NCBI RefSeq assembly: GCF_000009905.1 | Contig: NC_006177.1 | Span: 1,612,001-1,676,000, forward strand | DNA: 64,000 nucleotides | From: Symbiobacterium thermophilum IAM 14863 | Lineage (GTDB): Bacteria > Bacillota > Sulfobacillia > Symbiobacteriales > Symbiobacteriaceae | Reading direction: 5' to 3' | Shown: piece by piece, positions 1-64,000 of the stretch | How the letters are laid out: every line of letters begins with the position of its first letter | Numbering within the stretch: the first letter of the stretch is position 1 | Notes under the pieces: generated by a model | Database searches by the model: none | Seen by the model: the letters and a program-made list of their open reading frames with translations, nothing else | What the model was told of the DNA's origin: nothing | Made by a program: the position numbers and the translations under genes

Positions 1-1
1 C

Positions 2-199
2 GAGCGGTACGGGCTCACTCGCCTGGACCCAGAACCGGTGGCGAACCTGGAGGCGATCGGCCGCTTCCGCGGCTTGCTCAGGGCCGGGGAACAGGTCGAC
101 CTGGACGCGGCCGCCCAGCTGGTCCTGCGGGAGTTCCGCGAGGGGCGGCTGGGGCGGGTGACCCTGCAACCGCCTGATCCACCCCCCGGGGGCGAATGA
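2..199 (+). CDS. rbgA: RbgA/YlqF ribosome-assembly GTPase, C-terminal end (partial)
   Basis: Open frame entering from the left edge and ending at TGA 197-199; about 65 residues are visible. The segment reads like the C-terminal helical tail of YlqF/RbgA GTPases, with the pattern RFRGLLRAGEQVDLDAAAQL followed by a terminal EFREGRLGRVTLQ. RbgA is a circularly permuted GTPase needed for late assembly of the 50S subunit. The GTPase motifs lie outside the window, so the call rests on the tail and on the following rnhB, the usual neighbour in Bacillus (rbgA-rnhB). Confidence 0.8.
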   Translation, partial: ERYGLTRLDPEPVANLEAIGRFRGLLRAGEQVDLDAAAQLVLREFREGRLGRVTLQPPDPPPGGE

Positions 200-205
200 T
201 GGGTA

Positions 206-233
206 TTGTATGTATACGGTGAAATCCTAATAT
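206..233 (+). promoter_or_regulatory. Possible sigma-A promoter in AT-rich gap before rnhB
   Basis: TTGTAT (206-211), a 16-nt spacer and TAATAT (228-233) lie in an AT-rich pocket (about 200-260) that stands out from the GC-rich surroundings. A strong Shine-Dalgarno-like TAGGAGG follows at about 247-253 but no start codon is properly spaced behind it, so I call no small gene there. rnhB may therefore have its own transcript apart from rbgA. Confidence 0.35.
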
Positions 234-373
234 ATCTTTATGTCCGTAGGAGGATTTTTCTCACACACCGCCGAAACTGACATGCACGATTTAACCGTGT
301 TGAAGGCCTAAAGGGTGTGGACCGCGTGGGACCGCAACCCGCCGGAGGCCGCTGATTGGGTGGGGGTGAACCG

Positions 374-1183
374 GTGAGGCGAATCATCCTGAAACGGATG
401 AGCTTGAAGCGTCTACAGGCACTGATGGCAGAGCAGGGGCCGGACATCTACCCGGAGGTCATCGCAGCGCTCAAAGACGATCCCCGGGAAGGGGCCCAGC
501 GGCTGGTGCGTCAGTGTCAGACCTACCTGAAGGAGCGGGAGCGGCAGCGGGCGGTGCTCCAGCGGATGTACAACTACGAGCGGCAGCTGTGGTCCATGGG
601 CTACCGCCACATCGCGGGCATCGACGAGGTCGGCAGGGGGCCGCTGGCCGGGCCTGTGGTGGCGGCGGCGGTGATCCTCCCCGGAGAGGTGGAGCTGCCG
701 GGTATTGAGGAGGCGAAGCGGCTTTCGGATCGGCGGCGGATGGAGCTGTACAGGCGCATCCGCGAGGTGGCCGTGGCCGTGGGGGTCGGCCTGGTGCAGC
801 CGGAGGGCATCGATGAGGCCAGCGTGGTGGTGGCCACGTACAAGGCCATGATGAAGGCGGTGGCGGACCTGCCCGTCACGCCCGACTACCTGCTCATCGA
901 CGGCGTGCACCTGCCCAACGTTTCACAGCCCCAGGTGCCCGTGGTGGGCGGGGAGACGCTCTCGTGTTCCATTGCGGCGGCGGCCGTGGTGGCCAAGGTG
1001 GTGCGGGACGAGTACATGGTGGAGATGGACGCCAAGTACCCGGCTTACGGCTTTGCCCACCACAAAGGCTACGGCACCCCGGAGCACCGGCTGGCGCTGG
1101 AGCGCTACGGGCCCTGTCCGATCCACCGGAAGCCTTCGGACGGCACGCCCGCCGGGGCGGTGCTGCTGTTCACGGAGGGCTAG
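374..1183 (+). CDS. rnhB: Ribonuclease HII
   Basis: RNase HII cleaves the RNA strand of RNA-DNA hybrids and starts removal of ribonucleotides misincorporated into DNA. The frame carries the diagnostic [20 protein letters not shown] block with the first catalytic Asp and Glu, the LLIDG segment with another acidic residue, and the KVVRDEYM region. About 80 residues of helical N-terminal extension precede the catalytic domain, as in Bacillus RnhB. With the GTG at 374 (GGGGGTGA upstream) the protein is 269 aa; an in-frame TTG at 356 with GGAGG at 342-346 is an alternative. Its stop abuts the next start, so it is co-transcribed with yraN. Confidence 0.93.
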
Positions 1184-1540
1184 GTGAGCCGCCGCGTCGG
1201 CGAGGCGGGGGAGCAGGCCGCTGCAGAGTTCCTGACGGCCTCCGGATACCGCATCATCGCCCGCAACGTGCGCTTCCGTTCGGGTGAGATCGACCTGATC
1301 GCCCAGGACGGGGGCGTGCTCGTTTTCGTGGAGGTGAAGACCCGACGCGGACGGAGGTACGGGACGCCGGGCGAGGCGGTGACGGCGGCGAAGCAGCGGC
1401 GGCTGGCCCGCCTGGCCTCCCTCTACCTGGCCCGCCTCGGATCGGAGCCCCCGCCGTGCCGGTTCGACGTCGTGGAGGTGGAGCCGGGCCCCGACGGGCG
1501 CCTGCGCTGCCGGCTGATCCAGAATGCGTTCCACGCGTGA
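1184..1540 (+). CDS. yraN: YraN/UPF0102 family nuclease-fold protein
   Basis: 118-aa protein of the UPF0102 (YraN) family, which has a restriction-endonuclease-like fold. The family signature is present: GEAGEQAAAEFL near the N terminus, then GEIDLIAQD and VFVEVKTR, giving the acidic/Lys triad (E..D..ExK) expected of PD-(D/E)XK enzymes. The GTG start follows the rnhB stop immediately (TAG then GTG), so the two are translationally adjacent. The biological role of the family is not settled; rnhB-yraN adjacency is common and suggests nucleic-acid metabolism. Confidence 0.88.
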   Translation: MSRRVGEAGEQAAAEFLTASGYRIIARNVRFRSGEIDLIAQDGGVLVFVEVKTRRGRRYGTPGEAVTAAKQRRLARLASLYLARLGSEPPPCRFDVVEVEPGPDGRLRCRLIQNAFHA

Positions 1541-1577
1541 GCGGAGCCGTTCCGGTGACGAACCGGAACGGCTCCGC
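1541..1577 (+). terminator. Strong hairpin after yraN
   Basis: A perfect 16-bp stem (1541-1556 with 1562-1577) around a 5-nt loop begins at the second base of the yraN stop region. It is followed by CTGCTTTGCT, a poor U-tract, so termination is likely but not by a textbook poly-U. It closes the rnhB-yraN unit. Confidence 0.7.
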
Positions 1578-1864
1578 CTGCTTTGCTCACGGTGCCGTCG
1601 GCCTTGGGAAGACCACCGCCCGCGCCCGCGGCCCGGGGCGCCGTGTGAACCGCTTCACCCGATCCTGCCGTTCGCGGGGCTGTCCGGGCCAGGCCCCGGG
1701 CGGCCTCCGCCACCTGCTCCGACGAGGTGCCAGCTCCTCCACGGTGACGGATACCTCTTCCGCTGCGAAGGCGTTCTCCACCGGCTGGCACAGGGAAGGG
1801 GGAGATTGACAAGAATGAGAATCTGTGGCACGATGTACCCGAGGCGAACGTCTGTTGGCGGGGG
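1578..1864. other. Gene-poor gap between yraN and comM
   Basis: About 290 bases with no convincing gene. Open frames on the minus strand here (1587-1781 and longer) lack a Shine-Dalgarno site and read as low-complexity Arg/Ala/Pro protein. The right end holds the probable comM promoter. The rest shows nothing I can name. Confidence 0.5.
1806..1834 (+). promoter_or_regulatory. Probable comM promoter
   Basis: A perfect TTGACA -35 (1806-1811), 17-nt spacer and a weak CACGAT -10 (1829-1834) lie 31 bases before the comM start, immediately after the GC-rich gap becomes AT-richer. Confidence 0.5.
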
Positions 1865-3397
1865 GTGCGGCGGGTGTTCGTACGGGTGTGGAGCTTCACC
1901 CTGCAGGGGATCGAGGCGCTGCCGGTCGCCGTGGAGGTCGATGTGAGCCCGGGCCTTCCCTCCTTTGAAATCGTCGGACTGCCCGACGCGGCCGTGCGGG
2001 AGGCCCGGGAGCGGGTGCGGGCCGCGGTCCGCAATGGCGGGTGGCCGTTCCCGCTGCAGCGGATCACGGTGAACCTGGCCCCCGCCCACACCCGGAAGGA
2101 GGGGGCTGGATTCGACCTGGCCATCGCCCTTGGGGTCCTGGCTGCGGCGGGCGCCTTCCATCCGTCGGCCCTGGCGGGCATCGCGGTGGCGGGCGAGCTG
2201 GCCCTGGACGGCGGCGTGCGTCCGGTGCGGGGGGCGCTTGCCATGGCGATGGCGCTGGAGCCGGGCCGCCGGCTCGTGCTGCCCCCGGAGAGCGCGCGGG
2301 AGGCGGCCGCGTGCGGGGCCGACGTCCTGGCCGCGCCGCACCTTGCCGATCTGGTCGCGCACCTGCGCGGGGAACGGGTCCTGGCGGCGCCAGACCCGGC
2401 GCCGCCCGTGGCCGGTGGCTGCGACGGGGACGTCGACCTCGCCCTGGTGCGCGGCCAGCCGGTGGCCCGGCGCGCCCTGGAGGTGGCCGCCGCCGGGGGT
2501 CACAACCTGTACATGGTCGGCCCGCCGGGCGCCGGCAAGAGCCTGCTGGCCCGCTGCCTGCCCACGATCCTGCCGCCGCTGGACGAGGCCGAGGCGCTGG
2601 AGGTGAGCCGCATCCACAGCGTGGCCGGGGAACTGGGGCCGGGCGGTCTTCTTCGCCGGCGGCCGTTCCGGGCGCCCCATCACTCCATCTCCCGGGCCGC
2701 CATGCTGGGCGGCGGGAATCCCCTCCGGCCCGGGGAGGTGACGCTGGCCCACCGCGGCGTGCTCTTCCTCGACGAGATGCCCGAGTTCCGGCGCGACGTG
2801 CTGGAGGGCCTCAGGCAGCCGCTGGAGGACGGCGTCGTGCGGGTGGCGCGGGCGCATGCGCACCTGACCTTCCCGGCCCGGCCCACGCTGGTGGCGGCGG
2901 CCAACCCGTGTCCCTGCGGTCACCTGGGCGATCCCGTGCATGCGTGCACGTGCACGGCCACCGCGGTCCACCTCTACCGCAACCGGCTCTCGGGCCCCCT
3001 GCGCGACCGGTTCGACCTGCAGGTGTACCTGCAGCCGGTGCCCTACGCCGCGTACCGGGCAGCGGCGGCCGGAGAGTCCTCCCGGGCGGTCGCGGAGCGG
3101 GTCCGGGAGGCGAGGGAGCGGCAGCGGCGCCGGCTGGCGCAGCACGGTTGCTCCAGCAACGCCGAGATGGGCCCCGCCCTGATCCGCCGCTTCTGCCGCA
3201 TTCCGCCGGGCGCGGAGGCGCTGCTGCGGGAAGCCGTGGACCGCTTCGGCCTGTCGGTCAGAGGCTGCGATCGTGTGCTCCGGGTGGCCCGCACCCTGGC
3301 CGATCTGGAAGGCGCGGACACCGTCGAGCTCCGGCACCTGGCGGAGGCGCTGCAGTACCGCGGCGTCGGTGCGGCGCCCGTCCGGCAGGGCGCATGA
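1865..3397 (+). CDS. comM: ComM/YifB family AAA+ ATPase (Mg-chelatase-like)
   Basis: 510-aa member of the YifB/ComM family. The N-terminal half is a Lon-S5-type domain (SPGLPSFEIVGLPDAAVREA, then KEGAGFDLAIALGVL). It is followed by a Mg-chelatase ChlI-type ATPase with Walker A GPPGAGKSLLA (around residue 220), Walker B VLFLDEMPEF, and a cysteine cluster NPCPCGHLGD and CTCTATAV. ComM is a hexameric helicase promoting branch migration during natural transformation in Gram-negatives; the role in Firmicutes is less clear. GTG at 1865 is taken as start; GTG 1874 or 1883 are possible. Proximity to dprA, another transformation gene, is suggestive. Confidence 0.9.
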   Translation: MRRVFVRVWSFTLQGIEALPVAVEVDVSPGLPSFEIVGLPDAAVREARERVRAAVRNGGWPFPLQRITVNLAPAHTRKEGAGFDLAIALGVLAAAGAFHPSALAGIAVAGELALDGGVRPVRGALAMAMALEPGRRLVLPPESAREAAACGADVLAAPHLADLVAHLRGERVLAAPDPAPPVAGGCDGDVDLALVRGQPVARRALEVAAAGGHNLYMVGPPGAGKSLLARCLPTILPPLDEAEALEVSRIHSVAGELGPGGLLRRRPFRAPHHSISRAAMLGGGNPLRPGEVTLAHRGVLFLDEMPEFRRDVLEGLRQPLEDGVVRVARAHAHLTFPARPTLVAAANPCPCGHLGDPVHACTCTATAVHLYRNRLSGPLRDRFDLQVYLQPVPYAAYRAAAAGESSRAVAERVREARERQRRRLAQHGCSSNAEMGPALIRRFCRIPPGAEALLREAVDRFGLSVRGCDRVLRVARTLADLEGADTVELRHLAEALQYRGVGAAPVRQGA

Positions 3398-3491
3398 GGC
3401 CGACAGGCGGAGTCTGGTACGCACTGCGCCGTACGCGCATGCTATCGCCTGACTGCACACCGCGGTCAACCTGTACCCAGGAGGGATCAGA

Positions 3492-3740
3492 TTGGCGGAG
3501 CAGGACCGGCGTACGGTTCACGAAGGACCCATGGCCGACCGGCGGGGTCCCGGGTGGCGGCAGGACGCCGCCGAGCTCGAGGCCCGGGACCGGGAGCGCA
3601 AGGAGAACCCCATGGGGGCGCTGCCGAACAACCTGACGACCATCGACAAGGCGCATGCGGCGCGGGCCAAGTCGGACGAGGGATCCGTGGATCCGCAGGC
3701 CGACCTGGGAGGGGGCGCTGCCGGGGAGAGCGAAGAATAG
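3492..3740 (+). CDS. Small charged hypothetical protein
   Basis: 82-aa highly hydrophilic protein rich in Asp, Glu, Arg, Ala and Gly, with no membrane segment and no motif I recognise. The TTG start at 3492 has a good AGGAGGG site at 3479-3485. Composition suggests a largely disordered protein. It stands between comM and the TusA-like gene and is separated from the latter by a hairpin. Function unknown. Confidence 0.55.
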   Translation: MAEQDRRTVHEGPMADRRGPGWRQDAAELEARDRERKENPMGALPNNLTTIDKAHAARAKSDEGSVDPQADLGGGAAGESEE

Positions 3741-3745
3741 GGAGA

Positions 3746-3782
3746 GCGGCTGGGGAGGCGGGGACCACCGGCCTCCCCGCTG
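3746..3782 (+). terminator. Hairpin after the small charged gene
   Basis: GGGGAGGC (3752-3759) pairs with GCCTCCCC (3771-3778), extended by flanking AGCGG/GCTGC. No U-tract follows, so this is a terminator-like or mRNA-stabilising stem. Confidence 0.45.
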
Positions 3783-3820
3783 CATGGATCGGCCTTGAAC
3801 CCACCGGGAGGGAACACGAC

Positions 3821-4084
3821 GTGTCGACTACGGGCCAGGGAACGCTGCCTCAGCCGGATCGCGCGATCGACCTGCGCGGCGACGTCTGTCCGGTCACCTT
3901 CGCCAAGACCAAGATCGCCCTGGAGGAGATGCAGATCGGCCAGGTGCTGCTGGTGCGGCTCGATTACGAGCCCGCCACGCGCAACGTCCCGCGGAGTGCA
4001 GAGCTCTACGGCGACGAGGTGCTCGCCGTAAGGCAGGTGGGCGAGCGGGAGTGGGAGGTTTGGCTCCGCAAGCGGGTGGAGTGA
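3821..4084 (+). CDS. TusA-like sulfurtransferase family protein
   Basis: 87-aa protein with the TusA/SirA fold signature: an AIDLRGDVCPVTFAKTKIAL block followed by LEEMQIGQVLLVRLDYEPA and a C-terminal strand. Classical TusA uses Cys in a CPxP motif to relay persulfide sulfur; here the Cys-Pro is kept but the second Pro is Thr (CPVT), as in some TusA paralogue groups. The GTG start at 3821 has GGGAGGG at 3807-3813. Sulfur transfer is inferred from the family; the actual partner is unknown. Confidence 0.75.
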   Translation: MSTTGQGTLPQPDRAIDLRGDVCPVTFAKTKIALEEMQIGQVLLVRLDYEPATRNVPRSAELYGDEVLAVRQVGEREWEVWLRKRVE

Positions 4085-4101
4085 GGACTCGGCCGCCACT
4101 C

Positions 4102-4130
4102 TTTCCAAACGTTGGATCGTCCGCTATAAT
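4102..4130 (+). promoter_or_regulatory. Sigma-A promoter for the M20 peptidase gene
   Basis: TTTCCA (4102-4107), 17-nt spacer and a perfect TATAAT (4125-4130), 31 bases before the ATG of the peptidase gene. One of the clearest promoters in the window. Confidence 0.75.
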
Positions 4131-4161
4131 CGGAGATTGAACCGCAAAGGGGCGATGTCGC

Positions 4162-5316
4162 ATGATCCTGGAGCACCCGACTGCCTGCCGCCTCGTGGCC
4201 GAAGCAGAGTTGGCACTGCCTGAGCTCGTGCGGGAGGTCATCGCCGTCTGCGAGATCCCCGCCCCCACGTTCCACGAAGCCGAGCGCGCCGCTTACGTGG
4301 AGCGGCGGATGCAGGAGGTCGGTCTCCGCGAGGTGAGGCGCGATGCGGTCGGCAACGTCATCGGCCGGCTGCGGGGGAACGGGACGGGGCCGAACCTTCT
4401 GATTGCGGCGCACCTGGACACCGTGTTTCCCGCCGGCACCGACGTGACCGTGCGACCGGACGGCGACATCCTCCGGGCCCCCGGCGTGGGCGACAACTCC
4501 TCCAGCGTGGCGACGATGCTGCATGCGGCCCGCCTGCTGGTCAAGAACGACGTGCCGCTGGCGGGCGACGTCATCTTCGCGGCCACCTGCGGGGAGGAAG
4601 GGCTCGGCAACCTGGAGGGCATGCGAGCCGTGGTCGAGGCGCTGAAGGACGAGATCGACTACGTGATCGCCCTGGACGGCAGCCTCGGCGGCATGGTGCG
4701 GGAGGGCGTGGGCAGCCGGCGGTTCCGGCTGGTGGTCGCCACCAGCGGCGGCCACTCCTGGGGCGCGTTCGGTGCGCCCAGCGCCATCCACAGCCTCGGT
4801 CGCATCATCGCCCGCATCAGCGAGCTGCGCGTGCCCACCCACCCGAAGACGACCTACAACGTCGGCGTCATCTCCGGCGGAACCTCCATCAACACCATCG
4901 CCGCCCGGGCCGAGGCGCTCATCGACCTGCGCTCGCTGGACCGGGGCGAGCTGGTGCGGCTGGAGGAGCGGGTGTTGCGCATCGTGCGCGCCGAGGAGCG
5001 GGAGTCCGGCGTGAGGGCCACCCTGGAGCTCCTGGGGGACCGGCCCACCGGATCGATCCCGGACACCCATCCCCTGTGCAACCTGGTCCGGAGGGTCCAC
5101 CGGGAACTGGGCCTGCAGACGCGCAGCTACCCCTCGTCCACCGACGGCAACATCCCGCTGTCGATGGGGATCCCGGCCGTCACGGTGGGCGTCACGCTGG
5201 GGGGCAACGGCCACCGGCTGGATGAGTACATCTATACCACCCCGCTCACCAAGGGGCTGGCCCAGGTGCTGCTCCTGGTGCTCGGGGCGCAGGAACTGCC
5301 GCAGCGGGCCCGGTAG
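4162..5316 (+). CDS. M20 family metallopeptidase/amidohydrolase
   Basis: 384-aa protein of the M20/M28 zinc-peptidase clan. Metal-site motifs appear in order: LLIAAHLDTVFPAG (His and Asp), GVGDNSSSVATML (bridging Asp), AATCGEEGLGN (catalytic Glu pair), ALDGSLGG (Asp), and a C-terminal GGNGHRLDEYI (last His). The dimerisation insert contains TSGGHSWGAFG and ISGGTSINTIA. This resembles PepT/CPG2-type di- or tripeptidases acting in the cytoplasm; exact substrate cannot be read. ATG 4162 is preceded by an AAAGGGGCGA site and its own promoter. Confidence 0.85.
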   Translation: MILEHPTACRLVAEAELALPELVREVIAVCEIPAPTFHEAERAAYVERRMQEVGLREVRRDAVGNVIGRLRGNGTGPNLLIAAHLDTVFPAGTDVTVRPDGDILRAPGVGDNSSSVATMLHAARLLVKNDVPLAGDVIFAATCGEEGLGNLEGMRAVVEALKDEIDYVIALDGSLGGMVREGVGSRRFRLVVATSGGHSWGAFGAPSAIHSLGRIIARISELRVPTHPKTTYNVGVISGGTSINTIAARAEALIDLRSLDRGELVRLEERVLRIVRAEERESGVRATLELLGDRPTGSIPDTHPLCNLVRRVHRELGLQTRSYPSSTDGNIPLSMGIPAVTVGVTLGGNGHRLDEYIYTTPLTKGLAQVLLLVLGAQELPQRAR

Positions 5317-5334
5317 CCGGAAGGCCGGGCTTTT
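5308..5334 (+). terminator. Short terminator after the M20 peptidase gene
   Basis: GCCCGG (5308-5313) pairs with CCGGGC (5325-5330) and is followed directly by TTTT. The stem is short and overlaps the stop codon; modest strength. Confidence 0.4.
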
Positions 5335-5400
5335 CGTGTGGAAGGCACCAAACCGAAGGCCGGCTGCCCCCGGGCGGCCGGCCGCGTGGGGGAGAGCGGC

Positions 5401-6498
5401 ATGGAGGGCGCCCTGGTCTGGCTGATTTACCAGCGCGCGCCGGGGGTGGGCCGGCGGCGCATGGCGCAGCTCATGCGTACCTATCCCGACCCCGAGGTGG
5501 CCTGGCGGTTGGGGAAAGCGGAACTGGCCGCCGTGCGGGGGTTCAGACCGGATATCGTCGAGGCCTTGCTGGCCGTGCGGAAGAGCGCGGAGGCGCGCCG
5601 CGACGCGGAGCGGGAGCTGGAGCGTGCCCGCCGCGCCGGCCTCCGCGTACTCTGTTATGGCACCCGGGGCTACCCGGAACGGCTGGCCGAGATCCCCGTC
5701 CCGCCGCCCGTGCTCTACCAGTACGGGCCGTGGGAGCCCGACGGCCGTCCGGTGGTGGCCATCGTCGGCACCCGTCGGCCCACCGCCTACGGGCTGGCGG
5801 TGGCGGAACAGCTGGGCCGGGAGCTTGCACAGCTGGGCGCGGTGGTCGTCAGCGGGATGGCCCGGGGCATCGACACCGAGGCGCACCGCGGGGCCCTGGA
5901 AGCAGGGGGAACTTCGGTCGCCGTACTTGGCGGCGGCGCCGATGTCTGCTATCCTCAGGAGTCGGCGGCGCTGTACCGGCAGATGCGGGAAACCGGTGCG
6001 ATCCTGTCGGAGCAGCCGCCCGGCACCGCCCCGCGCCCCGAGAACTTCCCGGAGCGGAACCGGATCATCACGGGCCTCAGCCACGGGGTGATCCTGGTGG
6101 AGGCCGGGGAGCGGTCGGGCACGCTGATCACGGCTGCACACGCCATCGAGCAGGACCGGGATCTGTTTGTGGTGCCGGGGCCGGTCACCAGCCCCCTCTC
6201 GAGGGGCCTCTACAAGTACGTCCGCGACGGCGCCGGACTGGCCGTCAGCGCCGCCCAGGTGCTGGAGGACCTGGGCTTTCTCCCTTCGGCGGAAGGTCCG
6301 CTTCACTTCACCCCCAGGGGCCTGACGGAGTTGGAGCAGCGGGTGCTGGGCTGGATGGGCAGCGCCCCGTGGTGGCCCGGCGACCTGGCAGAGAGCAGCG
6401 GCCTCCCGCTGCCGGAGGTGCAGGCCTGCCTGACGATGCTGGAGATCCGCAGCGCGGTCCGGCGCCTGCCCGATGGGCAATATATCCGAATTGGATAG
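5401..6498 (+). CDS. dprA: DNA-processing protein DprA
   Basis: DprA binds incoming single-stranded DNA and loads RecA during natural transformation. The 365-aa protein shows an N-terminal helix-hairpin-helix-like region, then the Rossmann core with VVAIVGTRRPTAYG, VVSGMARGIDTEAHRGAL, TSVAVLGGGADVCYP, PENFPERNRIITGLS and SGTLITAAHAIEQ, and a C-terminal winged-helix (DML1-like) tail. ATG 5401 has GGGGGAGAG just upstream; an upstream in-frame GTG at 5338 would add 21 residues without family similarity. It lies just ahead of topA, the conserved Firmicute order. Confidence 0.92.
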   Translation: MEGALVWLIYQRAPGVGRRRMAQLMRTYPDPEVAWRLGKAELAAVRGFRPDIVEALLAVRKSAEARRDAERELERARRAGLRVLCYGTRGYPERLAEIPVPPPVLYQYGPWEPDGRPVVAIVGTRRPTAYGLAVAEQLGRELAQLGAVVVSGMARGIDTEAHRGALEAGGTSVAVLGGGADVCYPQESAALYRQMRETGAILSEQPPGTAPRPENFPERNRIITGLSHGVILVEAGERSGTLITAAHAIEQDRDLFVVPGPVTSPLSRGLYKYVRDGAGLAVSAAQVLEDLGFLPSAEGPLHFTPRGLTELEQRVLGWMGSAPWWPGDLAESSGLPLPEVQACLTMLEIRSAVRRLPDGQYIRIG

Positions 6499-6571
6499 AC
6501 CACACGCGGAAGGAATAGTCTATGGAACACGAGCGTCGTGCTCTGGCATGTCACACGGGGGTGTGGACTGC

Positions 6572-8779
6572 TTGCCGAAGAGCCTGATCATCGTCGAGTC
6601 CCCGGCCAAGGCGAAGACCATTGAGAAGTTCCTCGGGCGGAAGTACGCCGTGAAGGCCTCCATGGGCCACGTGCGCGACCTGCCCAAGAGCCAGCTGGGG
6701 GTCTCGGTGGAGAACGACTTCGAACCGAAATACATCACGATCCGCGGCAAGGGCGACATCCTGAAGGAGCTGCGGGAGAGCGCGCGCAAGGCCGATCGGG
6801 TCTACCTGGCCACAGACCCGGACCGGGAGGGTGAGGCGATTTCGTGGCACCTGGCCCAGGTCCTGAAGCTGCCGCTGGACGAGCCGCTGCGCATCGAGTT
6901 CCACGAGATCACGAAGGATGCCATCCAGCGGGCGATCAAGCAGCCCAGGCCCATCGACCTGAACCGGGTGGAGGCGCAGCAGGCGCGCCGGGTGCTCGAC
7001 CGGCTCGTGGGGTACAAGCTGAGTCCGCTGCTGTGGCGCAAGGTACGGCGCGGCCTCTCCGCGGGGCGGGTGCAGTCGGTGGCGGTGCGGCTGATCGTCG
7101 ACCGCGAGCGCGAGATCCAGGCGTTCCAGCCGGAGGAGTACTGGACCCTGGACGCCAGGCTGTCAACGGCCTTTGCCCAGTCCTTCAGCGCCCGGTACTG
7201 GGGCATGGGCGAGCAGAAGGCGGACCTGAAGACGCAGGATCAGGTACGGGCGGTGGTGCACCAGGTGGCCGGAGACCGGCTGCCGGCCGGTAACGCCGCG
7301 GTGAGCGGGGAGGGCACGCCCGGCGATCCGTTCACCGAGGTGCTGGACCTCGCCGGCGAGGGCCTCGTCCTGCAGGTGCGCAGCGTGAAGCGGCGCGAGA
7401 AGAAGCGGAACCCCGCGTACCCCTTCACCACGTCCAGCCTGCAGCAGGAGGCCTCCCGCAAGTTGGGGTTCAGCGTGCGGCGTACGATGGCGGTGGCCCA
7501 GCAACTCTACGAGGGGCTGCCGCTGGGCGAGGAAGGCCACACCGGCCTGGTGACCTACATCCGCACCGACTCCACCCGGATCGCCGACGAAGCCGCCCGG
7601 GCGGCGGCGGAGTTCATCGAGCGGCAGTACGGGAAAGACTACGTCCCGGAGCGGCGGCGTGAGCCGGACCGGCGCGCCGGCGAACAGGGAGCCCACGAGG
7701 CCATCCGCCCGACGGACGTCACCCGGACGCCGGAGTCGGTGAAGCCGTACCTCACGCCGGACCAATACCGGCTCTACCGGCTGATCTGGGAGCGCTTCCT
7801 GGCGAGCCAGATGGCTCCCGCCGTGCTCGACACGGTCACGGTGGAGCTGGTAGCGGGGGAGCACGTGTTCCGGGCCAGCGGGCAGAGCATCCGTTTCCCG
7901 GGGTTCATGAAGGTCTACATCGAGGGCGAGGACGACGACGGCCAGCGGGAGGAGGGCGACGATCTGCTGCCCGAGCTGGCCGAGGGGCAGCAGGTCACCC
8001 TGCAGACGCTGGAGGCGCGGCAGCACTTTACGCAGCCGCCGCCCCGGTACTCCGAGGCCATGCTGGTCAAGGCCCTGGAGGAGCGGGGGATCGGCCGGCC
8101 GTCCACGTACGCGCCCATCATCGGAACCATTCAGACCCGCGGCTACGTCGAAAAGCGGGATAAGCGTTTCTATCCCACGGAGCTCGGCGTGCTGGTCACG
8201 GACATCCTGAAGGAGTACTTCCCGGACATCATCGACGTCGAGTTCACCGCCCACCTGGAAGGTAAGCTGGACGAGGTGGAGGAGGGGCGGGTGAACTGGC
8301 GGGAGCTGATCCGGCGGTTCTACGGCCCCTTCGAGGAGACGCTGAAGCAAGCCGAGGAGAAGGTGGGCGGGTTCGAGCTGGAGGACGAGGTCTCCGACGT
8401 GCCCTGCGAGAAGTGCGGCCGGCTGATGGTCGTGAAGCACGGCCGGTTCGGCAAGTTCCTGGCCTGCCCGGGCTTCCCCGAGTGCAAGTCCACCAAGCCG
8501 ATCCTGGAGGAGACGGGCGTCACCTGCCCGGCCTGCGGCACCGGCCGCATCGTGGAGCGGAAGTCCAAGAAGGGCGGCAGGCGGTTCTACGGCTGCACCA
8601 ACTACCCCGACTGCAACTTCGTGTCGTGGGAGAAGCCCGTGAACCGGCTCTGCCCGGAGTGCGGCGCCCCCTACCTGGTCGAGAAGCGGATCAAGGAGCT
8701 GGGCCTCAGCCACGTCTGCAAGCAGCCGGACTGCGGGTACGTGGAACCGGTGGAGAGCATGGAAGAGGTGCATGCCTGA
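6572..8779 (+). CDS. topA: DNA topoisomerase I
   Basis: Type IA topoisomerase that relaxes negative supercoils. From TTG 6572 the 735-aa protein starts with the Toprim block (SLIIVESPAKAKTIEKFLG, then YLATDPDREGEAISWHLA). The core contains the active-site Tyr in GLVTYIRTDSTRI (about residue 329) and QGAHEAIRPTD. Three C-terminal zinc ribbons follow, beginning CEKCGRLM, CPACGTGR and CPECGAPY. GGGGGTG lies 8 bases before the TTG. The open frame extends upstream into the dprA end, but that stretch has no family match. The trmFO start follows the stop directly. Confidence 0.95.
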   Translation: MPKSLIIVESPAKAKTIEKFLGRKYAVKASMGHVRDLPKSQLGVSVENDFEPKYITIRGKGDILKELRESARKADRVYLATDPDREGEAISWHLAQVLKLPLDEPLRIEFHEITKDAIQRAIKQPRPIDLNRVEAQQARRVLDRLVGYKLSPLLWRKVRRGLSAGRVQSVAVRLIVDREREIQAFQPEEYWTLDARLSTAFAQSFSARYWGMGEQKADLKTQDQVRAVVHQVAGDRLPAGNAAVSGEGTPGDPFTEVLDLAGEGLVLQVRSVKRREKKRNPAYPFTTSSLQQEASRKLGFSVRRTMAVAQQLYEGLPLGEEGHTGLVTYIRTDSTRIADEAARAAAEFIERQYGKDYVPERRREPDRRAGEQGAHEAIRPTDVTRTPESVKPYLTPDQYRLYRLIWERFLASQMAPAVLDTVTVELVAGEHVFRASGQSIRFPGFMKVYIEGEDDDGQREEGDDLLPELAEGQQVTLQTLEARQHFTQPPPRYSEAMLVKALEERGIGRPSTYAPIIGTIQTRGYVEKRDKRFYPTELGVLVTDILKEYFPDIIDVEFTAHLEGKLDEVEEGRVNWRELIRRFYGPFEETLKQAEEKVGGFELEDEVSDVPCEKCGRLMVVKHGRFGKFLACPGFPECKSTKPILEETGVTCPACGTGRIVERKSKKGGRRFYGCTNYPDCNFVSWEKPVNRLCPECGAPYLVEKRIKELGLSHVCKQPDCGYVEPVESMEEVHA

Positions 8780-10123
8780 GTGACGGAGCCCCATGTGACC
8801 GTAATCGGCGCCGGGCTGGCCGGGTCGGAGGCGGCTTGGCAGGCCGCCCGGCTCGGGGTCAAGGTGACCCTGTACGAGATGCGCCCCCACGTGACCACTG
8901 CCGTGCACCGCACGGGGCTGTTCGCGGAGCTGGTCTGCTCCAACTCGCTGCGCGGGGCCGGCCTGGAGAACGCCGTGGGCCTGCTGAAGGAGGAGATGCG
9001 GCGGCTGGGCAGCCTGATCCTGCGCGAGGCCCTGCAGCACGCGGTGCCGGCCGGCGGCGCGCTGGCGGTAAGCCGCGAGGAGTTCGCCGCCGGCGTCACC
9101 GCGGCGCTGACCTCCCACCCTAACATCACGGTGGTGCGGGAGGAGGTACGTGAAATCCCCCCCGACGGCGTCGTCGTCATCGCCTCCGGGCCGCTGACCT
9201 CCGCGCCCCTGGCGGAGGCGATCCGGCGCTTCACCGGCGAGGAGTCGCTCGCCTTCTACGATGCGGCCGCGCCGATTGTGAACATCGAGACCGTCAATAT
9301 GGACAAGGTCTTCCGCATGAGCCGCTACGGCAAGGGCGAGGGGGACGACTATCTCAACTGCCCCCTCACCAGGGAGGAGTACGAGGCGTTCTACGAGGCC
9401 CTGGTGACGGCGGAGAAGGCCATGCCCCACAACCCGGAGGACGCGCAGGTCTGCTTCTTCGAGGGCTGTCTGCCGGTGGAGGAGATCGCCCGCAGGGGAC
9501 CGGACGCGCTCCGCTACGGGCCGATGAAGCCGGTGGGGCTGATCGACCCGCGCACCGGGAGGCGCCCCTGGGCGGTGGTGCAGCTCCGGCAGGACAACGC
9601 CGCCGGGACGCTCTACAACATGGTGGGCTTCCAGACCAGCCTGAAGTGGAGTGAGCAGAAGCGGGTGTTCCGGATGATCCCCGGGCTGGAAGAGGCCGAG
9701 TTCGAGCGGTACGGGGTCATCCACCGCAACACCTTCATGAAGTCGCCGCGGCTGCTGTACCCGACCGGCGAGTCGCGCCAGCGTGCCGGCCTCTTCTTCG
9801 CCGGGCAGATGACCGGTGTGGAGGGCTACGTGGAGTCCGCGGCTGGGGGGCTGGTGGCCGGGATCAACGCCGCGCGCCGGGCCCTCGGGCTGGAGCCGGT
9901 GACCTTCCCGCGGGAGACGGCCATCGGATCGCTGCTGCACTACATCACTCATGCCGATCCCGAGCACTTCCAGCCGATGAACATCGCGTTCGGTCTCATG
10001 CCGCCGCTGGAAGGCCCGAAGATCCGGGACAAGCGGGCGCGCAAGCGGGCGATCTCGGAGCGGGCCCTGGACGTGCTGGCCGCCTGGGCGCCCGGGCATC
10101 TGGGCGCGCCGCTGCTGGACTGA
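8780..10123 (+). CDS. trmFO: Folate-dependent tRNA (uracil-5-)-methyltransferase TrmFO
   Basis: TrmFO makes m5U54 (ribothymidine) in the tRNA T-loop using methylenetetrahydrofolate and FAD. The 447-aa protein opens with the FAD-binding [18 protein letters not shown] and has the family blocks [38 protein letters not shown] and [23 protein letters not shown] 8780 follows the topA stop without a gap. The order topA-trmFO-xerC-codY matches Bacillus. Confidence 0.96.
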
Positions 10124-10162
10124 GGCCCGCTTCCGGGGCGGTGCCGGATGGAAGGATGTGGC

Positions 10163-10188
10163 GGGGTCCTTCACCGGGCCCCTTCTTT
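10163..10188 (+). terminator. Terminator after trmFO
   Basis: GGGGTCC (10163-10169) pairs with GGGCCCC (10176-10182), including one G-T wobble, followed by TTCTTT. It closes the dprA-topA-trmFO unit. Confidence 0.6.
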
Positions 10189-10337
10189 ATGCCGCAAGTG
10201 ATTTGTGATCTAAACGGATGTAACAAAACTGTCATATTGCTTCCACATCATGGTAGGCATGCGTATTCTCGTGAAAAAAGGAGCAAGGGCTGCTTAGCAC
10301 GCCAAAACGGCGAGCGGAAATTGTGGGCGGATAGAGA

Positions 10338-10352
10338 TATTTTCTGAATTGT
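10338..10352 (+). promoter_or_regulatory. CodY-box-like operator
   Basis: The 15 bases at 10338-10352 (core TTTTCTGAA) match 11 of 15 positions of the CodY box AATTTTCWGAAAATT, with the centre intact. The site ends 4 bases before the putative -35 of the xerC-codY transcript, a position that would allow autoregulation of codY. The match is by eye. Confidence 0.45.
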
Positions 10353-10356
10353 GGTC

Positions 10357-10386
10357 TTGCCTTGGGGACGGGCTGTGTGTTAGGAT
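10357..10386 (+). promoter_or_regulatory. Probable promoter for xerC-codY
   Basis: TTGCCT (10357-10362), 18-nt spacer, TAGGAT (10381-10386), 54 bases before the xerC start. It sits directly downstream of the CodY-box-like site. Confidence 0.5.
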
Positions 10387-10440
10387 AGAGACCGATTGGG
10401 TAAGCCGTGTTAACAAAGTTCGCCGCAGGAGGTGGGGAGG

Positions 10441-11502
10441 GTGGGCGCCCAGCCGCAGGGTGACAGCCTTGGGCCGGAGGTCGCCGGCTTCCTCGCCAGC
10501 CTGTCGGTGGAAAAGTCGGCTTCCCAGCACACGCTGCGCAGCTACCGGCTCGACCTGGCGCAGTTCTATGCCTGGCTGGCCAGCGGCGGCACGACCGCAC
10601 CCGTGGTCGGAGGCCGCGGCTCGGGCCGGACCCGCAGGCACGACTTCGCGGCACAGCAGGAGGAGCCGGTCCGTCCGGTGGGTCTGGACGAGCTGCGGGC
10701 CGTCAACCACCTGACGATCCGGTCGTACCTCGCCTTCCTGCAGCGGCAGGAGTTCAGCCGGCGGACCATCGCCCGCAAGCTTTCGTGTCTCCGTTCCTTC
10801 TACAAGTATCTCGTGCGCGCAGATCTTGTCCCGACCAACCCAGTGGCAGGTGTACACACCCCTAAACTGGAGCGGCGGCTCCCCGTCTTCCTGGACGAGG
10901 AAGAGATTGGGGGGCTGTTATCACAGCCTGATACCCACACGCCCCTGGGCCTCAGGGATCGGGCCCTGCTGGAGCTGCTCTACGCCACGGGGCTGCGGGT
11001 GGGCGAACTCGTTGCGCTGAACCGGGGAGACATCGATTACAGCGAGGGCTGGGTGATCGTCTGGGGCAAGGGGCGGAAGGAGCGGGCCGTGCCCGTCGGC
11101 AGTGAGGCGCTGCAGGCTCTGGGGCACTATCTCCGGGACGGGTGGCCCGTGCTGCGGGCCAGGGCGCCGGCCGCGGAGCAGTCCCTGCCTGAGGCGAAGC
11201 AGCCGCTTTTCCTCAACAAGCTGGGCGGCCGGCTGAGCGATCGCTCCGTCCGCCGGCTGCTGGACCGGTACGTCAGCCAGCTCGCCCTGAGCCGGCAGAT
11301 CAGCCCGCACAAGATCCGCCACACCTTCGCGACCCACATGCTCAACCACGGCGCGGATCTGCGGGCGGTCCAGGAGATGCTGGGCCACGCCAGCCTGTCC
11401 ACCACCCAGATCTACACCCACGTCACGACGCAGCGGCTGCGGACCGAGTACCTGCGTGCGCACCCCCGCCAGCGGCGGGCGGCGCCGCCCGATGAGGGGT
11501 GA
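10441..11502 (+). CDS. xerC: Tyrosine recombinase XerC
   Basis: Site-specific recombinase that resolves chromosome dimers at dif. The 353-aa protein has the N-terminal SAM-like core-binding domain and the catalytic domain with Arg in LLYATGLRVGELVAL, Lys in WGKGRKERAVPV, HxxR in SPHKIRHTFATHML, His in MLGHASLSTTQIYTHV, and nucleophile Tyr in the same block. An Arg/Gly-rich insertion of about 25 residues interrupts the N-terminal domain (near residues 55-80). GTG 10441 is preceded by AGGAGG at 10427-10432; GTG 10432 is an alternative. In Bacillus the codY-linked homologue is codV. Confidence 0.92.
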   Translation: MGAQPQGDSLGPEVAGFLASLSVEKSASQHTLRSYRLDLAQFYAWLASGGTTAPVVGGRGSGRTRRHDFAAQQEEPVRPVGLDELRAVNHLTIRSYLAFLQRQEFSRRTIARKLSCLRSFYKYLVRADLVPTNPVAGVHTPKLERRLPVFLDEEEIGGLLSQPDTHTPLGLRDRALLELLYATGLRVGELVALNRGDIDYSEGWVIVWGKGRKERAVPVGSEALQALGHYLRDGWPVLRARAPAAEQSLPEAKQPLFLNKLGGRLSDRSVRRLLDRYVSQLALSRQISPHKIRHTFATHMLNHGADLRAVQEMLGHASLSTTQIYTHVTTQRLRTEYLRAHPRQRRAAPPDEG

Positions 11503-11633
11503 TGGTGTACAGTCCTTGGGCCGACCGGCCGTCACCGGCCACGACGCCCAGTTACATTTATTGCGACATTCTCAGCGTGGAGGCGATTGAAACAGCGGAG
11601 CAGATGGGTATCATGAGCAAAGAGCCTGAGTAA
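11502..11633 (+). CDS. 43-aa ORF translationally coupled to xerC
   Basis: The ATG at 11502 overlaps the xerC stop (TGATG), with GAGGGG just upstream, and the frame runs to TAA 11631-11633. The C-terminal half ([20 protein letters not shown]) looks like folded protein, with fewer GC-ending codons than the neighbours. It occupies the slot of hslV-hslU in Bacillus but has no resemblance to HslV. Family unknown to me. It could be a small regulator or a remnant of a longer gene; the TGATG overlap favours real translation. Confidence 0.5.
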
Positions 11634-11749
11634 TGGGTGCATCAGTGTACGCCGAGGGGAGGGCCGTGGCCGCGGCACAGGGGGTGGCTCGGGCCGCGGC
11701 GCACAGCTCATCACATACCACTGAGAGACGGAAATGGAGGCAGATTTCC

Positions 11750-12508
11750 ATGAAGACGTTGCTGGAGAAGACCCGTAGGATCAATCGCCTGCTTCAGAAG
11801 AGCGCAGGTACCCAGGTGAACTTCAACGAGTTGGCCGGTGTGCTGGCCGACCTGATCGGTGCCGATGTGTACGTTGCCTCCCGCAAGGGCAACATCGTGG
11901 GCCTTGGGCTGACGGCCGGTGACGCCGACGCCTACCAGAACATCACCTTCACCGAGGAGTACAACAGCTCGCTGATGAAGGTGGACGACACCACGGCCAA
12001 CACCGAGCAGAGCGAGCTCACGGTCCTGCAGGAGGGCAGGGAGGTCCAGATGCGGGGCGGCCGTGTGACCATCGTGCCCGTGAACGGCGGCGGCGAGCGG
12101 CTGGGCACGCTGGTGCTGGTCAAGAGCGCCGACCTGACCGACGAGGACCTGATTCTCGGCGAGCTGGCCGCCACCGTGGCCGGCGTGGAGATCCTGCGCG
12201 CCCATGCCGGTGAGTTGGAGGAGGAGGCCCGGAAGAAGGCCGCCGTGCAGATTGCGCTGGCGACGCTCTCCTACTCCGAGCTGGAGGCCGTCCAGCACAT
12301 CTTCGACGAGCTGGACGGCAACGAAGGGCTGCTGGTGGCGTCCAAGATCGCCGACCGGGTCGGCATCACCCGCTCGGTCATTGTGAACGCTCTGCGGAAG
12401 TTCGAGTCCGCCGGCGTGATCGAGTCCCGGTCGCTGGGTATGAAGGGCACGCATATCAAGGTGCTGAACGACCGGCTCATCGAGGAGCTGCGCAAGCTGC
12501 GGAGCTGA
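11750..12508 (+). CDS. codY: GTP-sensing transcriptional pleiotropic repressor CodY
   Basis: CodY senses GTP and branched-chain amino acids through its N-terminal GAF domain and represses amino-acid and stationary-phase genes. The 252-aa frame begins [20 protein letters not shown], typical of CodY, and ends with the winged helix-turn-helix [20 protein letters not shown] followed by [23 protein letters not shown] 11750 has TGGAGG at 11735-11740; in-frame sequence upstream is low complexity and excluded. About 116 bases separate it from the preceding small ORF. A strong terminator follows. Confidence 0.97.
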
Positions 12509-12548
12509 TCGCACGGCCGGCGAACCTCGGCCCCGGCGCCTACGGAAG

Positions 12549-12577
12549 CCCCACGCGTCTACCGCGTGGGGTTTTTT
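12549..12577 (+). terminator. Intrinsic terminator after codY
   Basis: Perfect 9-bp stem CCCCACGCG/CGCGTGGGG around TCTAC, followed by six T residues (12572-12577). The best textbook terminator in the window. Confidence 0.95.
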
Positions 12578-12627
12578 CGGTGCCCTTATGGTTCAGAAGG
12601 GAAAAACGCGGCTGGAGACGAACTAAA

Positions 12628-12643
12628 TCGCGTCAAGACGCGA
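12628..12643. promoter_or_regulatory. Palindrome in the flbD promoter region
   Basis: TCGCGTC AA GACGCGA, a perfect 7-bp inverted repeat with a 2-bp centre, 41 bases before the flbD start. It has the dimensions of a dimeric repressor operator, but I see no clear -35/-10 pair around it. Confidence 0.4.
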
Positions 12644-12683
12644 GTACACAGAACCGTCTGTTTGGTGACAAGGGGGAAGCGGT

Positions 12684-12908
12684 GTGATCAAGCTGCGGCG
12701 GTTCCGGTCCAAGGGTGGGGAGTTTGTGGTCAACGCGGATCTGATCGAGACGGTGGAAGCCACACCCGACACGGTTGTCACCCTGACCACCGGGCACAAG
12801 CTCATCGTCGAGGAGAGCGTGGACGAGGTCATCCGGAAGGTGGTCGAGTTCAAACGCGCCTGCCACACCCCGCTGCTTGGCCACAGCGACCCGCATGCAG
12901 AGTCATAG
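12684..12908 (+). CDS. flbD: FlbD family flagellar protein
   Basis: 74-aa protein of the FlbD/SwrD family, found in flagellar operons and needed for full motor torque in Bacillus. Features seen: N-terminal IKLRRFRSKGGEFVVNADLI, central ETVEATPDTVVTLTTGHKL and VEESVDEVIRKVVEFK. GTG 12684 has AGGGGGAAG upstream. It is the first gene of a short motility-type cluster between codY and rpsB. Confidence 0.85.
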   Translation: MIKLRRFRSKGGEFVVNADLIETVEATPDTVVTLTTGHKLIVEESVDEVIRKVVEFKRACHTPLLGHSDPHAES

Positions 12909-12930
12909 CCGCTGGAGGGGGGCAGGGCCG

Positions 12931-13599
12931 TTGCGACTACCGACCATCAATCAGCAGCTGACGATCTACATACCAACAGGATGGTGGAAGGGCCGCTACT
13001 CGACCTACCTGGAGGCGCTGGAGGACTCGACCATACGCGTGGCCCATCCGATGTTCGGCTCCGCCTTGATCCCCCTGATGCCGGGGGACGAGGTCATGGT
13101 GGAGTACGTGTACAACGGCGAGCGAGTCGGGTTTGCGGCCCAGGTGCTGCAAAGGGTGACCGAGGAGACCCCGGCCCTGATCCTGACCCGCCCCGGGCCG
13201 GGGGACATCCGCCGGCAGCAGCTGCGGAACTTTGTCCGGCTGGACATCAGCCTTCCCATTGAATATGCGCCCGGCGGCCGCAAGGCCGGCGAGGAGGAGC
13301 CGGAGCTCCTGCCCGGGCGCACCGTCAACATCAGCGGCGGCGGCGCGCTGATCGTCACAGGGGAGTCGTATCCCCCTGGCACGCGGCTCGATCTGGTGCT
13401 GCATCTGCCCGACCGGGTGATCCCGGTCGAGGCGGAGGTGGTCCGCCACGTGCCGGTGGCCGTGGTGCCCGGTTCGGGCGATCCCGTGCAGACCCGGCTG
13501 GGGGTGCGGTTCACGCAGATCGAGGAGCGCGACCGCGAGCAGATCATCCGCTTCATCTTTGCCGAACATCGACGCAGGCGGCGGAAGGGACTGGAGTAA
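12931..13599 (+). CDS. YcgR-like PilZ domain c-di-GMP-binding protein
   Basis: 222-aa protein with an N-terminal YcgR-type beta domain (about 1-95) and a C-terminal PilZ domain. The c-di-GMP signature is complete: an RRQQLRNFVRLD block (the RxxxR arginines) and NISGGGALI (the D/NxSxxG turn). Homologues (YcgR, Bacillus MotI/DgrA) bind the flagellar motor and slow swimming when c-di-GMP is high. TTG 12931 is chosen because GGAGGGG (12913-12919) lies upstream. Located between flbD and a FapA-like gene. Confidence 0.85.
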   Translation: MRLPTINQQLTIYIPTGWWKGRYSTYLEALEDSTIRVAHPMFGSALIPLMPGDEVMVEYVYNGERVGFAAQVLQRVTEETPALILTRPGPGDIRRQQLRNFVRLDISLPIEYAPGGRKAGEEEPELLPGRTVNISGGGALIVTGESYPPGTRLDLVLHLPDRVIPVEAEVVRHVPVAVVPGSGDPVQTRLGVRFTQIEERDREQIIRFIFAEHRRRRRKGLE

Positions 13600-13614
13600 A
13601 GGGGTGAAGGAGGC

Positions 13615-15045
13615 GTGAGCGAACCGCGCGAAGGCTTGGACGCCGGCCGGACCGGACCGCGGGACGCGGAACTACTGCTGCTGGTGTCTCCCAACGCCAT
13701 GTCTGTGGAGGCCCGGGTGGTGCCGCCTGAGCCGGGCGGCCGGAACATCACGCGCGAGCAGGTGCTGCAGGAGCTGGCGAGGCTCAAAGTGGTGTTCGGC
13801 ATCGACCACGCGGCCATCGACCGGCTCGTGGAGATGGCGGAAAAGGGGTTCCGCCTCGACCGCCAGGGCATCGTGGTGGCGGAGGGACGGCCGCCGGTGG
13901 ACGGCCAGGACGCCGCCATCATCCATCACCCGCTGCTGCAGACGCCCGCCGGTTACCCGCGCCTCACCGAGGACGGCCGGGCCGACTTCTTCGATCTCAA
14001 CCTGGTGCGCAACGTGGCCAAGGACACGGTCCTGGCCACCCGTAAGCCGCCGACCCCCGGCGAGCCGGGTATCGACGTCTTCGGGCGGACGGTGAAGGCG
14101 CGCGAGGGGCGCGATGTGCGCCTGCGGGCCGGAGCGGGCACGCGCCTGTCACCGGACGGGCAGTCGGTGATCGCCACGGTCGAGGGCCATGCGTCCATTT
14201 CGGCCAGCGGCGAGGTGACCGTCTCCCCCATCTTCACCGTTCCCGGCGACGTGGGCTACGGCTCCGGCAACATCGACTTCGTCGGCACGGTCGTCGTGCG
14301 GGGCGACGTGACCCAGGGCTTCACCGTCAAGGCCGGGGGGAACGTCGAGGTGCACGGCGGGATCATGGGGGGCAGCATGGAGGCCGGCGGCGACGTGCTG
14401 GTCCGGTACGGGATCGTCGGGGCCGGGCGGGGCCGGGTCAAGGCCGGCGGCAAGGTGCGCTGCCGCTTCATCGAGTCGGCCGAGGTGGAGGCTGCGGGCG
14501 ACGTCGTGGTGTCGGACGGCATCCTGAACTCCCAGGTTTCCGGCGACAGCGTCCTCGTGACCGGTGGGCGCGGCTCCATCATCGGCGGCCGGATCCGGGC
14601 CCGCAGGGAGATCAGCGCGCAGACCCTCGGCTCTCCCATGGGCGCCGCCACAGACCTGCAGGTCGGCGTGCCCCCGGCGGTCCGGGCGGAGCTGGACCAG
14701 ATCCGGGAGCAGCTGGCCCGTGTGGAGGACCGGTTCGGTCAGGCGACCCGCACGGCGACGTACCTGAACTCGGGCGCGGCGGAAACCGCGCGCATCAGCC
14801 GCGAGTTCGCTGAAAAATCCCGGCGGCTGACCGGCGCCGAGCGGCAGCAGCTGGCCGGCCGCCTGGCCGCGCTGCAGTCGCAACTGGAGCCCGAGCCCGG
14901 CGCGTGTGTCAAGGGGTACGAGGCGGTCTATCCGGGGGTGCGGATCACCATCGGCGCACAGCGGCACGTGGTGGTGGACCAGTCGACCAACAGCTGCTTC
15001 GTCATCGGCGAGGACGGCGAGATTCGACTGGTGCCGGCCTGGTAG
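13615..15045 (+). CDS. FapA family (DUF342) protein
   Basis: 476-aa protein of the FapA/DUF342 family. The central region is rich in right-handed beta-helix turns (repeats around GEVTVSPIFTVPGDVGYGSG, GTVVVRGDVTQGFTVKAGG, GGSMEAGGDVLVRYGIVGA), followed by a coiled-coil-like stretch (about 350-425) and a C-terminal beta tail. The family is often next to flagellar or chemotaxis genes and some members act as polymer-binding or localisation factors; the molecular role here is unknown. GTG 13615 has AAGGAGG directly upstream. Confidence 0.8.
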   Translation: MSEPREGLDAGRTGPRDAELLLLVSPNAMSVEARVVPPEPGGRNITREQVLQELARLKVVFGIDHAAIDRLVEMAEKGFRLDRQGIVVAEGRPPVDGQDAAIIHHPLLQTPAGYPRLTEDGRADFFDLNLVRNVAKDTVLATRKPPTPGEPGIDVFGRTVKAREGRDVRLRAGAGTRLSPDGQSVIATVEGHASISASGEVTVSPIFTVPGDVGYGSGNIDFVGTVVVRGDVTQGFTVKAGGNVEVHGGIMGGSMEAGGDVLVRYGIVGAGRGRVKAGGKVRCRFIESAEVEAAGDVVVSDGILNSQVSGDSVLVTGGRGSIIGGRIRARREISAQTLGSPMGAATDLQVGVPPAVRAELDQIREQLARVEDRFGQATRTATYLNSGAAETARISREFAEKSRRLTGAERQQLAGRLAALQSQLEPEPGACVKGYEAVYPGVRITIGAQRHVVVDQSTNSCFVIGEDGEIRLVPAW

Positions 15046-15102
15046 GGCGACGGGCGCCGGCCTCCCGCGGGGAAGCGGCGCGGCGTTGGGAGGTGTCTGA
15101 CG

Positions 15103-15420
15103 ATGGCGGTGAGGCCCATCGATTCGCTGACGATGCTGCCGCGCCTTCAGGAGGCGGGGCGTGCGGTGCAGCAGACCGAACAGTACCCGCACGCCTTCCA
15201 GCAGGTGCTGGGCGCGCAGGTGCAGCAGGAAGGCGAGCGCAGCCAGAAGCAGGTGCGGAGGCGCACGGAAGCGGAGCAGCCGACCGTCACTCCGGATGGC
15301 CGGCGCCCCGGCGGGCAGGGGCAGCCGTCCGGGCGGGGGGAGCATCACCGCCGGCGGCAGGCGAGGCCCGAACCCGGGGATGCGCCCGGCGGCACCGGCC
15401 GCCTGGATGTGAAGGTGTGA
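15103..15420 (+). CDS. Small hydrophilic protein of the motility cluster
   Basis: 105-aa protein. The N-terminal 50 residues (starting MAVRPIDSLTMLPRLQEAGR) look structured and Gln-rich; the C-terminal half is a very basic, Gly/Arg/Pro-rich tail that is probably disordered. Similar short proteins opening with an RPID motif accompany flagellar genes in clostridia, as I recall, but I cannot name the family. ATG 15103 has GGGAGGTG upstream. Confidence 0.6.
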   Translation: MAVRPIDSLTMLPRLQEAGRAVQQTEQYPHAFQQVLGAQVQQEGERSQKQVRRRTEAEQPTVTPDGRRPGGQGQPSGRGEHHRRRQARPEPGDAPGGTGRLDVKV

Positions 15421-15522
15421 GGCATGTCCGCCAGGGGCCCCGGCATACCCATGTGGGTGGCCGGGGTCTTGCGCGCGTCCGGCGGACGTCTCCCGGCCGA
15501 CCTTCTTCGGGGAGGAATGGGG

Positions 15523-16059
15523 ATGGCAGGCGGCGTGCCGGGGGTGGACAGGCGTAGCGCGCCGTTCTGGCGCGGGCTGCTGGTGGGTGCGGGGGCTGTG
15601 GCCGCCGCCCTGGCGATGGGGCTGGGGTACCTGGCGACAGCCGGCGTCACGGTCACCGTGACGGGGGATCTGCTGGTGGCGCGAATGGGCGAGGAGGTGG
15701 AAGCGGCGGTGCGCCGGGAGCTCTCCGGGGTGCTGCGGCAGGCACAGGCGGAGTGGCCGCAGCGGGTGCAGGAGGCAGCTCGGAGTCAGATCGCCGCGGT
15801 GCGCGTCGAGGTCGCGGGCCTGTCGCTGGAGCTGCCGGAGGCAGCCCGTACCCAGGTGGAGCGGGCCGCCGCCGAAGCGGCGCAGGCGGCCGTGGAATCG
15901 GTGGCGGGCAACCTGCCGGTGGACGAGCTGGCGGAGCGAATCGGCGCCCGGGCTGCGGCGCTCGCGCGGGAGCGGCTGCCCCAGGTGCTGGCGGAGCAGC
16001 GGATCGTGGTCGAGGCGGCGCCGTGGCTGCGGGTGCCCGTGCGGCTGCAGGTGCGCTGA
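15523..16059 (+). CDS. Single-pass membrane protein with long helical region
   Basis: 178-aa protein from ATG 15523, which has GGGGAGG at 15509-15515 (spacing 7); in-frame ATGs at 15517 and 15424 are less well placed. A short basic N terminus is followed by one transmembrane helix (about residues 15-42, Ala/Gly/Leu/Val-rich) and an extended amphipathic, Ala/Glu/Arg-rich region likely to be coiled coil, ending in a short beta stretch. No family recognised. It belongs to the flbD-pilZ-fapA run by spacing. Confidence 0.65.
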   Translation: MAGGVPGVDRRSAPFWRGLLVGAGAVAAALAMGLGYLATAGVTVTVTGDLLVARMGEEVEAAVRRELSGVLRQAQAEWPQRVQEAARSQIAAVRVEVAGLSLELPEAARTQVERAAAEAAQAAVESVAGNLPVDELAERIGARAAALARERLPQVLAEQRIVVEAAPWLRVPVRLQVR

Positions 16060-16140
16060 GCGGCTGCGGACCGGGTGAACCTCCTGCGGCCCCGTGCCGT
16101 TTCTACGGTTGAGACGGCAGACCAAGGGAGGGGACCGCGG

Positions 16141-16371
16141 GTGGCGCGGTGGCTGACGGAACGCGAGCTGTTGGAACAGGCGGGCATCAGCCCGGCGGAG
16201 CTGCGCTGGTTCGGTGACCGGTTCGACGCGCAGATGGCCGTCCTTACCCGGCGGGGTCCGGACGGCCGGCCGCGCTACGCGCCCGACGCCGTGGTCCTGC
16301 TGCGCAGCCTGGCGGCCATGGTGGCACGGGGGGCGACCCCGGAGCAGATCAAGGCGTGGTACGGCCTTTGA
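16141..16371 (+). CDS. Small MerR-like helix-turn-helix protein
   Basis: 76-aa protein from GTG 16141 with GGGAGGGG at 16126-16133. The sequence WLTERELLEQAGISPAELRW followed by GRPRYAPDAVVLLRSLAAM resembles a MerR-type winged helix with the conserved Arg-Tyr before the second helix pair, but there is no effector domain. It may be a DNA-binding regulator or excisionase-like protein. It is the last gene before the rpsB promoter. Confidence 0.55.
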   Translation: MARWLTERELLEQAGISPAELRWFGDRFDAQMAVLTRRGPDGRPRYAPDAVVLLRSLAAMVARGATPEQIKAWYGL

Positions 16372-16385
16372 GCGACAAAAACCCT

Positions 16386-16414
16386 TTGCCAACGCCCCCT
16401 GTTTGTGCTAAGAT
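16386..16414 (+). promoter_or_regulatory. Sigma-A promoter of rpsB-tsf
   Basis: TTGCCA (16386-16391), 17-nt spacer, TAAGAT (16409-16414), in an AT-rich pocket following the HTH gene. A leader of about 110 nt separates it from the rpsB start. Confidence 0.8.
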
Positions 16415-16422
16415 ATCGTGCG

Positions 16423-16480
16423 GTGTGTGACTACACACGTTCGCGGACGGTTCCGGGGATGCTGCCGCTGGCAGCCCCGG
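16423..16480 (+). promoter_or_regulatory. Structured rpsB leader
   Basis: Two inverted repeats lie in the predicted 5' UTR: GTGTGT/ACACAC (16423-16428 with 16433-16438), starting at about the expected transcription start, and a second stem formed by CCGGG plus GCTGCC pairing with GGCAGC plus CCCGG (16453-16480, 3-nt bulge, GCT loop). Ribosomal protein S2 operons are commonly autoregulated through leader RNA; that role here is inference. Confidence 0.5.
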
Positions 16481-16531
16481 GGCGGGATGAAACGGACGGA
16501 GGCGCAAAATCTTTGGAGGTGAGTTTTCCCG

Positions 16532-17326
16532 GTGTCTGTGATCTCCATGAAGCAGCTCCTCGAAGCGGGTGTCCACTTCGGGCACCAGACCCGCCGGTGG
16601 AACCCGAAGATGAAGGAGTACATCTTCACCGAACGGAATGGCATCTACATCATCGATCTCCAGAAGACCGTGCGCATGGTCGAGATCGCGTACAACGCCG
16701 TGCGCCAGATGGCCGCGGACGGCGGCAAGATCCTCTTCATCGGCACCAAGAAGCAGGCGCAGGACGCGGTGCGGGAAGAGGCCGAGCGCTGCGGCATGTT
16801 CTACGTCAACCAGCGGTGGCTGGGCGGCATGCTGACCAACTTCGAGACGATCAAGAAGCGCATCGCCCGGCTCAACGAGCTGGAGGAGATCGAGGGCACG
16901 GAGTACTGGAGCAAGCTGACCAAGAAGGAGCAGGCGCAGCTTCTGCACGAGAAGGAGAAGCTGGAGAAGAACCTGGGCGGCATCAAGGGCATGAAGAGCC
17001 TGCCCGACATGGCGTTTGTCATCGATCCCCGCCGGGAGCGCATCGCCGTGTCCGAGCTGCGCAAGCTGGGGATCCCCATCGTCGCCATTGTCGACACCAA
17101 CTGCGATCCGGACGAGATCGACTACGTCATCCCCGGCAACGACGACGCCATCCGTGCGGTGAAGCTGCTGACCAGCAAGATCGCGGACGCCGTCATTGAG
17201 GGCCGCCAGGGCGTGGACACCTCCGCCACCGTCGACGAGGAAGAGGCCGAGGTCGCCGAGGAGACCGAGTCGATGGAGTCCGCCGAGGACCTCGACGCCG
17301 ACCTGATCGAGGAAGAGGCGGAGTAA
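16532..17326 (+). CDS. rpsB: 30S ribosomal protein S2
   Basis: 264-aa S2 with the family start [20 protein letters not shown] and the central [18 protein letters not shown], and conserved [20 protein letters not shown]. The C terminus has an extra acidic tail of about 30 residues, very rich in Glu and Asp. GTG 16532 follows GGAGGTGA (16514-16521). First gene of the rpsB-tsf unit, with a structured spacer before tsf. Confidence 0.97.
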
Positions 17327-17340
17327 CTGCACGGGAGCAT

Positions 17341-17404
17341 GAGCGGGGCGGACACGAGGAAGCCTATCCCACGGCGATGGGATTGACGCCTCGGAGCCCC
17401 GCTC
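17341..17404 (+). promoter_or_regulatory. Nested hairpin between rpsB and tsf
   Basis: Three concentric inverted repeats share one axis: GAGCGGGGC (17341-17349) with GCCCCGCTC (17396-17404), CGAGG (17355-17359) with CCTCG (17389-17393), and ATCCCA (17366-17371) with TGGGAT (17378-17383). The following TTCCT is a weak U-tract. It may attenuate tsf, stabilise rpsB mRNA, or bind a regulator. Confidence 0.6.
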
Positions 17405-17492
17405 TTCCTGCGATACAGGCGCCCCGGCAGACGCACGGGGGAGGGTGCGGAGCGCCCGACCCCCAACCTTAGCAATCAGGGGGTAGTTTCAC

Positions 17493-18407
17493 ATGGCCGA
17501 GATTACCGCGAAGATGGTGGCAGAGCTGCGCGCGCGTACCGGCGCCGGCATGATGGACTGCAAGAAGGCGCTGATGGAGACCGGCGGCGACTTTGACAAG
17601 GCCGTCGACTGGCTGCGGGAGAAGGGCCTTGCGGCCGCCGCGAAGAAGGCCGGCCGGGTAGCCGCCGAGGGCCGGGTCCACGCCATCGTGGAGGACGGGG
17701 CGCGCCACGGCGTGCTGGTGGAGGTCAACTGCGAGACCGACTTCGTTGCCCGGGGCGAGGCCTTCATCAACCTGTGCGACCACGTGGCGCGGGTGATCCT
17801 GCAGGCCAGGCCGGCGTCGCTGGAGGCGCTGCAGGAGGCGCTGGGCGACACCGTCAAGGAGGCCGTGGCCAAGATCGGCGAGAACATCCAGGTGCGCCGG
17901 TTCGAGCGCTACGAGGTGGCCGATGCGGGTCGGGTGCACGCGTACATCCACGGCGACGGTCGGGTCGGCGTCCTGATCGAGCTGACCACCGCGACGCCTG
18001 AGGTGGCGGCCCATCCCGAGGTCGAGGCGCTCTGCCACGAGCTGGCCCTGCAGATCGCCTCGATGCGGGCGCAGTACGTCCGGCCCGAGGACGTTCCGGC
18101 CCAGGTGATCGAGCACGAGCGGGAGATCCTGAAGGCCCAGGCCATCAACGAGGGCAAGAAGCCCGAGATCGCGGAGAAGATGGTGGCCGGCCGCATCCAG
18201 AAGTTCTTCCAGGAGGTCTGCCTGCTGGAGCAGGAGTGGGTGAAGGACTCCAAGAAGACCGTCGGGGCGCTGGTCAAGGAGGTCGCCGGCAAGGTCGGCG
18301 GCGAGATCACCGTCAAGCGCTTCGTCCGCTACGAGAAGGGCGAGGGCATCGAGAAGCGGCAGGACGACTTCGCCGAAGAGGTCATGCGGCAGGCCGGTTT
18401 GAAGTAA
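17493..18407 (+). CDS. tsf: Elongation factor Ts
   Basis: EF-Ts exchanges GDP for GTP on EF-Tu. The 304-aa frame begins [20 protein letters not shown] followed by MDCKKAL, and contains the core [15 protein letters not shown] and family block [15 protein letters not shown] near the C terminus. ATG 17493 with CAGGGGG upstream. A 166-nt spacer with a nested hairpin separates it from rpsB. Confidence 0.97.
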
Positions 18408-18419
18408 GCCTGATGGAGA

Positions 18420-18449
18420 GGCGGGAGGCATGAGCGGCCTCCCGCCTTT
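18420..18449 (+). terminator. Terminator after tsf
   Basis: Perfect 10-bp stem GGCGGGAGGC (18420-18429) with GCCTCCCGCC (18437-18446), 7-nt loop, then TTT. It separates rpsB-tsf from pyrH-frr. Confidence 0.75.
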
Positions 18450-18451
18450 GA

Positions 18452-19851
<1,400 letters not shown>

Positions 19852-19854
19852 CCG

Positions 19855-20103
19855 GTGGAGAGCGGTTCATGGCGGTGGGATCTGGTCGGCCTCCGCTGGG
19901 AGGAGGCACAGGCGATCTTGCAGGACCGCGGCGTCGCCTACACGTGGTCCGTCACCGCCCCTCCCAACCGCCCGGTCGGCATTGGGGAACTGCGGGTCGT
20001 CGCGCAGCGTGAGACGCCCGCGGGGCCGGCCTTCGTGCTGGCGCACCGGGAGTACGCACGCCGGGAACAGCCGGCGGGGCAGGGAGGTCAGGGAGGGGCG
20101 TGA
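19855..20103 (+). CDS. Small hypothetical protein between frr and uppS (PASTA-like)
   Basis: 82-aa protein starting at GTG 19855 with GGAGGTC just upstream, ending in an overlap with uppS (GTGA). The segment WDLVGLRWEEAQAILQDRGV has the helix spacing of PASTA-like domains (a loop, then a helix with EEA), followed by beta strands and a Gln/Gly-rich tail. Function unknown; the position and tight coupling on both sides argue for a real gene. Confidence 0.7.
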   Translation: MESGSWRWDLVGLRWEEAQAILQDRGVAYTWSVTAPPNRPVGIGELRVVAQRETPAGPAFVLAHREYARREQPAGQGGQGGA

Positions 20104-20870
20104 CGGACGACTTGCACGGACGCGTTGAACCGGACCGGGCGGCGCCCCTGCACACGGCACCGCGCGGACCGGACTACCGTCCTCGCCACGTGGCGATCAT
20201 CATGGATGGCAACGGGCGGTGGGCGCTGAGGCGCGGCCTGCCCCGGACGGTAGGCCATTGCGCCGGGGTGGAGGCCCTGCGCGGGGTGGTGAAGGCCGCC
20301 CCCGATCTGGGGATCAAGATCCTGACCTGTTACGCGTTTTCGACGGAGAACTGGAAGCGCCCGAAGGACGAGGTTGACACGCTGATGAGCCTGCTGCTGG
20401 AGTACTGCAGGCTGGAGGCGGAGAACCTGCACCGCAACGGCGTGCGGATCAACGCCATCGGGCGGATTCACGAACTGCCCCCGGCGCAGCAGCAGGAGAT
20501 CGCCCGGGCCGTGGCGCTGACGCGCGGCAACGACCGGCTGATCCTGAACCTCGCGGTCAACTACGGCGGGCAGGCGGAGCTGGTGGACGCCTTCCGCAGC
20601 CTGGCCGCCGAGGTCCAGTCCGGGCGGCTCGCGCCGGAGGCCATCGACGCCGAGGTCGTGCGGCGGCACCTCTATACTGCCGACCTGCCCGACCCGGACC
20701 TGATCATCCGGACCGCCGGTGAGATGCGGCTTTCGAACTTTCTCCTGTGGCAGTCGGCCTATGCCGAGATCTGGGTGACCGATGTTTACTGGCCCGACTT
20801 CACGCGGGAGCATCTGGAACAGGCACTGCGGGATTATGCCCGGCGTGAGCGGCGCTTCGGCGCCCTGTGA
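20100..20870 (+). CDS. uppS: Isoprenyl (undecaprenyl) diphosphate synthase
   Basis: cis-Prenyltransferase making the C55 carrier for peptidoglycan. After a 27-residue leader the 256-aa protein shows PRHVAIIMDGNGRWALRRGL (catalytic Asp, Asn), the TCYAFSTENWKRP block, LNLAVNYGGQAELVDAF and the C-terminal PDPDLIIRTAGEMRLSNFLL substrate motif. GTG 20100 overlaps the preceding stop. Followed by cdsA, the usual neighbour. Confidence 0.96.
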   Translation: MTDDLHGRVEPDRAAPLHTAPRGPDYRPRHVAIIMDGNGRWALRRGLPRTVGHCAGVEALRGVVKAAPDLGIKILTCYAFSTENWKRPKDEVDTLMSLLLEYCRLEAENLHRNGVRINAIGRIHELPPAQQQEIARAVALTRGNDRLILNLAVNYGGQAELVDAFRSLAAEVQSGRLAPEAIDAEVVRRHLYTADLPDPDLIIRTAGEMRLSNFLLWQSAYAEIWVTDVYWPDFTREHLEQALRDYARRERRFGAL

Positions 20871-20919
20871 GCCCGAAGGGGCCGGCAGCCGCTTGAGCCA
20901 CAGCAAAGCAGGTGACGTC

Positions 20920-21729
20920 GTGCTCGTTCGCATACTGACGGGCCTTGTAGGTATACCGCTGTTTCTGGGCCTCCTCTTCATCGGGCAGTGGCCCTTCCTC
21001 GTGGTCGTGGCGGGGATGGGCCTCATTGGCTTTTACGAGTACGCGCGCATCCTGCGGGCGATGGGCTTCCGTCCCTCCCTGCCCCTGGGGTGCGCGGCCA
21101 CCGTCGCGATCGTGCTCGCCGCGGGGCTGCTGCCGCCGCACGGCGTGCACGCACAGGCCGTCGCCGCCTTGGCGACGCTGGTCATCCTGGCCTGGGCAAT
21201 CTTCCGGCCGGAGGGTTTTTCCGCGCTGGACGGCCTTCTGACCCTGGCCGGCGTGGCCTACGTCGGCCTGCTGAGCTACCTCGTCCTGCTGCGCAGGCTG
21301 GGGGGCGGCTCCGGATGGGATCTGGGCCTCGTCTGGGCCGGGATGGCCTTCCTGTGCACCTGGGCCGCCGACACCCTGGCCTACTTCGTGGGCGTCACCT
21401 GGGGGCGGCACAAGCTGGCCCCGAAGATCTCGCCCCAGAAGTCCGTGGAGGGGCTGCTGGGCGGCGTCGCCGGCGCCTTACTGGCCGGGCTGCTCTGGGG
21501 ACCGGCGATTCCCCTCGCCCGGTGGCAGGGGGCCCTGCTGGGGGCGGCGATCGCCCTGGTCGCCGCGATGGGAGACTTGGTGGAGTCGGCCCTGAAACGC
21601 ACCGCGGGCGTAAAGGACGCGGGCCGGTTGCTGCCGGGCCACGGCGGCGTGCTCGACCGCTTCGACAGCAGCCTGTTCGTGTTGCCGTTCGTGTATTACG
21701 TTGCGACTCTATTATTCGGCGCGGGATAA
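20920..21729 (+). CDS. cdsA: Phosphatidate cytidylyltransferase
   Basis: CdsA makes CDP-diacylglycerol for phospholipid synthesis in the membrane. The 269-aa protein is polytopic (about eight hydrophobic segments) and carries the family signature near its C terminus: ISPQKSVEGLLGG, then MGDLVESALKRTAGVKDAG and LLPGHGGVLDRFDSSLF. GTG 20920 has AGGTGA upstream; TTG 20893 would add nine residues. Part of uppS-cdsA-(membrane protein)-dxr-rseP. Confidence 0.95.
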   Translation: MLVRILTGLVGIPLFLGLLFIGQWPFLVVVAGMGLIGFYEYARILRAMGFRPSLPLGCAATVAIVLAAGLLPPHGVHAQAVAALATLVILAWAIFRPEGFSALDGLLTLAGVAYVGLLSYLVLLRRLGGGSGWDLGLVWAGMAFLCTWAADTLAYFVGVTWGRHKLAPKISPQKSVEGLLGGVAGALLAGLLWGPAIPLARWQGALLGAAIALVAAMGDLVESALKRTAGVKDAGRLLPGHGGVLDRFDSSLFVLPFVYYVATLLFGAG

Positions 21730-21759
21730 GCCGGGGATGTCGTGGGGGTGTTGACAGCG

Positions 21760-22821
21760 ATGGACCGGGCGTGGCTCTATTCCGTCCTCGGCCTTGCGGG
21801 TTTCCTGGTGGTGTCCTGGGCCCTGATCACCTACGCTCTGCCCATCGTGATGCCGTTCGTGCTGGCGTGGGTCCTCGCGGAGATGATGGATCCGGCCGTG
21901 ACGTGGCTGGTGCGCCGGGCGCGCATGCCCCGCTCGCTGGCCGTGGCCGTCGTGCTGCTCTTTTTCGTCGGGATCATGGTCGCCCTGTTCACCGTGGGCG
22001 TGGCGTACGTCGTGGGCGAGATCCGGGCCCTGATCCGCAACCTGCCGTACCTGTACGCGGCGGGGCTGGACATCTCGAGCCAGGTGCTGCTCTACCTGGA
22101 GGACCTGGTCGGCAGCCTGCCCGAGTCCGTCCAGGTGACGATCGGCGAGAACCTCGGCAAGCTGCAGGCCAACCTGGGCACCTACCTGGAGACCCTGGCC
22201 CGGCGCCTGGGCTTCATCACCTCGGTGCCCGGGTTCCTGATCAACCTCATCATCACCTTCGTTGCGGCCTTCTTCATCACCCGCGACCGCCAGGAGATCG
22301 GCGCCTTCCTGCTCTCGCTCTTCCCGGCCAAGTGGCGGGACCAGCTGCGCCAGGTGCGGGTCGAGGTCCTGACCAACGCCATTGGCTGGGCGAAGGCCCA
22401 GGTCCTCCTGATCCTGATGACCATGCTGGTCTCCATGCTCGGCCTGGCCATCATCGGGGCGGACTACGTGGTCCTGGCCGGCCTGGCCATCGGTCTGCTG
22501 GACATCCTGCCCATCGTCGGTCCCGGCGCCCTGTACGCCCCTTGGATCCTCTACTCCGCCTTCACCGGCCGCCTCGCCTTTGGCGTCAAGCTGCTGATCG
22601 TCTATGCCGTGGTCAGCGCCCTGCGGCAGGTGCTGGAGTCGAAGGTGGTGGGCGACCGGGTGGGGCTGCACCCGCTGGCGGTGCTGCTGTCGATCTACCT
22701 GGGCATCAAGTTCTTCGGCGCCCTCGGTGTGGTCTTCGGCCCGCTGATCACCATCCTGCTGAAGGCGATGGTCACGTCGGGCCTCCTGCCCATCTTCACG
22801 GGCGACGGCCGCCAGCGGTGA
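21760..22821 (+). CDS. AI-2E/YtvI family membrane protein
   Basis: 353-aa integral membrane protein of the AI-2E transporter/PerM family, closest in pattern to the YtvI sporulation membrane group. Hydrophobic segments occur near residues 5-50 and 65-95, and as a cluster from about 205 to the end, with the conserved LDILPIVGPG, VVGDRVGLHPL and FGALGVVFGPLI. ATG 21760 has GGGGGTG 9 bases upstream; GTG 21742 is an alternative. Transport substrate is not predictable. It separates cdsA from dxr. Confidence 0.8.
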   Translation: MDRAWLYSVLGLAGFLVVSWALITYALPIVMPFVLAWVLAEMMDPAVTWLVRRARMPRSLAVAVVLLFFVGIMVALFTVGVAYVVGEIRALIRNLPYLYAAGLDISSQVLLYLEDLVGSLPESVQVTIGENLGKLQANLGTYLETLARRLGFITSVPGFLINLIITFVAAFFITRDRQEIGAFLLSLFPAKWRDQLRQVRVEVLTNAIGWAKAQVLLILMTMLVSMLGLAIIGADYVVLAGLAIGLLDILPIVGPGALYAPWILYSAFTGRLAFGVKLLIVYAVVSALRQVLESKVVGDRVGLHPLAVLLSIYLGIKFFGALGVVFGPLITILLKAMVTSGLLPIFTGDGRQR

Positions 22822-22849
22822 CACCAATGCGAAGGAGTCCTGTCACTAG

Positions 22850-24013
22850 ATGAAGAAAGGGATCGCAATCCTCGGCTCCACCGGCTCGATCGGCACCCAG
22901 GCCCTGGATGTGATCGATCATCACCCCGGCCGCTTCCGCGTGGTGGCCCTGGCTGCGGGCCGGCAGGTGGAGCGGCTGGCCGAGCAGGCCCTCCGGTTCC
23001 GCCCGGCGCTGCTCTCGGTGGCCGACGCCGACGCGGCTGCCGCCCTGCGGGCCCTCCTGCTGGCGGAGGCCGGCGACTACCGGCCCGAGATCGCCTGGGG
23101 CCGGGAGGGCCTGATCCGCGCGGCGACCCACCCGGAGAGCGGCCTGGTCCTGACTTCCGTGGTCGGGGCCATGGGGGTGGAGCCCACCCTCGCGGCCATC
23201 GAGGCGGGCAAGGACATCGCCCTCGCGAACAAGGAGACGCTGGTCGCGGCCGGTGAACTGGTGACGGCGGCCGCACAGGCGCGCGGGGTGAAGCTGCTTC
23301 CGGTGGACTCGGAGCACTCGGCGATCTTCCAGTCGCTGGCCGGCGCCGACCCGGGGTCGGTGCGGCGCATCCTGCTGACCGCCTCCGGGGGCCCATTCCG
23401 GGGCCGGAAGGACCTGACCGGCGTCACCCGGGAGGAGGCGCTGCGCCACCCGCGCTGGACGATGGGGGCCAAGGTCACCATTGACAGCGCGACCCTGATG
23501 AACAAGGCCCTGGAGATGATCGAGGCCCACTGGCTGTTCGGGGTGCCGATGGAGCAGATCGAGGTGATCGTCCACCCGCAGTCGATCCTGCACTCCGCGG
23601 TGGAGTTCTGCGACGGCAACATCATCGCGCAGCTGGGTCCCACCGACATGCGGCTTCCCATTCAGTATGCCCTCTGCTACCCCGAGCGTTGTCGGGGGTT
23701 CGTGGAGCCGCTGGACCTGATCGCGCTGGGCGCCCTGACCTTCGAGCGGCCGGACGAGGAGACGTTTCCTTCCTTGAGATACGCGCGCCGGGCCGTTACA
23801 ATGGGGGGGACGATGCCGGCCGTGCTCAACGCCGCCAACGAGGTCGCGGTGCAGCGGTTCCTGGCCGGTGAGATCCCGTTCACGGGCATCTTCCAGCTGG
23901 TGGCCGGGGTGATGGACCGCCACGACCCGGTTCAGCGGCCCGACCTCGCGGCGATTCTCGCGGCGGACCGTTGGGCCCGGGACGCGGCGCGGGAACAGCC
24001 GGTGAGGATGTGA
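22850..24013 (+). CDS. dxr: 1-Deoxy-D-xylulose 5-phosphate reductoisomerase
   Basis: IspC/DXR, second step of the MEP isoprenoid pathway, NADPH-dependent. The 387-aa protein begins KKGIAILGSTGSIGTQALDV (NADPH site), has ALANKETLVAAGELV, LPVDSEHSAIFQSL and the MGAKVTIDSATLMNKALEMI block, and ends with NAANEVAVQRFLAGEIPF. The 3' end (from about 23936) is partly duplicated further down at 24188-24261, and its stop overlaps the start of a short rseP remnant. Confidence 0.96.
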   Translation: MKKGIAILGSTGSIGTQALDVIDHHPGRFRVVALAAGRQVERLAEQALRFRPALLSVADADAAAALRALLLAEAGDYRPEIAWGREGLIRAATHPESGLVLTSVVGAMGVEPTLAAIEAGKDIALANKETLVAAGELVTAAAQARGVKLLPVDSEHSAIFQSLAGADPGSVRRILLTASGGPFRGRKDLTGVTREEALRHPRWTMGAKVTIDSATLMNKALEMIEAHWLFGVPMEQIEVIVHPQSILHSAVEFCDGNIIAQLGPTDMRLPIQYALCYPERCRGFVEPLDLIALGALTFERPDEETFPSLRYARRAVTMGGTMPAVLNAANEVAVQRFLAGEIPFTGIFQLVAGVMDRHDPVQRPDLAAILAADRWARDAAREQPVRM

Positions 24014-24165
24014 CCCCGGTGATGCGGCTCCGGGGGAAGGCCCTGCGCGGGCCCGGGCTGGATGCGGCGGGCGCAGACCGGGTGCACGTCGTCGGTTTTT
24101 GTCTGCAGACGGGGCTGCGGCTCGTAGGCACCTGCGGCGACCTGCGGGCAGCGGTTCTCGGGTGA
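24010..24165 (+). pseudogene. Internally deleted copy of rseP (51 codons)
   Basis: GTG 24010 overlaps the dxr stop and opens a frame to TGA 24163-24165. Its first codons and upstream sequence resemble the real rseP start at a constant offset of 252 bases. Bases 24058-24162 align without gaps to the last codons of rseP (25186-25290), about 72% identical by my count, ending in GDLRAAVLG versus GDLRAAILG. This is what is left of a tandem duplicate that lost its middle (about 876 bases, a multiple of 3). It could still be translated as a short hydrophobic peptide. Confidence 0.8.
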
Positions 24166-24187
24166 TGGGGCGCCGTGAGGTGGCCCT

Positions 24188-24261
24188 GCGGCCCGCAGCG
24201 GCGGCGGCTCGCGCCGCAGCGGGCCAGGCGGGGCAGCGGCGCGGGAACAGGTGGTGAGCGC
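24188..24261 (+). repeat. Duplicated tail of dxr before rseP
   Basis: This stretch resembles the end of dxr (from about 23936): both start GCGGCCCG and share the identical 15-mer GCGGCGCGGGAACAG (23984-23998 and 24236-24250), with a single-base length difference between. It is the second border of the tandem duplication that produced the rseP remnant, and now serves as the rseP leader. Confidence 0.75.
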
Positions 24262-25296
24262 ATGACCCTGGCTGACTGGCTGTGGGCAATCCCCGTTTTC
24301 GGGTTGATGATCTTCATGCACGAACTGGGTCACTTCGCGGTGGCCAAGTTCTTCGACATCCGCGTCCACGAGTTCGCGCTGGGCTTCGGCCCGGCTCTCG
24401 TGGGTTTCAACCGGGGCGAGACCCGGTACAGCCTGCGGGCCATTCCGCTGGGGGGCTTCGTGCGGATGGCCGGGATGGACCCCAGCGAACCGGACGATCC
24501 CCGGGGCTTCAACAGCAAACCCATCTATCAGCGGGCGCTGACGATCTTCGCAGGGCCGTTCATGAACTTCCTGCTGGCGTCCCTGCTGCTGTCGGGGTAC
24601 ATCTACGCCCAGGGCGTGCCGGTCTCGGAGCCGATCTTCGGCGACGTGCTGGCCGAGTGCAACGGCCAGCCCTGCCCGGCGGCGATGGCCGGCCTGCAGA
24701 AGGGCGACCGGGTGCTCACGATCGGGGGCAGCCCCGTGGAGAACTGGTCCGACATCCTGACCTACGTGGGGACGTCGGAGGGAGCGCCGCTGGAGATCCG
24801 GTTCGAGCGGGACGGGCAGGAGATGACCACCGTGCTTACGCCGGTGTACATGGACGGGCGGTGGATGATCGGCATCCAGCAGGCCACGCGCCCCGGGTCG
24901 TTCTGGAAGGCCCTTGCCCAGGGACCGTCGATCACGTGGGAGTACTCGAAGGCCTGGGTGGCGTCGCTGGTGCAGGCGGTGACGGGCCGGACGGAGCTCG
25001 AGCTGTCGGGTCCGGTGGGCATCACCCGCGAGATCGCGACACAGGCCTCCGCCGGGCTGACCAACCTGCTCTGGCTGACCGCGTTCCTGTCGATCAATCT
25101 GGGCCTGTTCAACCTGCTGCCGATCCCGGCCCTGGACGGCTCGCACCTGCTCTTCATGGCGGTGGAGGCCGTGCGGGGGCGCAGGCTGGATCCCGAGCGG
25201 GTGAACATGGTGCACTTCTTCGGCTTCCTGCTGCTGATGGGGCTGATCCTGGTGGTCACCTACGGCGACCTGCGGGCGGCGATCCTCGGGCAGTAG
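24262..25296 (+). CDS. rseP: Site-2 membrane protease RseP/RasP
   Basis: Intramembrane zinc protease that cleaves anti-sigma factors and signal-peptide remnants. The 344-aa protein has HELGH in the first transmembrane helix ([14 protein letters not shown]), the substrate-loop [13 protein letters not shown], a single PDZ domain (about residues 130-205, [14 protein letters not shown]), and the C-terminal [14 protein letters not shown], where Asp is the third zinc ligand. ATG 24262 has GGTGGTGAG upstream. Followed by ispG. A truncated duplicate of the gene lies just upstream. Confidence 0.95.
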
Positions 25297-25330
25297 GCAG
25301 GCGGTTGGGGAAAGGGAGCAAGCACGAAAC

Positions 25331-26443
25331 ATGATCGAGCGACGCAAGACACGGGCGGTGAAGGTGGGGCGCGTGCAGATCGGCGGGGGCGCGCCCATCA
25401 CCGTGCAGTCGATGACCAAGTGCGACACCCGCGACGTGCCCGAGGTCCTCCGGCAGATCCGGGCGCTGGAGGAGGCGGGCTGCGACATCGTGCGGGTGGC
25501 CGCGCCGACGATGGAGGCCGCCGAGTGCTTCAAGGAGATCCGGAAGGGGTGTAATATCCCGCTGGTGGCCGACGTCCACTTCGACTACCGGATCGCCCTG
25601 AAGGTGCTGGAGGCGGGCATCGACAAGCTGCGCATCAATCCGGGCAACATCGGCGCCCGGTGGAAGGTCGAGGAGGTCGTCCGGGCCTGCAAGGACCGCG
25701 GGGTGCCCATCCGGATCGGCGTCAACGCCGGCTCGCTGGAGGAGGAGTTCCTGGAAAAGTACGGCTACCCCACGGCCGACGGCATGGTGGAGTCCGCCCT
25801 GAAGCACGTCGCCATTCTGGAGGAGCTGGACTTTCACGACATCGTGATCTCGATCAAGTCCTCCCGGGTGGACCAGATGATCGAGGCCTACCGGAAGCTG
25901 TCCGAGAAGGTGGATTACCCGCTGCACGTGGGCGTCACCGAGGCGGGCACGCCGTTTGCCGGCACGATCAAGTCGGCGGTGGGCATCGGCACCATCCTGG
26001 CCGAGGGCATCGGCGACACCATCCGGGTCTCGCTCTCCACCGACTGCGTGGAGGAGGTCCGGGTGGGCTACGAGATCCTGAAAGCCCTGGGGCTGCGCAC
26101 CCGGGGGATCAACATCATCTCCTGCCCCTCCTGCGGCCGGGTGCAGATCGACCTGGTGAAGGTGGCCAACGAGGTGGAGCGGCGGCTGCAGCACATCGAC
26201 GTGCCGCTGAACGTGGCGGTGATGGGCTGCGTGGTTAACGGCCCCGGCGAGGCGGCCGAGGCCGACGTGGCGCTCTTCGGTGGCAAGGGCGTGGGCATGC
26301 TCTACGTGGGCGGCGAGCGGGTGCGCAAGACCACCGAGGAGGAGATGGTGGAGGCCCTGGTGGAGCTGGTGGAACAGAAGGCCGCCGAGATCAAGGCTTC
26401 GGGCCGGGTGCCCACCGGGTACGGCCGGCACGAAGAGCGCTAG
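25331..26443 (+). CDS. ispG: 4-Hydroxy-3-methylbut-2-en-1-yl diphosphate synthase
   Basis: IspG/GcpE, a 4Fe-4S enzyme of the MEP pathway. The 370-aa protein has the TIM-barrel part ([38 protein letters not shown]) and the C-terminal cluster domain with CPSCGR and [10 protein letters not shown] supplying the cysteines and glutamate. ATG 25331, about 35 bases after rseP, with AAAGGGAG upstream. dxr and ispG lie in one run, as in many Firmicutes. Confidence 0.96.
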
Positions 26444-26466
26444 GCGACAAGCCGAGGGGGGAACGA

Positions 26467-26494
26467 AGACCGCAGCCCAGCAGGGCTGCGGTCT
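26467..26494 (+). terminator. Hairpin after ispG
   Basis: Perfect 12-bp stem AGACCGCAGCCC with GGGCTGCGGTCT, AGCA loop, no U-tract. It lies between ispG and the proS promoter and probably ends the upstream operon. Confidence 0.6.
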
Positions 26495-26548
26495 GGCGCG
26501 TCCGGCCCTGCGCGGCGGTGCTCGGGGATGATTCCGGTGCCGGCGCAG

Positions 26549-26577
26549 TTGACAACCGCACCACCAACTGGTAGTCT
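26549..26577 (+). promoter_or_regulatory. proS promoter
   Basis: Perfect TTGACA (26549-26554), 17-nt spacer, TAGTCT (26572-26577), upstream of the T-box leader. Confidence 0.75.
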
Positions 26578-26583
26578 ATGCCC

Positions 26584-26831
26584 TAGCGAAAGGCTGTGAA
26601 GGGGCCCGCCCCGCAGGACCTGTCCCAGAGAGCCGGCCGTACGGTGTGAGGCCGGCACAGCGTCGGCGAGGGCTACCCACCCCGGAGCCGCCGGCGACCG
26701 CCCCGTCGGGGCCTAAGCCGTGCCGGGTTTCCCGCCGTTACCGGGGCCTGAGCGGGCCGGTCCGATTCCGGCCAATGAGGGTGGTACCACGGGAGCGAAG
26801 CCCCCGTCCCTGCACAGGGACGGGGGCTTTT
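26584..26831 (+). promoter_or_regulatory. T-box riboswitch controlling proS
   Basis: A leader of about 250 nt precedes prolyl-tRNA synthetase. It contains GC-rich stem-loops (for example GCCGGCC...GGCCGGC near 26630-26655), the T-box sequence AATGAGGGTGGTACCACG (26774-26791), and an intrinsic terminator (26799-26831) with a stem of at least 12 bp ending in TTTT. Uncharged tRNA-Pro should stabilise the antiterminator through the UGGU bulge, whose last base would pair with a discriminator A. I could not fix the specifier codon by eye. Confidence 0.92.
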
Positions 26832-26895
26832 CACAGGGCTCCGGCGGGTTCCGGCCCTCCCACAGTCGTACGCTGGACGAAGGAGAGAGTTGGGC

Positions 26896-28362
26896 ATGAA
26901 GGAAGAGAAGAGCTTCGTCAAGGAGATCACGCCTCAGTCGGAGGACTTCTCCCGCTGGTACATCGACGTGATCCGCAAGGCCGACCTCATGGACTACACG
27001 CCGGTGCGGGGCTGCATCGTCTTCAAGCCCGACGGCTACGAGCTCTGGGAGCGCATCCAGGCCGGGCTCGACAAGCGGTTCAAGGAGACCGGCCACCGCA
27101 ACGCCTACTTCCCGATGCTGATCCCCGAGTCGTTCTTCCAGAAGGAGAAGGAGCACGTGGAGGGGTTCAACCCCGAGCTGCCCTGGGTGACCGAGGCCGG
27201 CGGCGAGAAGCTGGAGGAGCGGCTGGCCCTCCGGCCCACCTCCGAGACGATCATCGGCCACATGTACGCCCAGTGGATCCAGTCCTACCGGGACCTGCCG
27301 GTGCTGATCAACCAGTGGGCCAACGTCTTCCGCTGGGAGAAGCGCACCCTGCCGTTCCTGCGCACCTCCGAGTTCCTCTGGCAGGAGGGGCACACCGCCC
27401 ACGCCACCGAGGAGGAGGCGCGGGAGGAGACCATGCGCATGCTGGAGGTCTACCGGGACTTCGTGGAGACCGAGATGGCGATCCCGCTGTACGTGGGCCA
27501 GAAGACCCCGTCGGAGAAGTTTGCCGGCGCGGTGGACACCTACTCCATCGAGGCGATGATGAAGGACGGCAAGGCGCTGCAGGCCGGCACCTCCCACTAC
27601 CTGGGCCAGAACTTCGCCAAGGGGTTTGAGATCAAGTTCCTGGACCGGGACAACCAGCTGAAGTACGTCCACACCACCTCCTGGGGCGTGTCCACCCGCC
27701 TGATCGGCGCGCTGATCATGGTCCACGGCGACGACCGGGGCCTGGCCCTGCCGCCGCGCCTCGCGCCCATCCAGGTGATCATGATCCCCGTGGGCCCGCC
27801 CAAGTTCCGGGACAAGGTCATGGCCCGCTTCGACCCGCTCTTCGACGCCCTGAAGGCCGCCGGCGTGCGGGTGAAGGCCGACCTGCGGGAGGAGACCCCG
27901 GGCTGGAAGTTCAACGAGTGGGAGATGCGCGGCGTTCCCCTGCGCATCGAGATCGGACCGCGGGACGTGGACAACAAGCAGTGCCTGATGGTCCGGCGCG
28001 ACACGGGCGAGAAGATCCCGGTGCCGCTGGACGAGGCGGTGGAGCGGGTGCAGGCGCTGCTGGAGGAGATCCAGCGGAACATGTTCGTCAAGGCGAAGGA
28101 GTTCCGGGATGCCCACTCCCACCTGCACATCAACACGCTGGCGGAGCTGAAGGCCCACATCGCCCGGTGCGAGGAGACCGGCGAGATCGCGGGGTTCGTG
28201 CTGGCCGGCTGGTGCGGCGACGCGGCATGTGAAGCGAAGGTGAAGGAGGAGACCAAGTTCACCTCCCGGAACATCCCCTTCCACCCGCCGGCTCGGAAGC
28301 AGGTCTGCCTCTGCTGCGGCAAGGAGGCCCAGCACACCGTCTGGTTCGCCCGGGCGTACTGA
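26896..28362 (+). CDS. proS: Prolyl-tRNA synthetase, archaeal/eukaryotic-type (type 3)
   Basis: 488-aa class II synthetase without the editing insertion of standard bacterial ProRS. Motifs seen: motif 1 region with YFPMLIPESFF, motif 2 QWANVFRWEKRTLPFLRTSEF, motif 3 LIMVHGDDRGLALPP. The anticodon-binding domain and a C-terminal zinc-type domain (WCGDAACEAK and CLCCGKEAQ, ending Tyr) are characteristic of the type 3 family. ATG 26896 has AGGAGAG 8 bases upstream. Expression is governed by the T-box leader. Confidence 0.96.
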   Translation: MKEEKSFVKEITPQSEDFSRWYIDVIRKADLMDYTPVRGCIVFKPDGYELWERIQAGLDKRFKETGHRNAYFPMLIPESFFQKEKEHVEGFNPELPWVTEAGGEKLEERLALRPTSETIIGHMYAQWIQSYRDLPVLINQWANVFRWEKRTLPFLRTSEFLWQEGHTAHATEEEAREETMRMLEVYRDFVETEMAIPLYVGQKTPSEKFAGAVDTYSIEAMMKDGKALQAGTSHYLGQNFAKGFEIKFLDRDNQLKYVHTTSWGVSTRLIGALIMVHGDDRGLALPPRLAPIQVIMIPVGPPKFRDKVMARFDPLFDALKAAGVRVKADLREETPGWKFNEWEMRGVPLRIEIGPRDVDNKQCLMVRRDTGEKIPVPLDEAVERVQALLEEIQRNMFVKAKEFRDAHSHLHINTLAELKAHIARCEETGEIAGFVLAGWCGDAACEAKVKEETKFTSRNIPFHPPARKQVCLCCGKEAQHTVWFARAY

Positions 28363-28376
28363 GCAACGGACAGAGC

Positions 28377-28413
28377 GACCTGGCTGCGGCGATCCCGCAG
28401 CCAGGTCTTCTTT
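28377..28413 (+). terminator. Terminator after proS
   Basis: Perfect 13-bp stem GACCTGGCTGCGG (28377-28389) with CCGCAGCCAGGTC (28395-28407), CGATC loop, followed by TTCTTT. Confidence 0.88.
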
Positions 28414-28846
28414 GCATCCGCTCCTGTAGCCGGACCACGAACTGCCAGAGGCCCTCTCCCCACGTCCCCGCAAGGGGTCCGCCCCAGGTGTAACGGAAGG
28501 TCACGGTGTACTCGCCGGGGGCGTCCGGCAGCCGGAAGGACGCCTCCCGACCGCGGATCGCGCCCCGGCGTACCACCTCTCCGTCCCGGACGACGGTATG
28601 GGTGAGCCGGTCCCAGGTGACGTCCGTCAGGTACCGCACGGTCACCGCCACCCCGGGCTCTGCTGCCACGGGGGCGACCACGCCCGGACTTTCGGCCAGC
28701 AGACGGCAGTGGGGAGGTGCTTAGCCGAACATCTCCGGCTTTCGGCCGCCGATTGCACCTCGAACCCGGGCAGGCGGTCGCAGGCGATGCGAGGCCGGGA
28801 GGCCGCCGCCGACCAGCCGGATGGCCGGGTGGATCTCGGGGCGCAT
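28414..28846 (-). pseudogene. Decayed minus-strand gene fragment
   Basis: On the minus strand an ATG at 28844-28846 with GGAGG nine bases upstream opens a 40-codon frame that stops at about 28721. Directly behind the stop, the same strand encodes a plausible beta-rich segment (AVTVRYLTDVTWDRLTHTVV, then PDAPGEYTVTFRYTWGG) without a proper start. It continues through the proS terminator into proS antisense. This looks like a gene broken by frameshifts or truncation. The family is unknown; the beta-rich part resembles an extracellular Ig-like or sugar-binding domain. A real 40-aa peptide plus chance frame cannot be excluded. Confidence 0.35.
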
Positions 28847-28899
28847 GGACGGACGCCTCCTTCCCGAGGGCGTGGTGCGCGGCCGCAGCCGTCGCACAG

Positions 28900-29847
28900 T
28901 CAGACGCTGAGAGGGAGGCGGCGGGCGCGAAGTGCCCGGCGTACTGCGAACTGGTCCAGCCACCGCTGGGTTTCCGGATCGGCGAAGAAGGCCTCTGCAG
29001 CCGCCCGGCCTCGCCGGTACAGCTCCTCCTTGCCGTCGGCGTCGATGTCGAACTGGGTGGTGCGGTACGGGGCCGTCTCGATGGGGATGATGCGCACGTA
29101 GTCCTGGTTCTCCCGGGCGCTCAGGTCCCGGGCGCTCAGGATCGTGTTCACCATCGCCTGCACCAGCTCCAGGGGCGTGTCCGTGGGTTGGGGCAGGTCA
29201 TCCCCGCCCCGCAGGTCGAAGCCGAACGTGGGCAGGCAGGCCGGACCGCCGATGGGCTGAAACAGGTGGACCGGGAAGTTGGAGAGCAGTCCGCCGTCCA
29301 CCAGGGTGGCCCGCACGCCGTTGGGCAGTTCCAGCCGGTACGGCTGGAAGAAGAAGGGGATGGCCGTGGAGGCCCGGACGGCGTCGGCCACGGGGAAGTC
29401 GTACGGGTCCTCCATGGAGTAGGGCGGTCGGGCCAGGTCGCGGGGGAAGACCAGCATGCGCCGGTGGGTGAGGTCGGTGGCCACGATCTGGCAGGCCACC
29501 GGCAGGTCGCGGAAGGTGACCCGCGGTCGCCCGAGCCGGTCCGAGAGCAGCCGGTCCACCTCCGCCAGCAGCTTCTCGCCCTTGAACATGCCTTCGTGCA
29601 GCAGCAGGCTCGCGACCTTGAGACCCGCGGCGTCGCCGAAGCTGCGCAGGTCCAGGTCCCGGACGATCTCCCGCAGCTCCTGGGCCCGGTAGCCGGCGGC
29701 CACCAGGGCCGCCACCAGGGCACCCGCCGACGTGCCGGCCACGGCCCTCCACCGCCATCCCAGCTCCTCGGCGACCGCGAGCCCGCCCACCAGGGCGATG
29801 CCCTTGACGCCGCCTCCCTTGAACACGGCCTGAGCCAGGCGAATCAT
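28900..29847 (-). CDS. Patatin-like phospholipase
   Basis: 315-aa serine hydrolase on the minus strand. Oxyanion motif FKGGGVKGIAL near the N terminus, nucleophile elbow AGTSAGAL (GxSxG) at about residue 42, and catalytic LVDGGLLSNFPV (Asp of the Ser-Asp dyad). No signal peptide, so likely cytoplasmic or membrane-associated lipase/phospholipase. ATG 29847 has GGGAGGG upstream; longer in-frame sequence is Arg/Gly low complexity. It is divergently oriented from the cupredoxin gene and is the only intact minus-strand gene here. Confidence 0.88.
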   Translation of the reverse strand: MIRLAQAVFKGGGVKGIALVGGLAVAEELGWRWRAVAGTSAGALVAALVAAGYRAQELREIVRDLDLRSFGDAAGLKVASLLLHEGMFKGEKLLAEVDRLLSDRLGRPRVTFRDLPVACQIVATDLTHRRMLVFPRDLARPPYSMEDPYDFPVADAVRASTAIPFFFQPYRLELPNGVRATLVDGGLLSNFPVHLFQPIGGPACLPTFGFDLRGGDDLPQPTDTPLELVQAMVNTILSARDLSARENQDYVRIIPIETAPYRTTQFDIDADGKEELYRRGRAAAEAFFADPETQRWLDQFAVRRALRARRLPLSV

Positions 29848-30080
29848 GCGCACGCCCTCCCGATCGCCCTTCGGGGCGTTCTGCCCAATCTTACGCCCCC
29901 GGTGCGGCGGATGTACCCGGGAGCCGTCTGCACCACGCCTGCCCAGCCATCCTGCCGCTCGCGCCGCCGAGGACGGCCGGTTCCCGACCGCCGCGGGAAG
30001 CCGTGCACCGATTCCTCTCCCGCGCCGGAGGGGATACTGTGGTGCAGCAGCGGACACTCCCGCACCAAGGAGGCATGCAG

Positions 30081-30767
30081 ATGAAGCAGTGGTTGCGACG
30101 GGCAGTGGCGGCCATGACCGCGGCGGTGCTGTTGGCCGTCATGGCTGGCAGGGCGCTGGGGGCGGAGGAGGAGGCGGATGCGGATGCGTTGGCCCACCGG
30201 CTCCAGGATGCCCGCGAGGCGACGCCGGACCTGGTGGCGGCCGCAGCCGCCCGCGACCTGGAGCGGTTCCGTTCCGCCTACAACCGGTTCGCCGCGGCCC
30301 TCGACCCGGTGTTGCCGGCGGTGCGCGCCGAGGACCCGCGCCTGGCCGCGCGGCTGGTGGTCGCCAGTGACGCCCTGCGCGGGTTGGCGCTGGCTGGCAT
30401 CCTGTCCGAAGAGGACGTCGCCCGGGAGGTGGCGGTCCTGCGCGGGGCACTGGAAGAGGCCCTGCGCGCCGCAGCCCGCTCCACCGAACGGGTCCAGCGG
30501 TTCACGGTCGCCGCCCGGGAGTACCGGTTCGAGCCCGACGAGTTGCGGGCCAGGCCGGGAACCCGGATCGTGGTGCGGCTGGAGAACCGGGGACGGGTGC
30601 CGCACGAGTTCCGCATCCCGGAGCTGAACGTGGTCATCGGGCCCGTGGAGCCGGGCCGCAGCGCCGAGGGCGAGTTCATCGTGGAGAGGCCCGGCACGTA
30701 CGGCTATGAGTGCCACGTGGACGGCCACTACCTGAAGGGCATGCGGGGCAGGCTCGTGGTGGAGTGA
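30081..30767 (+). CDS. Exported cupredoxin-domain protein
   Basis: 228-aa protein from ATG 30081 (AAGGAGG at 30067-30073). Residues 1-25 form a signal peptide ending in ALGA. The middle is a charged helical region of about 110 residues. The C-terminal ~90 residues are a cupredoxin: REYRFEPDELRARPGTRIVV, then VPHEFRIPEL with the first His, and ECHVDGHYLKGM supplying Cys, His and Met, the complete type 1 copper ligand set. Likely an extracellular copper-binding or electron-carrier protein. Monocistronic, ended by a hairpin. Confidence 0.82.
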   Translation: MKQWLRRAVAAMTAAVLLAVMAGRALGAEEEADADALAHRLQDAREATPDLVAAAAARDLERFRSAYNRFAAALDPVLPAVRAEDPRLAARLVVASDALRGLALAGILSEEDVAREVAVLRGALEEALRAAARSTERVQRFTVAAREYRFEPDELRARPGTRIVVRLENRGRVPHEFRIPELNVVIGPVEPGRSAEGEFIVERPGTYGYECHVDGHYLKGMRGRLVVE

Positions 30768-30778
30768 CCCTCTGCATC

Positions 30779-30813
30779 GCGCACACCGCCGGGACAGGGC
30801 CGGCGGTGTGCGC
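30779..30813 (+). terminator. Hairpin after the cupredoxin gene
   Basis: Perfect 14-bp stem GCGCACACCGCCGG with CCGGCGGTGTGCGC, 7-nt loop, no U-tract. It lies directly before the mntA control region. Confidence 0.6.
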
Positions 30814-30818
30814 GCGAT

Positions 30819-30833
30819 TGAGAATGAAAATCA
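30819..30833 (+). promoter_or_regulatory. Fur-family-like box upstream of mntA
   Basis: TGAGAATGAAAATCA matches 11 of 14 fixed positions of the 7-1-7 Fur/Zur/PerR consensus TGATAATNATTATCA. It ends 3 bases before the -35 of the mnt promoter. Which family member binds cannot be read from the site. Confidence 0.55.
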
Positions 30834-30836
30834 TGA

Positions 30837-30866
30837 TTGACAGACCGATGGTGCCTGCTGCAGAAT
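30837..30866 (+). promoter_or_regulatory. mntABCD promoter
   Basis: Perfect TTGACA (30837-30842), 18-nt spacer, CAGAAT (30861-30866). It is flanked by the Fur-like box upstream and the MntR-like palindrome downstream. Confidence 0.65.
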
Positions 30867-30881
30867 ACGGATATCGGGCAG

Positions 30882-30903
30882 GAGTTTCCTTAGGGAAAAA
30901 CTC
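30882..30903 (+). promoter_or_regulatory. MntR-like (DtxR-family) operator
   Basis: A 22-bp palindrome reading GAGTTTCCTTAGGGAAAAA plus CTC. Its core TTTCCTTAGGGAAA closely resembles the Bacillus MntR operator (TTTGCCTTAAGGAAACT on the other strand). It begins about 15 bases after the -10, a position suited to repression of the manganese-transporter operon by Mn-loaded MntR. Confidence 0.65.
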
Positions 30904-30917
30904 TTGTGTTGGGGAAA

Positions 30918-30976
30918 ACGGAGCGGCTATCCGCTCCGTGTTTGCCACCCCAAAGTTGGTCCGGGCTAACTTTTTT
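30918..30976 (+). terminator. Hairpin plus terminator in the mntA leader
   Basis: A 9-bp hairpin ACGGAGCGG/CCGCTCCGT with CTAT loop (30918-30939), enclosed by TTGGGG/CCCCAA, is followed by a second stem AAGTTGG/CTAACTT (30953-30972) running into six T residues (30971-30976). The second is a terminator lying inside the transcribed leader, 35 bases before the mntA start, so it may attenuate the operon. Confidence 0.6.
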
Positions 30977-31011
30977 GGGCAAAGGACAAAGGAGATGGAG
31001 GGTGAGTACAG

Positions 31012-31941
31012 GTGGTTGCAAGGTTACGCTTCGGGCTGGTCCTGCTGGCGCTGGGGATCGCGCTGGCCGCCGCCGGCTGCGGAGCCGGCCGGACCGGCAC
31101 GGCGGCGGGGGAACGCATCCCGGTGGTGGCCACCACCGGGATGGTGGCGGATCTCGTGCGGAACATCGGGGGGGAGCGGGTGGCGGTCACGGCGTTGATG
31201 GGGCCCGGCGTCGACCCGCATCTCTTCAAGCCCACGGAGGGGGACGTGGCCCGCCTCCAGCAGGCGCGGATCATCTTCTACAACGGGCTGCACCTGGAGG
31301 GGCGCATGGGCGACATCCTGGTGAAGATGGCGCGGGAGAAGCCCACCGTGGCCGTGGCGGAGCGCATTCCCGAGGAGCGGCTGCTCATCACCGAGGACGG
31401 GGTGGAGGACCCGCACATCTGGTTCGACGTGTCCCTCTGGATGGCGGCGGCGGAGGTCGTGCGGGACGCTCTCGCGGAACTGGATCCGGACGGGCAGAGC
31501 ACTTACGAGCAGAACGCCCGGGCATACCTGGATGAACTCGCGGAGCTGGACGAGTGGGTGCGCGCTGAGCTGGCCACCGTTCCCGCCGCCCGGCGGGTGC
31601 TGGTGACGGCGCACGACGCCTTCGGCTACTTCGGGCGGGCGTACGACGTGGAGGTCGCGGGCCTTCAGGGCATCTCGACGGCGGCCGAGTATGGGCTGGC
31701 GGACCTGGAGCGGACGATCGACCTGCTGGTGGGGCGGCAGATCAAGGCCGTCTTCATCGAGTCCAGCGTGCCCCGCAGCGCGATCGAGGCGCTGGTGGCC
31801 GGCGCAGCCGCCCGGGGACACGCGGTGACCATCGGCGGCGAGCTGTTTTCGGATGCCATGGGAGCCGAGGGAACGCCGGAAGGGACTTACGTGGGCATGA
31901 TCCGGCACAACGTCCGCACCATCGCAGACGCCCTGCGGTGA
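31012..31941 (+). CDS. mntA: Manganese/zinc ABC transporter, lipoprotein binding subunit
   Basis: 309-aa TroA/PsaA-type (cluster A-I) metal-binding lipoprotein. The signal peptide ends in lipobox AAGC with Cys23. Metal ligands can be placed as His70 (VDPHLFKP), His135 (DPHIWFD), His201 (AHDAFGYFG) and Asp281 (LFSDAMG). They fall exactly two residues after the TroA set (68, 133, 199, 279) as I know it. Three His plus Asp is the TroA/ZnuA pattern, whereas PsaA-type Mn proteins have Glu in third place. Context (MntB-like ATPase, MntR-like operator) favours manganese; zinc or iron is possible. GTG 31012 with GGTGAG upstream. Confidence 0.88.
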   Translation: MVARLRFGLVLLALGIALAAAGCGAGRTGTAAGERIPVVATTGMVADLVRNIGGERVAVTALMGPGVDPHLFKPTEGDVARLQQARIIFYNGLHLEGRMGDILVKMAREKPTVAVAERIPEERLLITEDGVEDPHIWFDVSLWMAAAEVVRDALAELDPDGQSTYEQNARAYLDELAELDEWVRAELATVPAARRVLVTAHDAFGYFGRAYDVEVAGLQGISTAAEYGLADLERTIDLLVGRQIKAVFIESSVPRSAIEALVAGAAARGHAVTIGGELFSDAMGAEGTPEGTYVGMIRHNVRTIADALR

Positions 31942-31966
31942 GGATGGGGGAAGGAGGAAGAGCAGC

Positions 31967-32764
31967 ATGTGGGAGCAATGCACGGCGCAAGGCGAACTGC
32001 CGGTGGTGGTGCGCGGCCTGACGGTGGCCTACCAGCGCCGCCCGGTGCTGGAGGACGTGAACCTGTCCCTGCCGCCCGGGCTGCTCATCGGCGTGATCGG
32101 ACCCAACGGGGCCGGCAAGTCGACGCTGCTGAAGGCCATCCTGGGGCTGGTTCCCCGGGTCGCCGGGGAGGTGTGGATCTACGGCCGGCCCGTGGCGGAG
32201 GCCCGGCGCGCGGTGGGCTACGTGCCGCAGCGGGCGGCGGTGGACTGGGACTTTCCCACCGACGTGCTGGACGTGGTGACGATGGGCCGGTATGGCCACC
32301 TGGGGCTCTTCCGCCGGCCGGGCGCGCGGGAGCGCGCCGTCGCGATGGAGGCGCTGGAGAAGGTCGGGATGGCCGACCTGGCCCACCGGCAGATCGGACA
32401 GCTCTCCGGTGGGCAACAGCAGCGGGTCTTCCTCGCCCGGGCCCTGGCGCAGGACGCCCGGATCTACTTCATGGATGAGCCGTTCGCCGGCGTGGACGCC
32501 GCGACCGAGCGGGCGATCATCGGGGTGCTCCACGAGATGAAGGCCCGCGGGCGCACGGTGGTGGTGGTCCACCATGACCTGCAGACCGTGCGGGAGTACT
32601 TCGACTGGCTCGTGTTCCTGAACGGACACGTGCTCGCCGCCGGCCCGGTGGAGCGGGTCTTCACACCGGAGAACCTGGCGCGCACCTACGGCGGCCGGCT
32701 GGGCGGCCTCGCGCAGCTTCCCGCGGCGCCGCAGGCCGCGGGCCGGGGGTGGGGAGGGGACTGA
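31967..32764 (+). CDS. mntB: Manganese/zinc ABC transporter, ATPase
   Basis: 265-aa ABC ATPase: Walker A GPNGAGKSTLL, Q-loop YVPQRAAVDWDFPTDVLDVV (the VDWDFP form typical of MntB/TroB/SitB), signature LSGGQQQRVFLARAL, Walker B IYFMDEPFAG and H-loop VVVHHDL. ATG 31967 has AAGGAGG upstream. The C-terminal 30 residues are an Ala/Gly-rich tail. Two bases separate its stop from the next GTG, so it is coupled to the permease genes. Confidence 0.92.
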   Translation: MWEQCTAQGELPVVVRGLTVAYQRRPVLEDVNLSLPPGLLIGVIGPNGAGKSTLLKAILGLVPRVAGEVWIYGRPVAEARRAVGYVPQRAAVDWDFPTDVLDVVTMGRYGHLGLFRRPGARERAVAMEALEKVGMADLAHRQIGQLSGGQQQRVFLARALAQDARIYFMDEPFAGVDAATERAIIGVLHEMKARGRTVVVVHHDLQTVREYFDWLVFLNGHVLAAGPVERVFTPENLARTYGGRLGGLAQLPAAPQAAGRGWGGD

Positions 32765-32766
32765 GC

Positions 32767-33699
32767 GTGCACGCGAACGCACTCTGGGTGATGGGGGGTA
32801 CGGCCTTGCTGGGGCTGGCCGGCGGGGTGCTGGGCGCCTTCGCTCTGCTGAGGCGGAGAGCCCTGCTGGGCGACGTGCTGGCGCACGCGGCGTTGCCGGG
32901 GATCGCGCTCGCCTACATGGCGACGGGGACCAAGGCGGCAGGCCCCCTGCTCATCGGCGCGACGGCCTCCGGCGTGCTGGGCGTGTTGGCGATGCGCGCC
33001 ATCACGCGCTGGTCCCGGTTGAAGGAGGACGCGGCCATGAGCCTGGTGCTCACCGTCTTTTTCGGGCTCGGCATCATGCTGCTCGGCTGGGTGCAGCGCA
33101 TGCCGGGGGGAAACCAGAGCGGGCTTGACAAGTTCCTCTTCGGGCAGGCCGCGTCGATCGTGCCCCGGGACCTGCAGGTGATCGCGGTGGCCGCGGCCCT
33201 GCTCTGTCTGGCGATCCTCGTGCTGTACAAGGAGTTCAAACTGCTTGCCTTCGACCCGGACTTCGGCGCCGTGCTGGGCTTTCCGGTGGTCGCACTGGAT
33301 CTGCTGCTCAGCCTCTGCATCGCCCTGGCGGTGGTGATCGGGCTGGAGGCGGTGGGCGTGGTGCTCATGGCCGCCCTGCTGACCACCCCGGCGGTCGCGG
33401 CGCGGTACTGGACCCACCGGCTGTCGGTCATGGTGCCGCTGGCGGGGCTCTTCGGCGCCGCCTCCGGCGTCGTCGGCACGCTGGCGTCGCAGATCGGCCC
33501 CCGCATGCCCACCGGCCCGCTCATCGTCCTGGCCGCCAGCCTGCTCTTTTTCCTGTCGCTGCTGGCTGCCCCGCATCGGGGGCTTCTGGCCCGGCTCATC
33601 CGATTGCGGCGCGCCCAGGCGCAAGCCTCGCCACGCCGTCCGGATGGGACGCCCCTCGGGCAGGCGGCGGCCGGACCGCGGCCGGGTGATGGCGCATGA
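32767..33699 (+). CDS. mntC: Manganese/zinc ABC transporter, permease 1
   Basis: 310-aa ABC-3 family permease with eight or more hydrophobic segments. It carries the loop motif RRRALLGDVLAHAALPGIAL near the N terminus and EAVGVVLMAALLTTPAVAAR toward the end. A hydrophilic C-terminal tail of about 35 residues (Arg/Pro/Gly-rich) follows the last membrane segment. GTG 32767 has GGGGAGGGG upstream. Its end overlaps the second permease gene by four bases, giving the two-permease layout of mntABCD/troABCD. Confidence 0.92.
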   Translation: MHANALWVMGGTALLGLAGGVLGAFALLRRRALLGDVLAHAALPGIALAYMATGTKAAGPLLIGATASGVLGVLAMRAITRWSRLKEDAAMSLVLTVFFGLGIMLLGWVQRMPGGNQSGLDKFLFGQAASIVPRDLQVIAVAAALLCLAILVLYKEFKLLAFDPDFGAVLGFPVVALDLLLSLCIALAVVIGLEAVGVVLMAALLTTPAVAARYWTHRLSVMVPLAGLFGAASGVVGTLASQIGPRMPTGPLIVLAASLLFFLSLLAAPHRGLLARLIRLRRAQAQASPRRPDGTPLGQAAAGPRPGDGA

Positions 33700-34547
33700 T
33701 CGCCGCGCTCGTCATCGTCGCGGTCGGTGCCCTGGTGGCGGGATCGGCCGGCCTGGTAGGCTCGTTTCTGGTGCTGCGCCGGATGACGATGCTGGGCGAC
33801 GCCATCAGCCACGCGGTGCTGCCGGGCATCGCACTGGGGTTCCTGCTCACGGGCAGCCGCGCCGCGCCGGTCATGCTGCTGGCCGCCGGGCTCTTCGGGC
33901 TCCTCACCGCTTATCTCGTTCAGGCCCTGCAGCGGGCCGGGGTGCAGGAGGACGCCGGCATGGGCGTCACCTTTACCGCTTTCTTCTCCCTGGGCGTGGT
34001 GCTGATCTCCGCGTTCGCCGGCCGGGTGCACCTGGACCTCGATCACGTGCTGTACGGCGAGATCGCGTTTGCGCCGTGGGACCTCTGGGTCGTGGGCGGG
34101 CGGAGCCTGGGGCCCCGGGCGCTCTGGACGATGGGCGCGGTCTTCCTGACCGATCTGGCGGCCGTGCTCCTGTTCTTCAAGGAACTGAAGATCTGCGCGT
34201 TCGACCCGGAGACCGCTTCCGTGCAAGGCGTGAACGTCACGGCCTTCCACTACCTGCTGATGTCCCTGGTCTCCCTGACCACGGTGGGCGCGTTCGACGC
34301 CGTGGGGGCGATCCTCGCGGTGGCGATGCTGGTGCTGCCGGGCGCTACGGCCTATCTGCTCACCGACCGGCTGGAGACGATGCTGGCGCTGTCTGTGGGG
34401 ATCGGGGCGGTGACCAGTGCGCTGGGCTACCTGTTGGCGCGGGCGACCGACACCCCCGTGGCCGGGGCGATGGCGGTGGCCGGCGGGGCCCTGTTCGCCC
34501 TGGCCTTCGGATGGTCCGGGCGGAAACGTCTCGTCCGCGCCCGTTGA
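33696..34547 (+). CDS. mntD: Manganese/zinc ABC transporter, permease 2
   Basis: 283-aa second ABC-3 permease, paralogous to the preceding one: RRMTMLGDAISHAVLPGIAL and DAVGAILAVAMLVLPGATAY are the matching motifs. Eight to nine membrane segments. ATG 33696 overlaps the previous stop (ATGA). Last gene of the operon; a terminator follows. Confidence 0.92.
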   Translation: MIAALVIVAVGALVAGSAGLVGSFLVLRRMTMLGDAISHAVLPGIALGFLLTGSRAAPVMLLAAGLFGLLTAYLVQALQRAGVQEDAGMGVTFTAFFSLGVVLISAFAGRVHLDLDHVLYGEIAFAPWDLWVVGGRSLGPRALWTMGAVFLTDLAAVLLFFKELKICAFDPETASVQGVNVTAFHYLLMSLVSLTTVGAFDAVGAILAVAMLVLPGATAYLLTDRLETMLALSVGIGAVTSALGYLLARATDTPVAGAMAVAGGALFALAFGWSGRKRLVRAR

Positions 34548-34563
34548 CGGGGCGGCCTGATCT

Positions 34564-34604
34564 GGGGCAGTCTTACCATGGAAGGGAGACTGCCCCCCTT
34601 GTTT
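34564..34604 (+). terminator. Terminator after mntD
   Basis: Perfect 10-bp stem GGGGCAGTCT (34564-34573) with AGACTGCCCC (34587-34596), 13-nt loop, followed by CCTTGTTTG. Confidence 0.75.
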
Positions 34605-34760
34605 GGGTAGAGCCGCCGCTGACAGGGCAGTCTAGGAAGCGGCGATCATCGGAGGAGGAAAACGGTCACCGTGTACGGAATACCTTACCCCAGGCGAGCC
34701 CGGACCCAGCCCTTCAGTGGCCGGGAACCCGCGCTTCTCCAGTCGGAGGTCTTTGGGGTC

Positions 34761-35402
34761 ATGAAAGTCGCAGCGGTGATCCCCGCTTATAATGAAGAAT
34801 CCACCATCGGCGCCGTGGTCTCGGCGTGCAGGCAGGTGCCCGAGATCAGCGAGGTCATCGTAGTGAGCGACGGCTCGACGGACGAGACCGCCACCTTGGC
34901 CCGCGCGGCCGGCGCGACCGTCATCGAACATACGGAGAACCGGGGCAAGGCTGCGGCGATGAAGTCGGGCTTGGAAGCGACCACCGCCCCGGTGCTGCTC
35001 TTTCTGGACGCGGACCTGATCGGCCTCAGCGCCGATCACCTGCGTCTCCTGCTGCGCCCGGTGCTGGCCGGGGAGGCGGACATGAGCATCGGCGTCTTCG
35101 GCGACGGGCGGGTCGCGACCGACCTGGCCCAGATGCTGGCGCCGTACCTTTCAGGTCAGCGCGCGGTGCGGCGGGAGCTCCTCGCGGACATGTTCCGGGA
35201 AGAGCCGGAGGCGGAACAGGTCCGGTTCGGGATCGAGGTGGCCTTGACCAAGTACGTCAAGCAGCACGGCTGCCGGGTGGTGGAGGTCGTGCTGGAAGAG
35301 ATGAGCCACCGCATGAAGGAGGAGAAGCTGGGCCTGGTCAAGGGCGCGGCTGCTCGGTTAAAGATGTATTATGAGATACTAAAATACGTTCAGAAGGGAT
35401 AA
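34761..35402 (+). CDS. Family 2 glycosyltransferase
   Basis: 213-aa GT-A fold protein of the dolichol-phosphate-mannose-synthase-like branch: KVAAVIPAYNEESTIGAVV, VVSDGSTDETATLA, ENRGKAAAMKSGL and the metal-binding LLFLDADL. No membrane segments, so cytoplasmic or peripheral. Acceptor and sugar are not predictable. ATG 34761 has GGAGG at 34745-34749; an upstream in-frame GTG at 34671 with GGAGGAGG is an alternative. Closely followed by the MgtC-like gene. Confidence 0.82.
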   Translation: MKVAAVIPAYNEESTIGAVVSACRQVPEISEVIVVSDGSTDETATLARAAGATVIEHTENRGKAAAMKSGLEATTAPVLLFLDADLIGLSADHLRLLLRPVLAGEADMSIGVFGDGRVATDLAQMLAPYLSGQRAVRRELLADMFREEPEAEQVRFGIEVALTKYVKQHGCRVVEVVLEEMSHRMKEEKLGLVKGAAARLKMYYEILKYVQKG

Positions 35403-35407
35403 TTGCG

Positions 35408-36130
35408 TTGCTGAGCCGAGAGTTTATCGAACTAAACCTGTACACGTTCGCGCACGAATTCGTCGACACCCTGATTCCGCTGTTGGTGGCCGCCCTGGCC
35501 GGGGGCGTGGTGGGGCTGGAGCGGGAGTCCCACAACCGGCCCGCGGGTCTGCGCACGCACGTGCTGGTCTGCGTGGGTTCCGCCCTGCTCATGCGGGTTT
35601 CGCTGGGCATGTACGACATGGTCCTGGCGACCGGGTTCGGCAACGGCGACCCCGGTCGCATCGCCGCGCAGGTGGTCAGCGGCATCGGCTTTCTGGGCGC
35701 CGGCACGATCATGCGTGAGGGGGCGACCATCCGGGGCCTGACCACCGCGGCCTCGCTCTGGGTCGTGTCGGCCATGGGGCTGGCCGTGGGGGCGGGCTTC
35801 TACATGCAGACCTTCGTGGCGGTCATCCTGGTGATGCTGACGCTGAAGACGCTGTCGGAGGTGGAAAACCGGTTCTTCGCGCACGGCGCGTACCGGTCTC
35901 TGGTCGTACAGGTGACGGATTCGCCCGGAAAGCTGGGCGTTGTGGCTTCCCTGTGCGGCCGGTGGGGCTACACCATCCGGAACATCGCCATGCGGTCGGG
36001 CCCGCTGCCCGGCACCATCGAGATCCGCTTCACCGTCAAGCCGGACGGGCGCTCTTCGGACATGGCCGGCCTTATCGGGGACTTGATGTCCAGTGAAGGG
36101 GTCATCTCGGTGACTGAAGAAGACATATAG
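35408..36130 (+). CDS. MgtC/SapB family membrane protein
   Basis: 240-aa protein. Four to five N-terminal membrane segments contain the family motif GGVVGLERESHNRPAGLRTH and then VVSGIGFLGAGTIMREGATI with RGLTTAASLWVV. The C-terminal ~85 residues form a soluble ACT-like domain. MgtC proteins help survival at low magnesium and can inhibit ATP synthase; YhiD-type paralogues have other roles. TTG 35408 has AAGGGAT upstream and lies 5 bases after the glycosyltransferase stop. Proximity to mntABCD may be coincidental. Confidence 0.85.
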   Translation: MLSREFIELNLYTFAHEFVDTLIPLLVAALAGGVVGLERESHNRPAGLRTHVLVCVGSALLMRVSLGMYDMVLATGFGNGDPGRIAAQVVSGIGFLGAGTIMREGATIRGLTTAASLWVVSAMGLAVGAGFYMQTFVAVILVMLTLKTLSEVENRFFAHGAYRSLVVQVTDSPGKLGVVASLCGRWGYTIRNIAMRSGPLPGTIEIRFTVKPDGRSSDMAGLIGDLMSSEGVISVTEEDI

Positions 36131-36247
36131 AGAACGGCCCGCGGGCGCACTGGGTCATCCAGGGCGCTCGTCGGTTTCTCGTGGCCGCCGCACCCGGTCG
36201 CCTGGTGTCGCGGCGCCAATCTTTGCCCTACGAGGTGAGCCGCCCAG

Positions 36248-39200
36248 ATGTCACCGCAGTCCGACTGGCTCTCGCTCATCGACGTCGCCGGGCTTCCGCC
36301 GCAGGTGCAGTCCTTCCTGGCCGGCGCCCGCCCCGTGCGGGTCGTGGTGAACCGGCGCAGGCGCACCGTTGCCCTGCACCTGGCCAGCCCGGTCCGTCTC
36401 CCGCTGGACGACCGGCCGACGCTGGCCCGGGCGGTGGCGGAGCAGTGCCTGGGGGGCCTTGCCGCCTCGGTTACGGTGGTGCCGGTGCGCGACCCCGACC
36501 CGCAGGCCGACGCGTCCGAGCGGGTGGGGGAGGCCTGGCCGGAGGTCCTGCTGCAACTGAAGCAGGCGCTCCCTCTGGTCAACGGTCTCCTGGACCGGGC
36601 GGAGTGGCGTGTGGAGGCCGCGACCTTGGTGGTGGAGCTGCCCACCGCCGCACAGGCTGAGGTGGTGGAGCACCGGGGCGTGGTGCCGGTGCTGGAGCGG
36701 CTGATCCGGCAGGAGACCGGCTGCAGCCTGCAGGTGCGGGTGACGGCGCGCCCGGTCCCGCGGGCGGAGCGGGTGGAGCCGCCGACCACCGTTCCCGACG
36801 ACCCGTTCGCCGATGCCGAGGAGGAGGTTCCCCTGCCCCCGGAGCCGATCCCCGAGGAGCCGGCCTTCGCGGACGAGTACTTCGAGCAGTGGATGCAGCG
36901 CCAGTCGGCGTTCGGCAAGAAGGAGGCCGCGGCGGCGCCCCCGCCCTCCGAGGGCGTGCTGAAGGGCCGCGCGATCCCTGCCGATGCGCCGGTGCGGTCG
37001 ATCCGGACGATCACGGAAGAGGAGAACAAGGTCGTCATCGAGGGCGAGGTCGTGGGGCTGGACACCCGGGACCTGAAGAGCGGCCGGCAGCTCATCGCCT
37101 TCGGCGTCTGCGACCTGCTCCGGTCCGAGCCCGGCGAGTTTGGCGACACCTTGCCCGTCAAGCTCTTCCGGGATCCTCAGAAGGACCCCGACTACCTGGC
37201 CGTGCTCAAGAACGGAACGTGGGTCAAGGTCCGGGGCAACGTGCAACTGGACAAGTTCTCCGGTGAGCTGACGATGCTGGCCGACGACGTGGTGGTGGGC
37301 AAGCGGCCGACGCGGGAGGACACCTACGAGGGGCCCATGAAGCGGGTGGAGCTGCACGCCCACACCACCATGTCGGCCATGGACGCCCTGATCGATCCGG
37401 CCGAGCTGGTGAAGACGGCGGTGCGGTGGGGCCACAAGGCGGTGGCCATCACCGACCACGGCGTCGTGCAGGCGTTCCCGGCGGCCAGCCACGTGAAGGT
37501 GCCGGACGACTTCCGGGTGATCTACGGGTGCGAACTCTTTCTGGTCGATGACGGCACGGCGGTGGTCCAGCGGCCGCCGAAGGACGTGCCGCTCGCAGGG
37601 GCCGAGTTCGTCGTGCTGGACATCGAGACGACGGGCTTCTCCCCGATCGGCGACGACATCATCGAGCTGGGCGCGGTGCGCTGCCGCGGCGGGGAGATCG
37701 TCGACTCGTTCCAGAGCTTCGTGCGGCCGACCAAGCCGGTGCCGCCCGAGGTGCAGAAGCTGACCAACATCACGCCGGACATGCTGGAGGGCGCCCCGGA
37801 GGCGGCGGAGGCCTTGCGCGCCTTCTTCCAGTTTGTGGGCGACGCCATCGTCGTGGCCCACAACGCGCAGTTCGACTACTCGTTCCTGCGCTACCACCGG
37901 CAGAAGTACCTGGGCGAGGAGTTCGCCAACCCGGTGCTGGACACCCTGACGCTGGCCCGGGCCGTGCTTCCGCACATGCGCAGCCACAGCCTGGCGGCCC
38001 TCACGAAGGAGCTGCAGGTGCCGCTGGTGGACCACCACCGGGCCGACGCCGACGCCAAGACCGCCGCGATGGTGCTGATGAAGCTGCTGGAGCGCGCCGA
38101 GGGGGTCGAGACGGTGGCCGACCTCAACCGTCTGACCAAGGGCATCAACGTCGAGCAGCTCCGGCCGTACCACACGACCGTCCTCGTCAAGACCCAGGCG
38201 GGGATGAAGAACCTGTACAAGCTGATCAGCCTGTCCCACATCGAGTACTTCAACCGCACGCCGCGCGTGCCGCGCTCGGAGCTGGAGAAGCACCGGGAGG
38301 GGCTGCTCGTCGGCTCGTCCACCTACGGCGGCCAGCTGTTCGACGCCCTGATCCGGGGCGTGCCGGACGAGGAACTGGAGCAGATGGCCTCCTGGTACGA
38401 CTACCTGGAGATCCTGCCCCGGGACTGCCTGGCCTTCCTGCTGGAGTCCGGCCAGGTCAACTCCGAGGAACAGCTGCTCTCGCTCAACCGCCGGATCTAC
38501 GAGCTGGGGAAGAAGCTGGGCAAGCCGGTCTGCGCGGTGTCGGACGCACATTTCCTCGACCCGCACCAGCAGGTCTTCCGCCGCATCCTGAAGCACGGCA
38601 TCGGCTTCCGGGACGAGTACGACAGGCCGTTCTACCTGCGCACGACCCAGGAGATGCTGGACGAGTTCGCCTACCTGGGCGAGCAGGCCGCCTACGAGGT
38701 GGTCGTGGAGAACCCCAACGCCATCGCCGCCCAGATCGAAAAGGTGAAGGTGGTGCCGGACAAGCTCCACCCGCCGGTGCTGGAGGGGTCGGTGGAGGAG
38801 ACCCGCCGCCTCTCCTGGGAGAAGGTGAAGCGGGTCTACGGCGACCCGGTGCCCGAGAAGATCGCCCATCGGCTGGAGAAGGAGCTCAACGCGATCATCG
38901 GCAACGGCTTCGCCGTTTCGTACTACATCTCGCACCTGCTGGTGAAGAAGTCGATGGAACTCGGGTACCTCGTGGGGTCCCGGGGTTCGGTGGGCTCCTC
39001 CTTCGTCGCCTGGGCGATGGACATCACCGAGGTCAACGCCCTGCCGCCCCACTACATCTGCCCCCAGTGCAAGTACCTGGAGTGGCACGACGACGGCAAG
39101 ACCGGATCGGGCTTCGACCTGCCCCGGAAGGACTGCCCCCGCTGCGGGACCCCGCTTGACCGCGACGGCCAGGACATCCCCTTCGAGACGTTCCTGGGCT

Positions 39201-40675
39201 TCAAGGGCGACAAGGTGCCCGACATCGACCTCAACTTCTCCGGCGAGGTGCAGAACCGCATCCAGAAGTACTCCGAGGAGCTGCTCGGCGGGGAGAAGTA
39301 CGTCTTCAAGGCGGGCACCGTGGGCACCATTGCCGAGAAGACCGCCTTCGGCATGGTGCGGGCGTGGCTGGAGGAGAGCCGGATCACCGGCGTGCGGGAG
39401 GCGCACATCGGCTACCTGGCCCAGGGCCTGGCCGGGGTGAAGCGCACCACGGGCCAGCACCCCGGGGGCATGGTGGTCTGTCCGGTGGGGATGGAGATCG
39501 AGGAGGTCACCCCGGTGCAGTATCCCGCGGACGACCGCTCCTCCGGCGTGAAGACGACCCACTTCGACTACCACTCGTTCGAGCAGGCCCTGATGAAGCT
39601 GGACATCCTTGGCCACGATGACCCGACCATGCTCAAGATGCTGCAGGACCTCTACCGGGAGAAGAAGGGCGATCCGGACTTCGACGTGCGGAAGGTGCCG
39701 GTGGACGACCCGCAGGTGCTGGCCCTCTTCAGCCCCGGGGGCAACCGGGTGCTGGGCATCGAGGACGGCAAGCTCCAGTTCGACCTGGGCACCATCGTGC
39801 TGCCCGAGATGGGCACCCGGTTCGTGCGGCAGATGCTGATGGAGACCAGCCCGCGGAACTTCTCGGACCTGGTGCGCATCTCCGGCCTCTCCCACGGCAC
39901 GGACGTGTGGACCAACAACGCCCAGGAGCTGGTGAAGAAGGGCATTCCCTTCCAGGACGTCATCGGCTGCCGTGACGACATCATGGTGCAGCTGATCTAC
40001 TGGGGTGTCGAGCCTGCCACCGCGTTCAAGATCATGGAGTCGGTGCGCAAGGGCAAGGGGCTCACCCCGGAGATGGAGGAGACCATGCGGGCCTGCAACG
40101 TGCCCGACTGGTACATCTGGTCCTGCAAGCAGATCAAGTACATGTTCCCGAAGGCCCACGCGGCAGCCTACGTCCTCTCCTGCCTGCGCATCGCCTGGTT
40201 CAAGGTGCACGAGCCGCTCCTGTTCTACGCCGCGTACCTGAGCGTCCGGGCCGGATCGGTGGACGCCAACCTGCTGGTGGCGGGGCCCGAGGCGGTGCGC
40301 CGCTATGTCCAGGAGATCGAGGCGAAGGGCAAGGACGCCACGCCCAAGGAGAAAGACTCCCTCACCGAGTACGAGCTGGTGGAGGAGGCCTTCCTGCGGG
40401 GCATCCGGTTCAACCGGGTGGACCTGTACCGCTCGGAGGCCACCCGCTACCTGATCGACGGGGAGAACACCCTGCTTTGTCCGTTCAACGCGCTGCCCGG
40501 GCTGGGCGACAGCGCTGCCCAGGCGATCGTGGAGGCCAGGGCGCAGGGTCCGTTCCACTCGAAGGAGGACCTGAAGAACCGGGCGCGGCTCAACAAGGCC
40601 GTCATGGAGCTCCTGGAGGGCCACGGCTGCCTGGAGGGGCTGCCCGAGGGCAATCAGCTGGTGTTCGGCTTCTGA
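36248..40675 (+). CDS. polC: DNA polymerase III alpha subunit, PolC type
   Basis: The 1475-aa replicative polymerase of low-GC-type Firmicutes. Order of domains: N-terminal domain (about 1-230), OB fold (VVIEGEVVGLDTRDLKSG, near 260), PHP (MKRVELHAHTTMSAMDAL, from about 365), embedded DEDD 3'-5' exonuclease (FVVLDIETTGFSPIGDDII, near 455), and a zinc knuckle (CPQCKYLEW and CPRCGTPL, about 938-977). The palm follows with catalytic DIDLNF near 991, then fingers and a C-terminal HhH region. Length matches the family. ATG 36248 has GAGGTGAG at 36233-36240. It is separated from proS and from rimP by accessory genes. Confidence 0.97.
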   Translation: MSPQSDWLSLIDVAGLPPQVQSFLAGARPVRVVVNRRRRTVALHLASPVRLPLDDRPTLARAVAEQCLGGLAASVTVVPVRDPDPQADASERVGEAWPEVLLQLKQALPLVNGLLDRAEWRVEAATLVVELPTAAQAEVVEHRGVVPVLERLIRQETGCSLQVRVTARPVPRAERVEPPTTVPDDPFADAEEEVPLPPEPIPEEPAFADEYFEQWMQRQSAFGKKEAAAAPPPSEGVLKGRAIPADAPVRSIRTITEEENKVVIEGEVVGLDTRDLKSGRQLIAFGVCDLLRSEPGEFGDTLPVKLFRDPQKDPDYLAVLKNGTWVKVRGNVQLDKFSGELTMLADDVVVGKRPTREDTYEGPMKRVELHAHTTMSAMDALIDPAELVKTAVRWGHKAVAITDHGVVQAFPAASHVKVPDDFRVIYGCELFLVDDGTAVVQRPPKDVPLAGAEFVVLDIETTGFSPIGDDIIELGAVRCRGGEIVDSFQSFVRPTKPVPPEVQKLTNITPDMLEGAPEAAEALRAFFQFVGDAIVVAHNAQFDYSFLRYHRQKYLGEEFANPVLDTLTLARAVLPHMRSHSLAALTKELQVPLVDHHRADADAKTAAMVLMKLLERAEGVETVADLNRLTKGINVEQLRPYHTTVLVKTQAGMKNLYKLISLSHIEYFNRTPRVPRSELEKHREGLLVGSSTYGGQLFDALIRGVPDEELEQMASWYDYLEILPRDCLAFLLESGQVNSEEQLLSLNRRIYELGKKLGKPVCAVSDAHFLDPHQQVFRRILKHGIGFRDEYDRPFYLRTTQEMLDEFAYLGEQAAYEVVVENPNAIAAQIEKVKVVPDKLHPPVLEGSVEETRRLSWEKVKRVYGDPVPEKIAHRLEKELNAIIGNGFAVSYYISHLLVKKSMELGYLVGSRGSVGSSFVAWAMDITEVNALPPHYICPQCKYLEWHDDGKTGSGFDLPRKDCPRCGTPLDRDGQDIPFETFLGFKGDKVPDIDLNFSGEVQNRIQKYSEELLGGEKYVFKAGTVGTIAEKTAFGMVRAWLEESRITGVREAHIGYLAQGLAGVKRTTGQHPGGMVVCPVGMEIEEVTPVQYPADDRSSGVKTTHFDYHSFEQALMKLDILGHDDPTMLKMLQDLYREKKGDPDFDVRKVPVDDPQVLALFSPGGNRVLGIEDGKLQFDLGTIVLPEMGTRFVRQMLMETSPRNFSDLVRISGLSHGTDVWTNNAQELVKKGIPFQDVIGCRDDIMVQLIYWGVEPATAFKIMESVRKGKGLTPEMEETMRACNVPDWYIWSCKQIKYMFPKAHAAAYVLSCLRIAWFKVHEPLLFYAAYLSVRAGSVDANLLVAGPEAVRRYVQEIEAKGKDATPKEKDSLTEYELVEEAFLRGIRFNRVDLYRSEATRYLIDGENTLLCPFNALPGLGDSAAQAIVEARAQGPFHSKEDLKNRARLNKAVMELLEGHGCLEGLPEGNQLVFGF

Positions 40676-40755
40676 GCCTCTCGGCTCACAGGCTCTCCGG
40701 GGCCGGGTGCCGTTTGGCGATGTGACTTGCGTCTCAGCACGACAGGAGGCGGCCC

Positions 40756-41361
40756 ATGCAGATCCAACCGCTGCCGTACGATACAACGGCTCTTGATCGG
40801 TTCCAGAGGGAAGGCCCCTTCATCTGGCTGTGGGAGCCCGAGCGCACCGAGGCGGTGCTGGGGGCGGGCACGCCCGAGACGGACGTGGACCTGGCCCGCT
40901 GCGCCGCCGACGGCGTGCCGGTCTACCGGCGCAGGGGAGGGGGCGGGGCGGTGGTCCTGGCTCCCGGGTGCCTCGTGATCACCGCGGCGTACGAGGCGTC
41001 CCGGCGCCGGTTCGCCACCCAGTGGATCGGCCCCGTCGCCGAGGCGGTGGCCCGGGCGCTGCGGAGCCTGGGGCTTCACGGCGCGGCGGTGCGGGGGATG
41101 GGCGACGTGGCCATCGACGACCTGAAGGTCCTGGGCTCCAGCCTGTACGCAAACCGGCAGGTCGCTCTGTACCAGGGCTCCCTGCTGGTCGACCCCGACC
41201 TGGACCGGATCGCCCGCTACCTGCCGCACCCGTCCCGGGAGCCCGACTACCGGCGGGGTCGCAGCCACGCCGAGTTCATGACCTCGCTGGTGCGCGCCGG
41301 CTACCGCGGCGACATGGCGGCCCTGCGGGCGGCGCTGTTGGCGGAGCTGGAACGGGTGTAG
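40756..41361 (+). CDS. Lipoate-protein ligase A-like protein
   Basis: 201-aa protein with the biotin/lipoate ligase fold: VPVYRRRGGGGAVVLAPGCL is the nucleotide/lipoyl-binding loop, and DLKVLGSSLYANRQVALYQG carries the candidate catalytic Lys. It is shorter than standard LplA and has no C-terminal accessory domain, so it may be an octanoyl/lipoyl transferase or a paralogue with a different acyl substrate. ATG 40756 with AGGAGG at 40744-40749. First gene of the insertion between polC and rimP. Confidence 0.75.
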   Translation: MQIQPLPYDTTALDRFQREGPFIWLWEPERTEAVLGAGTPETDVDLARCAADGVPVYRRRGGGGAVVLAPGCLVITAAYEASRRRFATQWIGPVAEAVARALRSLGLHGAAVRGMGDVAIDDLKVLGSSLYANRQVALYQGSLLVDPDLDRIARYLPHPSREPDYRRGRSHAEFMTSLVRAGYRGDMAALRAALLAELERV

Positions 41362-41434
41362 CGGGCGGGGATTGCGCCCGAAACAGCCAAGGGTTAGCAT
41401 TGTCAAGAGTGTTCCGAGGTGGCGGGGGGTTGCC

Positions 41435-42289
41435 TTGCAGTACCGCTTGATCGCCCTCGACGTGGACGGCACCCTGTTCTGCGGACGGCACCGGGTCTCG
41501 CCCCGGACCCTCGCCGCGCTGACGGTGGCGAGGCGGCGGGGAGCGATCACCGTCATCGCCACCGGCCGCACGCCCCATTCGGCCCTGCGCGTCAGCGCGG
41601 AGATCGGCGGCGGGCCGGTGATCTGCTGCAACGGCGCCGGCCTGCTGGACGAAGAGGGGCGGCTGATCCACCACCGGTCCATTCCCACCGAACCGCTCCT
41701 GCGCGTGCTCAAGCTGGGGCGGCAGGCGGACCTGCTGGTGCACGGGTACACGCCGGAAGGCGTGGTGCTGGACCAGCCCATGGCCCATCTGATCAGGGCC
41801 TACGCATGGCTGCGGGCCGGCGGGGCTGCCCTGCAATCGGCGGTGGGCGTCGCACGCCTGTGGGGCGCCAACCAGACCCGCCTGGTGCCCCGGCTCACGC
41901 AGTGGGCCGCGTCCCCGCACCGGCCGCCTGTGCTCAAGCTGACCCTGTTCGGGGATCCTGCCCGACTGCCGGACGTGGCCGACGCCATTCGGCGGGAAGT
42001 TCCGGGCGTGGAGGTGACCTCGTCGGGCCCGGACAACCTGGAGGTAACCGCCGCCGGGGTGTCGAAGGGCAGCGGGCTGGCGGCGCTCGGCGAGCGGCTC
42101 GGCATTCCGCCCGAGGCAACGATCGCGTTCGGCGACTCCGACAACGACCTGACGATGCTGCGCTACGCGGGGCTGGGCGTGGCCATGGGCAACGCACCGC
42201 CCCATGTGAAGGCCGCGGCGGACCGCGTGGCGCCGCCGTGTGCGGAGGACGGCGTGGCGTGCGTCCTGGAGGAGGTATGCGGCGGATGA
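41435..42289 (+). CDS. Cof-type HAD-IIB phosphatase
   Basis: 284-aa haloacid-dehalogenase-superfamily protein. Motif I DVDGTLF with the nucleophile Asp, motif II VIATGRTP, motif III Lys in AAGVSKGSGLAAL, motif IV IAFGDSDNDLTML. The cap is type IIB. Members dephosphorylate sugar phosphates, FMN or PLP; the substrate is not predictable. TTG 41435 preceded by a GGGGGGT run is taken as start. It overlaps the next gene by four bases. Confidence 0.85.
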   Translation: MQYRLIALDVDGTLFCGRHRVSPRTLAALTVARRRGAITVIATGRTPHSALRVSAEIGGGPVICCNGAGLLDEEGRLIHHRSIPTEPLLRVLKLGRQADLLVHGYTPEGVVLDQPMAHLIRAYAWLRAGGAALQSAVGVARLWGANQTRLVPRLTQWAASPHRPPVLKLTLFGDPARLPDVADAIRREVPGVEVTSSGPDNLEVTAAGVSKGSGLAALGERLGIPPEATIAFGDSDNDLTMLRYAGLGVAMGNAPPHVKAAADRVAPPCAEDGVACVLEEVCGG

Positions 42290-42759
42290 GAGTCCTGGAG
42301 GCCGTGACGCAGCTGTTGATGGGGCTGTGGGTCGGCTCGGCGGCCGGCTTTGCCCTGAGCGCCCCCAAGATCTTTGCGGCCTTCGGTCCCGACCGGCAGT
42401 CGGCCGGCGACCTGGCCGGCGACATCATCTACCTGCTCAACAACGTCGGCCTGCTGCTGGGCGTCGGCGCGCTCCTGACCCTGCTGCCCCGGCTGCGGAG
42501 CGGCGTCAACAAGGCGCGGCTGGCGCTGCTGCTGGGCTGCCTGGGTCTCGCCCTGACCACCTGGCTCTACATCTTCCCGCAGATGGAGCGGGCGCAGCCG
42601 CCCGAACCGATTCAGACCTACGCGGAGACCGATCCGGCGCGGGTGGAGTACAACCGTTGGCACACGCTCTCCGGGCGGGTGTACGGGGCCGCCATGGTGC
42701 TCGGGGTCGGCGTCATCGTGCTCGGCCCCTTCGCTGAGACGAGAGGAGGTCGCCGCTAG
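42286..42759 (+). CDS. DUF4149-like membrane protein
   Basis: 157-aa protein with about four transmembrane helices (roughly 5-30, 45-68, 78-95, 132-150) and a hydrophilic loop of about 35 residues that includes RVEYNRWHTLSGRVYG. The pattern resembles DUF4149. Function unknown. ATG 42286 overlaps the HAD stop (ATGA) with GGAGGAGG at 42268-42275, so it is translationally coupled. Confidence 0.72.
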   Translation: MRVLEAVTQLLMGLWVGSAAGFALSAPKIFAAFGPDRQSAGDLAGDIIYLLNNVGLLLGVGALLTLLPRLRSGVNKARLALLLGCLGLALTTWLYIFPQMERAQPPEPIQTYAETDPARVEYNRWHTLSGRVYGAAMVLGVGVIVLGPFAETRGGRR

Positions 42760-44112
42760 GTGGACTGGGAGCTGCGGATCCTGCAGGCGCTGGAAGGTTC
42801 CCGGCCCGGCTGGGACGAGCCCCCCGACTGGCGGGCGGTGCTCGCGCTGTACGAGGGGCTCGCCCCCGACGAGGCCGCGGCGCTGGACCGCACCGTTGTC
42901 CGCATGATCGACCTGGGGTACCGGAATCCCCACGCCTCCCGCGAGCCCGGGCCCTTTGACCAGATCGAGGTGAGCCTGCCCGCGGGCATGGCGCCCGCGG
43001 ACCTGCTCTGCATCGAGGCGGCCGTGCTCGTCGCCGCGGAGCGGGGACTCGGGGATGCCTACTTCCCGTTCCTGCGCCTCATGAGCGTGCCCACCTGGCA
43101 CGTGATTCAGGGGCGGCTGACCTGGCTCGCGCGGGAGGCTCTCGACGCACAGCGCAGGCTCAGCCTGACCCGGGCCGGCCGCGGTCTCGGCGCTCTGCTG
43201 GGGCTGGCGGCGGCCGACGCGCTGGGCTGCACGGTGGAGTTCATGAGCCGCGAGGCGATCCGGGCGCGCTGGCCGGAAGGCCACCGGGAGATCGTGGGGG
43301 GAGGCCCGTTCGGTTTCCCGGCCGGCGACTGGACCGACGACACCGCGATGGCGGTCGCGGTCGGGCGGGGGATCCTCGAGCAGCCGGACGACCCGGTGGA
43401 CGCGGTGGGCCGCCACTTCGTCGCGTGGTTCCAGTCCGGCCCCCCCGACGTGGGGAACACCTGCCGGACGGCCATCAACGCCTTCCTGCGCCTGGGGTCG
43501 TGGGAGGCCGCCAGCGCCGCTGTGCGGGCGGAACTGGGCCAGTGGGCCGCCGGCAACGGCGCGCTGATGCGCACTCTGCCCGCGGCGCTGGCCTACGGCC
43601 CCGATCCCGCGCAGGCCATCCGCATCGGGCGCATGACCCATCCGCACCCGGAATCCGACGCGGCGATCGCCGTCTACCACCGAACGGTGGACGCGCTGTT
43701 GGAGGGAGCTGCGCCGGCCGAGGCCCTGGAGGCCGGCCTGGCGCCGCTGCCGGGGGCGGAGCCTGAGGTCGGGGCGGCTATTGCGGACCTCGCCCGCCGG
43801 CTGTCCGGACTGGCCTCCCGCTCTGCCGAACGGATCCGGTCCGGCGGGTACGTGGTGGAGACGCTGGAGGCCGCACTCTGGGCCTTCCTGCGCACCGACT
43901 CGCTGGAGGAATGCGTGGTTCTGGCGGTGAATCTAGGGGATGACGCCGACACCGTCGGGGCCGTGGCCGGCGGCCTTGCGGGCGCGGCGTACGGCCCGGG
44001 GGCGGTGCCGCGGCGATGGAGCCAGGCCCTGCGCCGGCGGGCGGTGATCGACGAGCTGGCGGCGGGACTCTACGGGGTTTTCCGCGCCCGCCAGGGCGAT
44101 ACTCGGAAGTAG
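42760..44112 (+). CDS. ADP-ribosylglycohydrolase with novel N-terminal domain
   Basis: 450-aa protein. Residues from about 141 onward form an ADP-ribosylglycohydrolase (DraG/ARH) domain: RGLGALLGLAAADALGCTVE, the metal-binding GDWTDDTAMAVA (about 189-200), AAGNGALMRTLPAAL, and C-terminal NLGDDADTVGAVAGGLAGAA. These enzymes remove ADP-ribose from proteins (or Arg/Ser) using two Mg2+. The N-terminal ~140 residues are helical, containing DWRAVLALYEGLAPDEAAAL, and I do not recognise them. GTG 42760 directly follows the DUF4149 stop, with GAGAGGAGG upstream. Confidence 0.82.
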   Translation: MDWELRILQALEGSRPGWDEPPDWRAVLALYEGLAPDEAAALDRTVVRMIDLGYRNPHASREPGPFDQIEVSLPAGMAPADLLCIEAAVLVAAERGLGDAYFPFLRLMSVPTWHVIQGRLTWLAREALDAQRRLSLTRAGRGLGALLGLAAADALGCTVEFMSREAIRARWPEGHREIVGGGPFGFPAGDWTDDTAMAVAVGRGILEQPDDPVDAVGRHFVAWFQSGPPDVGNTCRTAINAFLRLGSWEAASAAVRAELGQWAAGNGALMRTLPAALAYGPDPAQAIRIGRMTHPHPESDAAIAVYHRTVDALLEGAAPAEALEAGLAPLPGAEPEVGAAIADLARRLSGLASRSAERIRSGGYVVETLEAALWAFLRTDSLEECVVLAVNLGDDADTVGAVAGGLAGAAYGPGAVPRRWSQALRRRAVIDELAAGLYGVFRARQGDTRK

Positions 44113-44123
44113 ATGGAGGTGTG

Positions 44124-44153
44124 GCGGCGGCCCGTTCGCGACCGGGCCGCCGC
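44124..44153 (+). terminator. Hairpin between ARH and membrane protein genes
   Basis: Perfect 11-bp GC-only stem (44124-44134 with 44143-44153), 8-nt loop, no U-tract, ending only 5 bases before the next ATG. It could terminate or hide the weak ribosome site of the next gene. Confidence 0.5.
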
Positions 44154-44158
44154 AGCGG

Positions 44159-44713
44159 ATGACGACAGAGACGAAGAAGACGGAAAGCATCCAGTTCGGC
44201 CTGACACTGATCCAGAAGATCCTGTACGGCGTGCTGCTGTTCGGTGCAGCCTTCGCGGTCACGCTGCTCAGCCCGCTGTTCGCGGGCCCCGGCGGCACGG
44301 TGTTTTTCGTGTTCTACGGCATACTCGTCGGCGTACTCTCCTGGTTCGTCTCCTCGGGGTGGGTGTTCAGCCTGGAGCTGACCCCTCGTGAAATCCGGGT
44401 GCGTGACGCGGGCCGGATCGTCGCGATTCCCCTGGAGAAGGTGGGGATGGTGGTGCGGGGCGGGCGAAGCCCCTTCCTGCCGGCCGTCTGGCTGGTGCTC
44501 CGGGGCGTCGACATCGGGCGCGAGCTGCCCGCCAAGGGGGTCAATCCGGTCACGCAGGAGATGCTGACCCACTTCCAGCGCCGCAACCCGGGCAAGAAGA
44601 TCACCTTCGTCCCGATCCCGATCATCTACCTCCGCTCGGCCGGGGAGTTTGTCGGCGAGCTGAAGCGGCGCATCCCGCCGCTTACCGTCGATGAGCGACT
44701 TGGTAGAAAGTAG
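44159..44713 (+). CDS. Membrane protein with PH-like domain
   Basis: 184-aa protein with two transmembrane helices (about 18-42 and 46-70) followed by a beta-rich soluble domain (about 72-170) in the style of bacterial PH-like domains, containing LELTPREIRVRDAGRIVAIP. No family named with certainty. ATG 44159 has no good Shine-Dalgarno site and stands right behind a GC-rich hairpin, so translation may be weak or regulated. Last gene before the rimP promoter. Confidence 0.65.
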   Translation: MTTETKKTESIQFGLTLIQKILYGVLLFGAAFAVTLLSPLFAGPGGTVFFVFYGILVGVLSWFVSSGWVFSLELTPREIRVRDAGRIVAIPLEKVGMVVRGGRSPFLPAVWLVLRGVDIGRELPAKGVNPVTQEMLTHFQRRNPGKKITFVPIPIIYLRSAGEFVGELKRRIPPLTVDERLGRK

Positions 44714-44725
44714 GCCCGCCATCCC

Positions 44726-44754
44726 TTGTCACCGGCGGCATTGTGTGCTATTAT
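44726..44754 (+). promoter_or_regulatory. Promoter of the rimP-nusA-infB operon
   Basis: TTGTCA (44726-44731), 17-nt spacer, TATTAT (44749-44754). Strong for this genome; leader of about 200 nt to rimP. Confidence 0.85.
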
Positions 44755-44786
44755 GAGCACTGAGGTAGCCTTTTCCGTGTGTTAAG

Positions 44787-44810
44787 GAGTGGGTGTTAAC
44801 CCACTCTTTT
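44787..44810 (+). terminator. Attenuator-like terminator in the rimP leader
   Basis: GAGTGGGT/ACCCACTC perfect 8-bp stem with GTTA loop followed by TTTT, about 30 bases after the predicted transcription start and 155 bases before rimP. As it lies within the leader, it would cut off the operon unless read through. Confidence 0.65.
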
Positions 44811-44845
44811 CAACGTCCGACGGTTGGAAGATGGACGGTTCCAGT

Positions 44846-44891
44846 GCGGGTTCGCCATGAGCCGGTGCGAGCCGGCTCATTTGGTGCCCGC
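44846..44891 (+). promoter_or_regulatory. Second structured element in the rimP leader
   Basis: ATGAGCCGG/CCGGCTCAT (44857-44865 with 44872-44880) forms a perfect 9-bp hairpin, enclosed by GCGGG (44846-44850) and CCCGC (44887-44891). Probably part of the same regulatory leader as the attenuator. Confidence 0.5.
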
Positions 44892-44964
44892 AATCGGGAA
44901 ACAGTAGTGCTGCGGGGCCGCCAGGCGGCGGCGCGGCACAAGGTGATCGGAGGTCTGGTCCTGT

Positions 44965-45447
44965 TTGGCGAAGAGCGGCAAACGTCTCGAGGAGCTGGTG
45001 GAGGAACTGGCTGCCCCCCATGCGGCCGCGCTGGGGCTGGAGCTGGTGGGGGTTGAGCTGGTCAAGGAAGGAGCCTACCGCTATCTCCGTGTCTACATCG
45101 ACAAGGAGGGCGGGGTTGGATTTGACGACTGCGAGGCGCTCAGCCGGGTGGTCGACGCCCAGCTGGACGAAATACTGCCCAATCCACCGTACGATTTCTT
45201 CGAGGTCTCTTCGCCAGGGCTGGACCGGCCCCTAAAGCGCGAGGCAGACTTCGCCCGCTACGTGGGACACAAGGTGGTGGTCACCACCTATGCCCCCGTG
45301 GACGGGCAGAAGTCGTTTGTGGGTGAGTTGCAGGGGCTTGTCGACGGTCGCGTGACCCTGACTCTGACAGAGGGCAAAGGGCGCGGCCAGACCATCGCCC
45401 TCGACCGCAAACAGGTGGCGAGCGCTCGACTTTACGTTGAGTTTTAG
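44965..45447 (+). CDS. rimP: Ribosome maturation factor RimP
   Basis: 30S-assembly factor. The 160-aa protein has the N-terminal alpha/beta domain ([20 protein letters not shown] then [15 protein letters not shown]) and the hallmark [19 protein letters not shown], followed by the C-terminal SH3-like domain. TTG 44965 with GGAGG at 44949-44953. First gene of the nusA operon. Confidence 0.95.
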
Positions 45448-45470
45448 GAGTTTGAGAGGGGACTAGAGGG

Positions 45471-46553
45471 ATGAAAGCCGAGATTCTCGAGGCGCTGGAT
45501 GACCTGGTGCGTGAGAGAGGCATCTCGCGGGAGGTCCTGATCGAGGCGATCGAGGCGGCCCTGATCTCCGCCTATCGCCGCAATTTCGGCTCGGCGCAGA
45601 ACGTGCGGGTCTTCTTCGACGACAAGACCGGCGAGTACCGGGTCTACGCGCAGAAGGAGATCGTGGAAGAGGTGACCGACCCGCGGCTGCAGGTCAGTCT
45701 CGAGGAGGCTCGGATGAAGAACCCGAGCTTGCAGTTGGGCGACGTCTTTGAAGTCGAGGTCACCCCCCGGGATTTCGGCCGCATTGCCGCGCAGACCGCC
45801 AAACAGGTGGTGGTCCAGCGCATCCGTGAAGCCGAGCGCGGGATGATCTACGAGGAGTACTCCAGCCGGGAGGGCGAGATCGTCACCGGTCTGGTCCAGC
45901 GCCAGGACCCCAAGACCCGGACGGTCTACCTGGAGCTCGCACGGGGCGTGGAGGCCGTGCTCACGGCCAACGAGCAGATCCCCGGCGAGCGCTACGTGGA
46001 GAACCAGCGCATCAAGGCCTACGTGATCGAGGTCAAGCGGACCACGAAGGGGCCGGCGATCGCGGTGTCCCGGACCCACCCGGGCCTGCTGAAGCGGCTG
46101 TTCGAGCTGGAGGTGCCCGAGATCCACGACGGCACGGTCGAGATCAAGGGGATCGCCCGGGAGGCCGGCTCCCGGTCCAAGATCGCGGTGATGGCCCGGG
46201 ATCCCAACGTTGACCCCGTGGGCGCCTGCGTGGGCCAGAAGGGCCAGCGGGTGCAGAACATCGTCGATGAGCTGCAGGGCGAGAAGATCGATGTGGTGGA
46301 GTGGTCCCCGGATCCCGAGGTCTTCGTGGCCAAGGCGCTCTCCCCGGCCAAGGTCACGCAAGTCGTATGCGACGAGGAGAGCCGCATCGCCCGCGTGATC
46401 GTGCCGGACTACCAGCTGTCGCTGGCCATCGGCAAGGAGGGGCAGAACGCCCGCCTGGCGGCCAAGCTGACCGGCTGGAAGATCGACATCAAGTCCGAGT
46501 CGCAGGCGGAAGCCGGCGCCTGGGACGAGCTCAGCGAGGACGACATCGGGTAG
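45471..46553 (+). CDS. nusA: Transcription termination/antitermination protein NusA
   Basis: 360-aa NusA of the short Firmicute type without C-terminal acidic repeats. N-terminal RNA-polymerase-binding domain ([11 protein letters not shown]), S1 domain ([20 protein letters not shown]), KH1 ([20 protein letters not shown]) and KH2 ([20 protein letters not shown]). Modulates pausing, termination and antitermination. ATG 45471 with GAGGGGACTAGAGGG upstream. Confidence 0.97.
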
Positions 46554-46602
46554 CGGCGGGCGAGGACCGCACCCGGTGGGGCCATGAAGGGAGGTGGTGG
46601 CG

Positions 46603-46902
46603 ATGGCCAGAGGGCGGCAGCCCAAGGTGAAGAAGGTTCCCCAGCGCATGTGCGTCGGCTGCGGGCAGATGCGCCCCAAGAAGGAGCTGATCCGGATCGT
46701 GCGCACGCCCGAAGGCGCCATCGAGCTCGACACCTCTCCCTCCGGTAAACGTCCGGGGCGCGGCGCCTACCTCTGCCCGGACAGTCAGTGTCTCGCCAAA
46801 GCCGTCAAGGGCAAACGCCTGGAACGGTCCCTGGAGCAGCCGATCTCCGACGAGGTCTGGACTCAGCTCGAGGCGCAGCTCGGGACGGTGAAGGCGGAGT
46901 GA
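46603..46902 (+). CDS. ylxR: YlxR/RnpM RNase P modulator
   Basis: 99-aa DUF448 protein with the family motif [20 protein letters not shown], then [20 protein letters not shown]. YlxR (RnpM) binds RNase P RNA and affects its activity in Bacillus. ATG 46603 has GGGAGG at 46589-46594. Its stop overlaps the following ATG (TGATG). Confidence 0.93.
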
Positions 46903-47234
46903 TGCCGCCGTCGCTGCCGATGATGCTCGGGCTCTGCCAGCGGGCCGGGAAACTGGTGTCCGGAGACCTGGCTGCCGAGCAGGCCCTGCGCCGCAGGCGC
47001 GGCCACCTGGTCCTGATCGCCGCCGACGCGAGCGAGCGGACGCAGTCCAAGTTCGCCCACCTGGCCGCGCAGGCCGGCGCCCCGTGCTACGTCGTGGGCA
47101 CCCGCGCGGACCTGGGCGGAGCGATCGGGAAGGCAGGGCGTGCGGTGGTGGTCGTGCAGTCCCGCGACTTCGCCCGGGGGATCCTCGGGATCCTCCGACG
47201 GGAGGGCGTGGCGCCTGTGACAGGACGGGGGTGA
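46902..47234 (+). CDS. ylxQ: YlxQ, L7Ae-family RNA-binding protein
   Basis: 110-aa protein of the L7Ae/L30e K-turn-binding fold: [20 protein letters not shown] followed by [15 protein letters not shown]. Standard member of the nusA-infB operon. ATG 46902 overlaps the ylxR stop. Confidence 0.9.
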
Positions 47235-47238
47235 TCCG

Positions 47239-50373
<3,135 letters not shown>

Positions 50374-50389
50374 GCCGGTGACGAGTCCG

Positions 50390-50422
50390 GCGAAGGCCGG
50401 TGGCGCCGCCACCGGCCTTCGC
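50390..50422 (+). terminator. Hairpin between infB and rbfA
   Basis: Perfect 15-bp stem GCGAAGGCCGGTGGC with GCCACCGGCCTTCGC, GCC loop, followed by TTGAC, not a U-tract. May be a partial terminator or 3'-end stabiliser within the operon. Confidence 0.55.
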
Positions 50423-50468
50423 TTGACAAGAGGGGCCTGCGATCCGGCCTGCGGGAGGAGTGTTCACC

Positions 50469-50846
50469 ATGTCAGGGAACGCGCGCGCCATCCGGGTGGG
50501 CGAGCAGATGCGCGAAGAGCTGGCCCAGCTGCTGCGGGATGAGGTGAAGGACCCCCGCATCGGGTTCGTCTCCATCGTGAAGGTGGAGGTCTCGCGCGAC
50601 ATCCGGCACGCGAAGATTTACGTGTCTGTGCTGGGCAATGACCAGCAGAAGAAGGAGACCATGGCCGGACTGGCGTCGGCCACGGGCTTCCTGCGCAGCG
50701 AGCTGGCCAAGCGGCTGCAACTGCGCTACATGCCGGAGCTCCACTTCGCCCTGGACGAGTCGATCGAGCACGGGCAGCGCATCGCCCAGCTGCTGGTCCA
50801 GGTGCGGGAAGAGGAGAAGCGGAGCGAGCGGGAAGAGGGTGAGTAA
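50469..50846 (+). CDS. rbfA: Ribosome-binding factor A
   Basis: 125-aa 30S maturation factor with KH fold: [40 protein letters not shown] and [18 protein letters not shown] 50469 with GGGAGGAG at 50453-50460. It overlaps the nrnA start by eight bases. Confidence 0.95.
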
Positions 50847-51813
50847 GCTGCGGGTCGACCTTCAGGCGGCGAGCCGGATGATCGCCGGGGCGCAGCGGAT
50901 CCTCTTCTTCATGCACGTCCAGCCCGACGGCGACTCGATCGGGTCGACGCTGGGCATGATCCGCGCGCTCCGGCAGATGGGCAAGGAGGCCATCATGGTG
51001 GGGGCCGACCCCATCCCGCCCGTGTTTCACTTCCTGCCGGGATGGGACGAGTACTGTGTCCCGTGGCAGGAGGTGGAGGGGGAATGGGACCTCTCCTGTT
51101 TCCTGGACTGCGGCGACCTGGAGCGGGTAGGACCGGCCCTGCCCGCGGTCAGGCGGGGGCGCACGACGCTGAATGTGGATCACCACGCCACCAACACCGC
51201 CTTTGCCGAGTACAACTACCTGGACTTCTCGGCCGCTGCGGTGGGTGAGCTGGCGTACCGCATCCTGCGGGAGATCGGCGCGCCCATCGACGCCGGCACG
51301 GCCCTCTGTCTGTACACCTCGCTGGTGACGGACACGGGCGGGTTCCGGTACGACTCCACCGGCCCGGGGACCCACCGGGTGGCGGCGGACCTGATCGAAC
51401 TGGGGGCGCGCCCCTACGACGTGGCCCAGGCGGTCTTCGAGACCGAGTCGCTCTCCCGGCTGGCCCTGCTTTCCCGCGCCCTGCAGACCCTGCAGCTGGA
51501 CGAAACGGGCCGGGTGGCGTGGATGGTCGTCACCCGGAAGCTGCTGGCCGAGGCCGGCGCCACCGACCACGACGTGGAGGGCGTGGTGAACTACGCCCGG
51601 TCGGTCGCCGGGGTGGAGGTCGGTATCCTGTTCAAGGAGACCGAGGACGGCGGCGTGCGGGTGAACCTGCGCTCCCGCCGCACGGTGGACGTGGGCGCTA
51701 TCGCCCAGCGCTTCGGCGGCGGCGGGCACGCCCGGGCCGCCGGCTGCACCCTGAACGTGCCCATGGAGGACGCGGTCGCCCAGGTGATGGCGGCGGTGAA
51801 GGTGGTGCTGTAG
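50839..51813 (+). CDS. nrnA: DHH/DHHA1 phosphoesterase NrnA
   Basis: Bifunctional oligoribonuclease (nanoRNase) and pAp phosphatase. The 324-aa protein shows the DHH-family metal motifs [32 protein letters not shown], and [14 protein letters not shown], plus the DHHA1 tail [18 protein letters not shown] 50839 lies inside the rbfA 3' end, so the genes are coupled. Followed by truB. Confidence 0.93.
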
Positions 51814-51815
51814 CG

Positions 51816-52715
51816 ATGGCCCGAGCGCAGAATGAGGCCGCATCCGAGGTTGACGGGGTGCTCAACCTGCTGAAGCCGCCCGGCATGACCTCCCACGACG
51901 TGGTCGCTTTCGTCCGGCGCGCCTTGGGCGTCAAGAAGGCGGGCCACACGGGGACGCTGGACCCCGGGGTGGCCGGCGTGCTGCCGGTCTGCGTGGGCCG
52001 GGCCACCCGGCTCGCGGAGTACATCGCCGGCAGCGACAAGGCCTACCGTGCCGAGATCACCTTCGGCGTGGCCACCGACACCCAGGACGGGTTCGGCGAG
52101 GTGGTGGCCGAGGCCGATGCGTCGCACCTGACCCGGGGCGATGTCGCCTATGCCCTCACCCGGTTTCATGGCCCGATCGAGCAGGTGCCGCCCATGGTCA
52201 GCGCGGTGAAGGTCGGCGGCAAGCGGCTGTATGAACTGGCCCGCAAGGGCGTCGAGGTGGAGCGGGAGCCGCGGCGGGTCTTCATCCACCGGCTGCAGCT
52301 CCTGGACTTCCGGCCCGGCCCGCGGCCGGTGGCGTATATCGACGTGGTCTGTTCCAAGGGGACGTACGTGCGCACGCTGGCCCACGACCTGGGCCGGTTC
52401 CTTCAGGTGGGTGCTCACCTGTCGTATCTGGTGCGCACCCGCTCGGGACCGTTCGTCCTCGCCCAGGCGGCCACGCTGGAGGAGTTGGCGGCCGGGAAGG
52501 CCCGCCTCCTGCCGCCCGCGGCGGCCCTGGGCGATATGCCGCGGGTGACGGTGTCGGGCCGGGCGGCCGCGCGGGTGCTGCACGGCGTGGCCCCGGCCGT
52601 GCGGGTCGAGCATCCCGACGGCACCACCGTGGCGGTGGTCGCGGCCAACGGCGCGCTGCTCGCCCTGGCGGAGGCGGACGGGGGAGGACTTCGGCTCCGG
52701 AAAGTCTTCGGGTAA
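51816..52715 (+). CDS. truB: tRNA pseudouridine-55 synthase
   Basis: TruB forms pseudouridine 55 in the tRNA T-arm. The 299-aa protein has GVLNLLKPPGMTSHDVV, the catalytic GHTGTLDPGVAGVLPV (Asp), DKAYRAEITFG, and VVCSKGTYVRTLAHDLGRF. ATG 51816 two bases after the nrnA stop. The order nrnA-truB-ribF is conserved. Confidence 0.96.
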   Translation: MARAQNEAASEVDGVLNLLKPPGMTSHDVVAFVRRALGVKKAGHTGTLDPGVAGVLPVCVGRATRLAEYIAGSDKAYRAEITFGVATDTQDGFGEVVAEADASHLTRGDVAYALTRFHGPIEQVPPMVSAVKVGGKRLYELARKGVEVEREPRRVFIHRLQLLDFRPGPRPVAYIDVVCSKGTYVRTLAHDLGRFLQVGAHLSYLVRTRSGPFVLAQAATLEELAAGKARLLPPAAALGDMPRVTVSGRAAARVLHGVAPAVRVEHPDGTTVAVVAANGALLALAEADGGGLRLRKVFG

Positions 52716-52727
52716 CGAGGTATAGAC

Positions 52728-53720
52728 ATGGAACTTGTCACACGCATCGCAGACGTCCCGGTCCGGGGTACGGGAAACCTCATCGCCATCGGCAAGTGGG
52801 ACGGGGTGCACCTGGCCCATCAGGCCATTCTGAGGGCCCTGGTCGCGGAGGCCCGGCGGGTGGGCGGACAGGCGGTGGCCGTCGGCTTCCATCCGCTGCC
52901 GATGCAGGTTCTGCGCCCGGAGGCGGCGCCGCCGATGCTGCAGAGCCTGGAGGAGCGGGCCGAGCTCATGGCCGCCCTCGGCGTCGACGTTCACCTGGCC
53001 CTGCCCTTCGATCGGGCCCTGGCGGACATGACGCCGGAGGCCTTCGTTCACCAGGTACTGGTCGGCCAGCTGCGGGCCCAGCAGGTGATGGTCGGCTTCA
53101 ACAACACCTTCGGCCGCGGCGGCAAGGGCACGGCCGAGACCATGCGGCAGCTCTGCACCCCCCTGGGGATCCCCGTCCACATCTTCCAGCCCGTGCGGGC
53201 AGACGGCGAGAACGTCTCCTCCACCGAGGTGCGGTTCGCCGTGGCCAAGGGGCGCATGCAGGCGGCGGCACGCCTCCTGGGCCGCCCCTACGCGGTGCGG
53301 GGCCTCGTGGTGCAGGGCGACAGGCGCGGCCGCGAGCTGGGGTACCCCACCGCCAACATCCGGCTGGAGGAGGGGAGGCTGCTGCCGCCCCACGGGGTCT
53401 ACACGGCCCGGGTCACGGTGCTGGGCGAGCCCCGGAAGCTGCAGCCGCCGGTCACGGTGACCCCCCGCACCGGGCCCGTCTACGGCGCCATGCTGAACCT
53501 GGGTGTGCGCCCCACGGTGGGCGGCACGGAGCTGCGGTGCGAGGCGCACCTGTTCGACTTCCGCGGCGATCTCTACGGCCGGGAGCTGCAGGTCGAGTTT
53601 CTCGAATACATGCGGCCCGAGCGGGCGTTCCCGAACCTGGACGCCCTGGTGGCGCAACTGCGCGCCGATGAGCGGGCCGCGCGGGAGTTCCTGGCCGGTC
53701 GGCAGGGGGCAGAGGGGTGA
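52728..53720 (+). CDS. ribF: Bifunctional riboflavin kinase/FAD synthetase
   Basis: 330-aa RibF. The N-terminal FMN adenylyltransferase domain has IGKWDGVHLAHQAIL (HxGH-type site with Ala for Gly) and a VMVGFNNTFGRGGKGT block. SSTEVRFAVAKGRMQAAARL links to the C-terminal kinase domain with GRELGYPTANI and GAMLNLGVRPTVGG. ATG 52728. It overlaps the pseudouridine synthase gene start (TGATG). Confidence 0.93.
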   Translation: MELVTRIADVPVRGTGNLIAIGKWDGVHLAHQAILRALVAEARRVGGQAVAVGFHPLPMQVLRPEAAPPMLQSLEERAELMAALGVDVHLALPFDRALADMTPEAFVHQVLVGQLRAQQVMVGFNNTFGRGGKGTAETMRQLCTPLGIPVHIFQPVRADGENVSSTEVRFAVAKGRMQAAARLLGRPYAVRGLVVQGDRRGRELGYPTANIRLEEGRLLPPHGVYTARVTVLGEPRKLQPPVTVTPRTGPVYGAMLNLGVRPTVGGTELRCEAHLFDFRGDLYGRELQVEFLEYMRPERAFPNLDALVAQLRADERAAREFLAGRQGAEG

Positions 53721-54484
53721 TGAGCCGGGTGCGGCTGGACCGGCTGCTGGGCCACATGGGCTTCGGAAGCCGGAAGGAGCTGAGGGCGCTCCTGAAGGCG
53801 GGCCGGGTGACGGTGGACGGCCGGCCGGTGACGGACCCCGGCACCCTGGTTGATCCCGGGACGTCGTCGGTGGCCGTGGACGGGGAGCCGGTGCGCTTTC
53901 AGCGCCACTTCCACGTGCTGCTGCACAAGCCGGCCGGGGTGATCACGGCGACCGCGGATCCCCGGCAGCGCACGGTCATGGACGTACTGCCGGAAGACCT
54001 GCGGCGCCGGGACCTGGTACCCGTGGGCCGGCTGGACAAGGACACCGAGGGGCTCCTCCTGCTCACCACCGACGGGACGCTGGCGCACCGGCTCATGGCG
54101 CCGCGGTGGCACCAGCCCAAGCGGTACCTGGCCCGGGTGGACCGGCCCCTGGACCCGGCCGACCAGGAGGCCTTCGCGGCCGGCGTCCCGCTGGCCGACG
54201 GGTACGTGACCCTGCCTGCCCGACTGGAGATCCTGTCGCCGCAGGAGGGCATCGTCACGGTCCGCGAGGGCAAGTACCACCAGGTGCGCCGCATGTTCGC
54301 CGCCCGGGGCAAGCGGGTGGTCTACCTGAAGCGGCTCTCCATGGGACCGCTCAGCCTGGGCGACCTGCCGCCCGGCGCCGCCCGCCCGCTGACGGCGGCG
54401 GAGGTGGACGCGCTGTACCGGTCTGCGTCGCTGCCGAATCCCGACGATCCGGACGTTCCGCTTGCCGGGCCGCCCGGCCTGTGA
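53720..54484 (+). CDS. RsuA/RluB-family pseudouridine synthase
   Basis: 254-aa protein with an N-terminal S4 RNA-binding domain (RLDRLLGHMGFGSRKELRAL) and a catalytic domain carrying PVGRLDKDTEGLLLLTTDG, where Asp is the nucleophile, plus EGKYHQVRRMFAARGK. RsuA-type enzymes modify 16S rRNA, RluB/YtzG-type 23S rRNA; which applies is not decidable here. ATG 53720 overlaps the ribF stop; GTG 53717 is possible. The rpsO promoter lies in its 3' end. Confidence 0.85.
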   Translation: MSRVRLDRLLGHMGFGSRKELRALLKAGRVTVDGRPVTDPGTLVDPGTSSVAVDGEPVRFQRHFHVLLHKPAGVITATADPRQRTVMDVLPEDLRRRDLVPVGRLDKDTEGLLLLTTDGTLAHRLMAPRWHQPKRYLARVDRPLDPADQEAFAAGVPLADGYVTLPARLEILSPQEGIVTVREGKYHQVRRMFAARGKRVVYLKRLSMGPLSLGDLPPGAARPLTAAEVDALYRSASLPNPDDPDVPLAGPPGL

Positions 54485-54490
54485 TAGACT
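54462..54490 (+). promoter_or_regulatory. rpsO promoter
   Basis: TTGCCG (54462-54467), 17-nt spacer, TAGACT (54485-54490), overlapping the end of the preceding coding region; about 90-nt leader to rpsO. The leader has a repeated TCTCCGGCG (near 54528 and 54549), compatible with S15 autoregulatory structure but not assignable by eye. Confidence 0.7.
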
Positions 54491-54585
54491 AGTCGTTGTC
54501 GATGAACCGGCGACTCGGTCTGCCGCTGTCTCCGGCGGTTTACTGGGTCTCCGGCGCTTTCGAGATCAGGAGGAGGTCGAGTTCC

Positions 54586-54864
54586 ATGCCGCTGTCTCAG
54601 GAAGAGAAGCAGAGGATCATCAACGAGTTCAAGACCCACGAGACCGATACGGGGTCGCCTGAGGTGCAGATTGCGCTGCTGACCCACCGGATCAACGAGC
54701 TCACCGAGCACCTGCGGGTACACAAGAAGGATCACCACTCCCGTCGGGGTCTGCTCAAGATGGTCGGCCAGCGCCGCGCGCTGCTGGTGTATCTGAACAA
54801 GATCTCGCCGGAGCGGTACGCGAAGCTGATCGATCGGCTGAACATCCGCACGGTGATCAGGTAG
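54586..54864 (+). CDS. rpsO: 30S ribosomal protein S15
   Basis: 92-aa S15 with the invariant [40 protein letters not shown] and [16 protein letters not shown] 54586 with AGGAGG at 54569-54574. Terminated by a strong hairpin. rpsO-pnp order is conserved although a sigma/anti-sigma pair is inserted between. Confidence 0.97.
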
Positions 54865-54872
54865 GCGAAACG

Positions 54873-54904
54873 GAGACCGAACCGGCACGCGGTTCGGTCT
54901 CTTT
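54873..54904 (+). terminator. Terminator after rpsO
   Basis: Perfect 12-bp stem GAGACCGAACCG (54873-54884) with CGGTTCGGTCTC (54890-54901), 5-nt loop, then TTT. Confidence 0.85.
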
Positions 54905-54994
54905 GCCGCTTATACCCGCTTCCCCCGCATCTTCAACCGGTGAACGAACGTTTCGCGCCGGAAGTCCGGTCTCCTAAGTAGAGGTGATGCACGG

Positions 54995-55504
54995 GTGGCC
55001 AGAACCGAAGCCGAGCGCCGGGAGGCCTTTGCCGCCCTGTTCTCCCAGATGGCCCCGCGCCTCTACCGCACGGCGGTGGGCATCCTCGGCAACCCCCACG
55101 ATGCCGCCGACGCGCTGCAGGAGGCCGGGCTGAAGGCGTACCGGTACTTCGACTCCCTGGCCGACCCCGCGGCGGGCCCGGCCTGGCTCAACCGGATCCT
55201 GATCAACACGTGCTACGACGTCGGCCGCAGCCGTTCCCGGGCGGTGCCCACCGGTTTGGAGGTCGTGGAGTGCCCGGAGGGCTACGCCGCGCCGGAGACC
55301 GACTGGCAGCTCCTGGAGGCGCTGAAGCTCCTCCCGCCGGAGCAGCGGGCCACCGTCGTGCTGCGTTTCTTCCAGGACCTGACGATCCCGCAGATCGCAC
55401 AGGTGATGGCGGTGCCCGAGGGGACCGTGAAATCCCGGCTGCACGCGAGCCTCGCGAAGCTGCGCGCGGCCCTCGCCTCGTCGGAAAAGGAGGGTGTGCA
55501 GTGA
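54995..55504 (+). CDS. ECF-type RNA polymerase sigma factor
   Basis: 169-aa group 4 sigma factor. Region 2 spans about residues 15-80 (YRTAVGILGNPHDAADALQE, then KAYRYFDSL) and region 4 about 105-160 (LLPPEQRATVVLRFFQDLTI, then MAVPEGTVKSRLHASLAKLR). No sigma-1.1 or region 3. GTG 54995 with AGAGGTG upstream. Its stop overlaps the start of the anti-sigma gene. A self-directed promoter is likely in the 90 bases upstream, but I could not define it. Confidence 0.88.
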   Translation: MARTEAERREAFAALFSQMAPRLYRTAVGILGNPHDAADALQEAGLKAYRYFDSLADPAAGPAWLNRILINTCYDVGRSRSRAVPTGLEVVECPEGYAAPETDWQLLEALKLLPPEQRATVVLRFFQDLTIPQIAQVMAVPEGTVKSRLHASLAKLRAALASSEKEGVQ

Positions 55505-55998
55505 GACCGTACGTGATCGGCGGTGCGTGCGACCGGGTGCGCCAGCGGGTGGAGGAGGCCATGGCCGAAGGGGTGCTGGACCTGCCGGCGAATCTCGTGG
55601 CCCACGTGGAGCGCTGCCCTCACTGCAGCGCCGAGGTGCGGGAGGTCGAGATGCTGCTGCACCGACTGCGCAGCCTGCCGGCCAGTCTGGACCTGAGCCC
55701 CGTGCCCGCGGCCGTCGACCGGGTGCTGCAGGCCACGGCTTCGAACCTTACAGCGGCCGGTGCCGTGCCCGCCCCGGCCCCGGTAGAGAAGAAGCGGCGG
55801 CGCACGCCGCAGTGGCAGTGGGTGCTGGGACAGGTGGCTGCCGTGGCGGCGGTGATCGCGATCGCCGCAGGCGGCCTCACGCTTCTCGGACTGGGCATCC
55901 ACGGCGCGGTGAGTGGGCAGGAGCCCGGACGGATCGTGGAGCGGTGGGTGGCGCCGCTCCGGGACTGGACGCAGGCGCTTTTCCGGAATGTCCGATAG
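55501..55998 (+). CDS. Anti-sigma factor with zinc-finger (ZAS-like) motif
   Basis: 165-aa protein from GTG 55501, overlapping the sigma-factor stop (GTGA). The N-terminal cytoplasmic domain contains LVAHVERCPHCSAEVREVEM, a HxxxCxxC motif of zinc-associated anti-sigma factors. A basic linker and one transmembrane helix (about residues 107-135, Ala/Val/Ile-rich) precede a short extracytoplasmic tail. It should hold the upstream ECF sigma factor at the membrane and could be a substrate of a regulated proteolysis pathway involving RseP. Confidence 0.82.
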   Translation: MRPYVIGGACDRVRQRVEEAMAEGVLDLPANLVAHVERCPHCSAEVREVEMLLHRLRSLPASLDLSPVPAAVDRVLQATASNLTAAGAVPAPAPVEKKRRRTPQWQWVLGQVAAVAAVIAIAAGGLTLLGLGIHGAVSGQEPGRIVERWVAPLRDWTQALFRNVR

Positions 55999-56004
55999 CC
56001 GCAG

Positions 56005-56045
56005 GCAGAGCCTGCCGGGCCCGCAGCGGGGCCGGCAGGCTCTGC
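56005..56045 (+). terminator. Hairpin after the anti-sigma gene
   Basis: GCAGAGCCTGCCGG (56005-56018) pairs with CCGGCAGGCTCTGC (56032-56045); the loop itself is partly self-complementary. No U-tract. Confidence 0.6.
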
Positions 56046-56064
56046 TGTCGCGTGCACAGGACTC

Positions 56065-56203
56065 ATATTTCCCTCCACAGGAAGGAGATGCTACTCAAAG
56101 TGTGGAAATCAGATGGGTTAGGAGAAAAAGTGCCAGAGGGAGAAGCCGCTGGGTAGCGGCGACGGGCGGCGCGCGGCGGCACAGGCCCTGCGCGGGTGCC
56201 GCC
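56065..56203 (+). promoter_or_regulatory. AT-rich pnp leader with mini-ORF and stem-loop
   Basis: Bases 56065-56155 are unusually AT-rich. They contain a 22-codon open frame (ATG 56088 to TAG 56154-56156, with GGAAGGAG abutting the ATG) whose codons are unlike those of the genome. An 8-bp hairpin GGCGGCAC/GTGCCGCC (56175-56203) follows, 40 bases before pnp. Leader stem-loops serve PNPase autoregulation in E. coli; a similar role here is inference. Confidence 0.4.
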
Positions 56204-56243
56204 CGGTGCACCAGACGGTCCTGGGCACAGAAGGAGGACCAAC

Positions 56244-58484
56244 GTGACCGCATCGTTTTCGATGGAGCTCGGGGGCCGCACGATGACCCTCGAGACCGGC
56301 CGCCTGGCCAAACAGGCCAGCGGGTCGGTATTGGTGAACTACGGGGACAGCGTGGTGCTCTGCACCGCAGTAGGCAGCGCAACCCCAAGGGAAGGTGTGG
56401 ACTTCTTTCCGCTGACCGTAGACTACGAGGAGCGCATGTACTCCGTGGGCCGGATTCCGGGCAACTGGTTCCGGCGCGAGGGCCGGCCCACGAGCAAGGC
56501 GATCCTCTGGGCCCGGCTGACGGACCGGCCCATCCGGCCGCTGTTCCCGGAGGGCTTCCGCAACGACGTGCAGGTGGTCTGCACCGTGCTGTCGGTGGAT
56601 CCGGACCATCCCGTGGAGATCATGGGCATGATCGGCGCCTCGGCGGCGCTGACCATCTCCGACATCCCCTTCGAGGGGCCCATCGGCGGCGTCATCGTGG
56701 GGCTGGTGGACGGCCAGTTCGTCATCAACCCCACGGCTGAGCAGCAGGAGCGCAGCGAGATGCATCTGGTCGTGGCCGGCACCGAGCACGCGGTGCTCAT
56801 GGTGGAGGCGGGCGCCAAGGAGGTGCCCGAGCAGACCATGCTGGACGCCATCCTGTTCGGCCACGAGGTCATCAAGAACACCATCATCCCGACGATCAAG
56901 CAGATGCAGGCCGAGGTGGGCAAGCCCAAGCGGGAGGTGGTGCTCTTCAACCCGCCCCCCGAGCTGGAGCAGGCGGTGCGGGAGGCGGCCACCGTCCGGC
57001 TGCGGGAGGCGGTTCGCAATCCGGACAAGCTGGCCCGGGAGGAGGCCGTCGCCGCGGTGGGCGAGGCCGTTCAGGCCGAGCTGGCGGAGCAGTTCCCCGA
57101 ATCGGAGAAGCACATCGCCTACCTGCTGAAGAAGGTGCTGAAGGAGGAGGTGCGCCGGGCGATCATCGAGGAGGGCATCCGGCCCGACGGGCGCAGCCTC
57201 ACCGAGATCCGGCCTATCGAGTGCGCCGTGGACCTCCTGCCCCGGCCTCACGGCTCCGGCCTCTTCCAGCGGGGCCAGACCCAGGTGCTCTCGATCTGCA
57301 CCCTGGGCACCCTGGGCGACATGCAGAAGCTGGATGACCTCACGCTGGAAGAGACCAAGCGGTTCATGCACCACTACAACTTCCCGCCCTACTCCGTCGG
57401 CGAGACGCGGCCGCTGCGCGGCCCCGGCCGCCGCGAAATCGGCCACGGCGCGCTGGCCGAGCGGGCTCTGGAGCCCGTCATTCCTCCCGAGGAGGAGTTC
57501 CCGTACACCATCCGAGTCGTGTCGGAGGTGCTGGAGTCCAACGGCTCGTCCTCGATGGCCTCGGTCTGCGGCTCCACGCTGGCGCTGATGGCGGCCGGCG
57601 TGCCCATCAAGGCGCCGGTGGCCGGCGTGGCCATGGGTCTGGTGGAGGATCCCGAGACCGGCCGCTACGCCGTGCTCACCGACATCCAGGGCATCGAGGA
57701 CGCCCTGGGCGACATGGACTTCAAGGTGGCCGGCACTAAGAAGGGCGTCACCGCCCTGCAGATGGACATGAAGATCTCCGGCACCAGCCGGGAGATCCTG
57801 GAGAAGGCCTTGATGCAGGCGCGCGAGGGCCGCATGTTCATCATGGAGAAGATGCTGGCCTGCATCTCCGAGCCGCGCAAGGAGCTGTCGCCTTGGGCGC
57901 CGCGCATCATCACGATGAAGATCTCGCCGGAGAAGATCCGGGACGTCATCGGCAAGGGCGGCTCCACCATCAACAAGATCATCGAGGAGACCAAGGTGGG
58001 CCACACCAAGGTGGAGATCGACATCCAGGACGACGGCACGATCTACATCGCCGCCGTGAACCTGGAGGCCGGCGAGCGGGCCCGCCAGATGATCGAGGCG
58101 CTGGTGAAGGATCCCGAGCCCGGCATGATCTACACCGGCCGGGTCACGCGGCTCATGCAGTTCGGCGCGTTCGTCGAGATCCTCCCCGGCAAGGAAGGGC
58201 TTGTGCACATCAGCGAGCTGTCGGACAAGCGGGTAGCCCGGGTCGAGGACGTGGTCAACATCGGCGACGAGGTGACCGTGAAGGTCACGGAGATCGACCG
58301 GCTCGGCCGCATCAACCTCTCCATCAAGGACGCCATGCCGAAGCAGGCGGCCTCCCAGCCGTCAGGGCGGCCGGAGGCCCGCCAGCCCCAGCCGAAGCCC
58401 GGCCAGGGCAAGCCCGGTCCGGCCAAGGCCGGGGCCGGCAGGCCGGGTCCCGGCAAGCCGGGTCCGGGCCGACACGGTCGATAG
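56244..58484 (+). CDS. pnp: Polyribonucleotide nucleotidyltransferase
   Basis: 746-aa PNPase, the phosphorolytic 3'-5' exonuclease. Two RNase PH domains ([20 protein letters not shown] at the start, and [20 protein letters not shown] in the second), with conserved [20 protein letters not shown], then KH ([18 protein letters not shown]) and S1 ([20 protein letters not shown]) domains. The last 45 residues are a Pro/Gly/Lys-rich tail of PGP-type repeats. GTG 56244 with AGAAGGAGG at 56230-56238. Confidence 0.97.
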
Positions 58485-58507
58485 AGCCCGTCGGTCCAGT
58501 CGGACGC

Positions 58508-58529
58508 GAGGGGGGCTGCGGCCCCCCTC
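58508..58529 (+). terminator. Hairpin after pnp
   Basis: GAGGGGGG/CCCCCCTC perfect 8-bp stem, CTGCGG loop, no U-tract; 25 bases before the next start, so probably a processing or stabilising stem. Confidence 0.5.
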
Positions 58530-58554
58530 TGCGCCTTTGCAGGAGGGTAGGCGA

Positions 58555-59835
58555 GTGACCTTCTACCGGAAAACGACGCTGCCCAACGGCCTCCGGGTGG
58601 TCACCGAGGCGATCGGCCACGTGCGCTCCGCCGCGGTGGGGGTGTACGTGGGCACCGGCAGCCTGTATGAAGCGCCGGCGGAGATGGGTGTCTCCCACCT
58701 GATCGAGCACATGCTGTTCAAGGGGACCGAGCGGCGGTCGGCCCTGGAGATCGCCCGCGCGATTGACGGCCGGGGCGGCGCACTGAACGCATACACCGCA
58801 AAGGAGTACACCTGCTACTACGCGCGGGTGCTGGACGAGCATCTGCCCCTCGCCCTGGACGTGCTGGCCGACATGATCCTCAACTCCCGATTCGACCCGG
58901 ACGACCTCGCGCGCGAGAAGGACGTCATCTGCGAGGAGATCCGGATGTACGACGACGTTCCCGACGACCTGGTCCACGACCTGTTCGCCGGGGCGCTTTG
59001 GCGCGGCCATGCGCTGGGCCGGCCGATCGTGGGTACGGTGGAACGAGTCCAGGCGATGTCCCGCGCGGACATCCTCGCGTACAAGAACCGCCACTACGTG
59101 CCGGCCAACATGGTGGTGGCCGCGGCGGGCCACCTGGAGCACGAGCGCGTGGTGGAGTGGGTGGCAGAGCTGTTCGGCGCCGCGGCAGCGGAGGCGGATG
59201 GCCGGCCGGCGCCGGACGCGCCGCCCGTGCCCCGGACCCCGGCCATCGCGGTCCGGCAGAAGGAGATCGAGCAGGCGCACCTGGTGCTGGGCACCACGGC
59301 CCTGTCGCTGGACGACCCCAACATCTACGCCCTGCACGTCCTCAACGCGATCGTGGGCGGGTCCAGTTCCAGCCGGCTGTTCCAGGAGGTGCGGGAGAAG
59401 CGGGGACTGGCGTATTCCGTGTACTCGTATCACTCTTCGTACCGGAGCGCGGGCGCCTTCGGCGTATATGCAGGCGTCTCGCCCCGCATGGTCGGGGCGA
59501 CGCTGGACGTGGTCACCGGCGTGCTCAGCGAGCTGGGCCGCAGGGGCGTGACGGAAGAGGAGCTGGCCGAAGCCCGGGAGCAGTTGAAGGGACAGTTGAT
59601 GCTCGGGCTCGAGTCCACCTCCAGCCGCATGAGCCGGCTGGGGCGGGGGGAACTGATCCGCGGTTTCGTCCACAGCCCCGACGAGGTGATCGCCCGGGTA
59701 GAAGCGGTGACCCTGGAGCAGGTGAACGAACTGGCGCACCGGCTCTTCGTGGAGGAGGCGCGGGTGATGGCGGCCGTGGTGCCCCACGCGCTCCAGTACG
59801 ACTTTGCGCAATACGGGGAGGTTCTGCATGACTGA
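58555..59835 (+). CDS. M16 family zinc peptidase (YmxG/MlpA-like)
   Basis: 426-aa processing-peptidase-like protein. The inverted zinc motif HxxEH is seen in VSHLIEHMLFKGTERRSALE, with the distal Glu in LAREKDVICEEIRMY, and the second half has the RxxxY-type FQEVREKRGLAYSVYSYHSS. Homologous to Bacillus YmxG/MlpA, which follows pnp there too. GTG 58555 with AGGAGGG at 58541-58547. It overlaps the dut start by eight bases. Confidence 0.92.
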   Translation: MTFYRKTTLPNGLRVVTEAIGHVRSAAVGVYVGTGSLYEAPAEMGVSHLIEHMLFKGTERRSALEIARAIDGRGGALNAYTAKEYTCYYARVLDEHLPLALDVLADMILNSRFDPDDLAREKDVICEEIRMYDDVPDDLVHDLFAGALWRGHALGRPIVGTVERVQAMSRADILAYKNRHYVPANMVVAAAGHLEHERVVEWVAELFGAAAAEADGRPAPDAPPVPRTPAIAVRQKEIEQAHLVLGTTALSLDDPNIYALHVLNAIVGGSSSSRLFQEVREKRGLAYSVYSYHSSYRSAGAFGVYAGVSPRMVGATLDVVTGVLSELGRRGVTEEELAEAREQLKGQLMLGLESTSSRMSRLGRGELIRGFVHSPDEVIARVEAVTLEQVNELAHRLFVEEARVMAAVVPHALQYDFAQYGEVLHD

Positions 59836-60274
59836 ACGACGGTTTGCGCCCTTGCGCGGCTACGAGGGCCGCGTCCGGCTGCCCCAGCGCAAGACCCGCC
59901 TTTCGGCGGGGTACGACCTGGAGGCGGCGGAGGAGGTCACGATTCCGCCCGGTCAGGTCGCGCTGGTGCCCACGGGGCTGAAGGCCTACATGGGGGAGGA
60001 TGAGGTGTTGCTGCTGGCTGTGCGCTCGAGCCTCGCGGTCAAGCGCCGGCTTGCGCTGGCCAACGGCATCGGGGTCATCGACGCCGACTACGCGGACAAC
60101 CCCGACAACGAGGGGCACATCCTGGTGGCGCTGGTCAACCTGGGCACCGAGCCGGCGACCATCGCCTGCGGGGAGCGGGTGGCGCAGGGGATCTTCGTGC
60201 GCTACCTCACCGTGGCCGGCGACCAGCCCGGGGGCCTGCGCACGGGCGGCATCGGATCGACCGGCACGGCTTAG
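59828..60274 (+). CDS. dut: dUTP diphosphatase
   Basis: 148-aa trimeric dUTPase hydrolysing dUTP to dUMP. Motifs: SAGYDLEAAEEV (I), VRSSLAVKRRLALANGIGVI (II) then DADY (III), VALVNLG and ERVAQGIFVRY (IV), and a C-terminal Gly-rich GGLRTGGIGSTG (V). ATG 59828 lies within the end of the peptidase gene. Confidence 0.9.
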   Translation: MTERRFAPLRGYEGRVRLPQRKTRLSAGYDLEAAEEVTIPPGQVALVPTGLKAYMGEDEVLLLAVRSSLAVKRRLALANGIGVIDADYADNPDNEGHILVALVNLGTEPATIACGERVAQGIFVRYLTVAGDQPGGLRTGGIGSTGTA

Positions 60275-60286
60275 GGGGGAGCAAGG

Positions 60287-60481
60287 GTGGACAGCGAGCG
60301 GGAGACCCGGGCGCGCATCGAGGAGCTGCGGCAGCGGCTGCACCGGCAGGTGAGCGGCCCTCTCACGCCGCATCAGTTGCAAGGCCTTCTGCCCATCAGC
60401 CAGGAGATCGACCGGCTTGCGGTGGACTTCATCCGGCGGCGCTGGCAGCAGACGGCGGTTAAGCAAGCACAGAGAAAGTGA
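60287..60481 (+). CDS. Spo0E-like sporulation regulatory protein
   Basis: 64-aa helical protein. The C-terminal helix LLPISQEIDRLAVDFIRRRW matches the Spo0E-family signature (SQELDxLIxxY-like), with Phe in place of the usual Tyr. The N-terminal helix is RIEELRQRLHRQV. Spo0E proteins dephosphorylate Spo0A~P. GTG 60287 has GGGGGGAG upstream and directly follows dut. Presence supports a spore-forming host. Confidence 0.75.
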   Translation: MDSERETRARIEELRQRLHRQVSGPLTPHQLQGLLPISQEIDRLAVDFIRRRWQQTAVKQAQRK

Positions 60482-60587
60482 TCGGGTCTGCGGCAGGATT
60501 TTGCTCTGATGGTGTTGAAGGAAGGCTTACATATTTTAGTCATGGTAATTCTGGTAGTGGAAGGGTAGCGTGAACGGAGGTACGGCC

Positions 60588-61046
60588 ATGAGACGGGGAA
60601 CGGCGGCGGAACAGAAAGTGGTTGTGTTTGCCATCGGCGGACAGGAGTACGCCCTGCCCATCGCGGGCGTGCGCGAGATCATCACCTGGACGGCGCCAAC
60701 GCCGGTACCCGATTCCCCACCGTACGTGGAAGGGGTCATCTCCGTGCGCGGCGAGGTGCTGCCGGTGATGGACCTTGGCCGCCGCTTCGGCCTGACCAGC
60801 CGGCGGGAGGCGGAGCAGCGCAGGATTATCATCCTGGAGCTTGCCGGGAAGAGCGCAGGGCTGATCGTGGATGACGTGGTGGCGGTGGAGGATGTGGTCG
60901 AGGGGAAGCTGGCACCCCCCTCGCCCCTCGTGGCCAACCTCGGCGGAATGCACGAGGCCGTGGTGGAAGGCATCCTGCAGCTCGGGGAAGGGCGCCTTGT
61001 GGTAGTGCTGTCCGCGGACCGGCTGCTGGAGACGGCCCTGCAGTAA
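60588..61046 (+). CDS. cheW: Chemotaxis adaptor CheW (first copy)
   Basis: 152-aa CheW with KVVVFAIGGQEYALPIAGVR, SPPYVEGVISVRGEVLPVMD and LELAGKSAGLIVDDVVAVED. Couples receptors to CheA. ATG 60588 with GGAGG at 60576-60580. The 100 bases upstream are AT-rich and probably hold the promoter, which I could not resolve. Confidence 0.92.
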   Translation: MRRGTAAEQKVVVFAIGGQEYALPIAGVREIITWTAPTPVPDSPPYVEGVISVRGEVLPVMDLGRRFGLTSRREAEQRRIIILELAGKSAGLIVDDVVAVEDVVEGKLAPPSPLVANLGGMHEAVVEGILQLGEGRLVVVLSADRLLETALQ

Positions 61047-61078
61047 CGGTGCCCGATCAGTGAAGAGGAGGGTTGCAG

Positions 61079-61552
61079 GTGGTCCAGGAGCAGCGTGAAC
61101 AGCAATCCATTTTTCAAATCGTTGTCTTTCAAATGGACAACGAGTATTATGGAGCCGACATCGCCGTCGTGCGCGAGGTAGTACCCCTCCAGCGGGTTAC
61201 CCGCGTGCCCCGGACCCCCGCTTATGTGCTGGGGGTGATCAACCTGCGCGGCCGGGTCATCCCCGTGATCGATCTCCGCCGCCGGCTGCGGCTGTGCACG
61301 AGCGCAGCCACCAAGGCCACCCGCATCGCCATCGCCGAGGTGGACGGCGACCAGGTGGGCATGGTGGTGGACTCGGTGGAAGAGGTGGCCCGGGTGCCGG
61401 CGGACGCCGTGGAGCCGCCGTCCTCGCTTCTCTCCCGGGTTGACCGCGAGCACGTGCTGGGCGTCGCCAAGGTGGGCGGGCGGCTCGTGACGCTGCTCGA
61501 CCTGCGGCAGATCCTGGTCCGCGAGGAGCGGAAGACACCCGTGGCCCAGTAG
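61079..61552 (+). CDS. cheW: Chemotaxis adaptor CheW (second copy)
   Basis: 157-aa second CheW: QIVVFQMDNEYYGADIAVVR, TPAYVLGVINLRGRVIPVID and VDGDQVGMVVDSVEEVARVP. It differs clearly from the first copy, so it is an old paralogue or serves a distinct receptor set. GTG 61079 chosen for AGGAGGG at 61066-61072; TTG 61073 lies too close to that site. Confidence 0.9.
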   Translation: MVQEQREQQSIFQIVVFQMDNEYYGADIAVVREVVPLQRVTRVPRTPAYVLGVINLRGRVIPVIDLRRRLRLCTSAATKATRIAIAEVDGDQVGMVVDSVEEVARVPADAVEPPSSLLSRVDREHVLGVAKVGGRLVTLLDLRQILVREERKTPVAQ

Positions 61553-61577
61553 ACCGACGACGGAGGGATCGCCACCG

Positions 61578-63710
61578 ATGGGCTCTGGTTTTGACATCTC
61601 TGCAGAGGACATCCGAGTCTTCCTCGACGAGGCGGAGGAACTGCTACAGACGATGGAGGCCGGAATTCTCCGGCTGGAGAGCGATGCCGGCGATCCGGAC
61701 CCGGAGGTCATCCAGGACATTTTCCGGGCAGCGCACACCCTGAAGGGCTCGTCCGCGACCCTCGGCCACCAGCGCATGGCCGAACTGACCCATGCCATGG
61801 AGAACGTCCTGGACAGGCTCCGGAAGGGGAAGGCCAGCGTCACGACACCGCTGGTGGACACGCTGTTCCACTGCCTGGACGCGCTGAAGCTGTTCAAGGA
61901 CGAGATCGCGACGGGCGAGCCGGCACAGGTGAACACCGACGAGCTGATGCGGGAACTGGCCGCCCTGGAGGGGGCTTCTGCGCCTGCGGCGCCTGCCCAG
62001 GCCGCCCCGTCGGCGGACGGTGTGGAGTTTCCGCCGCTGACCGCCCAGCAGCAGGCGAAGGTGGACGAAGCGCGGACGAAGGGGCTGAACGTCTACCAGG
62101 CCCGGCTGGAGATCGCACCGGACGCGGCGATGCCCGCAGTGCGGGCGTTCCAGGCGCTGCTCGCCGTGGGCGACATCGGCGAGATCGTCCTTTCCGTCCC
62201 GACGCAGGAGCAGGTGGAGAACGACCAGGTCGGCTCCGACATGAAGCTGCTCTTTGTGACCAGGGAGAGCCTGCAGAAGGTGCAGGACGTGCTTCGGGAA
62301 GTGCCGGAGATGGCGGTCAGGACGCTGGCGGCCTATGAGCCGGTCTCCGCGGCGGCGCCGTCCGGGCCGACGCCGGCCGGCGAGGTCGCCGCTGCGGCCA
62401 TGGCGCCGGCCGCGCCCAAGGCGGGTCCGGTCCCCGCGGGCGACAACGGCGCAGGCAACGGCGGCGGCGCGCTGCGCACCCCGCGCGGCGGCATGCGGAC
62501 GGTGCGGGTGGACGTCGAGGTGCTTGACAATCTGATGAACACCGTGGGCGAGCTGGTGATCGAACGGACCCGGCTGCAGCAGGTGCTGAGCCGGCTGGAA
62601 GTGGAGCGGGAGGGCGACGAGCTCTCGCAGACCATGTCCTCGGCTCTGGCCCAGCTGGGCCGGCTCACCGGCAACCTGCAGGAGGAGATCCAGCGGGCCC
62701 GCATGATCCCGGTCGAGAACCTGTTCCGCAAGTTCCCGCGGATGGTCCGGGACATCGCCCAGAAGTTCGGCAAGGAGATCAACTTCATCATGCGGGGCGA
62801 GGAAACGGAGTTGGACCGGTCGGTCATCGAGGAGATCGGCGATCCGCTGATGCACCTGCTGCGCAACGCCGTCGACCACGGCATCGAGCCTCCGGAGGTG
62901 CGGGTGGCGGCGGGCAAGCCGGCCGCCGGCACCGTGATCCTGGAGGCGTTCCACGAGGAGAACCACATCATCATCTCCGTGCGCGACGACGGCCGCGGCG
63001 TGGATCCGGAGAAGATCCGGGCCAGCGCCGTGCGCAAGGGCATCCTCTCCGAGGAGGCCGCCCGGAGGCTGTCGGATCCCGAGGCGATCAACCTCATCTG
63101 GTCGCCGGGCTTCTCCACCGCGGACAAGGTGTCGGACGTGTCCGGCCGCGGCGTGGGCCTCGACGTGGTGCAGAAGAACATCGAGCGGATCAACGGCTCG
63201 GTGGAGATCCGCAGCACCGTGGGCCAGGGAACCGAGTTCCGGGTGAAGCTGCCGCTTACGCTGGCCATCATCCGGGCGCTGCAGGTGGAACTGTTGGGCA
63301 CCATCTACTGCATCCCGCTGGGTTCGGTGGTGGAGACCGACCGCATCCCGGTGAGCGAGATTCAGACCGTGCGCCAGCGGGAGGTGGTCGTGAAGCGGGG
63401 CGAGGTCATCCCCCTGCTCCGGCTGGCGGAGGCCTTCGAACTGCAGCGGCCGGAAGGCGCCGAGGAACCCGACGAGATCTTCGTGGTCATCGTCGCCGTG
63501 ATGGGGCGGCAGATCGGGCTGGTGGTCGACTCGCTCATCGGTGAGGGCGACGTGGTGATCAAGCCCCTGGGCCGGTTCATCGGGGAGATCCCCGGCATCT
63601 CGGGCGCCACCATCATGGGCGATGGCGACGTCGCCATCATCCTGGACGTGTCCAGTCTGGTCAACTCCGTTCAGGATGAGGCGGGGCGGCTGGAGATGGT
63701 CGCGCACTAG
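61578..63710 (+). CDS. cheA: Chemotaxis histidine kinase CheA
   Basis: 710-aa CheA. P1 Hpt domain with phosphorylatable His in RAAHTLKGSSATLGHQRMAE (about residue 53), P2 and linker rich in Ala/Pro (about 135-310), and P3 dimerisation (LDNLMNTVGELVIERTRLQQ). P4 kinase follows with N box LLRNAVDHGIEPPE, G1 RDDGRGVD, G2 SGRGVGLDVV and GQGTEF, then the P5 CheW-like domain. ATG 61578 with GGAGGGATC upstream. Followed by a CheC-like gene. Confidence 0.96.
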   Translation: MGSGFDISAEDIRVFLDEAEELLQTMEAGILRLESDAGDPDPEVIQDIFRAAHTLKGSSATLGHQRMAELTHAMENVLDRLRKGKASVTTPLVDTLFHCLDALKLFKDEIATGEPAQVNTDELMRELAALEGASAPAAPAQAAPSADGVEFPPLTAQQQAKVDEARTKGLNVYQARLEIAPDAAMPAVRAFQALLAVGDIGEIVLSVPTQEQVENDQVGSDMKLLFVTRESLQKVQDVLREVPEMAVRTLAAYEPVSAAAPSGPTPAGEVAAAAMAPAAPKAGPVPAGDNGAGNGGGALRTPRGGMRTVRVDVEVLDNLMNTVGELVIERTRLQQVLSRLEVEREGDELSQTMSSALAQLGRLTGNLQEEIQRARMIPVENLFRKFPRMVRDIAQKFGKEINFIMRGEETELDRSVIEEIGDPLMHLLRNAVDHGIEPPEVRVAAGKPAAGTVILEAFHEENHIIISVRDDGRGVDPEKIRASAVRKGILSEEAARRLSDPEAINLIWSPGFSTADKVSDVSGRGVGLDVVQKNIERINGSVEIRSTVGQGTEFRVKLPLTLAIIRALQVELLGTIYCIPLGSVVETDRIPVSEIQTVRQREVVVKRGEVIPLLRLAEAFELQRPEGAEEPDEIFVVIVAVMGRQIGLVVDSLIGEGDVVIKPLGRFIGEIPGISGATIMGDGDVAIILDVSSLVNSVQDEAGRLEMVAH

Positions 63711-63721
63711 GAGGAGCACAG

Positions 63722-64000
63722 ATGAAGCTGCAGCCCAGCCAGTGGACTGCCCTGGAGCAGATGGTCACCCAGGCGCTGGCCGAAAGTTCACGATCGCTTT
63801 CGCAGATGACGACGGGTGAGATCAGGCTCGATGCTCCGCAACTTTCATTCGTACCCCTGAGGGAGCTGCCTGGGGTGGCAGGCGGCCCCGACCACGTCGT
63901 GACAGCGGTTTATGTCGGCATCGAGGGAGAGCTGCAGGGCCACGTGATCCTGCTCTTCCAGCCGAAGGAGGCCCGGGCGCTGGTCGACCTCCTCCTCGGC
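63722..64000 (+). CDS. CheC-like phosphatase (5' part)
   Basis: 93 residues visible before the window ends. The pattern SFVPLRELPGVAGGPDHVVT, then AVYVGIEGELQGHVILLFQP and ALVDLLLG, is that of CheC/FliY/CheX-type proteins that dephosphorylate CheY-P. The first helix lacks the usual ExxN catalytic motif (it reads ALEQMVTQALAESSRSLSQM). A second catalytic site may lie beyond the edge. ATG 63722 has AGGAGGAG immediately upstream. Confidence 0.75.
   Translation, partial: MKLQPSQWTALEQMVTQALAESSRSLSQMTTGEIRLDAPQLSFVPLRELPGVAGGPDHVVTAVYVGIEGELQGHVILLFQPKEARALVDLLLG

What the first reader, a model, noticed from the sequence alone, without database searches (positions are those of the whole stretch)
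42760..43185. ADP-ribosylglycohydrolase fused to an unrecognised N-terminal domain
About 140 residues precede a complete DraG/ARH domain. They look folded (helical, with DWRAVLALYEGLAPDEAAAL). The gene directly follows genes for a HAD phosphatase and a DUF4149 membrane protein with overlapping starts. A coupled HAD/membrane/ARH unit could form a de-ADP-ribosylation pathway or target a specific modified substrate.
Basis: partly seen in the sequence, partly recalled or inferred. Interest (0 to 1): 0.5.

Follow-up and report, generated by a model that had tools for sequence, protein, structure and literature searches.

The report
ADP-ribose-removing enzyme with borrowed adaptor domain
A bacterial enzyme that probably strips ADP-ribose tags from proteins carries an extra helical domain, so far seen only in its own bacterial order, where close relatives make that domain as a separate protein beside the same phosphatase and membrane-protein genes.

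Summary
Window 42760-44112 (+) encodes 450 aa: an N-terminal domain (NTD, about aa 1-138), then a complete DraG/ARH domain (PF03747, aa 144-419). The NTD has no meaningful match in Pfam, NCBIfam, PHROGs or PDB sequences. It is predicted all-helical (pLDDT 87.6), with only weak structural matches.

The coupled HAD/membrane/ARH pathway is weakly supported. All 8 sampled genomes of the order carry the NTD after HAD-DUF4149. The window's family (5 of 5) fuses it to ARH. In the sister family (3 of 3) it stands alone, under purifying selection in the one pair tested, and in two genomes runs into rimP-nusA. The NTD thus belongs to the HAD-DUF4149 operon; ARH is separable. Outside the order: 0 of 146 class genomes; in a 398-genome phylum sample only the window's own at E<=0.001.

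The ARH keeps DraG's hallmark aspartate (D230). DRAT, DarT, KptA and exotoxin-type transferases were not found, but controls for DRAT and exotoxin were silent.

Best explanation: the NTD docks a DraG-like ADP-ribosyl-arginine hydrolase onto DUF4149/HAD at the membrane. The partner, location and activity are inferred. New variant of a known kind; modest interest.

The parts
42760..43173 (+). N-terminal domain (NTD, aa 1-138; C-terminal border uncertain by about 15 residues): helical domain seen only in this order, proposed adaptor
   Evidence: Homologues in 8 of 8 order genomes, fused in 5 and stand-alone in 3; AlphaFold pLDDT 87.6; dN/dS 0.20-0.46
43174..44112 (+). DraG-like ADP-ribosylglycohydrolase domain (Pfam match aa 144-419) and stop
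   Evidence: PF03747 E 1e-70; DraG 2woc Z 42.1, rmsd 1.6 over 285 residues, 37% identity; Asp97 of R. rubrum DraG aligns with D230
42277..42759 (+). DUF4149 membrane protein; overlaps HAD by 13 bases, stop abuts the fusion gene
   Evidence: PF13664 E 9e-10; next to the NTD in 8 of 8 order genomes
41372..42289 (+). Cof-type HAD-IIB phosphatase (start codon uncertain)
   Evidence: PF08282 E 3.9e-54 and TIGR00099 above its cut-off; upstream of DUF4149 in 8 of 8 order genomes
44159..44713 (+). Small protein, probably membrane-bound (by eye), weakly like a bacterial PH domain; follows ARH in the window's family
   Evidence: PF23494 E 0.0096, 15.8 bits against a cut-off of 27; present after ARH in 4 of 4 family genomes whose fetched stretch reaches there, not found between NTD and rimP in the 2 sister-family genomes that show rimP
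44965..45447 (+). rimP (name recalled), start of the rimP-nusA block that anchors the synteny
   Evidence: ORF; tblastn places rimP and nusA after the NTD in L008 and L009 and after the PH-like gene in L012

Best explanation
The protein is a DraG-like ADP-ribosyl hydrolase joined to the third product of a HAD-DUF4149-NTD operon that also exists without it. The NTD is a small helical protein-binding adaptor whose native partners are the DUF4149 membrane protein and/or the HAD phosphatase. By fusion it brings the hydrolase to that complex, probably at the cytoplasmic face of the membrane. There the ARH domain removes ADP-ribose, most likely from arginine, from a locally held substrate. Shown: domain structure, conservation, synteny, stand-alone NTD in the sister family, conserved DraG aspartate. 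Inferred: binding partner, membrane location, substrate and catalysis.
For: NTD follows HAD-DUF4149 in 8 of 8 genomes of the order, with or without ARH. The stand-alone NTD is under purifying selection in the one pair close enough to test (G005 versus G006, dN/dS 0.24 against 1.64 and 1.30 in the two wrong frames; 30 differences), so the NTD has a function apart from ARH. In G005 and G006 HAD-DUF4149-NTD runs into rimP-nusA, the same downstream genes as in the window and in G003. The five fused ARH domains form one clade (98/96). DUF4149 stop and NTD-ARH start touch, overlap by one base or lie 3 bases apart in 5 of 5 family genomes, suggesting coupled expression. The full-length model is confident (pLDDT 94.0, pTM 0.93). 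The NTD model's best but weak structural neighbours are helical-repeat, ENTH and VHS-type modules. ARH aligns with DraG over 285 residues and keeps DraG's Asp97 (D230). DraG itself is controlled by membrane sequestration (PMC7050489, passages; PMC6067124, start of abstract).
Against: No direct evidence for any NTD partner; the adaptor role rests on synteny and weak fold matches (Foldseek best E 1.6, VIA Z 6.6 at most, a level the tool says is common for helical models). The placing of NTD against ARH in the model was not checked by predicted aligned error, which the tool does not give. The Glu of DraG's adenine-binding ExxA motif is not kept (Q261 here; E, Q, D and N in the other four), so recognition may differ. 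Gain of ARH by one family or loss by the other cannot be told apart: no outgroup with the NTD was found. No transferase was found, so no substrate modification is known.
Confidence: 0.4

Rival explanations
1. The NTD is a lid or substrate-recognition domain dedicated to the ARH active site, comparable to the N-terminal extension of the immunity protein Tri1 (its role recalled).
For: Tri1 (6dre) is among the closest structures of the ARH domain (Z 41.2) and its ARH domain also starts late, near residue 64. The Tri1 profile match begins at aa 119, inside the last stretch of the NTD, and a few structure rows reach further into it (8za7 from aa 78 at rmsd 4.1, 6sga from aa 72 at rmsd 5.0, 6g1q from aa 96).
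Against: Stand-alone NTD genes without ARH are conserved in the sister family. The aligned ranges of both Tri1 structures start at aa 134, so aa 1-118 have no Tri1 counterpart in any call.
Confidence: 0.2
2. HAD and ARH act in sequence: ARH releases ADP-ribose and the HAD phosphatase (with DUF4149 as transporter) processes or exports the product, as proposed for ARH-phosphatase conflict systems.
For: Coupling of ARH domains with phosphatases, among them a HAD 5'-nucleotidase, is reported (PMC9503650 section 3.8, read), and one phosphatase-ARH fusion of that kind turned up here (L051, motif by eye).
Against: HAD-DUF4149-NTD exists without ARH at the locus in 3 of 3 sister-family genomes. This HAD is Cof-type (TIGR00099). 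No Nudix, WYL, macro or NADAR gene was recognised among the five proteins scanned at 40756-44713.
Confidence: 0.12
3. The fusion arose by chance joining of neighbouring genes and the NTD only co-expresses or stabilises ARH, with no joint mechanism.
For: The fusion was seen in one family only and its ARH domains are one clade; both halves also occur separately.
Against: The fusion persists in 5 of 5 family genomes down to 54% NTD identity, with both halves under purifying selection.
Confidence: 0.15
4. Defence: the enzyme reverses ADP-ribosylation imposed by phage or competitor transferases.
For: No own transferase was found with four families (two without a working control), the pattern used for this prediction in PMC9503650.
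Against: No PADLOC hit. The locus sits beside rimP-nusA in the genomes where the fetched stretch reaches that far, G007 excepted, rather than in a variable island. NTD was not found in viral contigs by a pattern-limited scan.
Confidence: 0.08

Closest known systems
DraG (ADP-ribosyl-[dinitrogenase reductase] hydrolase; PDB 2woc, 3g9d)
   Same: ARH fold, Z 42.1 and rmsd 1.6 over 285 residues; TDDT and DADT motifs; DraG-specific Asp97 kept as D230
   Different: Scores 214 bits against the TIGR02662 cut-off of 337; extra NTD; ExxA glutamate not kept; no DRAT found, though that control was silent
Tri1 immunity ADP-ribosylarginine hydrolase (PDB 6dre; NF041672)
   Same: ARH domain preceded by an N-terminal extension; Z 41.2
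   Different: 181 bits against a cut-off of 490; the extension has no counterpart to aa 1-118 of the NTD in the calls made; neighbouring genes scanned hold no toxin
ARH-phosphatase (ARG-centred) systems of PMC9503650
   Same: ARH next to a phosphatase gene; no transferase among the neighbours scanned
   Different: HAD is Cof-type; no Nudix/WYL regulator, chaperone or ARPP recognised among the five proteins scanned; the HAD-DUF4149 unit exists without ARH
ENTH/VHS/armadillo-type helical domains
   Same: Among the best VIA-align neighbours of the NTD model (Z about 4-5; best row of all is BRAT1 in 8uib, Z 6.6)
   Different: Z values at the level the tool calls common for helical models; no sequence match

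Membership tests
ARH superfamily (PF03747) | Score above curated Pfam cut-off over the full profile | tested here: met
   239.1 bits against 26.2, profile 1-287 of 287
ARH superfamily (PF03747) | Binuclear metal-site residues (E, TDD, DxD-T; identities recalled) | tested here: met
   E160, T192-D193-D194, D395-A-D397-T398 present and aligned with DraG
DraG equivalog (TIGR02662) | Score above equivalog cut-off | tested here: not met
   214.1 bits against 337.05
DraG equivalog (TIGR02662) | DraG-specific aspartate (Asp97 of R. rubrum DraG) | tested here: met
   D230 aligns with the position that is Asn in the D97N structure 2woe; feature described in PMC7050489 (passages)
DraG equivalog (TIGR02662) | Glutamate of the adenine-binding ExxA motif (Glu121 of R. 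rubrum DraG) | tested here: not met
   Q261 in the window; E, Q, D and N in the four relatives; residue numbering taken with the 5-residue offset shown by D97N
DraG equivalog (TIGR02662) | Partner transferase DraT in the genome | tested here: inconclusive
   No PF07357 match, but no control genome rang either
Tri1 (NF041672) | Score above equivalog cut-off | tested here: not met
   181.5 bits against 490
ARG-centred conflict systems (PMC9503650) | ARH coupled to phosphatase plus Nudix/WYL regulator or chaperone genes | tested here: inconclusive
   A HAD phosphatase is close by; none of the other parts was among the five proteins scanned (40756-44713 only)
ENTH/VHS/ARM helical-repeat folds (NTD) | Clear structural match | tested here: inconclusive
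   Foldseek no match at E<=0.001; VIA best Z 6.6, rmsd 3.4 over 98 residues

The most novel reading that the evidence does not exclude
HAD-DUF4149-NTD is an uncharacterised membrane complex peculiar to this bacterial order (Symbiobacteriales, name recalled), and in one family a DraG-type hydrolase has been wired into it through the NTD, giving a membrane-docked de-ADP-ribosylation module whose modification and transferase are both unknown.
Probability: 0.25. Interest if true: 0.5.

Novelty: new variant of a known kind. Interest (0 to 1): 0.33.

Why it matters
DraG is switched off by being tethered to the membrane through other proteins. A homologue with a built-in adaptor, found free in sister species, would be a natural test of how ADP-ribosyl hydrolases are targeted. 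It would also point to an unknown ADP-ribosylation in this lineage; the paper listings I saw did not show one described there, though I opened none of those papers. The stand-alone/fused pair is a Rosetta-stone hint that NTD, DUF4149 and HAD work together.

Tried and rejected
NTD against Pfam, NCBIfam, PHROGs and PDB sequences gave chance-level hits only: cyclin-Y E 0.73 and transketolase E 0.96, DUF5419 E 0.019 in one of eight members, phrog_26269 E 0.27 in one of eight, citryl-CoA lyase E 0.13 in one of eight. PADLOC, given the full protein and the NTD: none at E<=0.1. Foldseek with the NTD against PDB and viral models: none at E<=0.001. A second NTD in the own genome: two matches at E 0.08 and 0.25, taken as chance. 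NTD as a diverged copy of ARH: rejected, hhalign probability 0.5%.

The NTD-only scan of the genome collection found nothing, but it also missed L012, which lies in that collection and does carry the NTD, so it is a weak negative. The class search scored at most 26 candidates a genome and the phylum search at most 10.

Paenibacillus OK003 (L048), whose tblastn match began at query residue 43, looked like a second fusion; it has no NTD and its ARH frame starts at the domain. Of the 80 ARH loci kept, the NTD profile matches only L012, the same contig as G003. L051 also has a long N-terminal part, but it looks like a cysteine phosphatase (motif by eye), an architecture of the kind described in PMC9503650.

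The seven phylum genomes other than the window's own with E 0.014-0.088 to the NTD profile match over 33-77 profile positions or fewer and were taken as chance. The ARH found in G005 is half a domain at a contig end, 35% identical over 66 residues; I did not count it as an orthologue.

An alignment with stand-alone NTD rows beside ARH-only rows misaligned them (A3); those three rows were left out of the full-length model's alignment (A4), and so was one ARH row (L046, which read an X). A4 and the tree use 25 of the 80 ARH loci, chosen by me for spread. The first DUF4149 profile was built in the wrong reading frame and redone; no DUF4149 result is used.

Full report
What is there. The window lies in a 3,566,135-base single-contig genome. 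The size fits Symbiobacterium thermophilum, which is my recollection, not a tool result. The gene at 42760-44112 encodes 450 residues starting with GTG. Residues 144-419 match PF03747 over its whole length at E 1e-70; residues 1-138 have no meaningful match in Pfam or NCBIfam. It is the only PF03747 match in the genome. Upstream are a Cof-type HAD phosphatase and a DUF4149 membrane protein. HAD and DUF4149 overlap by 13 bases, and the DUF4149 stop codon abuts the GTG.

The NTD is a real domain. Eight NTD sequences from the order align with 27 invariant positions; the consensus reads MIDxxYRNPH and LPxGMxPxDLLCxEAA in the best-kept stretch. Within the family, dN/dS of the NTD is 0.20-0.46 over 10 pairs and that of the ARH part 0.15-0.38, with synonymous sites partly saturated. 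AlphaFold predicts a compact all-helical domain from eight sequences (pLDDT 87.6, pTM 0.84); the full protein gives pLDDT 94.0 and pTM 0.93. Foldseek found no PDB or viral match to the NTD at E<=0.001. VIA-align gave at best Z 6.6 (rmsd 3.4, 98 residues, BRAT1 in 8uib), with ENTH, VHS, CTD-interacting and armadillo domains at Z about 4-5. The tool notes that such values are common for helical models, so I read this only as a hint of a helical binding module. The NTD is not a diverged ARH copy. Its C-terminal border is soft: stand-alone versions align to about aa 126, and some ARH relatives match from before aa 138 (Tri1 profile from aa 119; 8za7 from aa 78 at rmsd 4.1).

Where it occurs. The NTD profile matches 8 of 154 class genomes, which are the 8 sampled genomes of the order; 0 of the other 146 match at E<=0.01. 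In 398 genomes drawn from the phylum only the window's own matches at E<=0.001; seven others give E 0.014-0.088 over short stretches. In the 84,980-species collection a pattern-limited search with the NTD alone found nothing, but it also missed L012, which is held there and carries the NTD. Plasmids and viral contigs gave none. The tools say that records of the window's own genome may be left out of these collections.

Fused in one family, separate in the other. In the five genomes of the window's family (G000-G004) the NTD is joined to ARH; in G004 the contig ends inside ARH. In the three sister-family genomes (G005-G007) the NTD is a stand-alone ORF after HAD and DUF4149. In G006 and G007 no PF03747 match was found in the assembly; G005 has one partial ARH at a contig end that looks like a different subclass. 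In G005 and G006 the stand-alone NTD is followed by rimP and nusA, the genes that lie beyond the ARH and PH-like genes in the window and in G003 (gene names recalled). In G007 a different gene follows. Between G005 and G006 the stand-alone NTD has dN/dS 0.24, against 1.64 and 1.30 in the other two frames; DUF4149 has 0.21 and rimP 0.11 (30 differences in the NTD). So the NTD is a gene in its own right, tied to HAD-DUF4149, and ARH is the variable part. Gain in one family and loss in the other both fit, as no outgroup with the NTD was found.

The ARH part. Its best structural match is R. rubrum DraG (2woc, Z 42.1, rmsd 1.6, 285 residues, 37% identity); other DraG structures and Tri1 score within 1 of it. 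The aspartate that marks DraG enzymes (Asp97; PMC7050489, passages) is D230 here: it aligns with the position that is Asn in the D97N structure 2woe. Metal-site motifs are intact (ligand identities recalled). The glutamate of DraG's ExxA adenine motif falls at Q261 here, and at E, Q, D and N in the other four. The protein fails the DraG and Tri1 equivalog cut-offs (214 against 337 and 181 against 490 bits). In a tree of 30 ARH domains (5 fused, 25 chosen from the 80 loci) the fused ones form one clade (98/96), with two other Bacillota sequences on long branches beside them. I therefore call it DraG-like, not DraG.

Transferases. DRAT, DarT, KptA/Tpt1 and exotoxin-type families gave no match in the genome. 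The DarT and KptA searches rang in one and three control genomes; the DRAT and exotoxin searches rang in none, so those two say little. Other transferase families and sirtuins were not searched.

Mechanism. The stand-alone/fused pair, the constant DUF4149 and HAD neighbours and the touching genes suggest that the NTD binds one of those proteins and that fusion brings the hydrolase to them. DraG itself is controlled by sequestration at the membrane through GlnZ/GlnK and an ammonium transporter (PMC7050489, passages; PMC6067124, start of abstract), so a built-in tether is plausible. Partner, location, substrate and activity are all untested. It is weakened here, since HAD-DUF4149-NTD exists without ARH, and this DUF4149 or HAD was found near ARH in only 1 of 80 loci, L012 (50 of the 80 are 9 kb or longer, and the DUF4149 profile came from the order itself).

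Literature. Searches for DUF4149 (five papers, none about it by title), for Symbiobacterium with ADP-ribosylation (two papers, not opened), for ARH fusions and for the combination listed nothing that describes this architecture by title or start of abstract. Of these papers only PMC9503650 was opened, in passages and one section. The library holds open-licence papers only.

Verdict. It is a lineage-specific fusion, a new variant of a known kind.

Noticed in passing
window 44159-44713: A small protein with a weak bacterial PH-domain match lies after the ARH gene in the window's family (4 of 4 whose fetched stretch reaches there) and was not found between NTD and rimP in the two sister-family genomes showing rimP.
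   Followed up: partly
L103, L110 (G004) and L101, L109 (G005): Two DUF4149 genes flank the HAD gene (DUF4149-HAD-DUF4149-NTD) in one genome of each family.
   Followed up: partly
L100 (G005 C7, contig end): A partial ARH gene of an apparently different subclass beside a sugar-epimerase-like gene (NanE-like by eye).
   Followed up: no
L007:1968-3167: An ATPase of the AAA/DUF4143 kind (by eye) follows the stand-alone NTD in G007; rimP was not seen in the fetched stretch.
   Followed up: no
L051:4377-5930: A cysteine-phosphatase-like domain (motif by eye) fused in front of an ARH domain, of the kind described in PMC9503650.
   Followed up: no
window 40756-41361: A lipoate ligase A/B-like gene (PF21948) lies directly upstream of the HAD gene.
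   Followed up: no
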